Source: Hysterangium stoloniferum
Lineage: Eukaryota > Basidiomycota > Agaricomycetes > Hysterangiales > Hysterangiaceae
Reading direction: 5' to 3'
Length of the DNA: 64,000 nucleotides
Assembly (NCBI GenBank): GCA_015178975.1
Contig: WHVD01000251.1
Location: 26,364 to 90,363 of the forward strand
Shown: positions 1 to 64,000 of the stretch, piece after piece
How the letters are laid out: every line of letters starts with the position of its first letter
How positions within the stretch are numbered: the first letter of the stretch is position 1
Notes under the pieces: model-generated
The model's input: the letters and a program-made list of their open reading frames with translations, nothing else
What the model was told of the DNA's origin: nothing
Database searches by the model: none
Translations under genes and position numbers: made by a program

Positions 1-963
1 ACTGGGTGTACCGCATGCATGCTATCTGGAAGCCGTAGGGTCCATGAAACTGAACCTACTTGTGCTATTAACTCAAATGGACCTAAATATTTTTCAGCAA
101 GTTTCTTTGATGGATGGGTAGTCCAGAAGAATTGGGCTTTGACAAAAACATGATTACCAATCTTGAAGTTGGGTGGTGGAATCTGGTTTTTGTCCACTGA
201 ATGCTGATATTGCTCTTGGCAGATTTTATTACAATCCACAGTTCCTCATGGAGCTTGTGGGGGTCCATGACAAACTCTTGAGCATGGGCAGAGGCAAGAT
301 TCCATTCTGGGTGTACTGTAATATTTAGATTGTACCCTTTATTTGCAAAGAATGGTGAAATGCCAGTAGTGGCTGAGGGTGCATTGTTGTAAGCAAATTC
401 TGCAAGTCGTAACAAGGATTTCCAATTGTCCTGTTGATAGTTGCAATATGTATACATGGAGGTATTGTTCCAATGTTTGATTGACACCTTCAGTTTGTCC
501 ATTGGCTTCTGGGTGGTATCTGGACATGAAGTGTAATTTCATGTCCAAGGATTTCCTGAGGGATCTAAAGAAGTGAGATACAAACTCTGATCCTCAATCA
601 GAAGTTACGTGGGATGGAACTCTATGCTTGGAAAATATGTTGATAATAAAAAGTTCTGCTAACTGCACAGATGTGATTGTATCATGTGTAGGGGTGAAAA
701 TACCTTGTTTTGAGAATCTGTCAACAATGACTAGAATGGTGGAAAAGCCTTTGGAGTCCAGTAGGTGTTCAATGAAATCCATAGAGATGGAGTTCCATGG
801 GTATTCTGATACCGGAAGTTGTTTCAGAAGGCCATATGGTTTGTGATGCTGTTCTTTAGAGTGTGGACAAGTAATGCAAGATTTACAATAGTGCTTAATG
901 AAGTCTCGGAGTCCAGGCCAAGTATATTCTCTTTTTATCATTGACAGAGTCTTGTTAAACCAA
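1..963 (-). pseudogene. Ty3/gypsy integrase fragment (G0, inverted part)
   Basis: Decayed integrase of the chromodomain gypsy family seen intact at 58269-60254. Minus-strand reading gives the zinc-binding and core segments (TWPGLRDFIKHYC, SMDFIEH, VDRFSKQ), then the conserved AEFAYNNAPSATTG block and the start of the C-terminal part. The frame is broken by a TGA near 597 where the intact copy has Arg CGA, and by small indels near 450 and 250. The left end runs off the window. It stops abruptly near 963, where plus-strand sequence of the same element family begins, so this is one arm of an inversion. Not functional. Confidence 0.9.
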
Positions 964-1183
964 CAGAGAACCCGAGTTTGAAATCTCACAAATTTTAGAC
1001 TCAAAAATAGATAAGTGTTGGTGCACTTGTAAACTGCTTTACTTGGTCAAGTGGGTGGGTTACGAAGGCACTGATGAAACGACATCATGGATTTTGGCCA
1101 CGGAACTCAGTAATGTCACAGAGATCATCATTGACTTTCACACAGCTTACCCACTCAAACCTGGACCACTATCCTCTCTCTAA
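964..1183 (+). pseudogene. Gypsy chromodomain tail (G0)
   Basis: C-terminal pol segment matching the intact family member: motifs LLYLVKWVGYEGTDE and SWILATEL, ending in the family's PLSSL followed by a stop at 1181-1183. This chromodomain normally steers integration by binding modified histones (family knowledge). It is plus strand, opposite to the integrase piece on its left, and is followed in order by the antisense accessory gene, polypurine tract and 3' LTR, so 964-4413 is the 3' end of a plus-strand element. Confidence 0.85.
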
Positions 1184-1380
1184 CTGCATTCTGCAGACCC
1201 CATGTATACATTGGATTCACTTCATTTTTTTCCCTGTCTCCCTATGTCTCCCTTTGCTTTTACAGGTTTCTGACTTGTTTTATTTAAGTCTTAGTGGACC
1301 TCCCACAGACTTTTATGTTTTACACTTTTATTTTATTTTATTTTAAAAAGAGAAATTATTAAACTTTATTATTTGTTCCT

Positions 1381-2311
1381 TCAATCTACTTTTATAGGGC
1401 TATTCTTTTGCCCAACTTCAGTTAACTCTTGTTGGGCTTCTACCAGCTCCCTAGGGACTCTGTCCTCATCCTCCTCAGGCTCCTTGGAACTCCCAACCTG
1501 GGGCTCCAAATACACGTACCCACCGTACTCTGCCAAGAATGCCCAGAACTCCCTGGAGCATCTCCACCATGGTCCTCTGTATCCGGTTGCTCTCTTCAAG
1601 CAACTGGTTTTGGGCCTCTATGTATTCCCACAGCTATCCACCCCAAAATGTCCTCCAGGCCCCCGGGCCTGTCTGAGCACCCCATTTCCTATGCCATGGA
1701 CCCTGTGGGCTTGTGAACCAGTGAGCACCTCGCTTTGAGGTGCACACATGGCCAACAGCCTGGTCCCCACCCAGACTCAGTAAAATTCTGTGTTCCAGTT
1801 GTTACAGCTGGAATACCACAGGTCGTTCTTTGCCTCCAGGTGGACTGGAGCCATTTTCCTTGTTTTCTGTTAGTGTGGTCAGTACCTGGACCCAAGACTT
1901 ACCTTTTGGGGGCTCTCTAGCTCCCCTCAGACTCCAACTCAGCTTCCACTGCTTTGTGCTAAAAAAGCAAAGTTAGTAAAGTCAAATGTGAGAATCATTG
2001 GGACTTACCTTTCCCATGGCAACCATGGACCTCCCTGCAGCTGCCTTGGCATGTTCTGCAGCAACCCATGCTGCCTCCTCATCTCTCTTTCTCTGCTCCT
2101 CAGCCTCCTTCTCTGCAGCCAGTGCTGCCTGGTACTCCCTCTCCAAGTCCTCCTCAGCCTCTTTGGCTTTCTTCTCTGCTTCCTCCCTTTGTCAATGCTG
2201 CTCCCCCCACTGCACCAAGATTTGAGCAGCAGTGAGTGGAGCCCAATATGGGGAGCCCATGGAAGGTTCAGCACTGGGGATTAGCCTGCAAGGCATCAGT
2301 TTTGGACCCAT
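1381..2311 (-). pseudogene. Antisense accessory gene copy (G0)
   Basis: Decayed copy of the opposite-strand gene seen intact at 57083-58065. The minus strand shows the start region (MGPK-like, ATG at 2309-2311), a coiled-coil rich in Glu/Arg/Ala (2005-2274), the second half of the cysteine cluster (CWPCVHLKARCSLVH, within 1689-1895) and the conserved end EFWAFLAEYGGYV...SPIKVD with a stop at 1381. Frames are broken between the pieces and some of the first-half cysteines are lost. A TATA-like stretch (minus strand, near 2362-2370) matches the intact copy's promoter. Confidence 0.8.
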
Positions 2312-2504
2312 ATTGAGTAGATGATAGGTATAAAAAGAAGAAATTTTATCATTTTGAATTTTTATATAGGCTCATCGTGTTTGAACCTTACCTTCCAGAT
2401 CACATGACCTTTTGACACATACATGTAACTGACATGATTCTTTGACATACACATGTAGCCAACAAACCTTATCACATTGTAGAGCCTCTTTGGGATTTTG
2501 GCAT

Positions 2505-2517
2505 AAAGGGAGGGTAC
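2505..2517 (+). promoter_or_regulatory. Polypurine tract of G0
   Basis: AAAGGGAGGGTAC lies directly before the 3' LTR. The same sequence abuts the 3' LTR in the other gypsy copies (46371-46383 plus, 14477-14489 and 56874-56886 minus). It would prime plus-strand DNA synthesis. Confidence 0.8.
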
Positions 2518-2923
2518 TTTTAGGACTGGAAAACTCACTGGGCTCCAGACCCTATCCTACATGCACCTGACTCGCTATATCAAGTTACAGCTCAACCAGA
2601 AAACCCACTGGGACCTGGATGTCAAGCCTGTCTGCACCTGACCCTCTATCTCGCACATCAGTCACCAGACCTTGCTGGGACCTGTACATGTCAAAGCCTG
2701 TCTATGTCTGACCCCATTTCATGCACCAGTCACTGGGCTCTGCCCAGATAACCTGACATCTCTCTAACTGAGCCCCATTCCCATTATGGTCTAATGACCT
2801 GTCATGTTTCAGACTCCACCTCCATTCCATTCTGCTCCTAATACCTATTTGGTGTTTACTTGTCTTGTTTCATGATTACTAGTTTAGGATTTCATTATTA
2901 CTGGATTTGGTATAACATACATT

Positions 2924-3786
2924 TGTTATGACCAGAAAACCCACCAGACTCCAGGCACTACCCTATATGCACCTGCACCCTTCACACACCAGTTATCAGT
3001 TTACTGGAATACCCACCAGAACCTGGACATCAGACCTGTCCATGCCTGACCTTTCGTTATCTCATGTACCAGTCACTGGAATACCCGCCCAGACCATGTG
3101 CACATCATCCCTGTCTATCCCTGACCCTGTCCCATGTATCAGTCACTGGACTCCACTCAGAAAACCCATCAGCTCTCTAACTGAGCCCCATTCCCATTAT
3201 GGTCAAATGACCTGTCATGTTTTGGACTCCACTCCCACCCTGTTCCTGTTATGGTCTAACAACCTGTCACATTTTGGATTCCACTCCACTCCATTCCATT
3301 CCTAACACCAAATTTAGTGTTTACTTATCTTGTTTCATGATTACTAGTTTGGATTTCATTATTACTGGATTTGGTATGACATACATTCCACAGCCTATAT
3401 AGTCTGGCAGATGTTGTACATACAATCCAGTCAGAAAATCAGCTTAGATTTCCCTCAGTAATCTCAGTACATTTTCTGCTCTAATCTCCTCTTTGAAACA
3501 CACCACTATTTACCTTGTCGGGCCCATGGACTCCAACTTATCTATCACTTGACCTCTGATTCATCACCACCTGACCCCTCAACCTCCGCAGGATTCCCAC
3601 AGTTGACCCTCTGACCTCTCAACCCACCAATCACTCCCAGACTCCCCGGGATTCCCATCTGCCCATCTGAAATTGGATGACATGATCTCGTGAGGAGGCA
3701 GCCTATAAGCTGAAGCCAAGTCCTACTGGCGTTCTTGCAGGTTTCTCCAGAAACCCTCTGATAATCTCCACATGCACTTTTTAACA
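2924..3786 (+). mobile_element. Solo G-type LTR in the G0 LTR
   Basis: 863-bp LTR running from TGTTATGACC to TTTTTAACA, with an exact 5-bp target duplication ACATT at 2919-2923 and 3787-3791. The host LTR sequence rejoins perfectly across it. No internal region, so it arose by LTR-LTR recombination. Confidence 0.9.
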
Positions 3787-3973
3787 ACATTCCACAGTCT
3801 ATATAGTCTGGCAGATGTTGTACATACAATCCAGTCAGAAAATCAGCTTAGATCCACCTAGTAATCTACTTATATTTTCCACTCCATTCCTCTCTTTGAA
3901 ACACATCACTATTTACCTCATTGGAGCCCACAGGCTCCAATCTATCTATCGCTCGACCTCCAACCCATTACCA

Positions 3974-4179
3974 TGTTGAATGAGTAATGGTTGACCTGGA
4001 TATATTAATATCTTACTGATGACTAATCATCTCAGTAGTAACTGGTTCTTAATAGAACTACTCTTAATGGCCTGATAGCTTAGCGGTTAAGAGCACTAGA
4101 CATGTAATCCAAACTTAGTGGTCACTGGTTCAAATCCAGCTCAGGTCAATATTTTCACCCTGCTTATGTAATTCTTACA
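3974..4179 (+). mobile_element. 206-bp LTR-like mini element with tRNA-like core
   Basis: Begins TGTTGAATGAG and ends TTCTTACA (TG...CA ends), and is flanked by an exact 5-bp duplication TACCA (4069 is internal; duplications at 3969-3973 and 4180-4184). Removing it restores continuous LTR sequence, as judged from other copies. Those are hallmarks of integrase-mediated insertion, yet the element is only 206 bp and holds a tRNA-like sequence with both RNA polymerase III boxes. It could be a solo LTR of a miniature (TRIM-type) element or an unusual SINE. Confidence 0.75.
4069..4148 (+). other. tRNA-like sequence (degenerate, Thr-UGU-like loop)
   Basis: An 80-nt stretch folds as a tRNA. The acceptor arms GGCCTGA and TCAGGTC pair over 7 bp with one G-T. 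The D arm is GCTT/GAGC, and the T arm CTGG-TTCAAAT-CCAG is intact. Box A (TAGCTTAGCGG) and box B (GGTTCAAATCC) fit the consensus. The anticodon stem has mismatches, position 33 is A instead of T, and the variable region is long (about 11 nt), so it is not a functional tRNA. The anticodon position reads TGT. Confidence 0.65.
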
Positions 4180-4415
4180 TACCACCTGACCCCTCGACCT
4201 CGTCAGAGCCCATGGGCTCCCCAACTGGTCTTTTGACCTATCAACCCCCAACCTATCAACTACACCTGGACTCCCCAGGCTTCCCATCTGCTTGTTTGAA
4301 ATTGGACACCACAATCTCGTGAGGGTGCAGCCTATAAGCTGAAGCCAAGTCCTACTGGAATACCTGCAGGTTTCTCCAGAAACCCTCCACTAAGCCCTGC
4401 ACACATCTTAACACA

Positions 4416-4521
4416 CCTGATCAACTGAATTTGATTGAATATTAATTCTACAACAAACAATATATATATATATATACTTTAGTGGACAAATAACTTTTAA
4501 AGTTTTGGGTTATCCTCCTAT
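4416..4521. repeat. Dispersed AT-rich repeat, inverted copy at 13443-13541
   Basis: About 105 bp reading towards TTTTGGGTTATCCTCC is closely matched by the reverse complement of 13443-13541. No coding potential. It lies just outside the right end of the G0 LTR. Confidence 0.7.
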
Positions 4522-4791
4522 GTACACAATAAAGTTTGGTGAGGGGAGGGGGAAGAAGTGCTCACTAAGGTAAGGTGAAGGTGGGGTTGGATTCGAGAGG
4601 AGGGTGCAGAGCAGTGAGTGGAGCCAGTGGAGGAGAGCAGAAGTGGAACCCAAACACCAGCAGGAAGAAAAAGGGATAGAGATCAGTAATCAGCATAGTA
4701 ATCAGATAATCACTCACCACTGGTTGGCATACCAACAGACTTCCAACTTTGCACCACATGGCACAAGTGTAAAGTGTAGATGGATGGTTTG

Positions 4792-5662
4792 TGTTAAGGA
4801 AAGGAGTGCATGCAGAGTTTATCGGGGGGTTTCTGGAGAAACCCACAGGAAAGCCAGTAGGACTTGGCTTCAGCTTATAGGCTGCATCCTTGCGATATTG
4901 TGTCATCCAATTTCAGATACATAGGTGGATGGGAATCCCAGGGAGTCCAGGAGTGGTTGGTGGGTTGAGAGGTTGGAGGTCAACTGCGGGAATCCCACGG
5001 AGGTTGAGGGGTCGGGTGGTGATGAATCAGAGGTCAAGTGATAGGTAGGTTGGAGCCCATGGGTCCCGATGAGGTAAATAGCAGTGTGTTTCAAAGAGGA
5101 GATTAGAGTGGAAAATGTACTGAGATTACTGGGGGAAATCTAAGCTGATTTTCTGACTGGATTGTATGTACAACGTCTGCCAGACTATATAGGCTGTAGA
5201 ATGTATGTCATTCCAAATCCAGTAATAATGAAATCCAAACTAGTACATAATCATGAAACGAGATAAGTAAACACCAAATTTGGTGTACGGAATGGAGCAG
5301 AGTGGAGTCTGAAATGTGACAAGTTGTTAGACCATAACAGGAATGGGGTGGGAGTGGAGTCCGAAATGTGACAGGTCATTTGACCATAACAGGAACAGGG
5401 CTCAGTTAGAGGGCTGACAGGTTTTCCAAGTGGAGTCCAGTGACTGATACATGGGACAGGATTGGGGATAGATAGGGATGACATGTGTAGGGTCTGGGTG
5501 GGTATTCTGGTGACTGGTACATGAGATAACGAAAGGTCGGGCATGGACAGGTCTGACGTCTGGGTTCCAGCAGGTATTCCAGTAAACTGATAACTGGTGC
5601 GTGAAGGGTGTGGGTGCATATAGGGTAGTGCCTGGAGTCCAGCAGGTTTTCCAGTTGTAACA
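4792..5662 (-). mobile_element. Solo G-type LTR
   Basis: 871-bp minus-oriented LTR (plus strand TGTTAAGG...TTGTAACA) with an exact target duplication GTTTG at 4787-4791 and 5663-5667. It carries the U5 module (about 4860-4886), the RNA-start block near 5146-5156 and a TATA element. The flanking DNA (4565-4786 and 5668 on) was continuous before insertion and has no recognisable gene. Confidence 0.9.
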
Positions 5663-5667
5663 GTTTG

Positions 5668-6061
5668 TAGGTTCCAGTGTGAAAATGAAAGTGCACTGAT
5701 TGCATTTCTGGCCAGCACTGCATTGACAAATAGGCCCAAAGAAACCAGATGAGTTGAAAATGGGGTGTGGTGTCAAGTAGTCAAGTGCAGTTTGTAGAAA
5801 GGATACCATGAGTGTGGGTGACTATTGGGATCTGCTCAATTGCTGTTACAATGGCAATTGATGAACCTGTACACATTGGTGTCCATAGCTAATGGGTGTG
5901 ACTGGGACAGAGACTGAGGGAAAGACACCAGAGTAGAGTAGATAAAACAACATATCAAAGAAGGTGATCTGAAAAGAAAAAAGGCATCAAAAGAGAATAA
6001 ATAACTGAGAGAGCATCATGAATTACTGTCATGAATATACAAGCTCAAATTTTGATAATAT
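5668..6061. other. No gene recognised
   Basis: Low-CpG sequence without similarity to any other part of the window that I could see; short open frames only. Confidence 0.5.
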
Positions 6062-6064
6062 TTA

Positions 6065-6250
6065 ATTCAACTTTCCTTTGATGTTCTTTGACATTCCTTT
6101 GACGTTCTTTGACATTCCTTTGACATTCTTTGACATTCCTTTGACATTCCTTTGATGTTCTTTGACATTCTTTTGACGTTCTTTTGACATTCTTTGACAT
6201 TCCTTTGACGTTCTTTGATGTTCTTTGACATTCCTTTGACTTTTTGACTC
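6065..6250. repeat. Minisatellite, unit about 10-11 bp
   Basis: Tandem repeats of TTTGACATTC(C) with a TTTGACGTTC variant run through 6070-6245. CpG-bearing and TpG-bearing units alternate, so the array also records deamination. The open frame on the minus strand (Lys/Met/Ser/Asn repeats) is a by-product of the repeat. Confidence 0.85.
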
Positions 6251-6529
6251 AATTTCCAACTTGACTTCTGACTTGACTTCTGACTTGACTATCTTTTGAG
6301 ATTCTTTGTATTGAATATCTTCAACTATATGGAATATCTTCAACTATATCAAATATCTTTGACATGTCTCAGTTCGATGTCATGAATTATTTCATTATTA
6401 AATCATAACATAGTCATAGGTAAATGATGGAAAGCATAAAAGGGCAATGAAAAGAGTGAAGGACCTCAGTCAGAAAATCTCTCCATTGTACATTAGTTGT
6501 TTGTATTATTAATCTACTCTTGATCTTAT

Positions 6530-6715
6530 CCTTCATAATTGTTGTAACTGTTCAACATTAACATCAGTGAGCCTTTGCATCTAGTATTAGCCTCTCACTT
6601 TATCAACAGGATGAAGTAATACTACATCAAATGAGGCTTCCAGATTCAGTTTAGTAGAATAAATTATGAGTATTATTTGACTAGATTGAAAGAAATTTGA
6701 TTTGTGTCAATTACA
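6530..6715 (-). repeat. Coding-like dispersed repeat, copy 1
   Basis: Related to 27140-27330 and 51640-51785. On the minus strand the segment SFDVVLLHPVDKVRG reads through, and copy 2 gives SFDEVLIHPVDKVRGNTKVQ in the same place. Three decayed copies keeping one frame suggests a former protein-coding piece of a mobile element, family not recognised. Confidence 0.5.
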
Positions 6716-8163
6716 CACAGTGCCCAATTGAGATCCCACACTTCTGGACTAAACTATGCTCTCAAGGCTCACTTGCACCTAAAAGCCCCAAGTGGACTTG
6801 ATGGCCCATGTTTGCACCATTTCCATGGTGACATGACCACTGTGCATACTAGACCAGGCTCAGGATGTTCAGCACCAGGATGTTCAGCACAGGGTGTCAA
6901 CTAAACAAGCAGTGAGGTGAATGCTGCTGAGTTGAGATGTTGGGGCAGATGCTTTCAGTTCCATCATCCATTGTTCATTGAACTGAGCAGAGGCAGAGTG
7001 GACTGGGAGCCTGACTACTGGAGCTAGCAGGTGAGCAAGTGTGACACAGGTGCAACAGCCAGCATGTGGTGAGTCGGCCAGCCTAGAGAGAGAGAGAGAG
7101 TCAGGCCAAGAGAGAAAAAGAGAGAGAGCCACAAGAGATGAAGGGTGGTGTGGTGGGGAACAAGGGGATGAGGATGTTAGAATATGAGATACACGATTAG
7201 TCTAATCTCATATCTCGTCTTGTGACTGTATAGATCCGACCAGTTCATAACATGTGATACTGTATATTTAGTTTAGTGTTCACTAGATCCGTAGCACGCC
7301 ATCATGCACAGACCAGTGCACAGACCATGTATGTAGTATATAGTTAGTCTAGCTGAGGAGTAGGATTCTCATCTAGAAGCCTAGCAATATCACTGGTTTA
7401 ATACCTACACTGCTCTACTCTTAGTGGCTACACTCTCCAGTGTAGAGAGTCCTCGCACTGTGATCTCCAGGGGGGTCAGTGGTTCCTGCCATCCAAGAGC
7501 CTGGTGTCTTTCACCAAATGCTGCCATAACAAACACTTACTTCACCATATTTATGTGGCTAATGCAAGTCAGCTCCACTTGGCTGGCTGGCAACCACCTG
7601 GCATACCACACCATGCCATGCTGCATGCATGACCTGGTTTCAAATGAATGGGTGTCACCCCCTCATTCCCCCACCCACACTGCCCTCCATCTGTCCTGTC
7701 TTGACTGTCCTTTGCTCTCAGGGCCAGCCTGCTGACCAATGTGAGCATCCTCTGTTTGAGGTAATCTACAAGACTGACCATCAGTGAATATTCCTGCTCA
7801 ACAGTGTCATAACACCAGCTTCAATAGAATTCCAGTGCTTGTTGTTGGAAATATACAGTAGGTTTTCATTGTGGGTGAAGGCTATTACAGCTGATTACTA
7901 AACTACCACATAGCTGAATCCCAACATACTAAGGACACAAATAAATGGAATATGACAAAAGAAAACATGGCAAAACTGTGAGCATCCTCAATGGATTGCG
8001 AGATAATAGCAATAAATCCCAACATTCTCTGGTGTAATTCAGTAGGACATTAAATGTCACCATTCATGATTAACTGGTGAATAGAAGTTGGCCAGCTGTA
8101 TGGAATGAGGATCTTGAGGTGACACTGAAGCCCATTGTCTGATTATTAATCCCAACTCATTCA
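6716..8163. other. No gene recognised
   Basis: Contains a GA-rich microsatellite (about 7084-7125), a near-perfect palindrome around GATTAGTCTAATC (7183-7212) and a weak tRNA-like stretch (7338-7412). Short open frames here have no recognisable domains. Confidence 0.5.
7338..7412 (+). other. Weak tRNA-like stretch
   Basis: TAGTCTAGCTGAGG resembles a polymerase III box A, and GGTTTAATACC about 50 nt on resembles a deaminated box B. The arms pair poorly, and no element ends or target duplication were found. Confidence 0.3.
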
Positions 8164-8527
8164 CACTAGAGACACCCAAGGTTTTTGGAGTTGGAGCACC
8201 ATCTGAAAATCTTAAAATTTGGCCAAATTTGATAAACATTTTTTAAACTGGCAAAGTGTTTGAAATTTTCAAATTTTAGTAGGTTTTTTCAAAGTGGAAA
8301 ATCACATCTGAAACCCCTAAAGATCTGCATCAAGAGCTTTGAGGAAACATCATCAGTCAGAGCTTCCTGTTAAACATTTTGAAGGTTTTTATATATGATT
8401 TTTCACTTTGGAAAACCCTCCTAAAACTTAAAAATTCAATGAGTTCATCAATTCAAAAAGTTCTTAGGCAAATATTAAGATTTTCGGAAAGTTTTCAAAC
8501 TCCAAAAACCCTGGAGTGCCTTCAGTG
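8164..8527. mobile_element. Foldback (MITE-like) DNA element, copy 1
   Basis: 364 bp starting CACTAGAGACACCCAAGG and ending GGAGTGCCTTCAGTG, flanked by TCA on both sides (8161-8163, 8528-8530). Most of its length is a long imperfect inverted repeat, so a single strand would fold into one hairpin. A second copy lies at 53946-54318. CACT-type ends with 3-bp duplications resemble the CACTA (CMC/EnSpm) superfamily; no transposase is encoded. Confidence 0.8.
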
Positions 8528-8530
8528 TCA

Positions 8531-8955
8531 TCACCTCTGGGGGGCTATCCATAAACCTTTGGATGATTCAGACAGTTCTAGTAATCACAAGGATCAATGG
8601 AGAGGAAAGTGTGACCCTAAGGGACAAGTAGGCCACAGAACACCAAGGAAGGACTCCTGAATGGCTGAATTCTCTTCAGAGAAGAAAACCCTCACATGCA
8701 ATAAAAATGATATTGATATCAAGTGGCCAGACCTTCTGGAATATAATGGATCTCAGTCCAAAGCCCTGGAATATAAATATGATGTTATGAGCTTCTCTGA
8801 GATATCAGAGTCAATGAGTTCCTTGGAGTAGCTCTTCTGAGACAACTCAAAGGAAACACCAAGATGTGGTGGTATGCCTTGAATAGGGAGCACTGTGCCA
8901 AATTTAGTTATTCTTGTGGAGCCTTGCTCTGGGGATCATTGAGTATTTGAAAATG
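8531..8955. other. No gene recognised
   Basis: Unassigned low-CpG sequence between the foldback element and the D-type LTR. Confidence 0.5.
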
Positions 8956-10254
8956 TGTTAAGACCAAGAAACCAACTGGCACCTGGTCCCTACCATTTCA
9001 GCACCTGCCTCCCTGTTTACCAAGATGATCTACCAACTGGACCCAACCAGGCAAGCTGGACCCCTTAGATGCTTGAAGGCCTTTTCCCTGATCCATTCCT
9101 GGGTGGTGGGTTTGACATCTGGTTTATTATGCTCCTGTTCTGTCCCAACCTTTGTTCTTAGTACAGTCAACCCTGCTTTATTTCTTGTTAACCCCCACAC
9201 CCATTTTGTCTTTTTACATCACCAGATTAGTAGTACAATAATCTTTAGTACTATACATATAATCAAGTGAATATTTGTACTTATGTACAATCTGATCAAG
9301 GTCAACCTAACTGTTACAACCTGTGCACTCGGCACACTGTCAGCCCTGATCAGACCTCACGCAAAACTCCAATCACTTGCAAACCATCGGTATCCCGACT
9401 AACCCCATTAAGTACCTCCATTGTTCCCAATTGGTATTTCCATCTGCCCTTTATCCTATACAACCAGTTTATGCCTTTTCCACCCCCGTAGTAGTCTACA
9501 TCCAGATTTATAATGTTCCATCTATAGGTCTCCATTTTCATGTCACTCTATATGTAGTTCCACCTTCTCCATTAGTACTTTCCTTTGTTCTGTTCTTGTT
9601 CAGATAAGTGCCAGATTTCCATATATAAGCCACTCATGTATCATAGTATCAGGGCAATCAGAATATCAACTCAGAACACTCTCATAGTCTCACTCTAATT
9701 ATCCCGCTCTCTGCCTTTGCTTGCGCTCACTCACCCTCAGCCTCCAACCCTCTGTCCCTTTGATCCAACCCTCAACTATCCTTCAGCTTCCAATCAGTGA
9801 CTTACTGAGAGGATTTTTTGATAGACTAGTTTTCTGCCCATCTGATATTTAAGGACACTTAACAGTAAATTGTGAGGGTGCAGCATATAAGCTGAAGCCA
9901 AGTCCTTCCGCTCAGTCCCCATTGGTCTACTGACATCAGTCAGTTTTCTGTTCTTAACACTAGCACCCATCTAGTATTCTACCTATTTGCCCCAGTAAAC
10001 ATTATACCTGCATATTCCTGGAACCCATGGGTCCCCTGACCAAGCATCACTAGCTTTCAAAAGCCCTAGGTTGCTTGCCCTACTTTTGCATATTTCCATA
10101 CCCCATGGGTCCCCAATGTTCCCCTGTCTGAAATTGGACTCAACAATCATGTCAGGGCACAGCACATACTGTAAGCTGAAGCCAAGCCCTACCTGTCCTG
10201 GGACACACATGGGTTTTACTCCAGACACCTGTGAATAAGCCCTGAGCACAACAG
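8956..10254 (+). repeat. D-type LTR, split by a C-type LTR
   Basis: Starts TGTTAAGACC and ends GAGCACAACA; about 646 bp after removing the C-type LTR. The right end is followed by GTATTTTCTGATCC, the same primer-binding context as G-type elements, so it was a 5' LTR. Its U5 carries a diverged form of the shared module (near 10150-10190). The U3 is unlike the G-type. Confidence 0.7.
9312..9959 (+). mobile_element. Solo C-type LTR
   Basis: 648 bp from TGTTACAACC to TTCTTAACA. Flanks CTAAC (9307-9311) and CTAGC (9960-9964) are a target duplication with one transition. It contains the U5 module with the CATATAAGCTG variant near 9881-9905. Confidence 0.8.
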
Positions 10255-10609
10255 TATTTTCTGATCCAATCTCAATGAAACCCCATTGTCAAATAGCAGA
10301 AAATCAGCTTAGATTCCCCCCAGTAATCTAATACATTTTCTGCTCTAAACTCCTACTTGAATTACACTACTCACGCTAGTCGGAGCCCATGGGCTCCAAC
10401 ACATCTATCTCTCTTATTTATCTGGACTCCCGACCTCCAACCCACAACCCCTTGACCCACAAACTCCACCTGGACTCCCCAGGATTCCCATCTGCCTGTC
10501 TGAAATTGGACAACATGATCTTGCGAGGGAGCAGCCTATAAGCTGAAGCCAAGTCCTACCGGATATCCTGCAGGTTTCTCTGGAAACCTGCCGTGTACGT
10601 ACCCTAACA
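10255..10609 (+). repeat. Primer-site leader joined to an R-U5 fragment
   Basis: 10255-10296 is the leader downstream of the D-type LTR. From 10297 the sequence is G-type LTR, but only from CAGAAAATCAGC, which is the predicted RNA start, through the U5 end CCTAACA at 10609. The U3 is absent. The piece therefore corresponds to R-U5. Confidence 0.7.
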
Positions 10610-10788
10610 GTAGTACATATAAATACCTAAGATGTACATAGTTAGACCCCAGTTTCAATCTCTTAGGATTTCCACTAAATACAAGTGTGACATTCTTAAG
10701 TCATTAGAACTTCTATTCTCCTACTCCTTATCTTGCCCTCTCTCTTGTTTCCTTTTGTATTTTGGTAGCCTTGTTAGTGTTGCCCTAA

Positions 10789-12840
10789 CAATCCAAAAGA
10801 GGGGAGCAATGACTAGTAAACCCACATAACTTGAAACCCATTTTCATGAATCAGCAGCATACCACATCAGTCCACATGACTTTTCTCATCCATCCCATCA
10901 TCCATGGAATTATCATTATGGACATTAAGAAACTACATCAAGATATTCTATCAGCAATTCTGCTAGATCTGATAACCAAGGCACACCTTGACAATCCTGT
11001 GGACCCCAGTGTTAAGAACTGAAAACTGACTAATGTCGGTGGACCGATGGGGACTGATCAGAAGGACTTGACTTCAGCTTATGTGCTGCACCCTTGCAGT
11101 TATCCGTCGGGTGTCCTTAAATTTCAGGCGGGTGAAGACTAGTCCTAACAAATACCTCTCGGTGAAACTACCGATCGGAATCGAGGGATAAGCTGAGTGT
11201 CCGGCCAAGGGGTTGGGGACCGAGAGGGGGCGAGCGCATGCAAAGACGGAAAGTGAAATATTTAGTATGAGATTTCTATAGGTGTAAGAGGGTATTCTGA
11301 GTCGATATTCTGATTGCCTAGTAACTACAACTACAGTGGGTTCATATACAAATATCAGGCATCTAAAAAAAACACTAACTAGGAGAAGAGCAGAAAGTGG
11401 TATTGACAAATAAGCTTGACTAGGAATTGGAAGGTTATGATTAGTTCGGAGGCCATACATTAACTGAGAGTGGGATTACGAGAAAAGGAAAGAGTCCGAG
11501 AGTTACAAGTATTTTTAGACATGTGTGAAACATAGAGTAGAACGGATCATCATAATGGAAAGGGATGTATCAGAGTTTAACCAGATAGTATGAGTATATT
11601 TTGATGGGGGTGTAAATGGAGTTTGATCACTGCAAAAGCATACATCAGCGTTGGGAAACCGATGGTTTCCGATGCGAGGACTTGAGCAATGACTTGAATC
11701 GTTGATAGGTGGTGGGGACTGTTGGGTTGCGACACAGTCATAACACCCAGTCAACCCTGGTGATCTCTTGATCAGCATGATTTCATTAGACTTGACAGTT
11801 GCATATATGTATCAGACTCCAACAGCCTCCACCTCAGGATCCTCCAGTACAAACATGACCATCCACTCTCAGGACATTTTGGGTTCAACAAAACTCTATC
11901 ATTGATAAGAAGAGAATACACTTGGCCTGGACTCTGAGATTTCATTAAGCACTATTGTAAATCTTGCATTCCTTGTCCACACTCCAAATCACAGTGTCAC
12001 AAGCCATACGGCCTTCTGAAACAACTCCCAGTACTGAAACACCTGTGGAATTCCATCTCTATGGATTTCATTGAACACCTACTGGACTCCAAAGGCTTTT
12101 CCACCATTCTAGTCATTGTTGACAGATTCTCAAAACAAGGTATCTTCATCCCTACACATAATACCATCACATCCATGCAGTTAGTAGAACTTTTTATTAT
12201 TAATGTATTTTCCACGCACAGAGTTCCATCCAATGTAACTTCCGATCAAGGATCAGAGTTTGTATCTCACTTCTTTAGATCCTTCAGGAAATCCTTGGAC
12301 ATGAAGTTACACTTCACGTTCAGACATCACCCAGAAGGCAATGGACAAACCGAGCATGTCAATCAGACATTGGAACAATATCTCCATGTATATTGCAACT
12401 ACCAACAGGACAATTGGAAATCCTTGTTACCACTTGCAGAATTTGCTTACAACAATGCACCCTCAGCCACTACTGGTGTTTCCCTATTCTTTGCAAATAA
12501 AGGGTACAATCCAAATATTATGGTACACCCAGAATGGAATCATGTCTCTATACTAGAACCATGTACTGCTAACACTATCCCAGACTGCATGCAATCTCCA
12601 CCCCCTCTGGTCATTATTGATGGAGAACCCAAGTTTGAAATCTCTCAAATTTTTGACTCAAAAATAGATAAGCGTCAATGCACTTGTAAACTGCTTTACT
12701 TGGTCAAGTGGGTGGGTTACAAGGGCACAGATGGAGAGACATCATGGATTTTGGCTATGGAACTTGGTAACACCACAGAGATTGTCACTGACTTTCACAC
12801 AGCTTACCCATTCAACCCTGGACCACTATCCTCTCTCTAG
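10789..12840 (+). pseudogene. Gypsy pol remnant (G3): RH-IN linker, integrase, chromodomain
   Basis: Begins at the linker motif PKRGEQ/NLKPIF and is interrupted by a solo LTR (11010-11745). It continues with the zinc-binding and core integrase: SMDFIEH (Asp), TSDQGSEF (second Asp; Arg CGA here became CAA) and GQTEHVNQTL (Glu). After VHPEWN about 100 codons are missing, and it rejoins at ILEPCTANTIPD, then the chromodomain to a stop at 12838-12840. The stretch 12061-12840 is open over 259 codons despite the deletion. Gag, protease and RT are absent on the left, where the junction is abrupt at about 10788. Confidence 0.88.
11010..11745 (-). mobile_element. Solo C-type LTR in G3 pol
   Basis: 736 bp, plus strand TGTTAAGAACTG...GTCATAACA, with an exact duplication CCCAG at 11005-11009 and 11746-11750. 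The pol reading frame (DNPVDP | QPW-type) continues across it. The U5 module lies near 11066-11097. Confidence 0.92.
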
Positions 12841-13042
12841 TCACAACCCACAGACCCTGTGTATATGTTGGACTCACTTCATTTTTCCCTGTCACCCTAT
12901 GTCTCTCTTTGCTTTTACAGGTTTCTGACTTGTTTTATTTAAGTCTTAGTGGACCTCCAGTGGACTTTTATGTTTCACATTTTTATTTCTTTTTTTAAAA
13001 AAAAAGAGGAATAATTAATTAAAAATTATTATTGTTTTCTTT

Positions 13043-13225
13043 TCATTCTATATTTATAGGGCTATGCTTCTGTCCACTTTCATTAAACTCCTTTTGGAGT
13101 TCAACCAGCTCCTTGGGGACCCTGTCCTCATCCCTGAGCTCCTTGGAACTCCTGACCTGGGGCTCTGTATATATATACCTGCCATACTCTGCCAAGAACC
13201 CCCAGAATTCCCTGTGGAGTCCCTG
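13043..13225 (-). pseudogene. Antisense accessory gene, 3' end (G3)
   Basis: The reverse strand matches the C-terminal third of the accessory protein (EFWGFLAEYG-like through the final residues). The segment ends sharply near 13225. The missing upstream part is found at 14561-14998 in the opposite orientation. Confidence 0.7.
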
Positions 13226-13869
13226 GAGAGTCTCCTGTTAGAGTATGATATTACAGCTCTTACATAGTCTATGATGTTCCCTATATTTTTCTGATATTTG
13301 TAGTATTTTTCCCAGCACTGTAGGTGCAGTATTGAGTGAGTTACCTAGTAAGGTAAGTGATGTGTAGGTGCTTAGATAAGCACCCTGTAGCATACTCCGC
13401 TGTGGGTGTGGGAAAGTCTCCTTAATGTTTACTTTCCTCACACTCACAGGGAGGATAACCCAAAACTTTAAAAGTTATTTATCCACTAAAGTATATATAT
13501 TTATATTGTTTGTTGTAAAATTAATATTTAATCAAATTCAGTCTATCAGATAATATTCTGGAGAATAAGGAAATATTAATATTTATCTTGTATCTGACAA
13601 AAGTTAGTCAAACAAACATATATAGATTATCCTTTTGGGGATAAATTCCACAACAAGGATTGGTTGGCCAGATAGTTCTGGTTAACTTAACCAAATAAAT
13701 TTTAATTATATGAACTACATTTGAAAGTTTGTATAATATACAAGAGAATGCATCTCATCCCAAAGCTTAAGTCATAACCCAAATAATTTTGGTTAACTAT
13801 AATGTTTGTGGACATTTTAAAAGTCATGGAGATACTAGAGAATGTATTTTATCCCAAAAATTAGGTAAC
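13226..13869. other. AT-rich insert, no gene
   Basis: Not retrotransposon-like. Contains the repeat shared with 4416-4521 (13443-13541). It separates the two halves of the rearranged G3 3' region. Confidence 0.55.
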
Positions 13870-14476
13870 AACCCAGGTTGAACAGTTGATAGGTGGGGAG
13901 ACCAGTTGGAAAGCTCACGGGCTCTGATGAGGTTGAAAGTGTTGTGTTTCAAAGATGAGAGATGGGGATGGAGCAGGATATATGCTAAGTAACTGGAGAA
14001 CTTAGTTGATTTTCTGACCAGATTGTATGTACAACATTAGCTAGGCTATATAGACTGTGGAATGTATGCAATACCAAATCCAGTAATAATGAAGATCAAA
14101 ACAAGTAATCATGAAACGAGACAAGTAAACACCAGACTAGGTGTTAAGGACAGAACAGAATGGGAGTGGGGTGCAAAACATGACAGGTCATTTGACCATA
14201 ACAGGAACAGAGCTCAGTTAGAGAGCTGACAGGTTGTCCAGGCAGAGTCTGGTGAACTGGTACTTGGGACAGAGTCAGATATAGACTGGTTGACATGTGC
14301 AGGTCCCAGTGGGTACAGCAGTTGACTGTACTTGGGTAACATATAGATGGTCAGGTGCATATAAGGCAGGGTCTGGATGCTGGTGGGTTTTCTGGTTCAC
14401 TGTAAACTGGTATAGAGAGTCAGGTGCATGTATGTAGGATGTGATCCAGAGCCTGGTGGGTTTTCCAGTCCTAACA
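13870..14476 (-). repeat. G-type LTR, U3-R part, inverted (G3)
   Basis: Minus-oriented LTR lacking its U5 end. The right end CCTAACA at 14476 is followed by the polypurine tract complement (14477-14489). R begins GGTCAGAAAAT, as in G2. The missing U5 portion matches 15200-15366 on the plus strand. Confidence 0.82.
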
Positions 14477-14560
14477 GTACCCTCCCTTTAAGGCTGTGAA
14501 TGCCACAGGGAAGGTATGTCCCAGCAATTCACATAGTCAACTTTACTGACTCTGCTTTTT

Positions 14561-14998
14561 AGTGCAAAGTGGTAGAGGTCAAGTCAGAGTTTGAGGGGGA
14601 GCTGGAGAGCCCTCAAAAGGCAAGTAGCAGGTCCACAGGAGTGTCTGAGACTGACCAAGTCAACAGAAGGCAAGGAAGATGGCTCCAGTCTGCTTGGAAG
14701 CAAGAAATGACCTGTGGTATTCCAGTTGTAATGACCAGAACACAGACTGTTACTGGAAGTCCAGGTGGGGACCAGGCTGTTGGCCATGTGCACACCTCAA
14801 AGTGAGGTGCTCACTGGTTCACAAGCCCATGGGGTCCATGGCACAGGAAGTGAATGGCTCAGCAGACAGGCCTGGGGCCTTGGAGGAAGTTTTGGGGCAA
14901 ATAGCCATGGGCATAGAGGCCCAGAACTGGTTGCTTGAAGAGAGCAACTGGGTGCAGGGCACCATGGTGGAGATGTTGAAACAGTTGAATAACTCTTG
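14561..14998 (+). pseudogene. Antisense accessory gene, exons 2-3 part (G3)
   Basis: Plus-strand remnant: exon 2 (GAGSEFEGELESPQ-like acidic stretch, about 14569-14620), an intron whose donor GT is now GC, then MAPVCLEARND and the cysteine cluster (SSCNDQNTDC ... CWPCAHLKVRC), and the linker up to MVEMLKQLNN, where homology stops. Five of the six cluster cysteines remain (the first is Tyr). Exon 1 is deleted between the polypurine tract and 14510. Confidence 0.8.
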
Positions 14999-15199
14999 AC
15001 AAACACCCTGGGAGGATAGTCACAATTCATTGAATACACAAAATTTTATGAAAAACTCCTCATATTTTTAAGTGAGACTATTTCTCCTGGCCATGATTAC
15101 ATGTTTTAGGGATTTATATTTCATTAACCCAAAACTTCATTTTTAAGACTTGTACACTCCCTTAAAATATGCACAAATGTCATGGTTATACAAGATTAT

Positions 15200-15366
15200 C
15201 TATTGATCTATCGACTACACCCAGACTCCCTGGGTTTCCCATCCACCTGTTTGAAATTGGACATCATGATCTTGTAATGGTGCAGCCTATAAGCTGAAGC
15301 CAAGTCCTACCAGATCATCCATGGGTTTCTCCAGAAACCCTCTGTGAGCCTGCACATCCCTTAACA
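15200..15366 (+). repeat. G-type LTR U5 fragment (G3)
   Basis: Plus-oriented U5 with the module GCAGCCTATAAGCTGAAGCC (15283 on), ending CCCTTAACA at 15366. It begins at the point where the inverted LTR piece at 13870 ends. Confidence 0.8.
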
Positions 15367-17250
15367 TTTCTCCTGGTTTTGCTCATAAATAAATACTGAG
15401 AATATTCTTGCAGAATCTTTGAGACTACATTAAGATCCTGATAAGTTAGTATAAATAAAGCATATGTATATTAGCCAAATAGTGTTTTATTCTATAACTA
15501 ATCTTTTGATCTGTTTATAAATATTTTTACTGTTTGATAAATAGTATAAAATATATATAAACTAGCTAGAATTGAAGTCAAATCTAGTTTTGGAATCAGT
15601 GGATTGTTATTCATATTTTAGTAATTGTTTTCACAGAAAAAGAACAGCTTGCAAAAGCTGTTTTCAAAACCTTTTTTGCAAAGTAGGTGCATATATTCAA
15701 GTAAACTCTTTACTTCAGAGGTTCTAAGTCTATTCAGGCTGCCACTTATTAATATCAAATACTTAAATTATTTTACCTTGCAGTGAATTGAGTATTTGCA
15801 CATTTTGATAGAGCATTGGACTTCTTTTTCCAGAGGATAGTATTAAAATAAGACTAATACATTACAGGATGTAAACAACAATAAAACTAACTCCCACCTG
15901 CAAGAACTGCAAGTAGTGATTTGGGTGTCATGTTGACTACCTCTGACTTCAACAATCGGATTTCTTACTCCTTTTGCTCTTAAGACTTCAAACTATCAAT
16001 AGTTGAGGTCCCAATAGCAAGTCTCATTGTCTTGACTACTCTTGACCTCACCATCCCAACCTCTTCATTGATCTTGCTCTTAAGACTTCACACTATCAAT
16101 ACTCAAAGTCCCTACTTGCAAGTCTCTCCTCTCTGCCAAATTCTACTTCAACTCTGAACTCTATTGTAACTAATCTGTGACTACTAGTACTTTGTACCTA
16201 CTATCAACTGAACCTACTTAATTCTATTTGTGATCATTGGGATCAAACCTTCAAGGTCAATCCTGTACTATTGAGTGAATACTCTCAATCAGGTTGATAT
16301 TATTTGCACATAGTGGTAAAATATGTGACTCTTCACACAGAGATGATATGTAGCAATGCAACTGAATGAAAACAGAGACAATTTTGACAATGAAAAAGTG
16401 AGCATTGAGCTCCCAAGTTTGTCAAAGATGTACTGGCATCACAAGTGAGAAGATCTTTCACATGAAATGACCAAATTCTCCTTGGTTTCTTGAAGGAGTT
16501 CATCAATCTGGTTAGGATAAGCATGGTGATGTCAAATGTGGAATTATGAACAATGAATGGGGAAAGTGTGGCTGCAAAAGCCTAGTCCAAATCAGCACAC
16601 CCTCAATGTACCAAACAGATACTGTGGAGCTCTTCCCACAATATGGCTGCCTACTCCTGCAAGTTCAATGTGTTGCCCTGGAGCCCTTCCCATGCAAATA
16701 CTGCAACTTTAAGCCCTTTAATATGGTGGCCACCTAATCCTGCAAGTTCAATGTACTTCCCCAGAGCCCTTCCCATGCAAGTACTGCAGCTTCTAAGCCC
16801 TTCTATACAACTGCCTTAAACAAGTATGATGAGTCAACACTCAAAGGAACCAAATTGTTTGGTGATGAATCCAAACTGATAAGCCTGTGGGGCCCAATAA
16901 CCTGTTGACACAAGGGGGTATACATACATCAGGTGGATGTGAACAAAAGGCATTAGTATTACTAAGCTACTGTACAGAACTATATACGAAATATACCAGG
17001 ACCCACAAGTGTCATCATATTGAGATTATTACCAATTGGCCAAAATTTCAACATTGTACACAGGTTATTAGGATCCATCCTTAATAACAAACTTACTGTA
17101 CTTAACTGGCAACTCCAGTTACTAAGGCAAGTGGAGCTTGGCTTCAACATACATATGTATGTGTTGTCCCCTCACATGAAACTGTCAGGTGCTCCAGTAT
17201 TTCAAAACCTACAAGAAGTACATAGTGTGATGTAAATCAACACTCATCTG
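15367..17250. other. No gene recognised; two short tandem duplications
   Basis: AT-rich at the left. Two diverged direct duplications were seen: about 100 bp at 15927-16130 (marker TTGCTCTTAAGACTTCA in each unit) and about 95 bp at 16640-16810 (marker CCTGCAAGTTCAATGT). Open frames are short and patternless. Confidence 0.5.
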
Positions 17251-17329
17251 TAATCTGGGGGTCTGGGGCTAAGGGTTGAGAGGGAACAAGCCATGGTCTG
17301 GCTAGTGGTTGGTCTAAAGGGTAAGCAAG

Positions 17330-17760
17330 GTGGATATATACTCCAAAGTATTAAAAGGATTATCATGCAGGCTTCTAATATATGTAAGAGTAGAGGAATT
17401 CAGATGGGGATTCTTAGTTGATATTCAAACTGGAGAGTAGTAGCATACAGGGTGAGAATTTATACTAAGTAGAATGGAGTATGGAGGGCTGAAAATGGGA
17501 TTACAATATGATCAAAATAATGGGATCAGGGGAAAACAGAACAGGAGATCAAGGAAACAGGGTGTGGGGTAATCATAAACTATAAATGTTCTGCAGTAGC
17601 AAATGATGTAGCAAAGTGGTGCAAGGGATGGCAGAATGCTGTCAGAGTGGAAGTGTAACAGAGTGACTAAAAAGGAAATTGTTTAGTGGACAAGTTGTTG
17701 GGGTACTGTTAGGATCCCTGTCATTTCAGACCCCCACAACCTGTTTTAGTCTCATAACCT
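17330..17760. repeat. E-type LTR relics
   Basis: 17330-17705 is distantly similar to the minus-oriented LTR at 51800-52277. The block starting TGTTAGGATCCCTG at 17706 matches the reverse complement of the end of that LTR (52224-52277), in the other orientation. Degenerate; ends uncertain. Confidence 0.45.
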
Positions 17761-18543
17761 TTCTGCAATTTGGTGGCATATTTGTTGAGATATTGTCTTC
17801 GCAAGCTGAGAGGCTTTCAGTGGCAGCTAATGCAACCACATGCCTAACATAATGCAAACAGCTGTCGAAAAACTGTGCACAGTAAAACTTTTCAAATTTC
17901 AAGTCAATGAATGTTGACATTCAAACACTGTTCAAAGTCAAAAATAGTTAAATTTTTTAATAAAAAAATTAAATTTACAATTCATTTTTTCTAAACAAGA
18001 AGCCTGAAATACATAGAGTTGTTGAAGCATCGTAAATGGGGGGTTTGGTACTGAATAGCAAACTGGCCAGAGTCTCCACAATGTGTAGCACAGCCAGAAT
18101 GCAGAGATAAGGCACAAGGCTGAGCTAGTACATTTGCTTTGATATATACAAAGGTTACTTAGTCCATTTATTTAATACTCGGTAGCTTTCACAACATATG
18201 ATTATTAGATAGAACACTAGTACTTAAAAACTTACAACTTGTAGTTAGTGCCCCTCAGCTGTTTAGCCCCACTACCCCATGCATCCACTGAGATCATCTT
18301 CATTATTTAGTTATTATTTTCACATTTCGGCCTTGCCCCCCACCGTGCCAGAGCCCACAGTGTAGCAAGGACCCTTAGGCCAGCTTGTTCAAATGATATG
18401 AGAGCAGTGCCTTCAGAGAGGAAAGGATAGCACTTACGACAGCAGCTCTTATCCACTGCGCAATTTCTGGCCTAGTGGACAAGAAATTAAGCATTGTGGC
18501 TTTGGCCCGTTCTCAATGATAGCACTCAGCATACTGCTTTTGA
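17761..18543. other. No gene recognised; 3' flank of the CDF gene
   Basis: Low-complexity A/T runs near 17940-18000, then sequence with more CpG from about 18300. Probably holds the CDF gene's 3' untranslated region (minus direction), but no clear polyadenylation signal was fixed. Confidence 0.4.
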
Positions 18544-20236
18544 TTATAGGGGAGAAATCAAACATACAATCATATGGTTTTGAGATGATCCACTCTCTGT
18601 GTCATCGAGTTCGGGTTGGATAGTGCTGGAATGTATACCGTGCTCATGCAGCATTATTTGGATATTTTGCGCTATTTGCATGTACTCTCTCTCACGAGTT
18701 ACACAAACGTGAACAGAGGCGACAATCGTGGTCTCGGAGAGCTGCCAGACATGTAGTTCGTGAACGGAAAGAACACCTTCTACTTTCTGGATATCTTCGC
18801 GGAGGTCTTGTATTGATATTTTTGCAGGGGCGGCTTGTAGCAAAATAAATGCAGCACTGCGGACTTAGAGAAAAATGTCAACGAAAGGTATGAGGAGCTG
18901 TTGGACGATAATGAACGAACCCAGCGGAAATGCTGACGAGAAGATTATCACAGTAATGACAAGGCTGACAACAGGATCAAAATAAGCACGGTACTTCCAT
19001 GTCGATAACCAGATGATGAGACCGGTCGTAATGACACCGAGGTTCCCTAAAGCATCACCCATTACATGAAGGAAAAGAGCTCGCATATTCATGGATCCGC
19101 GACCAGCATCTTGCTTCTCATGCATTGGCTGCCGGGACTGGTCCTCAACCGCCATAGGAGGAGGGACCTGGTTTGTCGAATCCGCCCTCGTTTCCGGCTC
19201 AGCTGGCATGGGGTGCATTTGGACTTGCGGAGAATCCCTGATACTGACACCACGGCCTAATATGGTGTCTGTAGATCGTCGGGGCGCCTCAGAAACCGAG
19301 GCAAAGGATCCTCTTCCTTCATTGGCAATGCTAAAGCGCCCTTTGTGGCTCACGGGCGACGCAGAACGTCCGTGAACAATATCTTGTGCAATTTGCATAA
19401 TAGATGCTCTCTTGGCAGCAGGTAATCCATGTAGGTGATCGAAAGAATGAGACTCTTCGGATGTGGGTGGTATATTCTCGGGGTCAATGTGACTTGGTGT
19501 GATTGGTATAGGTTCGGCTGCGGCTGTTCCATTTGAATCTTTGGGTTTAACTTTGGGGGGATTGGAATTGGCGTTCTCTGCAGCTACCGTAAGTATTGGT
19601 CTCAGACGCCGCCAAAGTTAGTGGAGTCGTACCGTGAAAGAGGAATAGTCCGAAAAGGTTAGATCCCAAGCCCAATGCTCCTACAACAACGACTAGCTTA
19701 GGACTGGTTATCTCTATTGAAGACGTAAACCCGAATATCATTGATATGGGACAGCACAAACAAACCTGGCGTATGAAAGAATCTTTGGATGGCTTCCATT
19801 ACAATGCTAAAACATAAAGCGAGAAGGAACACTCCGTTTATGAGAGCAGCTACAATTTCAGCACGATGCCACCCATACGAGTATCTCGGCGAGGCTTCAC
19901 TTTTAGAAAGCTGTCGAAGAAAAGAAATGAGGAATGGTTTGGAAACAAAAGATGGAGGAACGCACCCTAATGGCATACAAGGCCACGAGGAGACCCATAA
20001 CATCACTTGACAGGTCATTAGAAGAGTTACTCATTAATTCGGACGACTGTGATATACTTGAGCATATGAAAGCTATCCGCTACCAGTGCAAGCGATCCTA
20101 CGATATAGCCTTTGTAGGAGTAAGTAACAATTTGAAGACGATGAGGTGAATGCCAACCAATGGTGATCTCGACTATGAAGAAGACGACATCGATAGCTAG
20201 AAAGAGGGTGATCTTCGAAGAGCGTGAAAGTGGCAT
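18544..20236 (-). CDS. CDF-family zinc/metal transporter, 6 introns
   Basis: Cation diffusion facilitator of the fungal Zrc1/Cot1 type, which exports zinc into the vacuole or ER by proton exchange (family knowledge). Seven exons (minus): 20236-20158, 20109-20058, 20005-19966, 19910-19766, 19713-19633, 19577-18921, 18863-18544. All introns are GT-AG, 48-57 nt, and the join gives 457 codons plus stop. ATG at 20236 starts MPLSRSSKIT. TM2 has H41-x3-D45 (SFHMLND) and TM5 H303-x3-D307 (HVMGD), the zinc-site pattern. RYSYGWHRAEI precedes TM3. The TM4-TM5 loop (about residues 133-298) is long and has only a small His group (176, 180, 182). The C-terminal cytoplasmic domain (LREDIQKVEGVLSVHELH) is complete. 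Vacuolar placement is inferred. It keeps CpG, unlike the repeats on both sides. Confidence 0.93.
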
Positions 20237-22679
20237 CGCAGTGTTAGACTTGTCAAATTGTGCCACTCCTTTTTTTTATTTATAAGGAACGCCTATGTTA
20301 TCGGTGGCGTGCAACAATCAGTGATTAGAAGATATCATTACTAGTATATGCTATTACTTCTCACCGGAGTTTTAGAATAGTAATACCAAGCGCTGGGGAC
20401 TCCAGACAGTTCGATCACATGAACTCGGAAATGGTCAAGAAGGACCTGGATTAAAACCGCGGATTTAACACAGAGAAATGTGGGCCACTTTCATAAGGCT
20501 AAATTTCTCGGAGGATTTCTTCTAATAATGTCATGCGGACAATGTTCTGTGAAACAGCTGTAATATCTGAAGGAAACTTCATGATGCGCCAGTGTCTCGA
20601 TGACGGATAGGTAAACTGAATTTTTTGCTTTATGCCTTCCTGTTACTAAGTCAACATTAATTCAGAAGGAGACTCACCACCGACGGAGCAGTCTATGGAA
20701 GCGAGATATTCTACAAGGATCACACCATCTAACGACCCTCCTGCGATCATTCACTAATACGAAACGGCTCTTCATCCTTTAGGGATGTTAAACATGTTTT
20801 TGTAATGTGATAAAGATGATTATGATATTCACTCACTCTTCTGATGGGGTGTAGCCTATCTGTTTTGATTTTCCCTTCCTACGTAGAATAATCATCAGTG
20901 TACATAGCACGGTGCACCATAAGCGCACTGGCGCTTCCAGCACCTAAATTAAGCTCTCCCTCTCTTTCCACTAGTAAGAAAACGGAGCACCAATTTAAAA
21001 CCCAACTATCTACTGACATTAATATTGGGATTTATTGGTACATGTTTCAAGCCGTTGAGAATGCTCACGGTCTTGGTGTGCTCTTTTTTTGGGTTATACT
21101 ATATTATCATGGGATATTCGATTTATTTGATGGACAATCGGCTAGGTAGTACTTTACAGTAGCTTGTCATTGGTTGTATTCTATAAGGGGCCTTTGCCAC
21201 CCGCATGAAAGCCCAGCGTATATTTTTAACAATTAATATGGCGTTTCACAGTCAAAGTCCGACAATCCGACACATACCCAGCCACTACGACAGCAGCTCA
21301 TACATAGCATCTCTGACTACGATTAGTAACAGCAACGGCACTATCATCCTCAGAACGGTGCATCTGGGGATGGTCGAGGGGTCGGGAGCAATAAGTCGAC
21401 CGGATGATTAAGTGCATTAGTTGAATTACCTAATTAAAGTACTTTTGAAATGCCGGAGAAGCGGGAGCAATATGCCGAGAAATACTGATGAAAAAATACT
21501 CTGCAAGAGCGAGGTTTATGGCGCTTTTAAAAAATAAGTATTTTCGGAGTATTTTTTGGAAAATATTCCCAAAATACTCAAAAAATAGTCAACGAAAATT
21601 CTCCGAAAATACGTGAGCTACCGTGAAACTCCCTATTGGGTTTTGGGATAGACTGTAGTGGATGAAGCCCTTCAACATTTTCGTGACAATTGCCCCAGTT
21701 TGTTTGGGTGTTATTTGGGATGTTGGAATTTTCGAAATGTGTTTGATGGCCAATATTGTGGAATGTCGATTTATCGTACCGTGAGTCTAAAAATACAAAT
21801 ATAGCCCATATCATAGGCCACGCCATCGTGCTCTTTTGTCAAATATACGACTGTCATCGTCTACATTCAAGTTAGGGTGGCTATACGTATAAGAGGACTA
21901 GCGATATGAAGAAGATAGGAGTAGAGAATAGGGCAAAATGCTTCGTGGAAAACGGGAAAAGAATTGGGCCTTGAGCCATAAACAGTTTGTAACACCTAAG
22001 TCGGTAAAGCCGTGTCCCTTTCCATCTTGTTGGACACTTCGAGATGAAAAATTTCTAACCTGACTGTGACCATAACGCAGACTCGAGCTATTACTTTAAC
22101 AACAATTGGTTATTATTCCTATCTACTATTTTTGGGAACATAATGGAATAGTCGGAGTGGCGAAATAGGAAGGTCAGTTGACCGACTTGCGCGGAAGGTG
22201 TTACGAAAGTGAATGTTAAACCGCATTGTTCGAAAAAAACTCTCAAGTTGAATCATCAGTGGAGGGGTGTTGTTACAATCCATAAAATCAAGTCAGCCTC
22301 TGAGTCAACTCACAGCTTATTCAGGAGAGCAGTAGTTGTATGTTGAATTCTCGAAACTCGGTCTCAGCCGTGGATTTTTCCGGTGGAGTTTTTTTTTCGG
22401 GGGGATGCCTAGCGTCGGAACTTCCGTGGCATCACTTCGAAAACGTTCTACCACGGTTTGTGTATGTTTATCAAATCCCGTTTGAATGAGCCATAATTAT
22501 AAGCCGTACTCAACTCTTCCTTTCTATGTACCTCTAAACTCATGGTGGGGTTCTTTGTGAGGCTGTGCCGAGTCCTGTGAATCAAGACCCTGGACCCTTT
22601 AGTAAATGTAAGGCATCAGCACATCGCTGCTTGGGTGAACTGTATAGTTCAGGGTCGCAAAGCGCGACCCTAGATAGTG
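20237..22679. other. CDF upstream region, no second gene recognised
   Basis: CpG-retaining intergenic DNA. TTTATAAGG on the plus strand at about 20279-20287 gives a TATA-like element on the minus strand, 40-50 nt before the CDF start codon. No open frame here shows a domain or a plausible exon chain. Contains the inverted repeat at 21538-21612. Confidence 0.45.
21538..21612. repeat. Inverted repeat (12-bp perfect arms)
   Basis: GTATTTTCGGAG (21538-21549) and CTCCGAAAATAC (21601-21612), with further partial pairing inside. It may be a terminator-like hairpin or the relic of a small foldback element. Confidence 0.6.
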
Positions 22680-22687
22680 AGAGCGTA

Positions 22688-23094
22688 ACCTCTTAGTGAA
22701 GTTGTCACTCACTAAGAGGTACACAAAGTTTCCTTAGAAGTCATTAGTATTAGATTTTGAGCATCACCCAAGCTCATGTCACTCTTCCAAGTTCCCTTTG
22801 TATGACAAAAGTAACAACTTAGTCGATACGGAAGGATTAAATCGACTGAGGTATTTATTGGTCCATCTCTCTGTATGTATTTATCCATGAATGAGACAAT
22901 AGGGGAATGAGTAAAAATGGAAGTGAAAATGGTTGCGAGACATGCAAAATATGATTCAGTCAAATAGTGATTCAAATGGTTGTAAGACATGAAAAAATAC
23001 CAATTGGAGAATATAATTGTATCAAATGATCAAAAGAACCTTGTGATCTGCTAAGACACTCTGAAAGAGTTGCAATTAGCCTCTATTCTTCACA
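22688..23094 (-). repeat. Ty1/copia 3' LTR (approximate left end)
   Basis: Minus strand: a polypurine tract CCAGGGGGAG (23095-23104) followed by TGTGAAGAATAG at 23094, directly downstream of copia RNase H. Near the far end is a hairpin with perfect 12-bp arms ACCTCTTAGTGA/TCACTAAGAGGT (22688-22699, 22709-22720). The exact outer end was not fixed. Confidence 0.6.
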
Positions 23095-23159
23095 CTCCCC
23101 CTGGCTAAGCAGGCTCCCTGGAATTACATAGGTGTGGAGCTAAGCACTGTTTCTCATGT

Positions 23160-23870
23160 GCTAGTCAGGGAAGTTGCTTTGTCAATATATCGGCCAATGT
23201 TATACAGTGGACATCAATATCACCATCTTTGATGCACTCACAAATGAAATGATAACAAATGTCAACGTGCTTTACTCACACATTATGTTTTGCATTTTTC
23301 ATTGATAAAACAGTGCCAGTGTTCTCATTCATTGAAAAGGTTTGCTGGTCATGGCTGGGGGTATCCTAGTTCATGCATCACTGAGTACATCCACAAGATC
23401 TGTTTTATTGCCTGTGTGAATGCCATATACCTGCCTCTGTAGTAGAGAGAGTGACAGTGGACTGATATTGGGTGCCCCAAGCTGTCTGTCCTCTTGCCTG
23501 GATGAAAATCTGTCCAGAACATGATCAATGATTGTTGACATCCTCACCATAGTTAGCATTGACATACTGTAGCCCACTGGTTTGAGATCCATTATCCCCA
23601 CCATAGGTGATCCTGTAGTTAATTGTTCCTTTGATATACCATATGCATGAGTTAATACATTCCAATGAGCTCACCCTAGGTTGGATGTGAATTTGGAGAG
23701 AGTAGATACTGCATAAGATAAGTTGGGATGAGTCACAATCTGGGCATACATGATGGAATCAAGTAGTTCATGATAGGGTTTGTCAGCCATGAAAATATGG
23801 TCCTCTGTTGTCATGTCCCATGTAAGCACTATCCCAGTTGGTGTTAAGTTCTTGTGTCAGAAGGCTTATT
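23160..23870 (-). pseudogene. Ty1/copia RNase H remnant
   Basis: Minus-strand frames give the copia C-terminal signature in pieces: TQYQSTVTLSTTEA, NTGTVLSMKNAKHNV, KHVDICYHFICECIKDGDID and LADILTKQLP. Stops and frameshifts are frequent and the upstream RT is gone. The left end is joined to a copia LTR, the right end to a C-type LTR remnant. Confidence 0.85.
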
Positions 23871-24200
23871 ATGGAAACTATTAGAAATTAAGCAGGGATC
23901 TCAGATAATTTCAGATAAGGGTGAGACAAATGGCTTCAGCTTATGTGCTGCACCCTTATGCAAATGCTTGGATGTCCTTATTTCAGGGGGATGATGTACA
24001 CTGGAAAGATGGAATATCTGGGGTTCCAAAATATTGAGCATACAAAAAGAGATGAGAAATAAGCTAACTAAGTCAATATTAGATCTGAGTTGTACATATA
24101 TGTTTGCAGAACTAATATAGGTTGTTCTGTAATTGTACTACTAACTTAAATCACAACAAGATGGATTTGGACAGGGGTTTTGAATTGGGTACATAACAAT
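23842..24200 (-). repeat. C-type LTR remnant
   Basis: Starts TGTTAAGTTCTTG and holds the diverged U5 module (TGGCTTCAGCTTATGTGCTG near 23930-23955). The far end is unclear, perhaps ACATAACA near 24205. Confidence 0.55.
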
Positions 24201-24285
24201 GTCAACAAACAAGTTGCCAAATATGGAACAAGGGTTGAGGTGTGGAATGTCCAGGAACTACATAATGTTCTGGAGGTGGGAATTA

Positions 24286-25602
24286 CAGTGACTCACAAAA
24301 TGTATCCAATGTTTTGCAGTTTCAACTTATATACCTTATACCTCAGTAGATAAAATAGTAGAAATCTCCAAAATATTTGTCAACATGCTCTATCATGTAT
24401 AGTTTGATATGACATAATGACATTCTGTGATCTCCATATATGGTAATAATATGAATATTTTAATAGAGAAGGTTCATTGGATACCTTTTGTTGCTGACAA
24501 GGTTAGGTGGGAAATTACTTGTATTTTTGGTATGGCCACATTTGCCTTTATGTATCTGAAACTTTCCTATGCATATTTACAATCAAATCCTAACACACCT
24601 TTGCATCAATCTTGTACCATTCCTTCACCACCCTCTCCCAAATCTCTTCCATCCCCTGGAGTGCATTCTCATACCCTGCCAACCTCATCTTCAGGTGATT
24701 CCATAAGTGTTCAATGGGATTCAGGTCAGGAGACTGTGCTGGCCATGAGAGAACCCTGAAACCATTTATTGCAACCAATTCTGGGCCTTCTTGCAGGTGT
24801 GCTTGGGGGCATTATTCTGCTGGAAGCTGCAGATTTCATAGTCACTAAGGCTGGCTTGCAGGTCATCTTCCAGAATCTGTATATAGAGATTCCCATCAAT
24901 ATTTCCATCAATCTTGCATGCATACCCAACCCCCTCACAGCATACACCCCCATACTATCAAAGATCCACCCCCATACTTCAGGATTCCCTGTCACTCAGG
25001 CCCTCCCCTGCCTTTTTCCACTCCCACTTCATACCATCTGACCCCAGCCTATAGATTTTTGTCCCATCAGATCACACCACCTTCTTCCAGTCCTCCACAA
25101 TCCAATTCTGATGTGCCAAAGCAAAGTCCATCCTCTCCTTCCTATGCTTCTTAGAAAGAAGAAGCCTTTTCTTCTTTACCACAGGCTTCATCCCAGCTGC
25201 CTTGAGTCCACAATGCACTGTTTGAGGATGGAGTGACTGGTTGGTGATAGTTCAAAGTGCCTTTGTTGCATCTACAGCTGTGTCAGCCTTGACCACCAGA
25301 GACCTGAGAAAGGTGGGAATCATATTCAGAGTGGATTTTAGAGATAGTAGCAAAGCCATAGCCAGTATAAAGTGAAATATGTTTGGCAGAATAGCCAGCA
25401 TCAAGTAGAAAAGGATCTCATGCTGGGTAGCAGGGGAAAGGGGATGCATAATTGGAATTAGGAGAATCTTAGATGTGAGAGTCCTTTGACTTATACTTTA
25501 GCACAACATGATCACATAACATGTTGAAAAAACATAAAGAAGTACAAACAATCAACATAGTACATGATTTTCATACAAGAGCCTGTCAGCAACAAAAGGT
25601 AC
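24286..25602 (-). pseudogene. Tc1-type element, truncated, transposase decayed
   Basis: Left end TA-CAGTGACTCACAAAATG, as in the element at 47649-49252. Minus-strand fragments of the DDE transposase are recognisable: GFRVLSWPAQSPDLNPIEHLWNHLK (split here) near 24590-24778, and the N-terminal helix-turn-helix region near 25252-25449. The right terminal repeat is cut off by the C-type LTR at 25608. Confidence 0.82.
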
Positions 25603-25607
25603 TGTAT

Positions 25608-27098
25608 TGTTACAACTGTGTCGCAACCCTGTCGCAAACCAATGGTCCCCGATGATACTATTGTCTGCCTACATTTCAAGTCATTGGCCAAGTCATAGTA
25701 TCAGCAACTGAGTACACCAACACTGACATATATGTACCTTCACAGCAATCAAACCCCATTTATGCCCCTGTCAAGTTATACTTGTACCATCTGGTTATGC
25801 TTTGATACATCCCCTTTTTATTTATGATGATCTGTTCTACTCTATGTTTCACATATGCCCGTATATACTTGTAACTCTTGGACTATTTGTTACGACCGTG
25901 TCGCAACCCTATCGGCCCCGAGGTTATCGCCACTTGTCAACGTTTCAAGTCATCCTCTCGGAAACCATCGGCACCGAAGCTGACGAATGTTTCGCGAAGA
26001 TCAAACTCCATTTACGCCCACGTCAAAATAACTCGTATTGTCTGGTCAAACTTTGATACGTCCCCTTTATTATGTTGATCCGTTCAATCTTATGTTTCGC
26101 ATATGTCTATCTATATTTGTAGTCCTTGAACCATTTCCTTTTATCGTAATCCCGCTCTCGGTTATCATCGGCCTCCGAACTAATCATAAACTTCCCGTTC
26201 CTAGTCAAGCTTATTGTTAATACCGTGTTCCGCCCTTCTCCCCATTAGTATTTTCCAGACGCCTGTTACTTGTATATGAACCCGCTGTAATTGTAGTTAC
26301 TAGGCAATCAGAATATCGACTCAGAATACCCTCATACGTCTGTAGCAGTCTCATACTAGAAGAATCTCCCTTCCGCCTTCGCGTGCGCTCGCCCACTCTC
26401 GGCCCCGACCCCTTGGCCCGACACTTGACTTGTCCTTCGATTCCGATCGGTATCACGCCGAAAGGTACTCACTAGGACTAGTCTTCACCCGCCCGAAATT
26501 TAAGGACATCCTACGGATATTTGCGAGGGCGCAGCACATAAGCTGAAGCCAAGTCCTCCCGATCGGTCCCCGTCGGCCACCGACATTAGTCAGTTTCCAG
26601 TTCTTAACACTATTCCCTTTTCTCATAATTCCACTCTTGGTTAATCACAGCTTCTGATCTTATTGTAACCTTCCGGTTCCTAGTCAAGTTTATTTGTCAC
26701 TAATTGGACATTTCTGCTCTTACCTTAGTTAGTATTTCAAGATGCCAATAACTAGTATTTAAGTCCAACTGTAACGTAGCTACAAAGCAATCAGAATATT
26801 GACTCAGAACACTTGTATACATCTCTCATAGTCTTGCCCTAAGTATCCCACTCTCCACCTCTGCTTGCACTTGCTCACCCTAGGTCTCTGACCCTTTTGA
26901 CCCAACCCTCAACTTATCCTTCAGCTTCCAATCGGTGACTTACCAAGAGGATTGTTCAACAGGACTAGTTTTCTGCCCACCTGAAATTTAAGGACACCTG
27001 ACAGTAACTTGCAAGGGCACAGCACATAAGCTGAAGCCAAGTCCTTCCATTTGGTCCCCATCAGTCTACTGACATCAGTCAGTTTTCTGTTCTTAACA
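25608..27098 (+). repeat. C-type LTR, split by a younger C-type LTR
   Basis: TGTTACAACTG...TTCTTAACA; about 764 bp after removing 25888-26609 and one duplication. The left flank is a truncated Tc1 element, the right flank CTGTG. CpG-poor compared with the copy inserted in it. Confidence 0.82.
25888..26609 (+). mobile_element. Young solo C-type LTR
   Basis: 722 bp, TGTTACGACCG...TTCTTAACA, with an exact duplication CTATT at 25883-25887 and 26610-26614. CpG-rich (GTGTCGCAACCC, CCGATCGGTCCCCGTCGG), so much younger than the LTR it sits in. The U5 module is at 26519-26562. Confidence 0.92.
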
Positions 27099-27103
27099 CT
27101 GTG

Positions 27104-27345
27104 CTTAAAAACACCCACCACCCACCATGCTCCTTTCACTTGGTTGATCATAACTTTTCAACATATTATCTGTGAGCTTTTGCACCTTGGAATTGCCTCT
27201 TACTTTATCAATGGGATGAATTAATACATACTTCATCAAATGAGGCATCTGTACTTGATTTAGTGGAATATCCTTTGATTGTTATTTGACTTTATCAAGA
27301 GAAATTCAATTCATGTCAGTATTTTCTGACTACTAACTGTTGATG
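27104..27345 (-). repeat. Coding-like dispersed repeat, copy 2
   Basis: The best copy of the repeat. The minus strand reads ATG AAT (TGA, probably CGA) ATT TCT..., then SFDEVLIHPVDKVRG and QRLTDNM with few stops. It lies directly downstream of the C-type LTR at 27350 in the same orientation, as a gag start would. Confidence 0.5.
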
Positions 27346-27789
27346 AAGCTGTTAAGAACAGAAAACTGAGTGATGTTGGTAGACCGATGGGGACCAAATG
27401 GAAGGACTTGGCTTCAGCTTATGTGCTGTGCCCTTGCAAGTTACCGTTGGGTGTCCTTAAATTTTGGGTGGGCAGAAAACTAGTCATGTTGAACAATCCT
27501 CTCGGTAAGTCACCGATTAGAAGCCAAAGGATAAATTGAGGGTTGGGTTGAAAGGGTCGGAGACTGAGGGTGAGCAAGTGGAAGTAGAGGCAGAGAGCGG
27601 GATACTTAGGGTGAGACTATGAGAGATGTATATAAGTGTTCTAAGTCGATATTCTGATTGCTTTGTAGCTACATTACAGTTGGACTTAAATACTAGTTAT
27701 TGACATCTCAAAATACTAACTAAGGTAAGAGTGGAAATGTCCAATTAGTGACAAATCAACTTGACTAGGAACTGGAAGGTTACAATAAG

Positions 27790-28624
27790 TGTTATGACCA
27801 GAATTCCTGCCGGACTCCAGGCACTTACTTATACTGTACACACCCACACCCTATATGCACAAATTGTCAGTTTACCGGAATACCTGCCAGACTCCATACG
27901 TCAGACTTGCCCACGTTCAACTTCATTACGTTGTATATCAGTCACTGGAGTACCCACCAGACTCCATCCCTGTCTACATATGTCCAACCTTGTCCCATGC
28001 ATCAGCCACCAGACCCTGCTCGGAAAACCCATCATCCCTCTAACAGAGCCCCATTCCCATTTTAGTCAAATGACCTGTCACAATTTGGACTCCACTCCCA
28101 CTCCGTTTCCCGTTATGGTTTATGATTTGTCATGATTCAGACTCCGCTCCATTCCATCCCGTTCCTAACACCAAATTTGGTGTTTACTATTCTCATTTTA
28201 TGTTTTGCTAGTTTTGTTTCATCATTACTGGATTTGGTATGTTATTCATTCCATGGTCTATATAGTCTGGCAGATGTTGTACATACAATCCAGTCAGAAA
28301 ATTGGCTTAGATTCCCCCCAGTAATCTAATACATACATTTTCTGCTCTAAACTCCTCCTTGGATTACACCGCTCATGCTAGTCAGATCCCACAGGTTCCG
28401 ACGCATCTATCTCTTATTTATCTCGACTCCCTGACCTCTTGACCCACAACCTCTGATCTACGACCCCTCAACCCACAAACCCTGCCTGGACCCCCTGGGA
28501 TCCCATCTGCCTGTCTGAAATTGGACAACACGATCTCGTGAGGGTGCAGCCTATAAGCTGAAGCCAAGTCCTACCAGATATGCTGTGGGTTTCTCCAGAA
28601 ACCCGCCGTGTACGTACCCTAACA
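27790..28624 (+). mobile_element. Solo G-type LTR
   Basis: 835 bp, TGTTATGACC...CCTAACA, with an exact duplication ATAAG (27785-27789, 28625-28629). Confidence 0.93.
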
Positions 28625-28751
28625 ATAAGATCAGAAGCTGTGATTAACTGAGAGTGGAATTATGAGAAAAGGGAATAGTCCAAGCTACAAGTATATACGG
28701 GCATATGTGAAATATAGAGTAGAACAGATCATCATAAATAAAAAGGGGATG

Positions 28752-29566
28752 TGTTACAACTGGAAATCCCACCGGACTCCAGGCACTAACTTATATGCAC
28801 CTGCACCCTATACGCACCCGTTATCAGTTCACCAGAATTCCCACTGGACTCCATATGTCAGACTCGTCTACGTCCGTCTTTGTTATGTTGTGTTTCAGTC
28901 ACCAGAAAACCCACCGGACTCCGTCTCTGTCTAATTCTGACCTCGTCCTGCGCATCAGTCACCAGACCCTGCTCAGAATACCCATCTTCCCTCTAACCAA
29001 GCCCCGTTCCCATTTTAGTCAAATGACCTGTCACGATTCGGACTCCGCTCCCACTCCATTTCCCGTTATGGTTTATGATTTGTCACTATTCAGACTCCGC
29101 TCCATTCCGTCCTGTTCCTAACACCAATTTGGTGTTTACTATTCCCATTTTATGTTTTGCTCGTTTCGTTTCATTATTACTGGATTCGGTATGACATTTA
29201 CTCCACGGTCTATTTAAACTGGCAGATGTTGTACATACAATCCAGTCAGAAAATCAGCTTAGATTCCCCCCAGTAATATAATACACTTTCCGCTCTAAAA
29301 CCCTACTTGATTCACACCGCTCACACTAGTCGGAGCCCACGGGCTCCGGTGCATCTATCTCTCTCACCAATCTTGACTCATGACCCACAACCTCTGACCT
29401 ACGACCCCCTGACCCACGAACCCCACCTGGACTCCCCAGGATTCCCGTCTGCCCATCTGAAATTAGACTCAATGATCTAGCGAGGGCGCAGCCTATAAGC
29501 TGAAGCCAAGTCCTACTGGATATTCCACAGGTTTCTCCAGAGACCCACCCTGTACGTATCCTAACA
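28752..29566 (+). mobile_element. Solo G-type LTR
   Basis: 815 bp, TGTTACAACTGG...CCTAACA, with an exact duplication GGATG (28747-28751, 29567-29571). Keeps more CpG than its neighbours. Confidence 0.93.
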
Positions 29567-29769
29567 GGATGTATCAAAGCATAACCAGATGGTATGAGTA
29601 GAACTTGACAGGGGCATAAATGGGGTTTGATCACTGTGAAGGTATACATCAGTGTCGGTGTACTGACAGTTGCTGATACTATGCCTTGGCCAATGACCTG
29701 AAATGTAGGCAGACAATAGTATCATTGGGGACTGTTGGTTTGTGACATGGTTGTGACACAGTCATAACA

Positions 29770-30335
29770 CACAGTGTGAGGGCATGGAGTGCCTGAATGC
29801 TTCAGTGTGGGAGAGTGTGACTAAGCTGAGGGTGTATTAGCACCTGAATGTCATTATTAGTTAGTATGAGAGTAAATGTGGAGGCTTTTTGGCATTTGTG
29901 GGAGCACTTCTGTGTTTGCAGGAGTATTTTGGCACCATGGGAGCATTGTGTGACACATGCAGGAGCTTTTTTGTGACATTTGTGATGCACCTGGAACTAT
30001 TTTGTGATGTGTGGGAACATTTTCGGCTATAGCTGCGGGAAGCCCAGAACCCCACTGTAAAGCCTTGAGGCTGCCACACTTTCTCCCTTCCCCTCTCCCT
30101 CCCCCTGGCTTTGTCCTCCTTAAATTGTGAGGGGCTGCTCTTTGGAATATTACTCAAGGGATTTGGACCCACACCAAGGTGCATTGAGGCCTCTATTTAA
30201 TTATATTAAATTTTGCTTTTTTAATAATTAAATATATTATTCTGCAGTTAGAGTCTGGCTATCCACTGGCCCTGGACCCCTTTTAATAATTAAATAATTT
30301 ATTTGCAGTAGAATTACCCTTTACTGGGTGTTCTT
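29770..30335. other. No gene; imperfect 30-bp repeats
   Basis: 29880-30015 holds loosely repeated TTTGTGACAT/GGGAGCATTTT units. AT-rich stretches with TTTTAATAATTAAAT follow near 30215 and 30280. Nothing coding recognised. Confidence 0.5.
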
Positions 30336-30556
30336 CAATTGTGGAAAGTTCCATGGAGGACAGTGGGTAGATATGTCCAAGGGGTGGCTGGGAGCCTTCT
30401 TCAAGGTCAATTTTTTAAGTCATACTCTCTGTGGGGTGGAAACCAGTCAGCTTTGTGCTTACCAAAAACATCTGTGAAATCATGGTATTTCTTGGGGACA
30501 CCTTCTAGGTCTGCAATTTGCTCAGATACTGGAGTTGAAAAATGACTGGTTGCTTC
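30336..30556 (-). pseudogene. Gypsy pol fragment (G2, 3' of G1)
   Basis: The minus strand matches the protease-RT linker of the intact copy (VSESEQAADLEGVPEKYHD region). It is continuous with 47203 onward once G1 is removed, and truncated at about 30336. Confidence 0.85.
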
Positions 30557-32946
30557 TGTTAGGACTGGAAGACCCACCAGGCTCTGGACCCTATCCTACA
30601 TGCACTCAACTCGCTATATCAAGTTACAGCTAAACAGGAAAACCTGCAGGGACCCGGACATCAAACCTGTCTACACCTGACCCCCTGTGTCTCACACATC
30701 AGTCACTGGACCCCACTGGGACCCATGCATGTCAAAGCCTGTCTATGTCCAATCCCATTCCATGCACCAGTCACCAGACTCCTCCTGGATAACTTGACAG
30801 CTCTCTAACTAAGCCCCATTCCCATTATGGTCTAATGACCTGTCATGTTTCAGACTCCACCTCCATTCTGTCCCATTCCTAATACCTAGTTTGATGTTTA
30901 CTCATCTTGTTTCATGATTACTTGTTTAGGATTTCATTATTACTGGATTTGGTATAACATACATTCCACAGTCTATATAGTCTGGCAGATATTGTACATA
31001 CAATCCAGTCAGAAAATCAGCCTAGTTCTCCCCAGTAATCTCAGTATATTTTCCACTCCATTCCTCTCTTTGAAACACACTACTATTTACAGTGACTCTC
31101 AAAACCTTTTCAATGTTTGACATTTTCATGTTGGCAGACTACTACCAGGGGAGAAAAAATAGCAAAATATCTCAAAAGAATACAGTATATAGCTAAACAT
31201 ATGTAGAATCAGTGTCTAGAATATTATTATGTAATATCCATTTTTGGGTATGCTAAAAATAGTTTATTCAGGCCTGCTCATTGAAAGGGTTTTGATGCTG
31301 ATGATTATGATTCAATATATGCAATATTTTAATACTTGGTATACCCTCCCTTGGCCTTTATGACTGCCTCAATCCTTCTTGGCATGCTTTCAATTAACTC
31401 CTGACACTCAGAAGCTGGTATATCTTCCCACTCCTTCTCTATCCTCTCCCACAACTCCAGAATCCCACTTGGTGCAGTGGCATACTGTCCCAGCTTTCTC
31501 TTCAAGTAATCCCATAGATACTCAATTGGATTGAGGTCTGGAGATTGGGCAGGCCATGGTAGGACAGTCATTCCATTATTTTCAAACCATTCCTTTGCCT
31601 TTTTGCAGGTATGTTTTGGATCATTATCCTGCTGAAAGGGTCCAACTGATGCTGTTTTGGAGGTCTTCATCCAAGATTCTCCTGTAAAGTTCCCCATCCA
31701 TTCTACCCTCAATCCTGGTGGCATATCCCACACCCTCCCACATGAAGCACCCCCAAACCATGACAGACCCTCCATCAAACTTCACTGTTCCTTGAACTAC
31801 CCTCTCATTCAGGCCTTCCCCAGTCTTTTTCCATGCCCACTTCCTCCCATCTGATCCAAGGTGATTTATTTTAGTCTCATCAGACCATACTGTATAACCC
31901 TCCTCCAGTCATCTAAAGTCCAATACTGGTGGGCCAAAGCAAAGTCAAGCATCTCCTTCATGTGTCTCTTGGACAAAAGTGGCTTCTTCTTCTTCACAAC
32001 TGCTGTCATCCCTGCACTCTTCAAGCTCTTCCAAACTGTATGAGTTGGATAGAGTTGTTGGTGATGGTCTGAAGTGTTTTGGCTATGTCAACTGCAGTTT
32101 CAGCCCTTCCAGAGATGATCAAGTAGACTGCATGATGGATGTTGGTGGGAGAGAGCTTCTTGGGATGACCTCCAGTTGATTTTGGGAGGGTAGGAAGGTA
32201 TTTAGAGCAAAGTCTGGAGATAGTACTAATGCTAATAGCAGTTATTGAGGCAATGTATGGAGTGGAATGGCCATCTTCAAGCTGGGAGATAATGTATTGC
32301 TGCTGATCAGGTGTGATGGAGTGCATGATAGATTGCTGGTAATGAAAAGAGCTAGGAATGTCAGAATTGACTATAAATCAACAAGTCACATGACCATGTT
32401 GAATACAATCAACAAAATCATGTGATTTGGCCAGTTAATATAGCATATATTGCATCATAATCATCAGCATCAAAGCCTTTTCAATGAGCAGGCCTGAATA
32501 AACTATTTTTAGCATACCCAAAAATGGATATTACATAATAGTACTTTAGACACTGATTCTACACATGTTTAGCTATATACTGTATTTGTTTGAGATTTCT
32601 TGCTATTTTATCTCCCCTGGTAGTGGCCTGCCAATATGCAAATGTCAAATATTGAAAAGGTTTTGAGAGTCACTGTACCTCGTCAGAGCCCACAGGCTCT
32701 GACCTATCTATCGCTCAACCTCCAACCCATCACCCAACCCCTTGACCTCCATGGGATTCCTGCAATCGACCCTCCAACCCCTTGACCCACCAACTACTCC
32801 CAGACTCCCCAGGATTCCTGTCCACCTGTCTGAAATTGGATGCCACAATCTCATGAGGGCACAGCCTATAAGCTGAAGCCAAGTCCTACCAGATTATCTG
32901 TGGGTTTCTCTGGAAACCCTCCACTAAGCACGCATGCACCTTAACA
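30557..32946 (+). repeat. 5' LTR of G1, split by Tc1
   Basis: About 802 bp without the Tc1 element. TATATA at 30974-30979, predicted RNA start at 31007 (AGTCAGAAAAT 31007-31017), U5 module near 32860-32890, end CTTAACA at 32946. Confidence 0.88.
31090..32675 (-). mobile_element. Tc1-type element in the G1 LTR
   Basis: 1586 bp with inverted ends CAGTGACTCTCAAAACC, flanked by TA (31088-31089, 32676-32677). The ends are long inverted repeats. The minus-strand transposase (about 31329-32326) keeps FQQDNDPKHTCKKA and SPDLNPIEYLWDYLK (DD34E spacing) and an N-terminal HTH piece. The frame is broken between 31780 and 32020, so it is inactive. Confidence 0.9.
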
Positions 32947-32960
32947 GTATTTTCTGACTG
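32947..32960 (+). promoter_or_regulatory. Self-priming PBS of G1
   Basis: GTATTTTCTGACTG follows the 5' LTR at once. ATTTTCTGACTG is the exact 12-nt complement of CAGTCAGAAAAT (31006-31017), the predicted start of the element RNA. It does not begin with the TGG expected of tRNA-primed elements. Confidence 0.75.
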
Positions 32961-32981
32961 AGACTCACAGATTGTCAATAT

Positions 32982-35028
32982 GCCACCAAGAAGAAAAGCA
33001 CCTGTACAGGAATCATTACCTGGACCTGTTAAGGGTGCGTACATGGAGGGTTTCTGGAGAAACCCGTGGGAAAGCCAGTAGGACTTGGCTTCAGCTTATA
33101 GGCTGCTTGCAAGATTGTCTTGTCCAATTTCAAATGGGTGGACGGGAATCCTGGGGAGTCTGGGCAGGGTTTGTGGGTCAAGAGGTCAGGGAGTCGAGAT
33201 AGATAGGTCAGAGGTTGAGTGATAGATGCATCGGAGCCCATGGGCTCCGACTAGTAAGAGTGGTGTGATTCAAAGAGGTTATTTAGAGCAGAAAATGTAC
33301 TAAGATTACTGGGGAGAATCTAAGCTGATTTTCTGACTGGATTGTATGTACAACATCTGCCAGGCTATATAGACTGTGGAATAAATAACATACCAAATCC
33401 AGTAATAATGAAAACTAAACTAGCAAACATACAACAAGATACATAAGTAAACACCAAACTTGGTGTTAGGAACAGGTGGAATGGAGAAGAGTCCAAATTG
33501 TGACAGGTCATAAAATCATAACGGGAACAGAGTGGGAGTGGAGTCCAAATCGTGACAGGTCATTTGACTATAATGGGAATGGGGCTCAGTTAGAGGGCTG
33601 ATGGGTTTTCTGAGTGGGGTCCGGTGACTGATGCCTGGGACAGGGTTGGACATAGACAGGGATGGAGTCTGGTAGGTATTCTGGTGACTGATACACAAAG
33701 TGATGAATGTCAAATGTGGACAGGTCTGACATATGGAGTCTGGCGGGAATTCCAGTAAACTGACAATTGGTGCATATAGAGTGTGGGTGCATATAAGTTA
33801 GTGCCCAGAGTCCGGTGGGAATTCCAGTTGTAACGGTGGACCCTCAACTCTTCATTCCCCACTTATGTACTTTGTATACCAGCCAGACACTCACAAACCA
33901 GCCAGGTGCCATGGATACCCCATATCAAAGAAGTCCCAGAAAACCTGGAGGAATCTGACCATGAGGATGAGTCTATGGTCCCTGACAAGGGCTAAGGTGT
34001 TGAAAATTCCCTATATAATGATCGACTGCTGCTTTCAGATCCCACTTCTGAGTTGTTAGCAATCACTTTAGAAATATTGATGAATCACATGCTCAGAGAA
34101 GGTAAAAAGAAGGATCCAGAACCTCCATGGTCAAAGTCAATGCTCTGGAACCCTTCACAGGTTCCAATCCCAGCACACTTTCCACTGTCCTCATACAATG
34201 TCACTTTAATTTCTATGATTGATCTGCTGCATTCTCCAGACTCCCAAAGTCAATTACACACTTTCATACCTCTCAGGATCTGTGTTGAAATGGTTCAAAC
34301 TGGCTTTTAGCAGACTTTCCAAGGAAGAGCCGCTCTGGCTAGAAGATTGGAATGCATTTGTTGAGGAACGAGAAACAAACTTTGGCCCATATGACCTGAC
34401 CGGAGAAGGTGAGAATAGCCTCACCAATCTTTGTATGAAGGACAGCCAGCACATCATAGACTATATTGTCCAATTCAATAATCTTGCAGCTCGTTGTCAA
34501 TGGGGCAATCCCACTCTCTGCCACCAGTTCTATGCCGGTCTGCTATCCCACCTTAAGGATGAAGTCTCAAAAGGTGAAGATGGCAAACCAAAAACACTGT
34601 CCTGCATGTGCCTCAAGGCTCAAAATGTGGACACATGCTATTGGGAACATCATGCAGAAGTTGCCTGTGAGACCTCTGTGGACAAGGTTAAGAAGTTCAT
34701 GGCCAACAAGCCCAACAACAACACCCCATCTACCAGCAACCAAAACTCCATGCACTCCAAATGGAAGAATGACAAGAAGTCCTCCTCCAACAACAACAAC
34801 AACAACAAAGGTCAGCAGTCCAGCAAGCAAACTGGAAAACCTGACCTTACAGGCAAGCTTGGACCTGATGGCAAACTTACCCCACAGGAAAGGCAGTGGC
34901 ATATGGACAACAGCCTTTGTCTCTTGTGTGGAAAACCTGGTCATCAAGTTCCAGAATGTCTGTTGGCAAAAGCAACTCTACAAAGGGTCATACAGCCAAA
35001 ATTTCCTCCACAGAATCCCTGTTGAAGG
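32982..35028 (+). pseudogene. Gag of G1, split by a solo LTR
   Basis: ATG at 32982 reads MPPRRKAPVQE. After the solo LTR the N-terminal region resumes at 33838. The central capsid-like part (LSYLSGSVLKWFKLAF ... YIVQFNNLAARCQWG) and an Asn/Lys-rich basic tail precede one zinc knuckle CLLCGKPGHQVPEC near 34918-34960. Several frameshifts occur around 34000-34220. In the intact family gag forms the particle and binds the element RNA. Confidence 0.85.
33027..33837 (-). mobile_element. Solo G-type LTR in G1 gag
   Basis: Plus strand TGTTAAGGGTGCG...TTGTAACGGT, about 811 bp. The duplication GGACC is at 33022-33026 and 33838-33842. The right end carries small changes from the usual TAACA. Confidence 0.85.
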
Positions 35029-35079
35029 ACAAACTGGTTTCCAATCCAGAAGAGTAAGCAACCCCAAGGACTCCACATG

Positions 35080-37300
35080 GGTTGGGGGTTGTGTTACCTC
35101 TCTGTGCATTCATGAGTTTACTCATCTTAATGCATCCGCTCTTTTGAACTCTGACTCATTTTTTATTAAACTTATGTCTAATATGATTCCAAAATTCATT
35201 TTTTCAGCACTCATAAATTCCTGCTTGACTCATTGTTTTTTAGATACAAAATTCACACAAAAAAATCTGTTATCAACTTATCCAATAAATCCAGTCAGAC
35301 TCTGACTTTTTGATGGCACAAGTAATTTGGTTATCACCCAAGCTTGCAACCTATCTATCCAGTTCCTGTGTGGAACATCTCAGTTGGTCACTTGTCCTAG
35401 GACATAACTGGCTTACCTGATACAATCCATTGACTGGGTATCAAACAGTATAACTTTCTGGACACCTGCAGCACCCAAGATAATTGTATCTGACATGGGC
35501 TCCACAGCACTATGGCCTTCCTGGCCCCTGTGATCCCTATGGCATCCATGGCTTCCCCACGGCACCTCCGTCTATTTCTCTCATTAATGCTGCAGTATTT
35601 ATTAGAGGTATATTCACTTCTATCTAAAGAGACAGCAACATAGTCGCATGTCAACAGGTCTAACAATGGACAAAGGACCACAAAAGTGGATGGATCCCAG
35701 GCATTCACTATCAATTTGAAAATTGATGAAGCAACCGGTTGTTTTTCAACTCTGGCATCTGAGCAATCCACTGACTAGAAGGCATCCCCAAGAAATATCA
35801 TGATTTCATGGATGTTTTCAGTAAGCACCCACAGAGATTACGACTTGAAAATCAACCTTGAAGAAGGTGCCCAGCCATCCCTTACCCACTGTCCTCCACA
35901 GAACTTTCCACAATCCGGGATTTTGTGGATGAACATTTGTCCATGGGTTTTATCAGACTCTCAAAGTCTCCTTTTGGAGCACCTGTTCTGTTTGTTAAGA
36001 AAAAGGATGGATCCCTTCGACTATGTGTTGATTTCAGAGGACTCAATGCTGTTACACAGAAGGATAAGTATCTACTCCCACTTATATCTGACCTGCTCAA
36101 CACTCCACAGAATGCCCAGATTTATACCAAGATAGACCTTAAACATACCTACCACTTGGTCCAGATCTCCATGGGAGATGAGTGGAAAACCACTTTCAAA
36201 ACCCATTATAGGGCCTTTGAGTGGTTGGTGATGCCCTTTGGGCTCACCAATGCTCTGTTTGTTTTTCAACATTTTATTTTCTCTGACATGCTTGATGTAT
36301 GTGTCATTGTTTACTTGGATGACATTCTTTTCTACTCCAAGGACCCCACAGTACATGACAAACAGGTCCACAAAGTTCTCTGGAGACTCAGACAACATGG
36401 TCTATTCGCAAATGGAAAAAAATGTACTTTTGACACAGACTCCGTAGAACATCTAAGTTTCATAATGGGACCTGATGGACTCCATATGGATGAAGCCAAA
36501 GTACAAGTCATCAAACATTGGCTGGAACCCAGAAAAGTCAAAGATATACAGTCTTTCCTCAGCTTTGCCAATTTTTACCAATGGTTTATCCATGGATATT
36601 CTGAAATCACAGTCCCCCTTACTCATCTTACATGCAAGGGCACTCCATGGAGTTTTGATGATAAGTGTCAAAAAGCTTTCAATCTTTTAAAAAATTCCTT
36701 TTCATCAGCTCCAATCCTTTCACATTGGAAACTGGACTTTCTGCTCATTGTTGAGAGGGACACCTCAGACTATGCACTTGGAGCTATACTGTCTATCCAG
36801 GACTCCAACAGAGAAGTCCACCCTGTGGCTTTTCTGTCCTGGACTTTCACCAGACCAGAGCTCAATTATGATGTTCATGACAAGGAACTCCTAGCAATTT
36901 TTGCAGCTTTCAAATCATGGCAACACTATTTGGAGGGCTCAGGAATAATTGACATTGTAACAGATCACAAAAAACCTGGAATATTTTTCAACTATGAAAA
37001 CTTTGACCTGCAAGCAAGCTTATTGGTCCAAATAGCTATCAGCCTTTAATATGATTCTCTGTTTTCAACCCAGCTGCCTTGGTGGCAAACCTGACACTTT
37101 GACTAGATGATGGGATGTCTATCCAAAAGAGGGGAGCAATGACTATGCCACAGTAAGCCCACACAACTTGAAACCCATTTTCATGAACCAGCACCATACC
37201 GCATCAGTCCATGCAATTTTTCTCATCCATCCCATCATCTGTGGAATTATCATTATGGATAATGAGAAACATTAAGATATTCTGTTGGCAATTCTGCTAG
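35080..37300 (+). pseudogene. Pol of G1: protease, RT, RNase H
   Basis: Protease region near 35160-35450 is decayed (DSG became NSC). RT runs 35925-36700 with LCVDFRGLNAVT, YTKIDLKHTYH, MPFGLTNAL and the catalytic VYLDDILFYS. RNase H (DTSDYALGAIL ... NYDVHDKELLAIFAAFKSW) follows to about 37049. Then comes the linker to CTGCTAG at 37300, where a DNA element interrupts it. The open stretch 35925-37049 is 374 codons. The continuation is at 42761. Confidence 0.9.
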
Positions 37301-37433
37301 GGAGGTTGTCCATAATCATTATAATATCAAATGTTTACTAATAAAAGCAAAATTGCTACAAAACTCCATCTTTAAATAACAGTATCTATTCTGAGACTAT
37401 TATATTGTTAGCCACCAATCATAAGAAACAATT

Positions 37434-37772
37434 TGTAATCCTGACTGCATTACCACATGGACCTCATCGCCGATCGTGCTATCATTATCTCCCAATCGCC
37501 ATCACATTGTTCCTCCGACTTGATTGAAATCTACCGTCTCACCTCTCTGCCTTGACCCCTTTTGTTCTTCCTATTTCTTGTTCCTAAAACCCCAATGAAC
37601 ACCACTCCATTGTTGACTGCAGGTATATTAGATTGACAATTGTCCTTTCTGAGGGTAGTTAGTTATTCCATCCCCCTACCAGATAGCTATCATGTTCTCC
37701 CCTTATGATCAACAAAGAGAACTTTGTCCTGTCTGTTGCTGACTGAGTGAGGCTGATACCAACAGCCTTACA
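37434..37772 (+). repeat. Left LTR of the LARD-like element
   Basis: 339 bp, TGTAATCC...CTTACA. Internal sequence starts CTTTTTTTTTGACATTG; no TGG-type tRNA primer site is visible. Confidence 0.9.
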
Positions 37773-38229
37773 CTTTTTTTTTGACATTGACAAATTATCT
37801 TACACCGTCTTGCTTACCTTTGATACCTACGACAATTCGAAATGAGATGGAGAACCCAACTTGGACCACCTCCTCTTCTCATTACACTCACCCATCGAAA
37901 CGAGACGAAGACACCAATTTGGATTACCTCCCCTCCTTGTGAAAGCCCAATGCCTAATGATCTGCTTGGCGCATTTGCACATCCAACAACCGAACGGATA
38001 CTGACACCGACATCGATCTGCAACAGACACCGACACCGATACCTAACATCTGAGGATACAACCATACTCCTCACACTGCACTTGGCTACTGTCCATGCCT
38101 ATGCTGCTTCTTTAATGCACCAACCCGAGATGGAGAACCGACTGAGGGTTACCTCCCACTCTCATGAACCACAACCTTTCATCCACATCAGTGCCCAACC
38201 GCACTGCACTGCCTACCACTGACCAATGA

Positions 38230-38640
38230 CACCAACACAATGACATACTTCACTGGACCACTGCCACACCAATATCGCCGATAACAGAAACCCATCACCG
38301 TCCCACTGACGTCACTGATAACCCAACTATACCACATCGCCATCCCACCGACGCCACCTATGAAACAACCATACCACATCGCCGTCCCACCGACAACACC
38401 GATGACACAATCATGCCAGCCGCCGTCCCACTAACGACACCGATGACACAATTATGCCATCCGCATCGCCGTCCCACTGACGACACCGATCACACGACTG
38501 TACCACATTGCAGTCTCACTGATGATACCAATGAAACAACCATACTGAACTACCATCTCACTGATGACATCAACGGAACATATCATTACCGTACTATTAC
38601 TGCTACCATTATAGCTACAGCCTACCAGTAAACTCATCTG
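38230..38640. repeat. Degenerate tandem repeats in the LARD-like element
   Basis: Units of roughly 50-60 bp around CCGTCCCACTGACGACACCG ATGACACAA, with CCATACCACATCG linkers. The spacing is irregular. Confidence 0.75.
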
Positions 38641-39149
38641 CCACTACACCACCACCATTCTTCCCTCCACCAGAACCCTTTCCATATGCCGGCTCCAGCA
38701 ACGTCAGCCTTTACAACGAGTGTCGATACTCCTGATTCTGGTTTAGCCGTCCTTCTTGCATGGCATCCGCCCATCAGGACCATCTCTCCATTGAAAAAGA
38801 TCCCATTTACTACCGACCCACAGATGCCAGACAACCCCAGACTCTGTCCAATTCCACCTTCAGACATTGACAACAATGTCTTGGATCGTCTTACCCAAGG
38901 CGTTCACACCCCATCACCTTTGCCAATCCCAAGGCTGAAGCACACTACTTGTGCAGAGCGACTGCACGCCCCGTGCTCGCATGCCAACTGCACTTCCGGT
39001 ACTATCTTCCGATACTCATCAGTATATCAATGGTAGCATACCAATGTTGTACAGTGTTCCAGAGCCTCTATCCCAACCCCTCCACCATCATTCAGTGCCT
39101 CGAGTTAACATTACAGTATTCATCCGCAACATACCCAGGATTTCAACTG

Positions 39150-39560
39150 TTACCGCTACCATAGCCAGTATTACCACTACTGCTACTGTTACCGCTACCA
39201 CGGCCAGTAATACCACTACCGCTACTGTTACCGCTACCACGGCCAGTATTACCACTACCACTACTGTTACCGCTACCACGGCCAGTATTACCGCTACCAC
39301 GGCCAGTATTACCACAGCCACTACCATTACCGCTACCGCCACTGCTCCTGCCATCTCTACCGCCACCGCTACTGCCACCGCACCAATACATCTGTAAGTG
39401 CCAACAGCGGCCACAACTACCGCTACTGCACCACTACATCTGTAAGTGCAACAGCGGCCACAACTACCGCTACTGCACCATTCCATCTGTAGGTGCCAAC
39501 AGCGACCACAACTACCATTACCATTACTGCACCACTACATCTGTAAGTGCCAACTACCAA
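39150..39560. repeat. Two short-period arrays in the LARD-like element
   Basis: 39150-39390: ACCGCTACCACGGCCAGTAT units (about 30-45 bp). 39385-39560: units of about 57 bp starting CATCTGTAAGTGCCAACAGC. Val/Ala- and Thr/Ala-rich open frames here are products of the repeats. Confidence 0.85.
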
Positions 39561-40534
39561 TGCCATATCCACCACTACCATGGATACTCCCCCACTGCCA
39601 AGATTTGACAAGCTACTACGCACATGACCGGCGCACCCATTGGCACCGAAGCCATTCCTGCGGTCCCACCATTGACTGACGAAGTTTTTAATGCAGAAAT
39701 CTTCTTGGGTGTGTGGTCACCATCACCGCGCTACAGGTTTCCGTCGACGAGAAGCTCGCTGCTCACGCTGCGCGACTTGAATTCGTGCGGTAGGACTGCT
39801 CAACTTCCCCCATTATACTGGGCCGGGACCCCGCCCGTCATCTATTCCAAGACCGCACTGCATGTGTCCATCCATCTCGTCCACGGATTGGTCTTCGCCG
39901 CTCACTGTGCGCACCTTTCCCCTCTATCCATGCCGAAATCCGTCTCCGCTGCCAGAGACGTCCTCATGCACTACCTCTACACAAAATACTCCGATCACCT
40001 CTTCGAAAAGACATACAGGGTCTATCACAACTGGCACACAGTTTCGCCGTGACGGTTTACTGTCCACTGCACACTCATTGTCTCTGCTGTCTTATGTGGC
40101 ATCCTTCAACACCTCTTGTTCAACATCTCCCTGGGCAAATTTACATCGGCATTGCAATCGAGGCTGCTATTACTTTCAGCCAGCATCGATTTACATGTCT
40201 GTCTTCACAGATTATGAACTCATCACGTCTGTACCCAACGACCTTGTGGCACAACTGTCCCAACACTGGCACTCTGCGTGCATCCACACCATTTTGACAT
40301 GTCTGTCCACAAATCACAATGTGTCCATACATAACACGGCAACTGTGTTCACCTGTAACACCGACGCATCCATCTCCAATGCTTCAATATGTTCATCTAT
40401 AACGCTTCAATGTGTCCATCCAGAATGCTTTGACACATCCATCTGTCACCTTTCAACGTATCCACCTGTAATGGTTGAACACATCCCTCGGCATCTACTC
40501 ATATCAACAATATCATTGGGTAGATCAGCTGCTA

Positions 40535-40912
40535 CTCACAAAATTTTCCCTTGATAATCTACAGAGCTTGTCTACTCAACAAAAGCTGTTCTTCACCAAC
40601 CTCGGTTATCACCCTACATTGGAACCAAAAACTCACAAAACAACCTATGTTCTCAGCAGCGGCACTCTGTCAAGCGTCAGACTCCCAAGAGTGGTATCAG
40701 AACCCCAGTTACAATGTTTGAGGAACTGGAGCAGCTTTATGGGGACTGCACTAACCGTCCACTCTCCAACCAGTAGTCGTCAGCTTGGAAAACATTATAA
40801 GGGAAATGCGGCAAAGTCCTGATCTGATGAACTCATTTAACGATACACCGGTGCTCCCTCGACCCGCAAATGCCTACGAAATTGTTCTGGGGTGATCATG
40901 TTGCCATTACAA
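40535..40912 (+). pseudogene. Decayed coding-like stretch in the LARD-like element
   Basis: Successive frames give protein-like text: QQKLFFTNLGYHPTLEPK, then TPVTMFEELEQLYGDCTN and ENIIREMRQSPDLMNSF ... PRPANAYEIVLG before a stop near 40895. Two frame changes are needed. No domain recognised; either a gag relic or a captured host gene piece. Confidence 0.4.
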
Positions 40913-41875
40913 ACCGTCACCCGCACACTTCACATCACACATCCTGGTGTCTCCACAAGGTGGGAATTAATGCTTGGAACCACATTGATCCCGGGTCTTG
41001 TCTACCTACACTGAGCCACATTGTTTTCATGCACCGCCATGACACACACACGTCCTGCTGCGTCATCTACATCCCCTGCCGCATCGTCTATAGGTCCCCC
41101 CGCGTCATCTTCAGGCCCCACTGCATTGTCTCTCTATGCACCGCTGCGACTCAACAACATGTCCCACCCACTCAACAACGCATCCAGCCTATTTTTTGAG
41201 GTGTCCTATCTACTTTTCGACACGTCTGGTCCACTCAATGACATGTCTACCTACATCTACATTGCAGCAACAGACACTGTCACGTATCACGCACCCCATC
41301 CCATCTTGTTGCCCACACACCCCGTTGTGTCACCTGCACGCCCCATCAAGTCTGCGCATGACCGCCACGTCCCATCTCACACAAGCCCCCTCTGGTCCTC
41401 CCACACGTATGTAGCGTCTCGACCGCACACCTTTCGGCACCGCTGTCTCAGCCCACATCCCATCTTGTACATGCCTGAACAGCCCCACCACGTCCACCAC
41501 GTCTCACGTACATCCCCTTGTCAGCCATCTCCATCGAGGTCACCAACATACCCGACTTCAAACACGCCCTCACCCTCGCTTCCTCCTCGACCCTGCATGC
41601 CATCTCCTCGCCGTCCTTCACCCCGCCTCCCAACATCATGACTTTTCAGATGATGACCCTTTCCTTCTCCTTTCACTCATGCGTATCGTCTTCAACGCTC
41701 GCCTCAGTTCCAGATGAAACAACCTCCCCCGCACATCACTGGGTATATATTCTCCATCTCAAGGCATACCTCGACGTTCAAAGCACAGCTCAATCACACG
41801 CCACTACCTTTGCCCCGAAAGGTTAAGTGGATTAGAAGTTTCAACACCATGGCAATTTTTCAGAGTGGGGAGGGG

Positions 41876-42214
41876 TGTAATCCTGACCGCATTACCACAT
41901 GGACCTCATCACCGATTGTGCTATCATTATCTCCCAATCGCCATCACATTGTTCCTCCGACTTGATTGAAATCTACCGTCTCACCTCTCCGCCTTGACCC
42001 CTTTTGTTCTTCCTATTTCTTGTTCCTAAAACCCCAATTAACACCGCTCCATTGTTGACTGCAGGTATATTAGATTGACAATTGTCCTTTCTGAGGGTAG
42101 TTAGTTATTCCATCCCCCTACCAGATAGCTATCATGTTCTCCCCTTATGATCAACAAAGAGAACTTTGTCCTGTCCGTTGCTGACTGAGTGAGGCTGATA
42201 CCAACAGCCTTACA
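41876..42214 (+). repeat. Right LTR of the LARD-like element
   Basis: 339 bp, same ends as the left copy; a few CpG-type differences (for example GATCG versus GATTG). Confidence 0.9.
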
Positions 42215-42760
42215 CAATTCTCCATATTACATCCTAAACAATTCAGAATTAATTAATAGAACCTGTTGTATATAGTTTTCCAATTTATGTAAATACTTGC
42301 TAATACTTTTGTTGTTAATTTGTTTTTTAAAAACTAAACTGTAGTTATTTCCTAGTAAAATATATGAGATGTCATTGGAAATTTTTCATCCTATGACCTT
42401 CTTTATTAAGTGAAATTACCTATATATTCTAGATATGTTGAATCAAGTAGAAATCTGTTCAGATTGACAGATCTATTCTGAAGTAATACATATGTATTTA
42501 GAGGTGCCAATGATATACATATACATGGAATGGACTATCTAAAGGTATCTATTTTTTGAAAGTATTAGTGTTTCAAACTACTAATTTTTTTCATTGTCTA
42601 CTCGTGTCCAGAAAGATTCTTTAGTTTGTAATATATGAGAGAGTTTAAAACTTTTTGAAAGTTTAAAAACCAAATTATGTTTGAATCACATCCCAGATGT
42701 TTAAATGACCTTTAGAGTATATTAGAATTTGGTATACTTAATAGTTTTCAGATATCCTCC

Positions 42761-45026
42761 TAGATCTGATAACCAAAGCACACCTTGACAACCCTGTGGA
42801 CCCCAGTCAACCCTGGTGGTCTCTTGATCAGCATGGTTTCATTAGACTTGACAATCGTATATATGTACTGGACTCCAATGACCTCCACCTCAGGATTCTC
42901 CAGTACAAACATGACCATCCACTCTTGGGACATTTGGGATTTAACAAGACTCTATCAATGATAAGAAGAGAATATACTTGGCCTGGACTCTGAGCTTCCA
43001 TTAAGCACTATTGTAAATCTTGCATTACTTGTCCACATTCCAAATCACAGTGTCACAAGCCATACAGCCTTCTGAAACAACTCCTGATACTGGAATACCT
43101 GTGGAATTCCATCTCTATGGATTTCATTGAACACCTACCAGACTCCAAAGGTTTTTCTCCTATTCTAGTCATTGTTGACAGATTCTTAAAACAAGGTATT
43201 TTCATCCCTACATATTATACCATCACATCCATGCAGTTAGTGGAACCTTTTATTATCAATGTATTTTCTAAACACAGAGTTCTCTCCCACGTAACTTCTG
43301 ATTGAGGATCAGAGTTTGTATCTCACTTCTTTACATAGATCCCTCAGGAAATCCTTGCACATGAAATTACACTTCATGTCTGGGGATCACCTGGAAGCCA
43401 ATGGACAAACCAAATGTGTCAATCAAACATTGGAACAATACCTCCATGTATATTGCAACTACCAACAGGACAATTGGAAATCCTTGTTACCACTTGCTGA
43501 ATTTGCTTACAACAATGCACCCTCAGCCACTACCAGTGTTTCTCCATTCTTTGCAAATAAAGGGTACAATCCAAATATTACAGTACACCCAGAATGGAAC
43601 CTAGCCTCTGCCTGCACTCAAGAGTTTGTCACAGACCTCCACAAGCTCCATGAGAAACTCTGGACTGCAATAAAGTCTGCCCAAGAGCAATATCAGTGGA
43701 CAGTGGATAGAAACCAGATTCCACCACTGAACTTCAAAATTGGTGATCATGTTTTTGCCAAAGCTCAATTCTTCCAGACCGTTACAACCAGAAATCCCCC
43801 CGGACTCTGGGCACTAACTTATATGCACCCATTGTCAGTTTACTGGAATTCCCACTGGACTCTGTACATCAGACTGGTCTATGTTCGACTTCATTACGTT
43901 GTGTTTCAGTCACTGGAATACCCACCAGACTCCGTCCCTGTCTATGTCCGACCTCGTCCCATGCGTCAGTCACCAGACCCCACTCGTAAAACCCGTCATC
44001 CCTCTAACAGAGCCCCATTCCCATTTTAGTCAAATGTCAAATGACCTGTCACGATTCGGACTCCACTCCCACTCCGTTTCTCATTATGGTTTATGATTTG
44101 TCACGATTTGGACTCTGCTCCATTCCATCCCATTCCTAACACCAAATTTGGTGTTTACTATTCCTGTTTTATGTTTTGTTAGTTTCATTTCATTATTACT
44201 AGATTTGGTATGTCATTCACTCCACGGTCTATTTAAACTGGCAGATATTGTACATACAATCCAGTCAGAAAATCGGCTTAGATTCCCCCCAGTAATCTAA
44301 TACATTTTCAGCTCTAAATCTCCTACTTGAATCACACCGCTCACGCTAGTCGGAGCCCACAGGCTCCGGCGCATCTATCTCTCTTACCTATCTCGACTCA
44401 TGACCTCTCAACCCACGACCTCCGACCCATGACCCCTTGACCCACAAACCCCACCTGGACTCCCCGGGATTCCCACCTGCCTGTCTGAAATTGGACAACC
44501 CAATCTCGTGAGGGCGCAGCCTATAAGCTGAAGCCAAGTCCTACTGGATAATCCGTGGGTTTCTCTGGAAACCCCCCATGTATGTACCCTAACACAGACT
44601 ACCTGTCCATCAAAGAAACTCGCTGAAAAATATTTAGGTCCATTTGAGTTAATAGCACAAGTAAGTTCAGTTTCATGGACCCTACAGCTTCCAGATAGCA
44701 TGCACGTGGTACACCCAATATTTCATGTTTCTATGCTAGAACCATGTACTGCTAACACTATCCTGGATTGCATGCAATCTCCGCCCCCTCCAGTCATTAT
44801 TGATGGAGAACAAGTCTGAAATCTCACAAATTTTAGACTCAAAAATAGATACTGTAAGCCTTGATACACTTGTAAACTGCTTTACTTGGTCAAGTGGGCA
44901 GGTTACAAGGACACAGATGAAGAGACATCATGGATTTTGGCCATGGAACTTGGTAATGCCACAGAGATTGTCACTGACTTTCACACAGCTTACCCACTCA
45001 AACTCAGACCACTATCCTCTCTCTAG
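42761..45026 (+). pseudogene. Integrase and chromodomain of G1
   Basis: Resumes at the residue after 37300: DPSQPWWSLDQHGF, zinc-binding region, SMDFIEH, then TSD followed by TGA (Arg CGA lost) at 43303-43305. The second half (GQTKCVNQTLEQYL, AEFAYNNAPSATT) is in another frame. A solo LTR (43780-44594) interrupts it, then KLAEKYLGPFE-like sequence, the LVKWAGYK chromodomain and a stop at 45024-45026. Confidence 0.88.
43780..44594 (+). mobile_element. Solo G-type LTR in G1 integrase
   Basis: 815 bp; the first base is mutated (CGTTACAACC), the end is CCTAACA. Exact duplication CAGAC at 43775-43779 and 44595-44599. Confidence 0.92.
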
Positions 45027-45219
45027 CCACAATCTGCAGACCCCATGTATATGTTGGACTCACTTCATTTATCCCTGTCACCCTATGTCTCTCTTTGCTT
45101 TTACAGGTTTCTGACTTGTTTTATTTAAGTCTTAGCAGACCTCCCACAGACTTTTATATTTCACACTTTTATTTTACTTAAACAAAAAAAATTTAATTAA
45201 ACTTTATTATTTGTTTCTT

Positions 45220-46182
45220 TCAATCTACATTTATAGGGCTATGCTTTTGCCCAACTTCATTAAACTCCTTTTGGAGTTCTACCAGCTCCCTGGGGACCCT
45301 GTCCTCATCCTCCCTGGGCTCCTCGGAACTCCCAACCTGTGGTTCCGAATACATGTACCCACCATACACCACCAAGAATACCCAGAATTCCCCATGGAGT
45401 CCCTGGAGCATCTCTACCACAGTCCCCTGCATCTGGTTGCTCTCTTCAAGCAACTGGTTCTGGGCCTCTATGCCTATGGCTATCCACCCCAAAACATCCT
45501 CCAAGCCCCCAGGCCTGTCTGAGCAACCTGATTCTTGTGCCACAGACCCTGTGAGCTCATGAACCAGTGAGCACCTCACTTTGAGGTGCACACATGGCCA
45601 ACAGCCCAGTCCCCACCTGGACTTCTGGTAACAGTCTGTGTTCCAGTCATTGCAACCAGAACACTGCAGGTCGTTCTTTGCCTTCAGGCTGACTGGAGCC
45701 ATTGTCCTTGCTTCCTGTTAGTGTGGTCAGTACCCAGACATTTCCATGGACCTGCCACTTATCCTTTGAGGGCTCTCAGCCTCTCCCTTGGACTCCGACT
45801 CAGCTTCTACCACCTTGCATTAGAAACCAAAAAGTCAGTAAGGATCGATTAGGCAAATTGTTGGGACTTAGCTTTCCCACGGCAACCACAGACCTCTCCG
45901 CAGCTGCCTTGGCATGCTCCATGCAACCTGTGCTGCCTCCTCCTCATCCTTTTTCCTCTGCTCCTCAGCCTCCTTCTCCACAACCAGTGCCACCTAGTAC
46001 TCCCTCTCTAAGTCCTCCTCAGCCTCTTTGGCCTTCTTCTCCACTTCCTCTCTTTGTCAATGCTGCTCCTCCCACTGTGCCAAGATTTGGGCAGCAGTGA
46101 GTGGAGCCTGATATGGGGAGCCTGTCGAGGGCCCAGCAGTGGTGGTTGGTCTGTGAGGCATTGGTTTTGGTCATTGGATCAT
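45220..46182 (-). pseudogene. Antisense accessory gene copy (G1)
   Basis: Best-preserved old copy of the accessory gene. Exon 3 (45714-45220) is open over about 160 codons, keeps all six cluster cysteines (CSGCNDWNTDC ... CWPCVHLKVRC) and ends SPINVD. Exon 2 lies near 45770-45830 with its donor mutated to GA. Exon 1 runs from an ATG at 46182 through a coiled-coil region broken by frameshifts. A TATA box (minus, near 46222-46232) is at the same distance as in the intact gene. Confidence 0.82.
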
Positions 46183-46370
46183 GGGGGTAATAAAGAAGAA
46201 GAAATTTCATTATTTCAAATTTTTATATAGGCTCATCGTATTTGAACCTTATCTTCCATATCACAGGACCTTTTGACACATACATGTAACTGACATGATT
46301 CTTTGACACATACTGTATGTGTAGCTGACAAACTTTATCATGTTCTAGAGCCTCTTTGGGACTTTGGCAT

Positions 46371-46383
46371 AAAGGGAGGGTAC
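46371..46383 (+). promoter_or_regulatory. Polypurine tract of G1
   Basis: AAAGGGAGGGTAC abutting the 3' LTR. Confidence 0.85.
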
Positions 46384-47197
46384 TGTTAGGACTGGAAGAC
46401 TCACCAGACTCTGGACCCTATCCTACATGCACCTGACTCACTATATCAAGTTACAGCTAAACCAGAAAACCTGCTTGACCCGGACATCAAGCCTGTCTAC
46501 ACCTGACCCCCCTGTGTCTCATGCATCAGCCACCAGACCCCACTGGGACCCACACATGTGAAAGCCTGTCTATGTCCAACCCCATTCCATGCACCAGTCA
46601 TTGGGCTCCACCTGGATAACCCGACAGCTCTTTAAGTGAGCCCCATTCCCATTATGGTCTAATGACCTGTCATGTTTTGGACTCCACCTCTGTTCCATCC
46701 TGTTCCTAATACCTAGTTTGGTGTTTACTTGTCTTGTTTCATGATTACTTGTTTAGGATTTCATTATTACTGGATTTGGTATAACATACATTCCACAGTC
46801 TATATAGTCTGGCAGATGTTGTACATACAATCCAGTCAGAAAATCAGCTTAGTTCTCCCCAGTAATCTCAGTATATTTTCTGCTCTATTCCTTTCTTTGA
46901 AACACACTGCTATTTACCTCATCAGAGCCCACAGGCTCCGACCTATCTATTGCTTGGCCTCTGACCCATCACCACCTGACCACTCAACATCTGTGGGATT
47001 CCCACAATTGACCCTCTGACCTCTCAACCCACCAACTACTCCCAGACTCCCTGGGATTCCCATCCACCTGTCTGAAATTGGATACCATGATCTCACAAGG
47101 GTGTGGGTGGTGCAGGCTATAAGCTGAAGCCAAGTCCTACTGGATTATCTGCAGGTTTCTCCAGAAACCCTCCACTAAGTACACATGCACCTTAACA
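46384..47197 (+). repeat. 3' LTR of G1
   Basis: 814 bp, TGTTAGGACTGG...CTTAACA; followed by the GCTTC duplication and then G2 pol. Confidence 0.92.
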
Positions 47198-47648
47198 GCT
47201 TCATCAACTTTTAAGTTGATAGTGAACACCGGAATCCCTCCATTTTTGTAGCTTTGATAAACACTGCAGCATTAATAAGAGAAATATATAGATGCAGGTG
47301 CTGTGGGTTCTGGGGAAGCCATGGGTGCTGTAGGGATCACAGGGGCCACTGAGGCCACAGTGCTGGGAAGGCTATAGGTGCCATGGAGGCCATGTTGGAT
47401 ACAATTATCTCAGGCACCATGGGTGTCCAGAAAGTTATACTGTTTGATACCCAGTCAATCAATGGATTGTATTGGGTAAGCCAGTTATATCCTAGGACAA
47501 CTGAGCAACTTGAGTCCAACTGGGTCACATAGAAAGTGACCAACTGAGATGTTCCACACAGGAACCAGATGGGTAAGTCACAAGCTTGGGTGATAACCAA
47601 ATTGCTTGTGCCATCGAAAAGTCGGAGTCCAACCAGATTTATCAGATG

Positions 47649-49252
47649 CAGTGACTTACAAAACATATCCAATGTTTTGTAGTTTCAGCTTATATATGCT
47701 ATATCCCAGTAGATAAAATAGTAGGAATCACCAAAATATTTGTGAACATGACCTATCATGTATATATTCATATGGTAGAACTATATTATGTAATATCCAT
47801 ATATGGAAACACTATGAATATTTCAATGGAGAGGGTTCATTGGATACGTTTTGTAACTGACACATTTAGGCAGGAAATTACTAGTATTTAGTACTTAGTG
47901 TAGCCACCCTTTGCCTTTAATATATCTGAAACCCTCCTAGACATACTTTCAATCAAATCCTGACACACCTTTTCATCAATCTTGTACCATTCATCCACCA
48001 CCCTCTCCCATAACTCTTCCATCCCCTGGGGTGCATTCTCATACCCTGCCAACCTCCTCTTCAGGTGATTCCATAGGTGTTCAATGGGATTCAAGTCAGG
48101 AGACTGTGCTGGCCATGAGAGAACCCTGAAACCATTTTCTTGGAACCAATTCTGGGCCTTCTTACAGGTATGCTTGGGGTCATTGTCCTGCTGGAAGATG
48201 ATACCATTGGCAGATTTACCATAGTCCTTAAGACTGGCTTGCAGGTCATCCTCCAGAATCTGGATGTAGAGATCCCCATCCATCCTTCCATCAATCTTGC
48301 ATGCATACCCAACCCCCTCCCACAGCATGCACCCCCAAACCATTAAAGATCCACCACCAAACTTCAGGGTTCCCTCAACCAGCCTGTCACTCAAGCCCTC
48401 CCCTGCCTTTTTCCACACCCACTTCCTGCCATCTGACCCCAGCCTATTAATTTTGGTCTCATCAGACCACACCACATTCTTCCAATCCTTCACAGTCCAA
48501 TCCTGATATGCCAAAGCAAAATCCATTCTCTCCTTTTTATGCCTCTTAGAAAGAAGAGGCCTTTTCTTCTTTACCACAGGCTTCATCCCAGCTGCCTTGA
48601 GTCAATGATGCACTGTTTGAGGATTGAGTGACTGGTTGGTGATAGTGCAAAGTGCCTTTGTTGCATCTACAGCTGTATCAGCCTTTCCAGAGCTGATAAG
48701 GTGTTGTGCAAAATGGATGTTGGCTGTGGAGAGTTTGGAAGGGTGACCACTAGAGGACTTAGAAAGGTGGGAATGGTGTTTAGAATGAAGTCTAGAGATA
48801 GTAGCATAGCTATAGCCAGTAGAAACTAAAATTTGTCTGGCAGAATGGCCAGCATCAAGTAGAGAAAGGATCTCATACTGGGCAGCAGTGGAAAGGGGAT
48901 GCATGGTTAGAATTGAGGGAATCTTAGCTGAGAAAGCCCTTCAACTTATACTGTAGTATAGAATTATCACATGACATGTTGAAAAACATAAACAAATGCA
49001 AACAATCAACATAGGCATATGGTTTTCATGCCAGAACCTGTCAGTTACAAAATGTATCCAATGAACCCTCTCCATTAAAATATTCATAGTGTTTCCATAT
49101 ATGGATATTACATAATATAGTTCTACCATATAAATATATACATGATAGGTCATGTTCACAAATATTCTGGTGATTTCTACTATTTTATCTACTGGGATAT
49201 AGCATATATAAGCTGAAACTACAAAACATTGGATACGTTTTGTAAGTCACTG
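47649..49252 (-). mobile_element. Tc1-type element, nearly complete
   Basis: 1604 bp, inverted ends CAGTGACTTACAAAAC with long terminal repeats. TA follows the right end; the left TA is now TG. Inserted in G2 protease. Confidence 0.9.
47888..48904 (-). pseudogene. Tc1 transposase with one premature stop
   Basis: About 338 codons. N-terminal helix-turn-helix (LDAGHSARQILVSTGYSYATISR), then VVWSDETKINR, FQQDNDPKHTCKKA and SPDLNPIEHLW, giving Asp-Asp-34-Glu spacing as in Tc1. One in-frame TGA near 48601 (after QTVHH) is the only break. It would cut and paste the element at TA sites. Confidence 0.88.
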
Positions 49253-50697
49253 TAAGTTGACATTGTGCCTAAAAAACAATGAGTCAAGCTGGGATCTCTG
49301 AGTGCTGAGAAAATGAATTTTGGAATCATATTAGACATAAGTTTAATAAAAAATGAGTCAGAGTTCAAAAGAGTGGATGCATTAAGATGAGTAAACTTAT
49401 GAATGTGCAGAGAGGTAATGCAACCCCCAACCTGTGTGGAGTCTGTAGGGTTGCTTACTCTTTTTTTGGATCAGCAACTAGTTTGTCCTTTGATGGGGAT
49501 TCCATGGAGGAAGTCTTGGCTGTATGACCTTTTGCAGAGTTTGCTTTTGCCAACAGACACTCTGAAACTTGATGACTGGGTTTTCCCTACAAGAGACAAT
49601 GGCTGTTGTCCATATGATGCTGCCTTTCTTGTGGGGTAAGTTTGCCATTGGGTCTGAGCTTGCCTGTAAGGTCAGGTTTTCCAGTTTGCTTGCCAGGTTG
49701 CTGACCTTTGTTGTTGTTATTGTTGTTGTTGGAAGACTTTTATTCTTCTTCCAGTCGGAGTGTGTGGAGTTTTGGTTGCTGGTAGACAGGGTGTTATTGT
49801 TGGGCTTGTTGACTGTGGACTTGTTGACCTTGTCCACAGAGGTCTCATGGGCAACTTCTGTGTGATGTTCCCAATAGTATGTGTCCACATTCTGAGCCTT
49901 GAGGCACATATGGGACAATGTTTTGGGTTTGCCATCTTCACCTTTTGAGACTTCATCCTTGAAGTGGGATGGCAGACCGGCATAGAACTGGTGGTAGAGA
50001 GTGGGATCACCCCATTGACAATATAGTCTGTGATGTGCTGGGTGCTGGTGGTCCTTCATGTGAAGATTGGTGAGGCTATTCCTGGCTTCTCCAGTCGGGT
50101 TGTACAGGCCAAAGTTTGTTTCCAGCTCTTCCTCGGAAAGTCCACTAAAAGCCCACTAAAAGCCAGTTCAAACCATTTCAATGTGGATCCTGAGAGGTAT
50201 GAGAGTGTGTAATTGACTTTTCAGGAGTCCATGGAGAATGTGGCAGACTGATTGCAGAAATTGAAGCAACATTGCACGAGGAAGGTGGAAAGTTTGTTGG
50301 GATTGGAACCTGTGAAAGGTTCCAGCTTATTAACTTTTGACTGTGGAGGTTCTGGATCCTTTTTCTTGCCTTCTCCAACCATGTGATCCATCAATCTGTC
50401 TAAAGTAATTGCTAACAACTTGGAAGTGGGATCTGAAAGTGGCAGTCACTCATTAGATGGGGAATTTTCTACACCTTTGCCTTTGTCAGGAGCCATGGAC
50501 TTGTCCTCATACTCAGAATCATCTGGGTTTTCCGGGACTTCTTTGATATGGGGTTCATCCATAGCATCAAAGCTGGTTTGTGAGTGTCTGGCTGGTATAC
50601 AAAGTAAGTGGGGAATGAAGAGTCAAAGGTCCAGGTAATGATTCCTGTATGGGTGCTTTTCTTCTTGGTGACATATTGACACAATCTGCGAGTCCAG

Positions 50698-50709
50698 GTC
50701 AGAAAATAC
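50698..50709 (-). promoter_or_regulatory. Self-priming PBS of G2
   Basis: The minus strand reads GTATTTTCTGAC followed by C. It pairs with GGTCAGAAAAT of its own LTR (plus complement at 51010-51020). Both sides carry C/G where the G1 and G4 copies carry T/A. Confidence 0.7.
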
Positions 50710-51639
50710 GTTAAATGATTGATGCACAGAGCTTAGCAAAGGGTTTCCAGAGAAACCCACAGATAATCTGGTAAGACTTGGCTTCAGCTTATAGGCTGCA
50801 CCCTCATGAGATCATGGTGTCCAATTTCAGACAGGTGAACAGGAAACCCAGGAAGTCTGGGTATAGTTGATAGGTTGATAGGTGATAGGTGATACATTGG
50901 GAGGTCAGTCAGAAAGCCCGTGGGCTCCAACAAAGTCAATAGCATTGTGATTCAAGGATGAGAGGTAGAGCAGGATATATGCTAAGTTACTGGGGGGGAA
51001 CTAAGTTGATTTTCTGACCAGATTGTATGTACAAACATTACTTAGACTATATAGACTGTGGAATGTATGCAATACCAAATCTGCTAATAATAAAACCAAA
51101 ACAAGTAATCATGAAACAGGATAGGTAAACACCAAACTAGGTGTTAGGGATGGAATGGAATGGAGGCAGAGTCTGAAAACATGACAGGTCATTTGACCAT
51201 AATGGGAGTGTGGTTCAGTTAGAGAGCTGTCGGGTTATCCAGGTGGAGCCCAGTGACTGGTGCATGGAATGGTGTCAGACATAGACAGGCTTTCACATGT
51301 GTGGGTCTTAGTGGGGTCTGGTGGCTGATACACGAGACACAGGGGTCAGGTGTAGATAGGCTTGACATCCAGGTCCTGGCAGGTTTTCCAGCTTAGCTGT
51401 AACTTGATATAGTGAGTCAGGTGCATGTAGGATAGGGTCCAGAGTCAAACATAGGCAGGTTTGACATGCACAGGTCCTGGTGGAGTCCGATGACTGATGC
51501 ACGAGACACAGAGGGTCAGGCATAGACAGGTTCAACCTGTGTGGGTCCCAGCAGAGTCCAGTTAAATGCAACTTTGTTATAGAGAGCCAGGTACATGTAG
51601 GAGGGGGTCTGGAGCCCAGCGGGTTTTCCAGTCCTAACA
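50710..51639 (-). repeat. 5' LTR of G2 with enlarged U3
   Basis: About 930 bp, longer than usual because a U3 segment of about 160 bp (51300-51465) is repeated at 51470-51625 with divergence (shared markers GATACACGAGACACAG / GATGCACGAGACACAG). The end CCTAACA at 51639 is followed by GTGAG. Confidence 0.82.
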
Positions 51640-51790
51640 GTGAGCCTCTGTGTCCTATCTTTGCCTCATACTTTATCAACAGGGTGAATTAATACTTCAT
51701 TGAATGAGACATCTGCATTCAATATTGTTGAATATTCTTCAATTGTTTATTCAACTTTATTGAGTGAAATCTGATTCATGTCAGGGCCAA
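51640..51790 (-). repeat. Coding-like dispersed repeat, copy 3
   Basis: Matches copies at 6530 and 27104. The minus strand has an ATG followed by AATCAGATTTCACTC. It lies downstream of the E-type LTR in the same orientation. Confidence 0.45.
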
Positions 51791-51799
51791 ATTACTAAG

Positions 51800-52277
51800 A
51801 GTCATAAGGTAAGCAGCTTACTGAAGACACCTTCAAGGGTATTAGAACAGGAATAATAAGAATGAGCTAGAAGGGGGTAATCTAAGTTGATATTTGAACT
51901 GGAGAACTGTAGCATACATGGAAAGAGCTTTATACTACAGTGAGATGGATGATCAGAGGACTGATCAGAGAAGTGAGATCAGAGAAGTGAGAGTGATGTG
52001 TTTAAAAGAAGTAGGGGAAAGAATGGGGATCCAATGAGACTAAAGACAATATCACAAAGTATTCTAAAAAAGTATGAGGTGGCAAATGGTATGTATACAT
52101 GGAAACAGTGAATGGGAGAGTGAACAGGACAGAAAGCTAAGGGGCTAAGCTTCAAAGAAGTAAATATCAGGGCACTGTGAGTGGTGATACTGTGAGTGAG
52201 GGTACCAATAGCAGGGGGCCAGAGGGTTACAAGACTAAAACAGGTTGTGGGGTTCCAAAATGGCAGGGATCCTAACA
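51800..52277 (-). repeat. E-type LTR, minus
   Basis: Right end GGATCCTAACA at 52277; the reverse complement begins TGTTAGGATCCCTG. The inner end was not fixed. Confidence 0.55.
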
Positions 52278-52486
52278 TTCAGGTTGCAAAGAGAGACTGA
52301 CTTATATATGTCTTGTGTTGGAATTTGAGCATTGTGGACAACACAAATTTTTGAAACAACATGATCAAGTGGCACAGCTACATATGTACATATTTTTAGT
52401 TACACAATGGAACTGCCACTCCCTTGTGCCACTTGCATTGTTTGTACCATCCCTATTGTTCCCTTCACATATGTATATATGTAAAC

Positions 52487-52871
52487 TGTTACAACCGTGT
52501 CAAAACCCAAAGATATCCAATGATGCTATCACCTCAAGTTATCATCACATCATCATATCAGCCACCATCGGAAAACCTGACACTGATGTACACCTCACAG
52601 CAATCAAACCCCACTACAGCCCCTGTCAACTTATACTTGTACTCTCTGGTTATACTCTGATATGTCCTTTTATCCTTTGATGATCTGTTTATTCTATGTC
52701 TCACCTATGTCATATATACTATGAACTATTTCCTTTTTCATAGTTACCACCCTCAGTTATTCATGGCCTCTGACCTTATTGTAACCTTCCTGTACTTGGT
52801 CAAGTTTATTTGTCATTGGTATTTCCACTCTTCCCTTAGCTAGTATTTTCTAGATGCCAATAACTTGTAAA
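52487..52871 (+). repeat. C-type LTR, 3' truncated
   Basis: Starts TGTTACAACCGTG and stops at the TA where the Tc1 element at 52874 begins. The remaining C-type sequence is not found on the other side. Confidence 0.75.
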
Positions 52872-52873
52872 TA

Positions 52874-54517
52874 CAGTGAGGGACAAAACCCTTCCAATGA
52901 TTTTTAGTTGTGCAAGGATTCTTGAATAACTCAAGAACCACTGTAGCTAAAGACCTGAAATTTGGTGGATGGTTAGGTCTATATGTTATCTATATGCCCT
53001 TAAAATATTATGACATAAGCATTAGTATTTCCCATGCTATAAACAAAATACTAATAAAATCATATTGGAAGGGTTTTGTCCCTGGTATAAAAAGAACACA
53101 AATCAAACAATCTAGTACTTGGTATCGCCTCCCTTGGCCTTTAAAACAGCCTCAACCCTTCTAGGCATATGCTCCACCAAGTTCCGACAAGAGGCAGGGA
53201 TCTTCTCCCACTCTGTCTGAACCCTCTCCCACAACTCATGAATACTCTTGGGTGCCACTTCATACTCTCCCAGCCTCTTTTTGAGGTAATACCAGAGGTG
53301 TTCAATTGGATTAAGGTCAGCAGAGTGAGGTGGCCATACCATGACCACAAATCCATTGTCTTTAAACCAATTGGTGGCCTTCTTGCTCTTGTGTTTAGGG
53401 TCATTGTCTTGCTGAAAGACCTCATCTTCTGTGTTCTTGCCATAATACTCCATGGTTGCTTGAATTTCATCTTCCAGAATGCTAACATAAAGGTCAGTAT
53501 CCATCCTTCCATCAATCTTGGTGGAATATCCTGGTCCTTCCCACAACATACAGCCCCACAACATCAGATTTCCCCCTCCAAACTTGACTGTACCCTCAAC
53601 CAGCCTATCACTGAGCCCCTCTCCTGCCCTTTTCCACACCTACTTTCTCCCATCTGACCCCAAATGATTGATTTTTGTCTCAGCTGACCAAACAACCCCC
53701 TTCCAATCATCCACAGTCCAGTCCTTGTGTGCCAGAGCAAAGTCCATCCTTGCCTTCCTATGCCTCTTAGTGAGTAAAGGCCTTTTTCTCTTCACCACAG
53801 CCCTCATTCCAGCCTTCTTGAGTGCCCAATGAACAGTCTTCACTGAAATGGACTCTCCAGTCATATTTTGAAGGATTTTGGTGACCTCAATGGCATGTTC
53901 TGCCTTCTAAGAAGTGATTTGTTGGATGGAATAATGAATATCTGACACTGGAGGCACCCCAAGGTTTTTGGAGTTGGAAAACCTTCTGAAAAGCCTACTA
54001 TTTGGCCAAATTTTCTGAGAATTCTTTGAACTGATAAATTGATTGAAAGTTTTAAGTTTTAGTAAGATTTTCAACTGGAAAATCATATCTGAAAACTTTA
54101 AATATTTTTATTAGAAAATCTGAGGAAACATCATCAGTCAGAGTTTCTTGATACAAATTTTCAAAGTTTTCAGATATGATTTCCCACTTTGGAAAATCCT
54201 ACTAAAACTTAAAATCTTTAAACAATTTATCAGTTCAAAGAATTCTTAGAAAAGTTGGCCAAATATTAGGATTTTTGGAAGGTTTTCAAACTCCCAAAAC
54301 ATTGGGGTGCCTGCAGTGTGAGGGAGAAAACTTGCATGGATGGCCACCAGGTGCTTTGGCAAGTGATATGATTATGTCATAATATTTTAAGGGCATATAG
54401 ATAACATATGTATAGACCTAACCAACCACCAAATTTCAGGTCTGTATTTACGGTGGTTCTTGAGTTATTCAAGAATCTTTGCACAACTAAAAATTGGAAG
54501 GGTTTTGTCCCTCACTG
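52874..54517 (-). mobile_element. Tc1-type element with a foldback insert
   Basis: Ends CAGTGAGGGACAAAACCC, about 170-bp terminal inverted repeats, TA at 52872-52873 and 54518-54519. About 1268 bp without the foldback element. The minus-strand transposase (53112-53930, resuming at 54319-54360) keeps FQQDNDPKHKSKKA and SADLNPIEHLW but has a stop near 53641 and is split by the insertion. Confidence 0.88.
53946..54318. mobile_element. Foldback (MITE-like) DNA element, copy 2
   Basis: 373 bp, CACTGGAGGCACCCCAAGG...GGGGTGCCTGCAGTG, flanked by TGA on both sides (53943-53945, 54319-54321). Arms of about 170 bp pair over nearly the whole length. The uninterrupted target is visible in the related transposase at 55250-55262 (reverse complement). 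Confidence 0.88.
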
Positions 54518-56054
54518 TATATGCCCTTAAAATATTATGACATAAGCATTAGTATTCCCCATGCTATAAATAAAATAATAATAAAATCACATTGGAAGGG
54601 TTTTGTCCTGGTCACATGATTAGCACAAAACCTTATTGATTATCTGCAAATCAGGTTTTGTTTAATCATGTGACCTGTCAAAATTAGATATATATATAGC
54701 TGTTCACTTTCTAGTTCAACAACATCCCTACAACTCAACATTCTACACCATGAAAGCTCTTACCCCTGCTCAGGTTAGCCACATTCTCACTTTGCCCAAT
54801 AAGGGCAAGTCTGCTTCTCAGATCTCTGCAATCACTGGCAAAGGCCTGTCCACTATATCCAGAATTCACTTTAGCCTTAGTATTTCCCATGCTATAAGTA
54901 AAATAATTACAAAATCACATTGGAAGGTTTTGTCCCACACATGATTAGCACAAAACCTTATTGATTATCTGTAAATAAGGTTTTATTTAATCATGTGACC
55001 TATCAAAATTAGATACATATATAGCTGTTCACTTTCTAGTTCAACAACATCCCCACAACTCAACATTCTACACCTGAAAGCTCTTACTCCTGCTCAGGTT
55101 AGCCACATTCTCACTTTGCTCAATAAGGGCAAGTCTGCTTCTCAGATCTCTGCAATCACTGGCAGAGGTCTGTCTACTATATCCAGAATTTGCTTTACCC
55201 ATTGCCCATCACTTGCCAAAGCACCTAGTGGCCATCCATGCAAGCTTTCTCCCTCAGATATTCATTATTCCATCCAACAAATCACTTCTCAGAAGGCAGA
55301 ACATGCCACTGAGGTCATCAAAATACTTCAAAATATGACTGGAGAGTCCATTTCAGTGAAGACTGTTCATAGAGCGCTCAAGAAGGCTGGAATGAGGGCT
55401 GTGGTGAAGAGAAAAAGGCCTTCACTCATTAAGAGGCATAGGAAGGCAAGGATGGACTTTGCTCTGGCATACAAGGACTGGATTGTGTATGAATGGAAGA
55501 GGGTTGTTTGGTCAGATGAGACAAAAATCAATTGTTTGGGGTCAGATGGGAGGAAGTGGGTGTGGAAAAGGGCAGGAGAGGGACTCAGTGATAGGCTGGT
55601 TGAGGGTACAGTCAAGTTTGGAGGAGGAAATCTGATTTTGTGGGGCTGTATGTTATGGGAAGGACCAGGATATTCCACCAAGATTGATGGATGGATGGAT
55701 GGTGACCTTTATGTTAGCATTCAGGATGATGAACTTCAAGCAACCATGGAGTATTGTGGCAAGAACACAGAAGATGTGGTCTTTCAGCAAGACAATGACC
55801 TCAAACACAAGAGCAAGAAGGCCACCAATTGGTTTAAGGACAATGGATTTGTGGTCATGGTATGGCCAACTCAGTCTGCTGACCTTAATCCAATTGAACA
55901 CCTCTGGTATTACCTCAAAAAGGCACTGGGAGAGTATGAAGTGGCACCCAAGAGTATTCATGAGTTGTGGGAGAGGGTTCAGACAGAGTAGGAGAAGATT
56001 CCTGCCTCTACTTGTCAGAACTTGATAGAGAGTATGCCTAGGAGGGTTGAGGCT
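54518..56054 (+). pseudogene. Tc1-type element, 5' duplicated, cut by G4
   Basis: Begins within the terminal repeat, right after the preceding element. A block of about 330 bp (terminal repeat part, leader and first 45 codons) is present twice in tandem (54546-54882, 54883-55200). Only the first copy keeps the ATG (MKALTPAQVSHIL, 54750). The transposase from 55116 is open for 291 codons with VVWSDETKIN, FQQDNDLKHKSKKA and SADLNPIEHLW (DD34E), then TAG at 55989 where Trp is expected. It ends at 56054, where G4 is inserted. Confidence 0.87.
54546..55200 (+). repeat. Tandem duplication of a Tc1 5' region
   Basis: Two units of about 330 bp share markers such as AGCTGTTCACTTTCTAGTTC and TCTCAGATCTCTGCAATCAC. 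The second unit lost one base of the ATG. Confidence 0.88.
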
Positions 56055-56873
56055 TGTTAGGATACACACTCAGGCCGGGTTTCCGGAGAAACCCGCGGGA
56101 TATCCGGTAGGACTTGGCTTCAGCTTATAGGCTGCGCCCTTGCTAGATCGTATTGTCCAATTTCAGACAGGCGGACGGGAATCCCAGGGAGTCCGGGTGG
56201 GGGTTCGTAGGTTGTGAGTCGTAGGTTGTGAGTCGTGAGTCGTGAATCGAGATAGTAGGGAGAGATAGATGCGCCGGAGCCCGTGGGCTCCGACTAGTGC
56301 GAGCGGTCTGATAAGAGTAGGTTTTAGAGAGGAAAATGTATTAGATTACTGGGGGGAATCTAAGCTAATTTTCTGACTGGATTGTATGTACAACATCTGC
56401 CAGTTTATATAGACCGTGGAATGCATGACATACCGAATCCAGTAATAATGAGACGAAACAAGCAAAACATGAAACGGGAATAGTAAACACCAAATTGGTG
56501 TTAGGAACGGGACGGAACGGAGCGGAGTCCGAATCGTGACAAAGCATATCCCATAACGGGAAACGGAGCGGGAGCGGAGTCCTAAATCGTGACAGGTCAT
56601 TTGACTAAAACGGGAACGGGGCTCGATTAGAGCGGTGACGGGATTCTAAGCGGGGACCGGTGACTGATGCGTGGGACGAAGACGGACATAGATAGAGACG
56701 GGGTCCGGGGGAAGTCCGGTGACTGATATGTGTCTTAATGAGGTCGAACGTAACGAGTCTTGACGTAACGGAGTCCGGGCGGGAAATCCTATAAACAGAC
56801 GATTGGTGCTTGTAGCACGTGGGGGCGTACGAGTTAGTGCCCGGAGTCCGGCGGGATTTGTCCGGTCGTAACA
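56055..56873 (-). repeat. 3' LTR of G4
   Basis: 819 bp, plus strand TGTTAGGATACAC...GGTCGTAACA. Contains two perfect short hairpins, GGGTTTC-CGGA-GAAACCC (56078-56095) and GGAGCCC-GT-GGGCTCC (about 56276-56291), and between them the U5 module (56108-56135). Confidence 0.95.
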
Positions 56874-56886
56874 GTATCCTCCCTTT
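56874..56886 (-). promoter_or_regulatory. Polypurine tract of G4
   Basis: The minus strand AAAGGGAGGATAC abuts the LTR. Confidence 0.85.
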
Positions 56887-57023
56887 ATGCCGAAGTCCCA
56901 AAGAGGCTCTAGACCTAAATAAGGTTCTTGTTGGCTACGCGCATGTGTCAAAAGTCATGTCGGTTACACGTATATGTCAAAGAGTCATGTGATCTGGAAG
57001 GTAAGGTTCAAACGCGACGAGCC

Positions 57024-57032
57024 TATATAAAA
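57024..57032 (+). promoter_or_regulatory. TATA box of the antisense accessory gene
   Basis: TATATAAAA lies 59 bases before the accessory ATG and 150 bases inside the element from the LTR. The same motif at the same distance is kept in G0 and G1, both heavily decayed elsewhere. Confidence 0.6.
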
Positions 57033-57082
57033 AATTGAAAAATAGAAATTTCTTCTTCTTTATTACCCCCATCTTCGTCACC

Positions 57083-58065
57083 ATGGGACCAAAACCGACA
57101 CCACGCAAGCCAATGCCGACAGCAGGGCCCTCCACGGGCACTCCGTATCGGGCGCCGTGGACGGCGGCCCAATTGTTGGCGCGGCGAGAAGAGCAGCGCC
57201 AGCTTCGTGAAGCAGCAGAGAGAGAGGCAAGGGAGGCTGAGGAGGCCCTGGACAGAGAGTACCAGGAAGCATTGGCCGCGGAGGAAGAGGCCGCAAAGGA
57301 GAGGGAACGTGAGGCGGAGGAGGCTGCACGAGTGGCCGCAGAGAACGCCCGGGTGGCTGCGGAGAAAGCCCGGTTGGCCGCGGAGAGGGCCGCCATTGTT
57401 GCGGGAAAAGTAAGTCCCAATTTCACTTATCGAACTTTACTGACTTGTGATTTTCAGCGCAAAGCGACAGAGGTGGAGTCCGAGTCCGAGGGGGAGCCAG
57501 AGAGCCCCCAAAAGGTAGGCCTCATGTCCATGGAATACCCGCGGAAAACTGACCATATCAACAGAAGGCAAGGAAGGTGGCGCCAGTCCGTCTTCCGACG
57601 CGGAACGAGCCGCGGTGTTCCGGTTGCAACGACCGGAACACGGAATGCAACCGAAAGGCCGGCCAGGGGCCGGGATGCTATCAATGCACGCACCTCAAGG
57701 CGAGGTGCTCGCTTGTGCACGAGCAGGCCACGGGATCCGGGGCGCGAGACATAAGCGGGACAGACGGGTTGTCCGGGTTGGACGAGGTCCTTGGACGGAT
57801 CGCCGAGGGCATCGAGGCCCAAAACGAGTTGCTCCGGAAGAGCAACAAGGTCCAAATTGTGGTGGCAAAGGAGCTGTCCAGACTCTGCGAGGAGTTTTGG
57901 AAGTTCCTGGCGGAGTATGGCGGCTATGTCTTTGAAGAGCCGCAAGTCGGGAGTTCCGAGGATGCCAGATCGGATGAGGACGGGGTTGCCGCGGAGGTCG
58001 CGGAGCTCCCTGAGGAGGTAGCTGAGGCAGAGGGGAAAAAACATAGTCCCATAAATGTAGACTGA
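57083..58065 (+). CDS. Antisense accessory protein of gypsy: coiled coil plus Zn2Cys6-like cluster
   Basis: Encoded opposite to gag-pol, between pol and the 3' LTR. Three exons (57083-57409, 57458-57514, 57565-58065) joined at phase 0 give 294 codons; introns are GTAAGT...TTTCAG (48 nt) and GTAGGC...CAACAG (50 nt). Residues about 35-107 are Glu/Ala/Arg-rich coiled coil; exon 2 is acidic. Residues 146-176 (57616-57708) have cysteines spaced C-x2-C-x6-C-x9-C-x2-C-x6-C, matching the fungal Zn2Cys6 rule, with Lys/Arg before the last Cys. The C-terminal third (EFWKFLAEYGGYVFEEPQV) is conserved in old copies. AATAAA follows at 58079. Introns persist because the retrotransposed RNA is the other strand. 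A DNA- or chromatin-binding regulator is inferred, not shown; the cluster could instead bind nucleic acid or only stabilise the fold. Confidence 0.8.
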
Positions 58066-58268
58066 AAAGTAATATAGAAATAAAAGTAATTGAACATAAA
58101 AGTAAAGCGTGAAAAACATAAAAAATAGAAGTCAAAGCCAAAGTCCGCGGAGAGTCCGCTTAAAGACTTGACAAGACATGTCAGAACCTGTAAAAGCAAA
58201 GAGAGACATAGGGCGACAGGGAATAGTGAAAATGAGTCCAAACGTAACACGGGGTCCGCGGAGTGCGG

Positions 58269-60254
58269 TCAGAGAGACGATAATGGTCCAGGTTTGAGTG
58301 GGTAAGCTGTATGAAAGTCAGTAACGATTTCCGTGGCATTACCGAGTTCCGTGGCCAAAATCCATGAGGTTTCTTCATCGGTGCCCTCGTAACCCGCCCA
58401 CTTGACCAAGTAAAGCAGTTTACAAGTGCGTCGACGCTTGTCAATTTTTGAATCTAAAATCTGAGAGATTTCAAACTCGGGTTCTCCGTCAATGACGACA
58501 GGAGGAGGCGGAGATTGCACGCGATCCGGGATAGTGTTAGCAGTACAAGGTTCTAGCATAGAGACATGAAATACCGGGTGTACCGCGCGCATGCTATCCG
58601 GAAGCCGTAGAGTCCAAGAAACTGAACCTACTTGTGCAATAATTTCAAAGGGACCTAAATATTTTTCAGCAAGCTTCTTTGATGGACGGATAGTCCGGAA
58701 GAATTGAGCTTTGACATAAACACGGTCGCCTATCTTGAAGTTGGGTGGCGGGATCCGGTGTTTGTCCGCTGAATGTTGGTATTGCTCTTGGGCGGACAGT
58801 ATTGCAGTCCGGAGTTCCTCGTGGAGCTCGTGGAGGTCCGTGGTGAACTCTTGAGCACGAACAGAGGCGAGATTTCGTTCTGGATGTACTGTAATATTTG
58901 GATTATATCCTTTATTTGCAAAGAACGGGGAAACGCCAGTAGTGGCCGAGGGTGCATTGTTGTAAGCAAACTCTGCAAGTGGTAACAAGGTTTTCCAATT
59001 GTCCTGTTGATAGTTGCAATATACACGGAGGTATTGTTCCAATGTCTGGTTGACGCGTTCGGTTTGTCCGTCACCTTCCGGATGATGTCCGGACGTGAAA
59101 TGTAATGTCATGTCCAAGGATTTTCCGAGGGATCTAAAGAAGTGAGACACGAACTCTGATCCTCGATCGGAAGTCACGTGGGACGGAACTCCGTGCTTGG
59201 AAAATACGTGGATAATGAAAAGTTCCACTAACTGCACGGACGTAATTGTATCATAAGTAGGGATGAATATACCTTGTTTTGAGAATCTGTCAACAACGAC
59301 TAGAATAGCGGAAAAGCCTTCGGAATCCGGTAGGTGTTCAATGAAATCCATAGATATACAATTCCATGGGTGTTCCGGTACCGGGAGTTGTTTCAAAAGG
59401 CCGTATGGCTTGTGTCGCTGAGATTTCGAGCGGGGACAAGTAGTGCAAGATTTACAATAGTGCTTAACGAATCCACGGAGTCCGGGCCAAGTATATTCTC
59501 TTCTTATTAATGATAGAGTTTTGTTGTACCCGAAATGTCCTGAGAGTGGATGATCATGTTTGTATTGAAGGATCCTGAGGCGGAGGCCGTCGGAGTCCGG
59601 TACATAGATCCTATCGTCAAGTCTAATGAAACCATGTTGATCAAGAGACCACCGAGGTTGATCGGGGTCCACGGGATTGTCTAGATGAGCTTTAGTAACT
59701 GGGTCTAGCGGAATTGCCGATAGAATATCTTGATGTAACTTTTCGATATCCATAATGATAATTCCATGGACAATGGGATTGATGAGGAAAGTTGCGCGGA
59801 CTGATGCGGTAAGTTGTTGATTCGTGAAAATAGGTTTCAGGTTGTGTGGATTTACCGTTGCATAGTCGTTGCTCCCCTCTTTAGGATAGACGTCCCATCG
59901 TCTAGTTAAAGCGTCGGGTTTGCCGCCGAGATGGCCAGGTCGAAAACGGATAATCATGTTGAAGGCAGAGAGATATTCAGACCAGCGGGCCTGCCGACGG
60001 GTCAAGAGTTTTGTGGTAGAAAAGTATTCCAGGTTTTTGTGATCTGTTACAACGTCAATAGGAGCTCCTGAACCTTCCAAATAGTGTCGCCACGCTTTGA
60101 AAGCTGAAAAGATTGCCAGAAGTTCTTTATCATGAACGTCGTAGTTGAGCTCTGCTCCGGTAAAAGTCCGGGACAGAAAAGCCACGGGGTGGACTTCTCC
60201 GTCGGAGTCCTGGATAGAGAGAATGGCTCCAAGTGCATAGTCGGAGGCGTCCAT
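58269..60254 (-). CDS. Gypsy pol C-terminal part: RNase H, integrase, chromodomain (G4)
   Basis: 661 open codons. RNase H starts at DASDYALGAILSIQDSD and includes NYDVHDKELLAIFSAFKAW. Integrase: zinc-binding HDHPLSGH...CKSCTTC, then catalytic Asp in SMDFIEH, Asp in VTSDRGSEF and Glu in GQTERVNQTL (35 residues between the last two, the DD35E rule). The C-terminal domain carries KLAEKYLGPFEI and a chromodomain (CKLLYLVKWAGYEGTDEETS). It ends PLSSL. It belongs in one polyprotein with the upstream RT; one extra A in a run near 60312 (A7, where G1 has A6) separates them. The gene ends 204 bases from the accessory stop, tail to tail. Confidence 0.93.
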   Translation of the reverse strand: MDASDYALGAILSIQDSDGEVHPVAFLSRTFTGAELNYDVHDKELLAIFSAFKAWRHYLEGSGAPIDVVTDHKNLEYFSTTKLLTRRQARWSEYLSAFNMIIRFRPGHLGGKPDALTRRWDVYPKEGSNDYATVNPHNLKPIFTNQQLTASVRATFLINPIVHGIIIMDIEKLHQDILSAIPLDPVTKAHLDNPVDPDQPRWSLDQHGFIRLDDRIYVPDSDGLRLRILQYKHDHPLSGHFGYNKTLSLIRREYTWPGLRGFVKHYCKSCTTCPRSKSQRHKPYGLLKQLPVPEHPWNCISMDFIEHLPDSEGFSAILVVVDRFSKQGIFIPTYDTITSVQLVELFIIHVFSKHGVPSHVTSDRGSEFVSHFFRSLGKSLDMTLHFTSGHHPEGDGQTERVNQTLEQYLRVYCNYQQDNWKTLLPLAEFAYNNAPSATTGVSPFFANKGYNPNITVHPERNLASVRAQEFTTDLHELHEELRTAILSAQEQYQHSADKHRIPPPNFKIGDRVYVKAQFFRTIRPSKKLAEKYLGPFEIIAQVGSVSWTLRLPDSMRAVHPVFHVSMLEPCTANTIPDRVQSPPPPVVIDGEPEFEISQILDSKIDKRRRTCKLLYLVKWAGYEGTDEETSWILATELGNATEIVTDFHTAYPLKPGPLSSL

Positions 60255-60255
60255 T

Positions 60256-62000
60256 TCAACAATGAGCGGGAAGTCCGGTTTCCAATGCGACAGAATAGGA
60301 GCTGTGGAAAAAGAATTTTTTTAAAAGATTGAAAGCTTTTTGACACTTATCGTTAAAATTCCACGGAGTACCCTTACGCGTAAGACGGGTAAGGGGTACC
60401 GTGATGTCGGAATATCCACGGATAAAACGTCTGTAAAAATTGGCAAAGCCGAGGAAGGATTGTATATCTTTAACTTTTCGGGGTTCGGGCCAATCTTTGA
60501 TGACTTGTACTTTAGTTTCGTCCATGCGGAGTCCATCGGGTCCCATCATGAAACCTAGGTATTCCACGGAGTCCGTGTCAAAAGTACATTTTTTACCATT
60601 TGCGAATAAACCATGTTGTCTGAGCCTCCGGAGAACCTCACGGACTTGTTTGTCATGTTCCGCGGGATTCTCGGAGTAGATAAGAATGTCGTCCAAGTAA
60701 ACAATGACGCATACATCGAGCATGTCGGAGAAAATGTCGTTGATAAAATGCTGAAAAACAGACGGGGCATTAGTGAGTCCAAAAGGGATGACCAACCACT
60801 CGAAGGCCCCATAGCGGGTTCTAAAAGTGGTTTTCCATTCATCGCCCGCGGCAATCCGGACCAAATGATAGGCGTGCTTGAGATCTATTTTGGTGTAAAT
60901 CCGGGCATTCCGCGGAGCATCGAGCAGGTCAGATATAAGTGGGAGTGGATATTTGTCCTTTTTGGTGACAGCATTGAGTCCTCTAAAATCAACACATAGT
61001 CGAAGGGATCCATCTTTTTTTCTGACAAACAAAACAGGTGCTCCAAAAGGAGACTTTGAGGGTCGAATAAAGCCTATGGACAAATGTTCATCCAGGAAAT
61101 CACGGATTGCGGATAGTTCCGTGGACAAAAGTGGGTAAATATGTCCTAGGGGTGGCTGGGCGCCATCTTCAAGATCGATTTTTAAGTCGTATTCTCTGTG
61201 AGGCGGAAGCCGGTCAGCTTTTCGCTTGCTAAAAACATCCGCGAAGTCATGGTATTTCTCCGGGACGCCTTCTAGATCAGCAGCTTGCTCAGATTCGGAT
61301 ACTGGGGTTGAGAAACGTCCAGTTGCTTCATCAATTTTTAAGTTGATAGTGAACGCCTGGGACCCATCCATTTTTGAAGCCCTAATAAAAGCTGCAGCAT
61401 TAATCAGAGAAATGGACGGAGGTGCCGTGGGTTCCGGGGAAGCTGTAGGTGCCGTAGGGATCACAGGAGTCCTCGAGACTGCAGGTGCCGGGAAGGCCAT
61501 GGGTGCCGTGGAGGCCGAGACAGGTGCAGTTTCCTCGGTCGCCACGGGAGTCCGGAATGTTATACTGTTAGCTATCCAGTCAATCAACGGATTGTAGCGG
61601 GTAAGCCAGTTATGTCCTAGAACCACCGAGCAACTTGAGTCTAACTGGGTCACATAGAAAGTGACCAATTGAGATGTTCCACAAGGGAAACTGATGGGTA
61701 AATCACAAGCTTGGGTAACAACCGAATTACTTGTGCCATCAAAGAGGCGGAGAGCGACGGGATTTATCGAATAAGTTGACAAAGAATTTTTTTGCGTGAA
61801 TTTTGTATCTAAAAAACAATGAGTCGAGCCGGAATCTATGAGAGCTGAAAAAACGAATTTCGGGATCATATTAGACATAAGTTTAATGAAAAATGAATCA
61901 GAATGTGAAAGAGCGGATGCGTTGAGGCGAGTGAACTCTTGAATGCACGGAGAGGCAATGCAACCCCTAACCCGCGCGGAGTCCGCGGGGTTGCTTACTC
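60256..62000 (-). CDS. Gypsy pol N-terminal part: protease and RT (G4)
   Basis: Protease has the aspartic motif ALIDSGSTHCFLD soon after MSNMIPKF (ATG at 61878). In-frame codons extend upstream to the gag overlap. The [14 protein letters not shown] block follows. RT: LCVDFRGLNAVTKKD, IYTKIDLKHAYHL, IPFGLTNAPSVFQHF and catalytic VYLDDILIYS. The connection domain follows (FANFYRRFIRGYS). The frame is lost after NLLKK at about 60312. The frame is -1 relative to gag. Confidence 0.92.
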
Positions 62001-63285
62001 TTTTTTCGAATCGGCAGCCGGTTTATCCTTCGACGGGGTTTCCGTGGAGGCCTTGGCTGATCGACCCTTTGAAGAGTTTGCTTTTGCCAGCGGACATTCC
62101 GGGACTCGATGACCGGGTTTCCCGCACAAGAGACAGAGGTTGTTGTCCATACGACGTTGTCTTTCTTGTGGAGTTAATTTGCCATCAGGTCCGAGTTTGC
62201 CTGAGAGGTCGGGTTTTCCGGCTTGCTTGCCGGACTGTTGACCCTTGTTGTTGTCCTTATTGTCCTTATTGTTGTTGTTGTTCGAAGACTTTTTATCGTT
62301 CTTCTTGTCGGATTGCGTGGAGTTCTGGTTGCTGGTTGACGAATTGGTGTTATTGTTTTTGTCCTTGGACTTGTTTATTTTGTCCGCGGACGTCTCGCGG
62401 GCAACTTCCGCGCGACATTCCCAATAACGTGCATCCGCGTTTTGAGCTTTGAGGCGCATACGGGACAGGGTTTTTGGCTTGCCATCTTCTCCTTTCGAGA
62501 CTTCGTCTTTAAGGCGGGATCGGCAGACCGGCGTAGAATTGGTGGCGGAGAGCGGGATCGCCCCACTGACAACGAGCTGCAAGATTATTGAATTGGACGA
62601 TGTAGTCCGTGATGCGCTGCGTGTCCTTCATACGAAGATTTGTGAGACTATTCTCGGCTTCTCCTGTCGGGTCATACGGGCCGAAGTTGGTTTCAAGCTC
62701 CTCAACAAAAGCTTCCCAATTTTCAAGCCAGAGCGGCTCTTCCTCGGTAATCCCGCTAAAAGCCGGTTCGAACCATTTCAACGCAGATCCCGACAAATAT
62801 GAAAGTGCATAGTTGACTTTTCGGGAGTCCGTGGAGAAATGCAGTGGCGCGATCGCAGAAATTGAAGCGACATTGCATGAGGAAAGTAGAGAGTTTGTTT
62901 GGGTTGGAACCGTGAAGGGTTCCGGAGCATTGACTTTTGACCGTGGAGGTTCTTGTTCCTTTCTTTTTCGTTCTTCTAGCAGGTGCGTCATGAATTTATC
63001 TATAGTACCTGCTAAAAACTCAGAAGTAGGATCCCTCGTGTGCGGTCGTTGAAAGAGGCGGAGGATTTTCAGGAGGGATTTCGACACCTTTGCCCTTGTC
63101 GGGGGCCACGGAATCGTCCTCGCGCTCGGATTCGTCCAGGTCTTCTGGGATTTCTTCGATGCGGGCTTCTTCCATGGGTTCCGACTGGTTCGCAAGCGTC
63201 TGACTGGTATACAGAGTTAACGGGGAATGAAGAGTCGAGGGTCCAGGTATTGATGACTGTGCGCGTGTACTTCTTCTTGTGGCAT
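61995..63285 (-). pseudogene. Gag of G4, frame-broken
   Basis: The start codon at 63285 follows the PBS by a leader of only about 36 nt. Family members read MPPRRK or MSPRRK here, but G4 lacks one C, so the frame shifts at once. An acidic N-terminal part, the capsid-like core (LSYLSGSALKWFEPAFSG ... YIVQFNNLAARCQWG), a basic Lys/Asn-rich linker and one zinc knuckle CLLCGKPGHRVPEC follow. Breaks lie near 63035 and 62518 (one extra base in CTGCCGATCCCG). Stop at 61995. G1 is unbroken at the 62518 site. Confidence 0.87.
62001..62006 (-). promoter_or_regulatory. Candidate -1 frameshift site between gag and pol
   Basis: The minus strand reads TCG AAA AAA GAG TAA in gag. Slipping back one base on AAA AAA gives AGA GTA AGC..., which is the open pol frame. 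G2 keeps A7 here. The slippery site is not perfect (the base before is G). Confidence 0.5.
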
Positions 63286-63308
63286 AATGAAAACAATCTG
63301 CGAGTATT

Positions 63309-63321
63309 AGTCAGAAAATAC
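63309..63321 (-). promoter_or_regulatory. Self-priming PBS of G4
   Basis: The minus strand reads GTATTTTCTGACT directly after the LTR. ATTTTCTGACT is the exact complement of AGTCAGAAAAT at the predicted RNA start (63643-63633). Confidence 0.75.
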
Positions 63322-64000
63322 TGTTAGGATACACACTCAGGCCGGGTTTCCGGAGAAACCCGCGGGATATCCGGTAGGACTTGCTTCAGCTTATAGCTGC
63401 GCCCTTGCTAGATCGTATTGTCCAATTTCAGACAGGCGGACGGGAATCCCAGGGAGTCCGGGTGGGGGTTCGTAGGTTGTGAGTCGTAGGTTGTGAGTCG
63501 TGAGTCGTGAATCGAGATAGTACGGGAGAGATAGATGCGCCGGAGCCCGTGGCTCCGACTAGTGCGAGCGGTCTGATAAGAGTAGGTTTTAGAGAGGAAA
63601 ATGTATTAGATTACTGGGGGGAATCTAAGCTAATTTTCTGACTGGATTGTATGTACAACATCTGCCAGTTTATATAGACCGTGGAATGCATGACATACCG
63701 AATCCAGTAATAATGAGACGAAACAAGCAAAACATAAAACGGGAATAGTAAACACCAAATTGGTGTTAGGAACGGGACGGAACGGAGCGGAGTCCGAATC
63801 GTGACAAAGCATAACCCATAACGGGAAACGGAGCGGGAGCGGAGTCCTAAATCGTGACAGGTCATTTGACTAAAACGGGAACGGGGCTCGATTAGAGCGG
63901 TGACGGGATTCTAAGCGGTCCGGTGACTGATGCGTGGGACGAAGACGGACATAGACAGAGACGGGGTCCGGGGAAGTCCGGTGACTGATATGTGTCTTAA
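63322..64000 (-). repeat. 5' LTR of G4 (incomplete)
   Basis: First 679 bases of the plus-strand LTR sequence. Differs from the left LTR mainly by single-base gaps in short runs (for example GGACTTGCTTC against GGACTTGGCTTC). Confidence 0.95.
63633..63676 (-). promoter_or_regulatory. LTR promoter: TATA and RNA start of G4
   Basis: The minus strand has TATATAA at 63676-63670, and 33 bases on begins AGTCAGAAAAT at 63643, the inferred RNA 5' end. The same spacing holds in G1 (30974 and 31007). Confidence 0.65.

Follow-up and report, generated by a model that had tools for sequence, protein, structure and literature searches.

The window analysed here is a stretch of 64,000 nucleotides from Hysterangium stoloniferum, an ectomycorrhizal basidiomycete, and the genome examined with it comprises 111 Mb in 554 contigs. 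The upper end of the window is occupied by a chromodomain Ty3/gypsy element whose gag and pol are on the minus strand. Protease, reverse transcriptase, RNase H, integrase and a C-terminal chromodomain were found in this order, as in Ty3/gypsy chromoviruses. A further gene, on the plus strand and pointing towards pol, is located between the 3′ LTR and the stop of pol (58269). The features of the element and of this antisense gene are the following.

56055–56873, minus strand: 3′ LTR of 819 nt, TG..CA, from self-alignment with the 5′ LTR; upper end read from the sequence
56874–56886, minus strand: putative polypurine-tract-like stretch, so named from its position next to the 3′ LTR; conserved in the alignment
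56874–57082, plus strand: putative promoter and 5′ leader of the antisense gene, from conservation; TATA box at 57024–57032
57083–57409, plus strand: exon 1, codons 1–109, with a charged Ala/Glu/Arg-rich stretch
57410–57457, plus strand: intron 1, 48 nt, GTAAGT..CTGAC..TTTCAG
57458–57514, plus strand: exon 2, codons 110–128, acidic, with an NLS-like stretch at its end
57515–57564, plus strand: intron 2, 50 nt, GT..CTGAC..AACAG
57565–58065, plus strand: exon 3, codons 129–294 and the stop codon
57616–57708, plus strand: six-cysteine cluster, C146–C176, Zn2Cys6-like with its halves in swapped order
57769–57918, plus strand: long helix predicted by AlphaFold2, residues 197–246, a possible dimerisation helix
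58269–60254, minus strand: pol, RNase H, integrase and chromodomain, from the ORF list and Pfam profiles; pol stop at 58269
60256–61878, minus strand: pol, protease and reverse transcriptase, from the ORF list and Pfam profiles
61995–63195, minus strand: gag region, two overlapping ORFs, with a CCHC-type stretch seen by eye
63322–64000, minus strand: 5′ LTR, from self-alignment, incomplete where the contig ends

The overlapping parts of the two LTRs differ at only 4 of 632 aligned bases, so the insertion in the window is young. In other copies with enough flank, the LTR match mostly ends about 205–210 bases before the ATG of the antisense gene; an LTR match at this distance was not seen in L012 or L064. 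Inspection by eye of 63304–63321, next to the 5′ LTR, revealed none of the usual tRNA primer-binding sites; the GTATT..AATAC found there could form a hairpin. The spacer that separates the antisense gene from pol (58180–58268) contains a non-coding stretch which can still be aligned in older copies and has changed little there. Read on the pol strand, this stretch includes CTTTTACAG, which resembles a splice acceptor.

An earlier sequence-only reading of the window had proposed a three-exon gene of 294 codons at 57083–58065, opposite to gag-pol. Our analysis reproduced this exon structure, with two GT-AG introns in phase 0. Residues 31–106 of the encoded protein are charged and rich in Ala, Glu and Arg and make up a charged helix, and the stretch SPQKKARK around residue 130 resembles, by eye, a nuclear localisation signal.

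When the genome was searched in six frames with the protein, at least 201 matches to the antisense gene were obtained. We aligned 84 copies, namely 29 loci from the genome search, 52 further loci and three in the window; L013, which is the window copy again, was left out of all counts. The copies fetched were the best-scoring matches and 12 divergent ones chosen by hand. An intact spliced ORF of 288–297 codons was present in 50 of the 84 copies (47 of them distinct), a proportion that is not the genome-wide intact fraction because the copies were fetched by best score with the 12 divergent ones hand-picked. The most divergent fetched locus had 56% protein identity, and two old copies in the window had 34–49%. 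Distances between copies of the gene correlated with those of the pol tail (0.90) and of the LTR (0.89) over 820 pairs from 41 copies, which indicates that the antisense gene travels with the element. The gene adjoined the pol tail in 34 of the 40 matches listed from 1937 first-look candidates; of the remaining six, one lies near a contig start and five are unchecked.

The sequence-only reading had also pointed to relatives of the gene elsewhere in the window. Alignment bore out those at 45220–46182 and 1381–2311. The copy described as split, at 13043–14998, is not one collinear gene, as its two parts lie on opposite strands.

1381–2311, minus strand: decayed related copy, lacking two of the six cysteines, frame broken
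13043–13342, minus strand: fragment, 3′ end of the gene, from alignment
14566–14988, plus strand: fragment, exons 2 and 3 with a broken frame, from alignment
45220–46182, minus strand: decayed related copy, exon 3 open, all six cysteines kept

In the copy at 45220–46182, intron 1 has lost its donor and its acceptor, and intron 2 its donor. All six cysteines had been said to survive in the old copy, but 1381–2311 reads Y at position 146 and F at position 156.

All four splice dinucleotides were retained in 82 of the 84 aligned copies, the exceptions being L023, from which intron 1 is deleted, and the decayed copy at 45220. Counted singly, GT and AG of intron 1 were each found in 82 of 84 copies, and those of intron 2 in 83 and 84, respectively. 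A branch-like CTRAY or TTGAC was present in intron 1 of 83 of the 84. Divergence per site in intron 1 was lowest at the donor (0.006), followed by the branch (0.026), the acceptor (0.033) and the interior (0.104). For intron 2 the values were 0.092 for the six donor bases, 0.037 for the branch, 0.006 for the acceptor and 0.163 for the interior; its donor hexamer is thus variable outside the GT. The intron interiors change length out of phase among copies. Where kept, intron 1 measures 48–72 nt, its length differing by T-runs and further indels, and intron 2 ranges from 36 to 51 nt. Long T-runs were noted in intron 1 of L075, L052 and L035, in which the intron reaches up to 72 nt. The unspliced frame was open in none of the 50 intact copies (median stop at codon 122). 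Removal of intron 1 alone likewise left it open in none of them, and removal of intron 2 alone left it open in 8. This comparative evidence for splicing, which is of another kind than a transcript, is strong and shows that both introns are spliceosomal and real.

A dN/dS ratio near 1 across young copies would have spoken against the gene. Over the 50 intact copies the ratio was 0.219 by the Nei-Gojobori method; copy pairs share ancestry and are not independent, which applies to all pairwise dN/dS values given here. By dS bin, the intact copies gave 0.46 below a dS of 0.01 and 0.16–0.30 above it. When decayed copies were included (L023 and L077 being dropped from these rates), the ratio was 0.50 at dS below 0.01 and 0.19–0.30 above, with 0.21 at dS 0.4–1 and 0.19 at dS 1–3. 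Decayed copies push dN/dS towards 1. The values of 0.46–0.50 in the youngest pairs show no sign of constraint and, as expected, fit changes that arose after insertion. Codon bootstrapping over 11 intact representatives gave a range of 0.19–0.31. Other frames of the same DNA had ratios of 1.66, 1.33, 1.56 and 1.63, and the reverse frame that shares wobble positions had 0.277. These comparisons strongly support purifying selection on the antisense product during the multiplication of the family.

Where the gene was intact (44 copies), dN/dS was 0.15–0.17 for the pol tail and 0.18–0.28 for the gene. Among pairs with a gene dS above 0.3, the pol tail had 0.38 and 0.51, the gene 0.21 and 0.19. The pol-tail set includes the gap-rich L018, L051 and W1, and we do not claim that the gene outlasts pol in old copies.

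The region upstream of the gene was aligned in 61 of the 84 copies, those with a short flank and eight named ones being left out. The TATA box claimed by the sequence-only reading lies at 57024–57032, and TATAWA was present in all 61. The leader (56875–57082, 208 bp) exceeds the LTR in conservation. Compared with LTR sites outside CpG, its mean identity was 0.897 versus 0.822 in seven older copies and 0.981 versus 0.966 in 43 intact copies. The polypurine tract could account for part of this conservation; the TATA box is about 140 bp away from the tract. Two similar TGTCAAA..GTCATGT stretches were seen in the leader at 56943–56992, and they may be a repeated element of the antisense promoter. 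The AATAAA, likewise claimed before, was read from the sequence at 58079–58084 on the plus strand, after the stop codon. Of the 69 copies with downstream flank, 67 have it no more than 60 nt from the stop, to be read against a chance level at which 48% of base-shuffled 120-nt stretches contain it.

Zn2Cys6 clusters have the spacing C-x2-C-x6-C-x5-12-C-x2-C-x6-8-C. The antisense protein has C-x2-C-x6-C-x9-C-x2-C-x6-C, and the fit to this pattern noted in the sequence-only reading was confirmed. Cysteines 146, 149, 156, 166, 169 and 176 were kept in 81, 82, 82, 83, 82 and 83 of 83 copies (L023 left out of this count), while a seventh, C236, varies among copies. In the intact representatives, the cluster was the segment with the lowest pN/pS (0.13); its pN was 0.039 as against 0.042–0.085 in the other segments, a contrast partly due to high pS. 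In 18 divergent lineages the cluster had a pN/pS of 0.21, and only the last ten residues, which end in SPINVD, were lower (0.12).

Against the Pfam profile Zn_clus (PF00172), the window protein scored 8.0 bits, the cut-off being 21, with its first cysteine triad at profile positions 16–31. Sub-threshold matches were found in five of seven family members in the first profile set and in eight of ten exon-3 proteins of other copies (6.9 to 20.8 bits). None of these seven and ten partly overlapping sequences reached the 21-bit cut-off. Among the best stretches of the eight matching proteins, the first triad fell on profile positions 16–32 six times and the second triad on 2–16 twice, and none was a collinear match. 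When half-fragments were searched alone, four of eight matched in swapped order (two first triads at 16–32, two second triads at 2–18), and the other four, including both halves from the window, had no Zn_clus match. As a control, the halves of Gal4 matched positions 1–18 and 16–39 as expected. The swapped matches are consistent, but they count as one observation because the copies are related. The Zn2Cys6 reading has the support of the spacing, of the conserved cysteines and of the sub-threshold profile matches, but the cut-off was not reached and the halves match in swapped order. The cluster may be called Zn2Cys6-like, perhaps permuted, as distinct from a proven member of Zn_clus. One speculation is that it derives from a host protein with tandem zinc clusters, where the second half of one cluster precedes the first half of the next. 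The genome contains 42 Zn_clus matches. A host frame with several tandem Zn2Cys6-type clusters was seen at L002:1171–1776 (C115), and similar close-set Zn_clus matches occur in C56.

AlphaFold2 modelling of exon 3 from two sequences predicted with confidence a helix of 50 residues at 197–246, the block pLDDT values being 81–95 over exon-3 residues 71–120. A single-sequence model rendered the region of residues 197–246 as two helices. Block pLDDT in the cysteine region (exon-3 residues 1–60) was 32–43, with no confident fold. The only matches from a PDB profile search were of helices, to talin (E 0.2 and 2.4), and NCBIfam gave only matches far below cut-off, which for the window protein fell in the charged helix. 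Pfam matches to TAF4, AvrD, SUKH_5 and Zn_ribbon_LapB were weak and at chance level, and we rejected them. Protein searches for homologues with the region, the alignment and the helix-masked sequence returned only H. stoloniferum; such searches need shared five-residue words, and the alignment and helix-masked ones scored about 8000 candidates each.

Other elements, one of them fungal, are already known to carry an antisense gene between pol and the 3′ LTR. PMC7264820 reviews such ORFs (aORF-3R) in plant elements and catalogues antisense accessory genes of LTR retrotransposons as being of function not known; among them, Grande gene23 is described with an upstream promoter and nuclear localisation. 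According to PMC11963269, Retand elements characteristically have ORFs of this kind, most of them TRP28. The window copy lies inside the LTRs, between pol and the 3′ LTR and in antisense, as an aORF-3R does, and the gene is conserved (dN/dS 0.22) and found in most family copies (34 of the 40 matches listed). Place, orientation and presence in most family copies are thus shared with Grande gene23, RIRE2, Retand and PvRetro13 as these sources describe them, but the plant proteins have other domains (TRP28, SMC). The words 'intron' and 'zinc finger' occur 0 times each in the main text of PMC7264820 and PMC11963269.

The fungal case is brtn, which PMC7264820 cites in Boty of Botrytis and Sclerotinia and PMC8365987 treats as an added ORF of BcGypsy1; PMC5987419 mentions a Monilinia transcript that resembles BRTN. 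In these accounts brtn of Boty-like Ty3/gypsy elements is likewise an antisense gene added to a fungal gypsy element, but its host is an ascomycete and ours a basidiomycete, and the likeness is taken from the descriptions in the citing papers. HBZ of HTLV-1 and APH-2/3/4 are also antisense genes of an integrated element with a spliced transcript (PMC10186651). The same source gives HBZ and APH-2 as nuclear and HBZ as lowering LTR expression. HBZ differs in being a bZIP protein of an animal retrovirus with its promoter inside the 3′ LTR; the likeness is one of layout and logic, and no homology is claimed. Its splicing is known from a transcript; that of the Hysterangium gene is deduced from sequence evolution. 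With the fungal Zn2Cys6 proteins of the Gal4 type (PF00172) the antisense protein shares six cysteines at permitted spacing, a linker and a predicted long helix, but it stays below the Pfam cut-off, and its first triad matches the second half of the profile and its second triad the first.

The word 'antisense' occurs 0 times in the main text of the fungal LTR-element surveys PMC3248453 and PMC2864245, and no antisense gene was found in passages of a rotifer paper (PMC5408684). Among the open-licence papers listed in the literature searches, none pointed in its title or abstract opening to an intron-bearing or zinc-cluster antisense gene of a fungal LTR retrotransposon. What is new here are the selectively maintained introns, the occurrence in a basidiomycete and the zinc cluster.

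As sequence evolution shows, the chromodomain Ty3/gypsy family carries a third, protein-coding gene, which occupies the opposite strand in the interval from pol to the 3′ LTR. Reverse transcription copies sense RNA, in which antisense introns go unrecognised. The introns survive retrotransposition because they are wrongly oriented in the sense genomic RNA and hence not removed, and their persistence in this way means that the protein requires transcription of an integrated copy and nuclear splicing. A spliced mRNA can have no other origin than antisense transcription of an integrated copy in the nucleus, most simply from a promoter between the LTR and the ATG. The product would be a nuclear, nucleic-acid-binding zinc-cluster protein, probably dimeric, that may tune the expression, silencing or integration of its own element as a nuclear accessory factor; this would be its most economical role, one that resembles HBZ and the plant aORF-3R proteins in layout and logic. 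That this is a real, spliced and selected protein gene seems to us almost certain. That its product is a nuclear protein binding nucleic acids is likely, and for its regulating the element the balance is even. We lean slightly towards the whole explanation, a selected and spliced antisense gene for a zinc-cluster nuclear factor that tunes its own element. A bolder form of it is possible but doubtful: the element might have built its own transcription-factor gene, with a circularly permuted Zn2Cys6 cluster and a dimerisation helix. The product, made only after nuclear splicing and therefore from integrated copies and never from genomic RNA, would act back on the LTRs and so be the fungal equivalent of HBZ, constructed from a zinc cluster of fungal type.

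Two other explanations would do without a selected protein from the plus strand. The antisense RNA itself could be the product, regulatory or an siRNA precursor, with the ORF incidental to it, and PMC7264820 proposes that antisense transcripts of such elements feed silencing. As the sole explanation this is contradicted by the frame-specific dN/dS of 0.22, the near-invariant cysteines and the 50 intact ORFs in 84 copies, and we hold it to be highly improbable; the RNA may have an additional role beside the protein. The other supposes that the conserved frame belongs to a sense accessory ORF on the gag-pol strand and that the plus-strand gene is its shadow. Sense-strand ORFs of 221 and 149 aa do overlap the antisense gene, the wobble-sharing reverse frame has the low ratio of 0.277, and in 42 of the 50 intact copies exon 3 can be read through without a stop in one reverse frame. 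In 32 decayed copies the reverse frame also has fewer stops in exon 1 (0.34 versus 1.06), but in exon 3 of the same 32 it has a mean of 2.16 stops and the plus frame 1.16. The plus frame has the lower ratio (0.219) and, by the definition of intact, is open in 50 of 50. The intron signals, by which the plus strand is settled as the coding one, the conserved ATG and the cysteine pattern all lie on that strand, so a sense reading is disfavoured and, in our view, barely credible.

Where the antisense protein itself is accepted, its role may still be other than that of a transcriptional regulator. It could act in the particle or the pre-integration complex, in nuclear import or in guiding integration together with the chromodomain. 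The zinc cluster, the basic stretch and the helices would suit general binding of nucleic acids or chromatin, and nuclear accessory roles have been proposed for plant aORF-3R proteins (PMC7264820). A particle protein would, however, come from an antisense mRNA apart from gag-pol, and the antisense protein is without a retroviral CCHC knuckle; we regard this role as unlikely rather than remote. It could also be a captured host zinc-cluster gene that competes with a host factor or mimics it as a decoy, for instance to counter silencing. The genome's many Zn_clus matches (42) and the inter-domain spacing of the tandem clusters in L002, which resembles the swapped unit, would agree with such an origin, but the protein searches turned up no host relative beyond the element, and this reading is improbable.

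The antisense gene of this family, read as a nuclear zinc-cluster factor acting on its own element, is a concrete and testable candidate for a retrotransposon-encoded regulator. The family is young and abundant and combines protein-level selection with two retained introns, a conserved upstream region and a zinc-cluster-related product. The case illustrates how a retroelement can hold on to introns. Should the swapped cluster prove to bind zinc and DNA, the Zn2Cys6 domain would gain a new form.

The palindrome CGG-N3-CCG was considered as a site for self-binding. It occurs six times in the 3′ LTR versus 0.32 expected from shuffles, pol being enriched as well (8 versus 0.65), and an unbiased scan placed it in the top two of the recurrent palindromes, with a z of 6.6 as compared with at most 5.8 in shuffles. 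At the six sites, identity in 43 intact copies was 0.960 versus 0.963 for the remainder of the LTR at CpG positions and 0.936 versus 0.966 at the others; in seven older copies it was 0.619 versus 0.588 and 0.886 versus 0.822, respectively. With no LTR specificity and equivocal conservation, the palindrome was not used as evidence. A single palindromic sequence, CGGAGTCCG, is the commonest 9-mer of 56131–64000, where it occurs eight times in LTR and pol alike.
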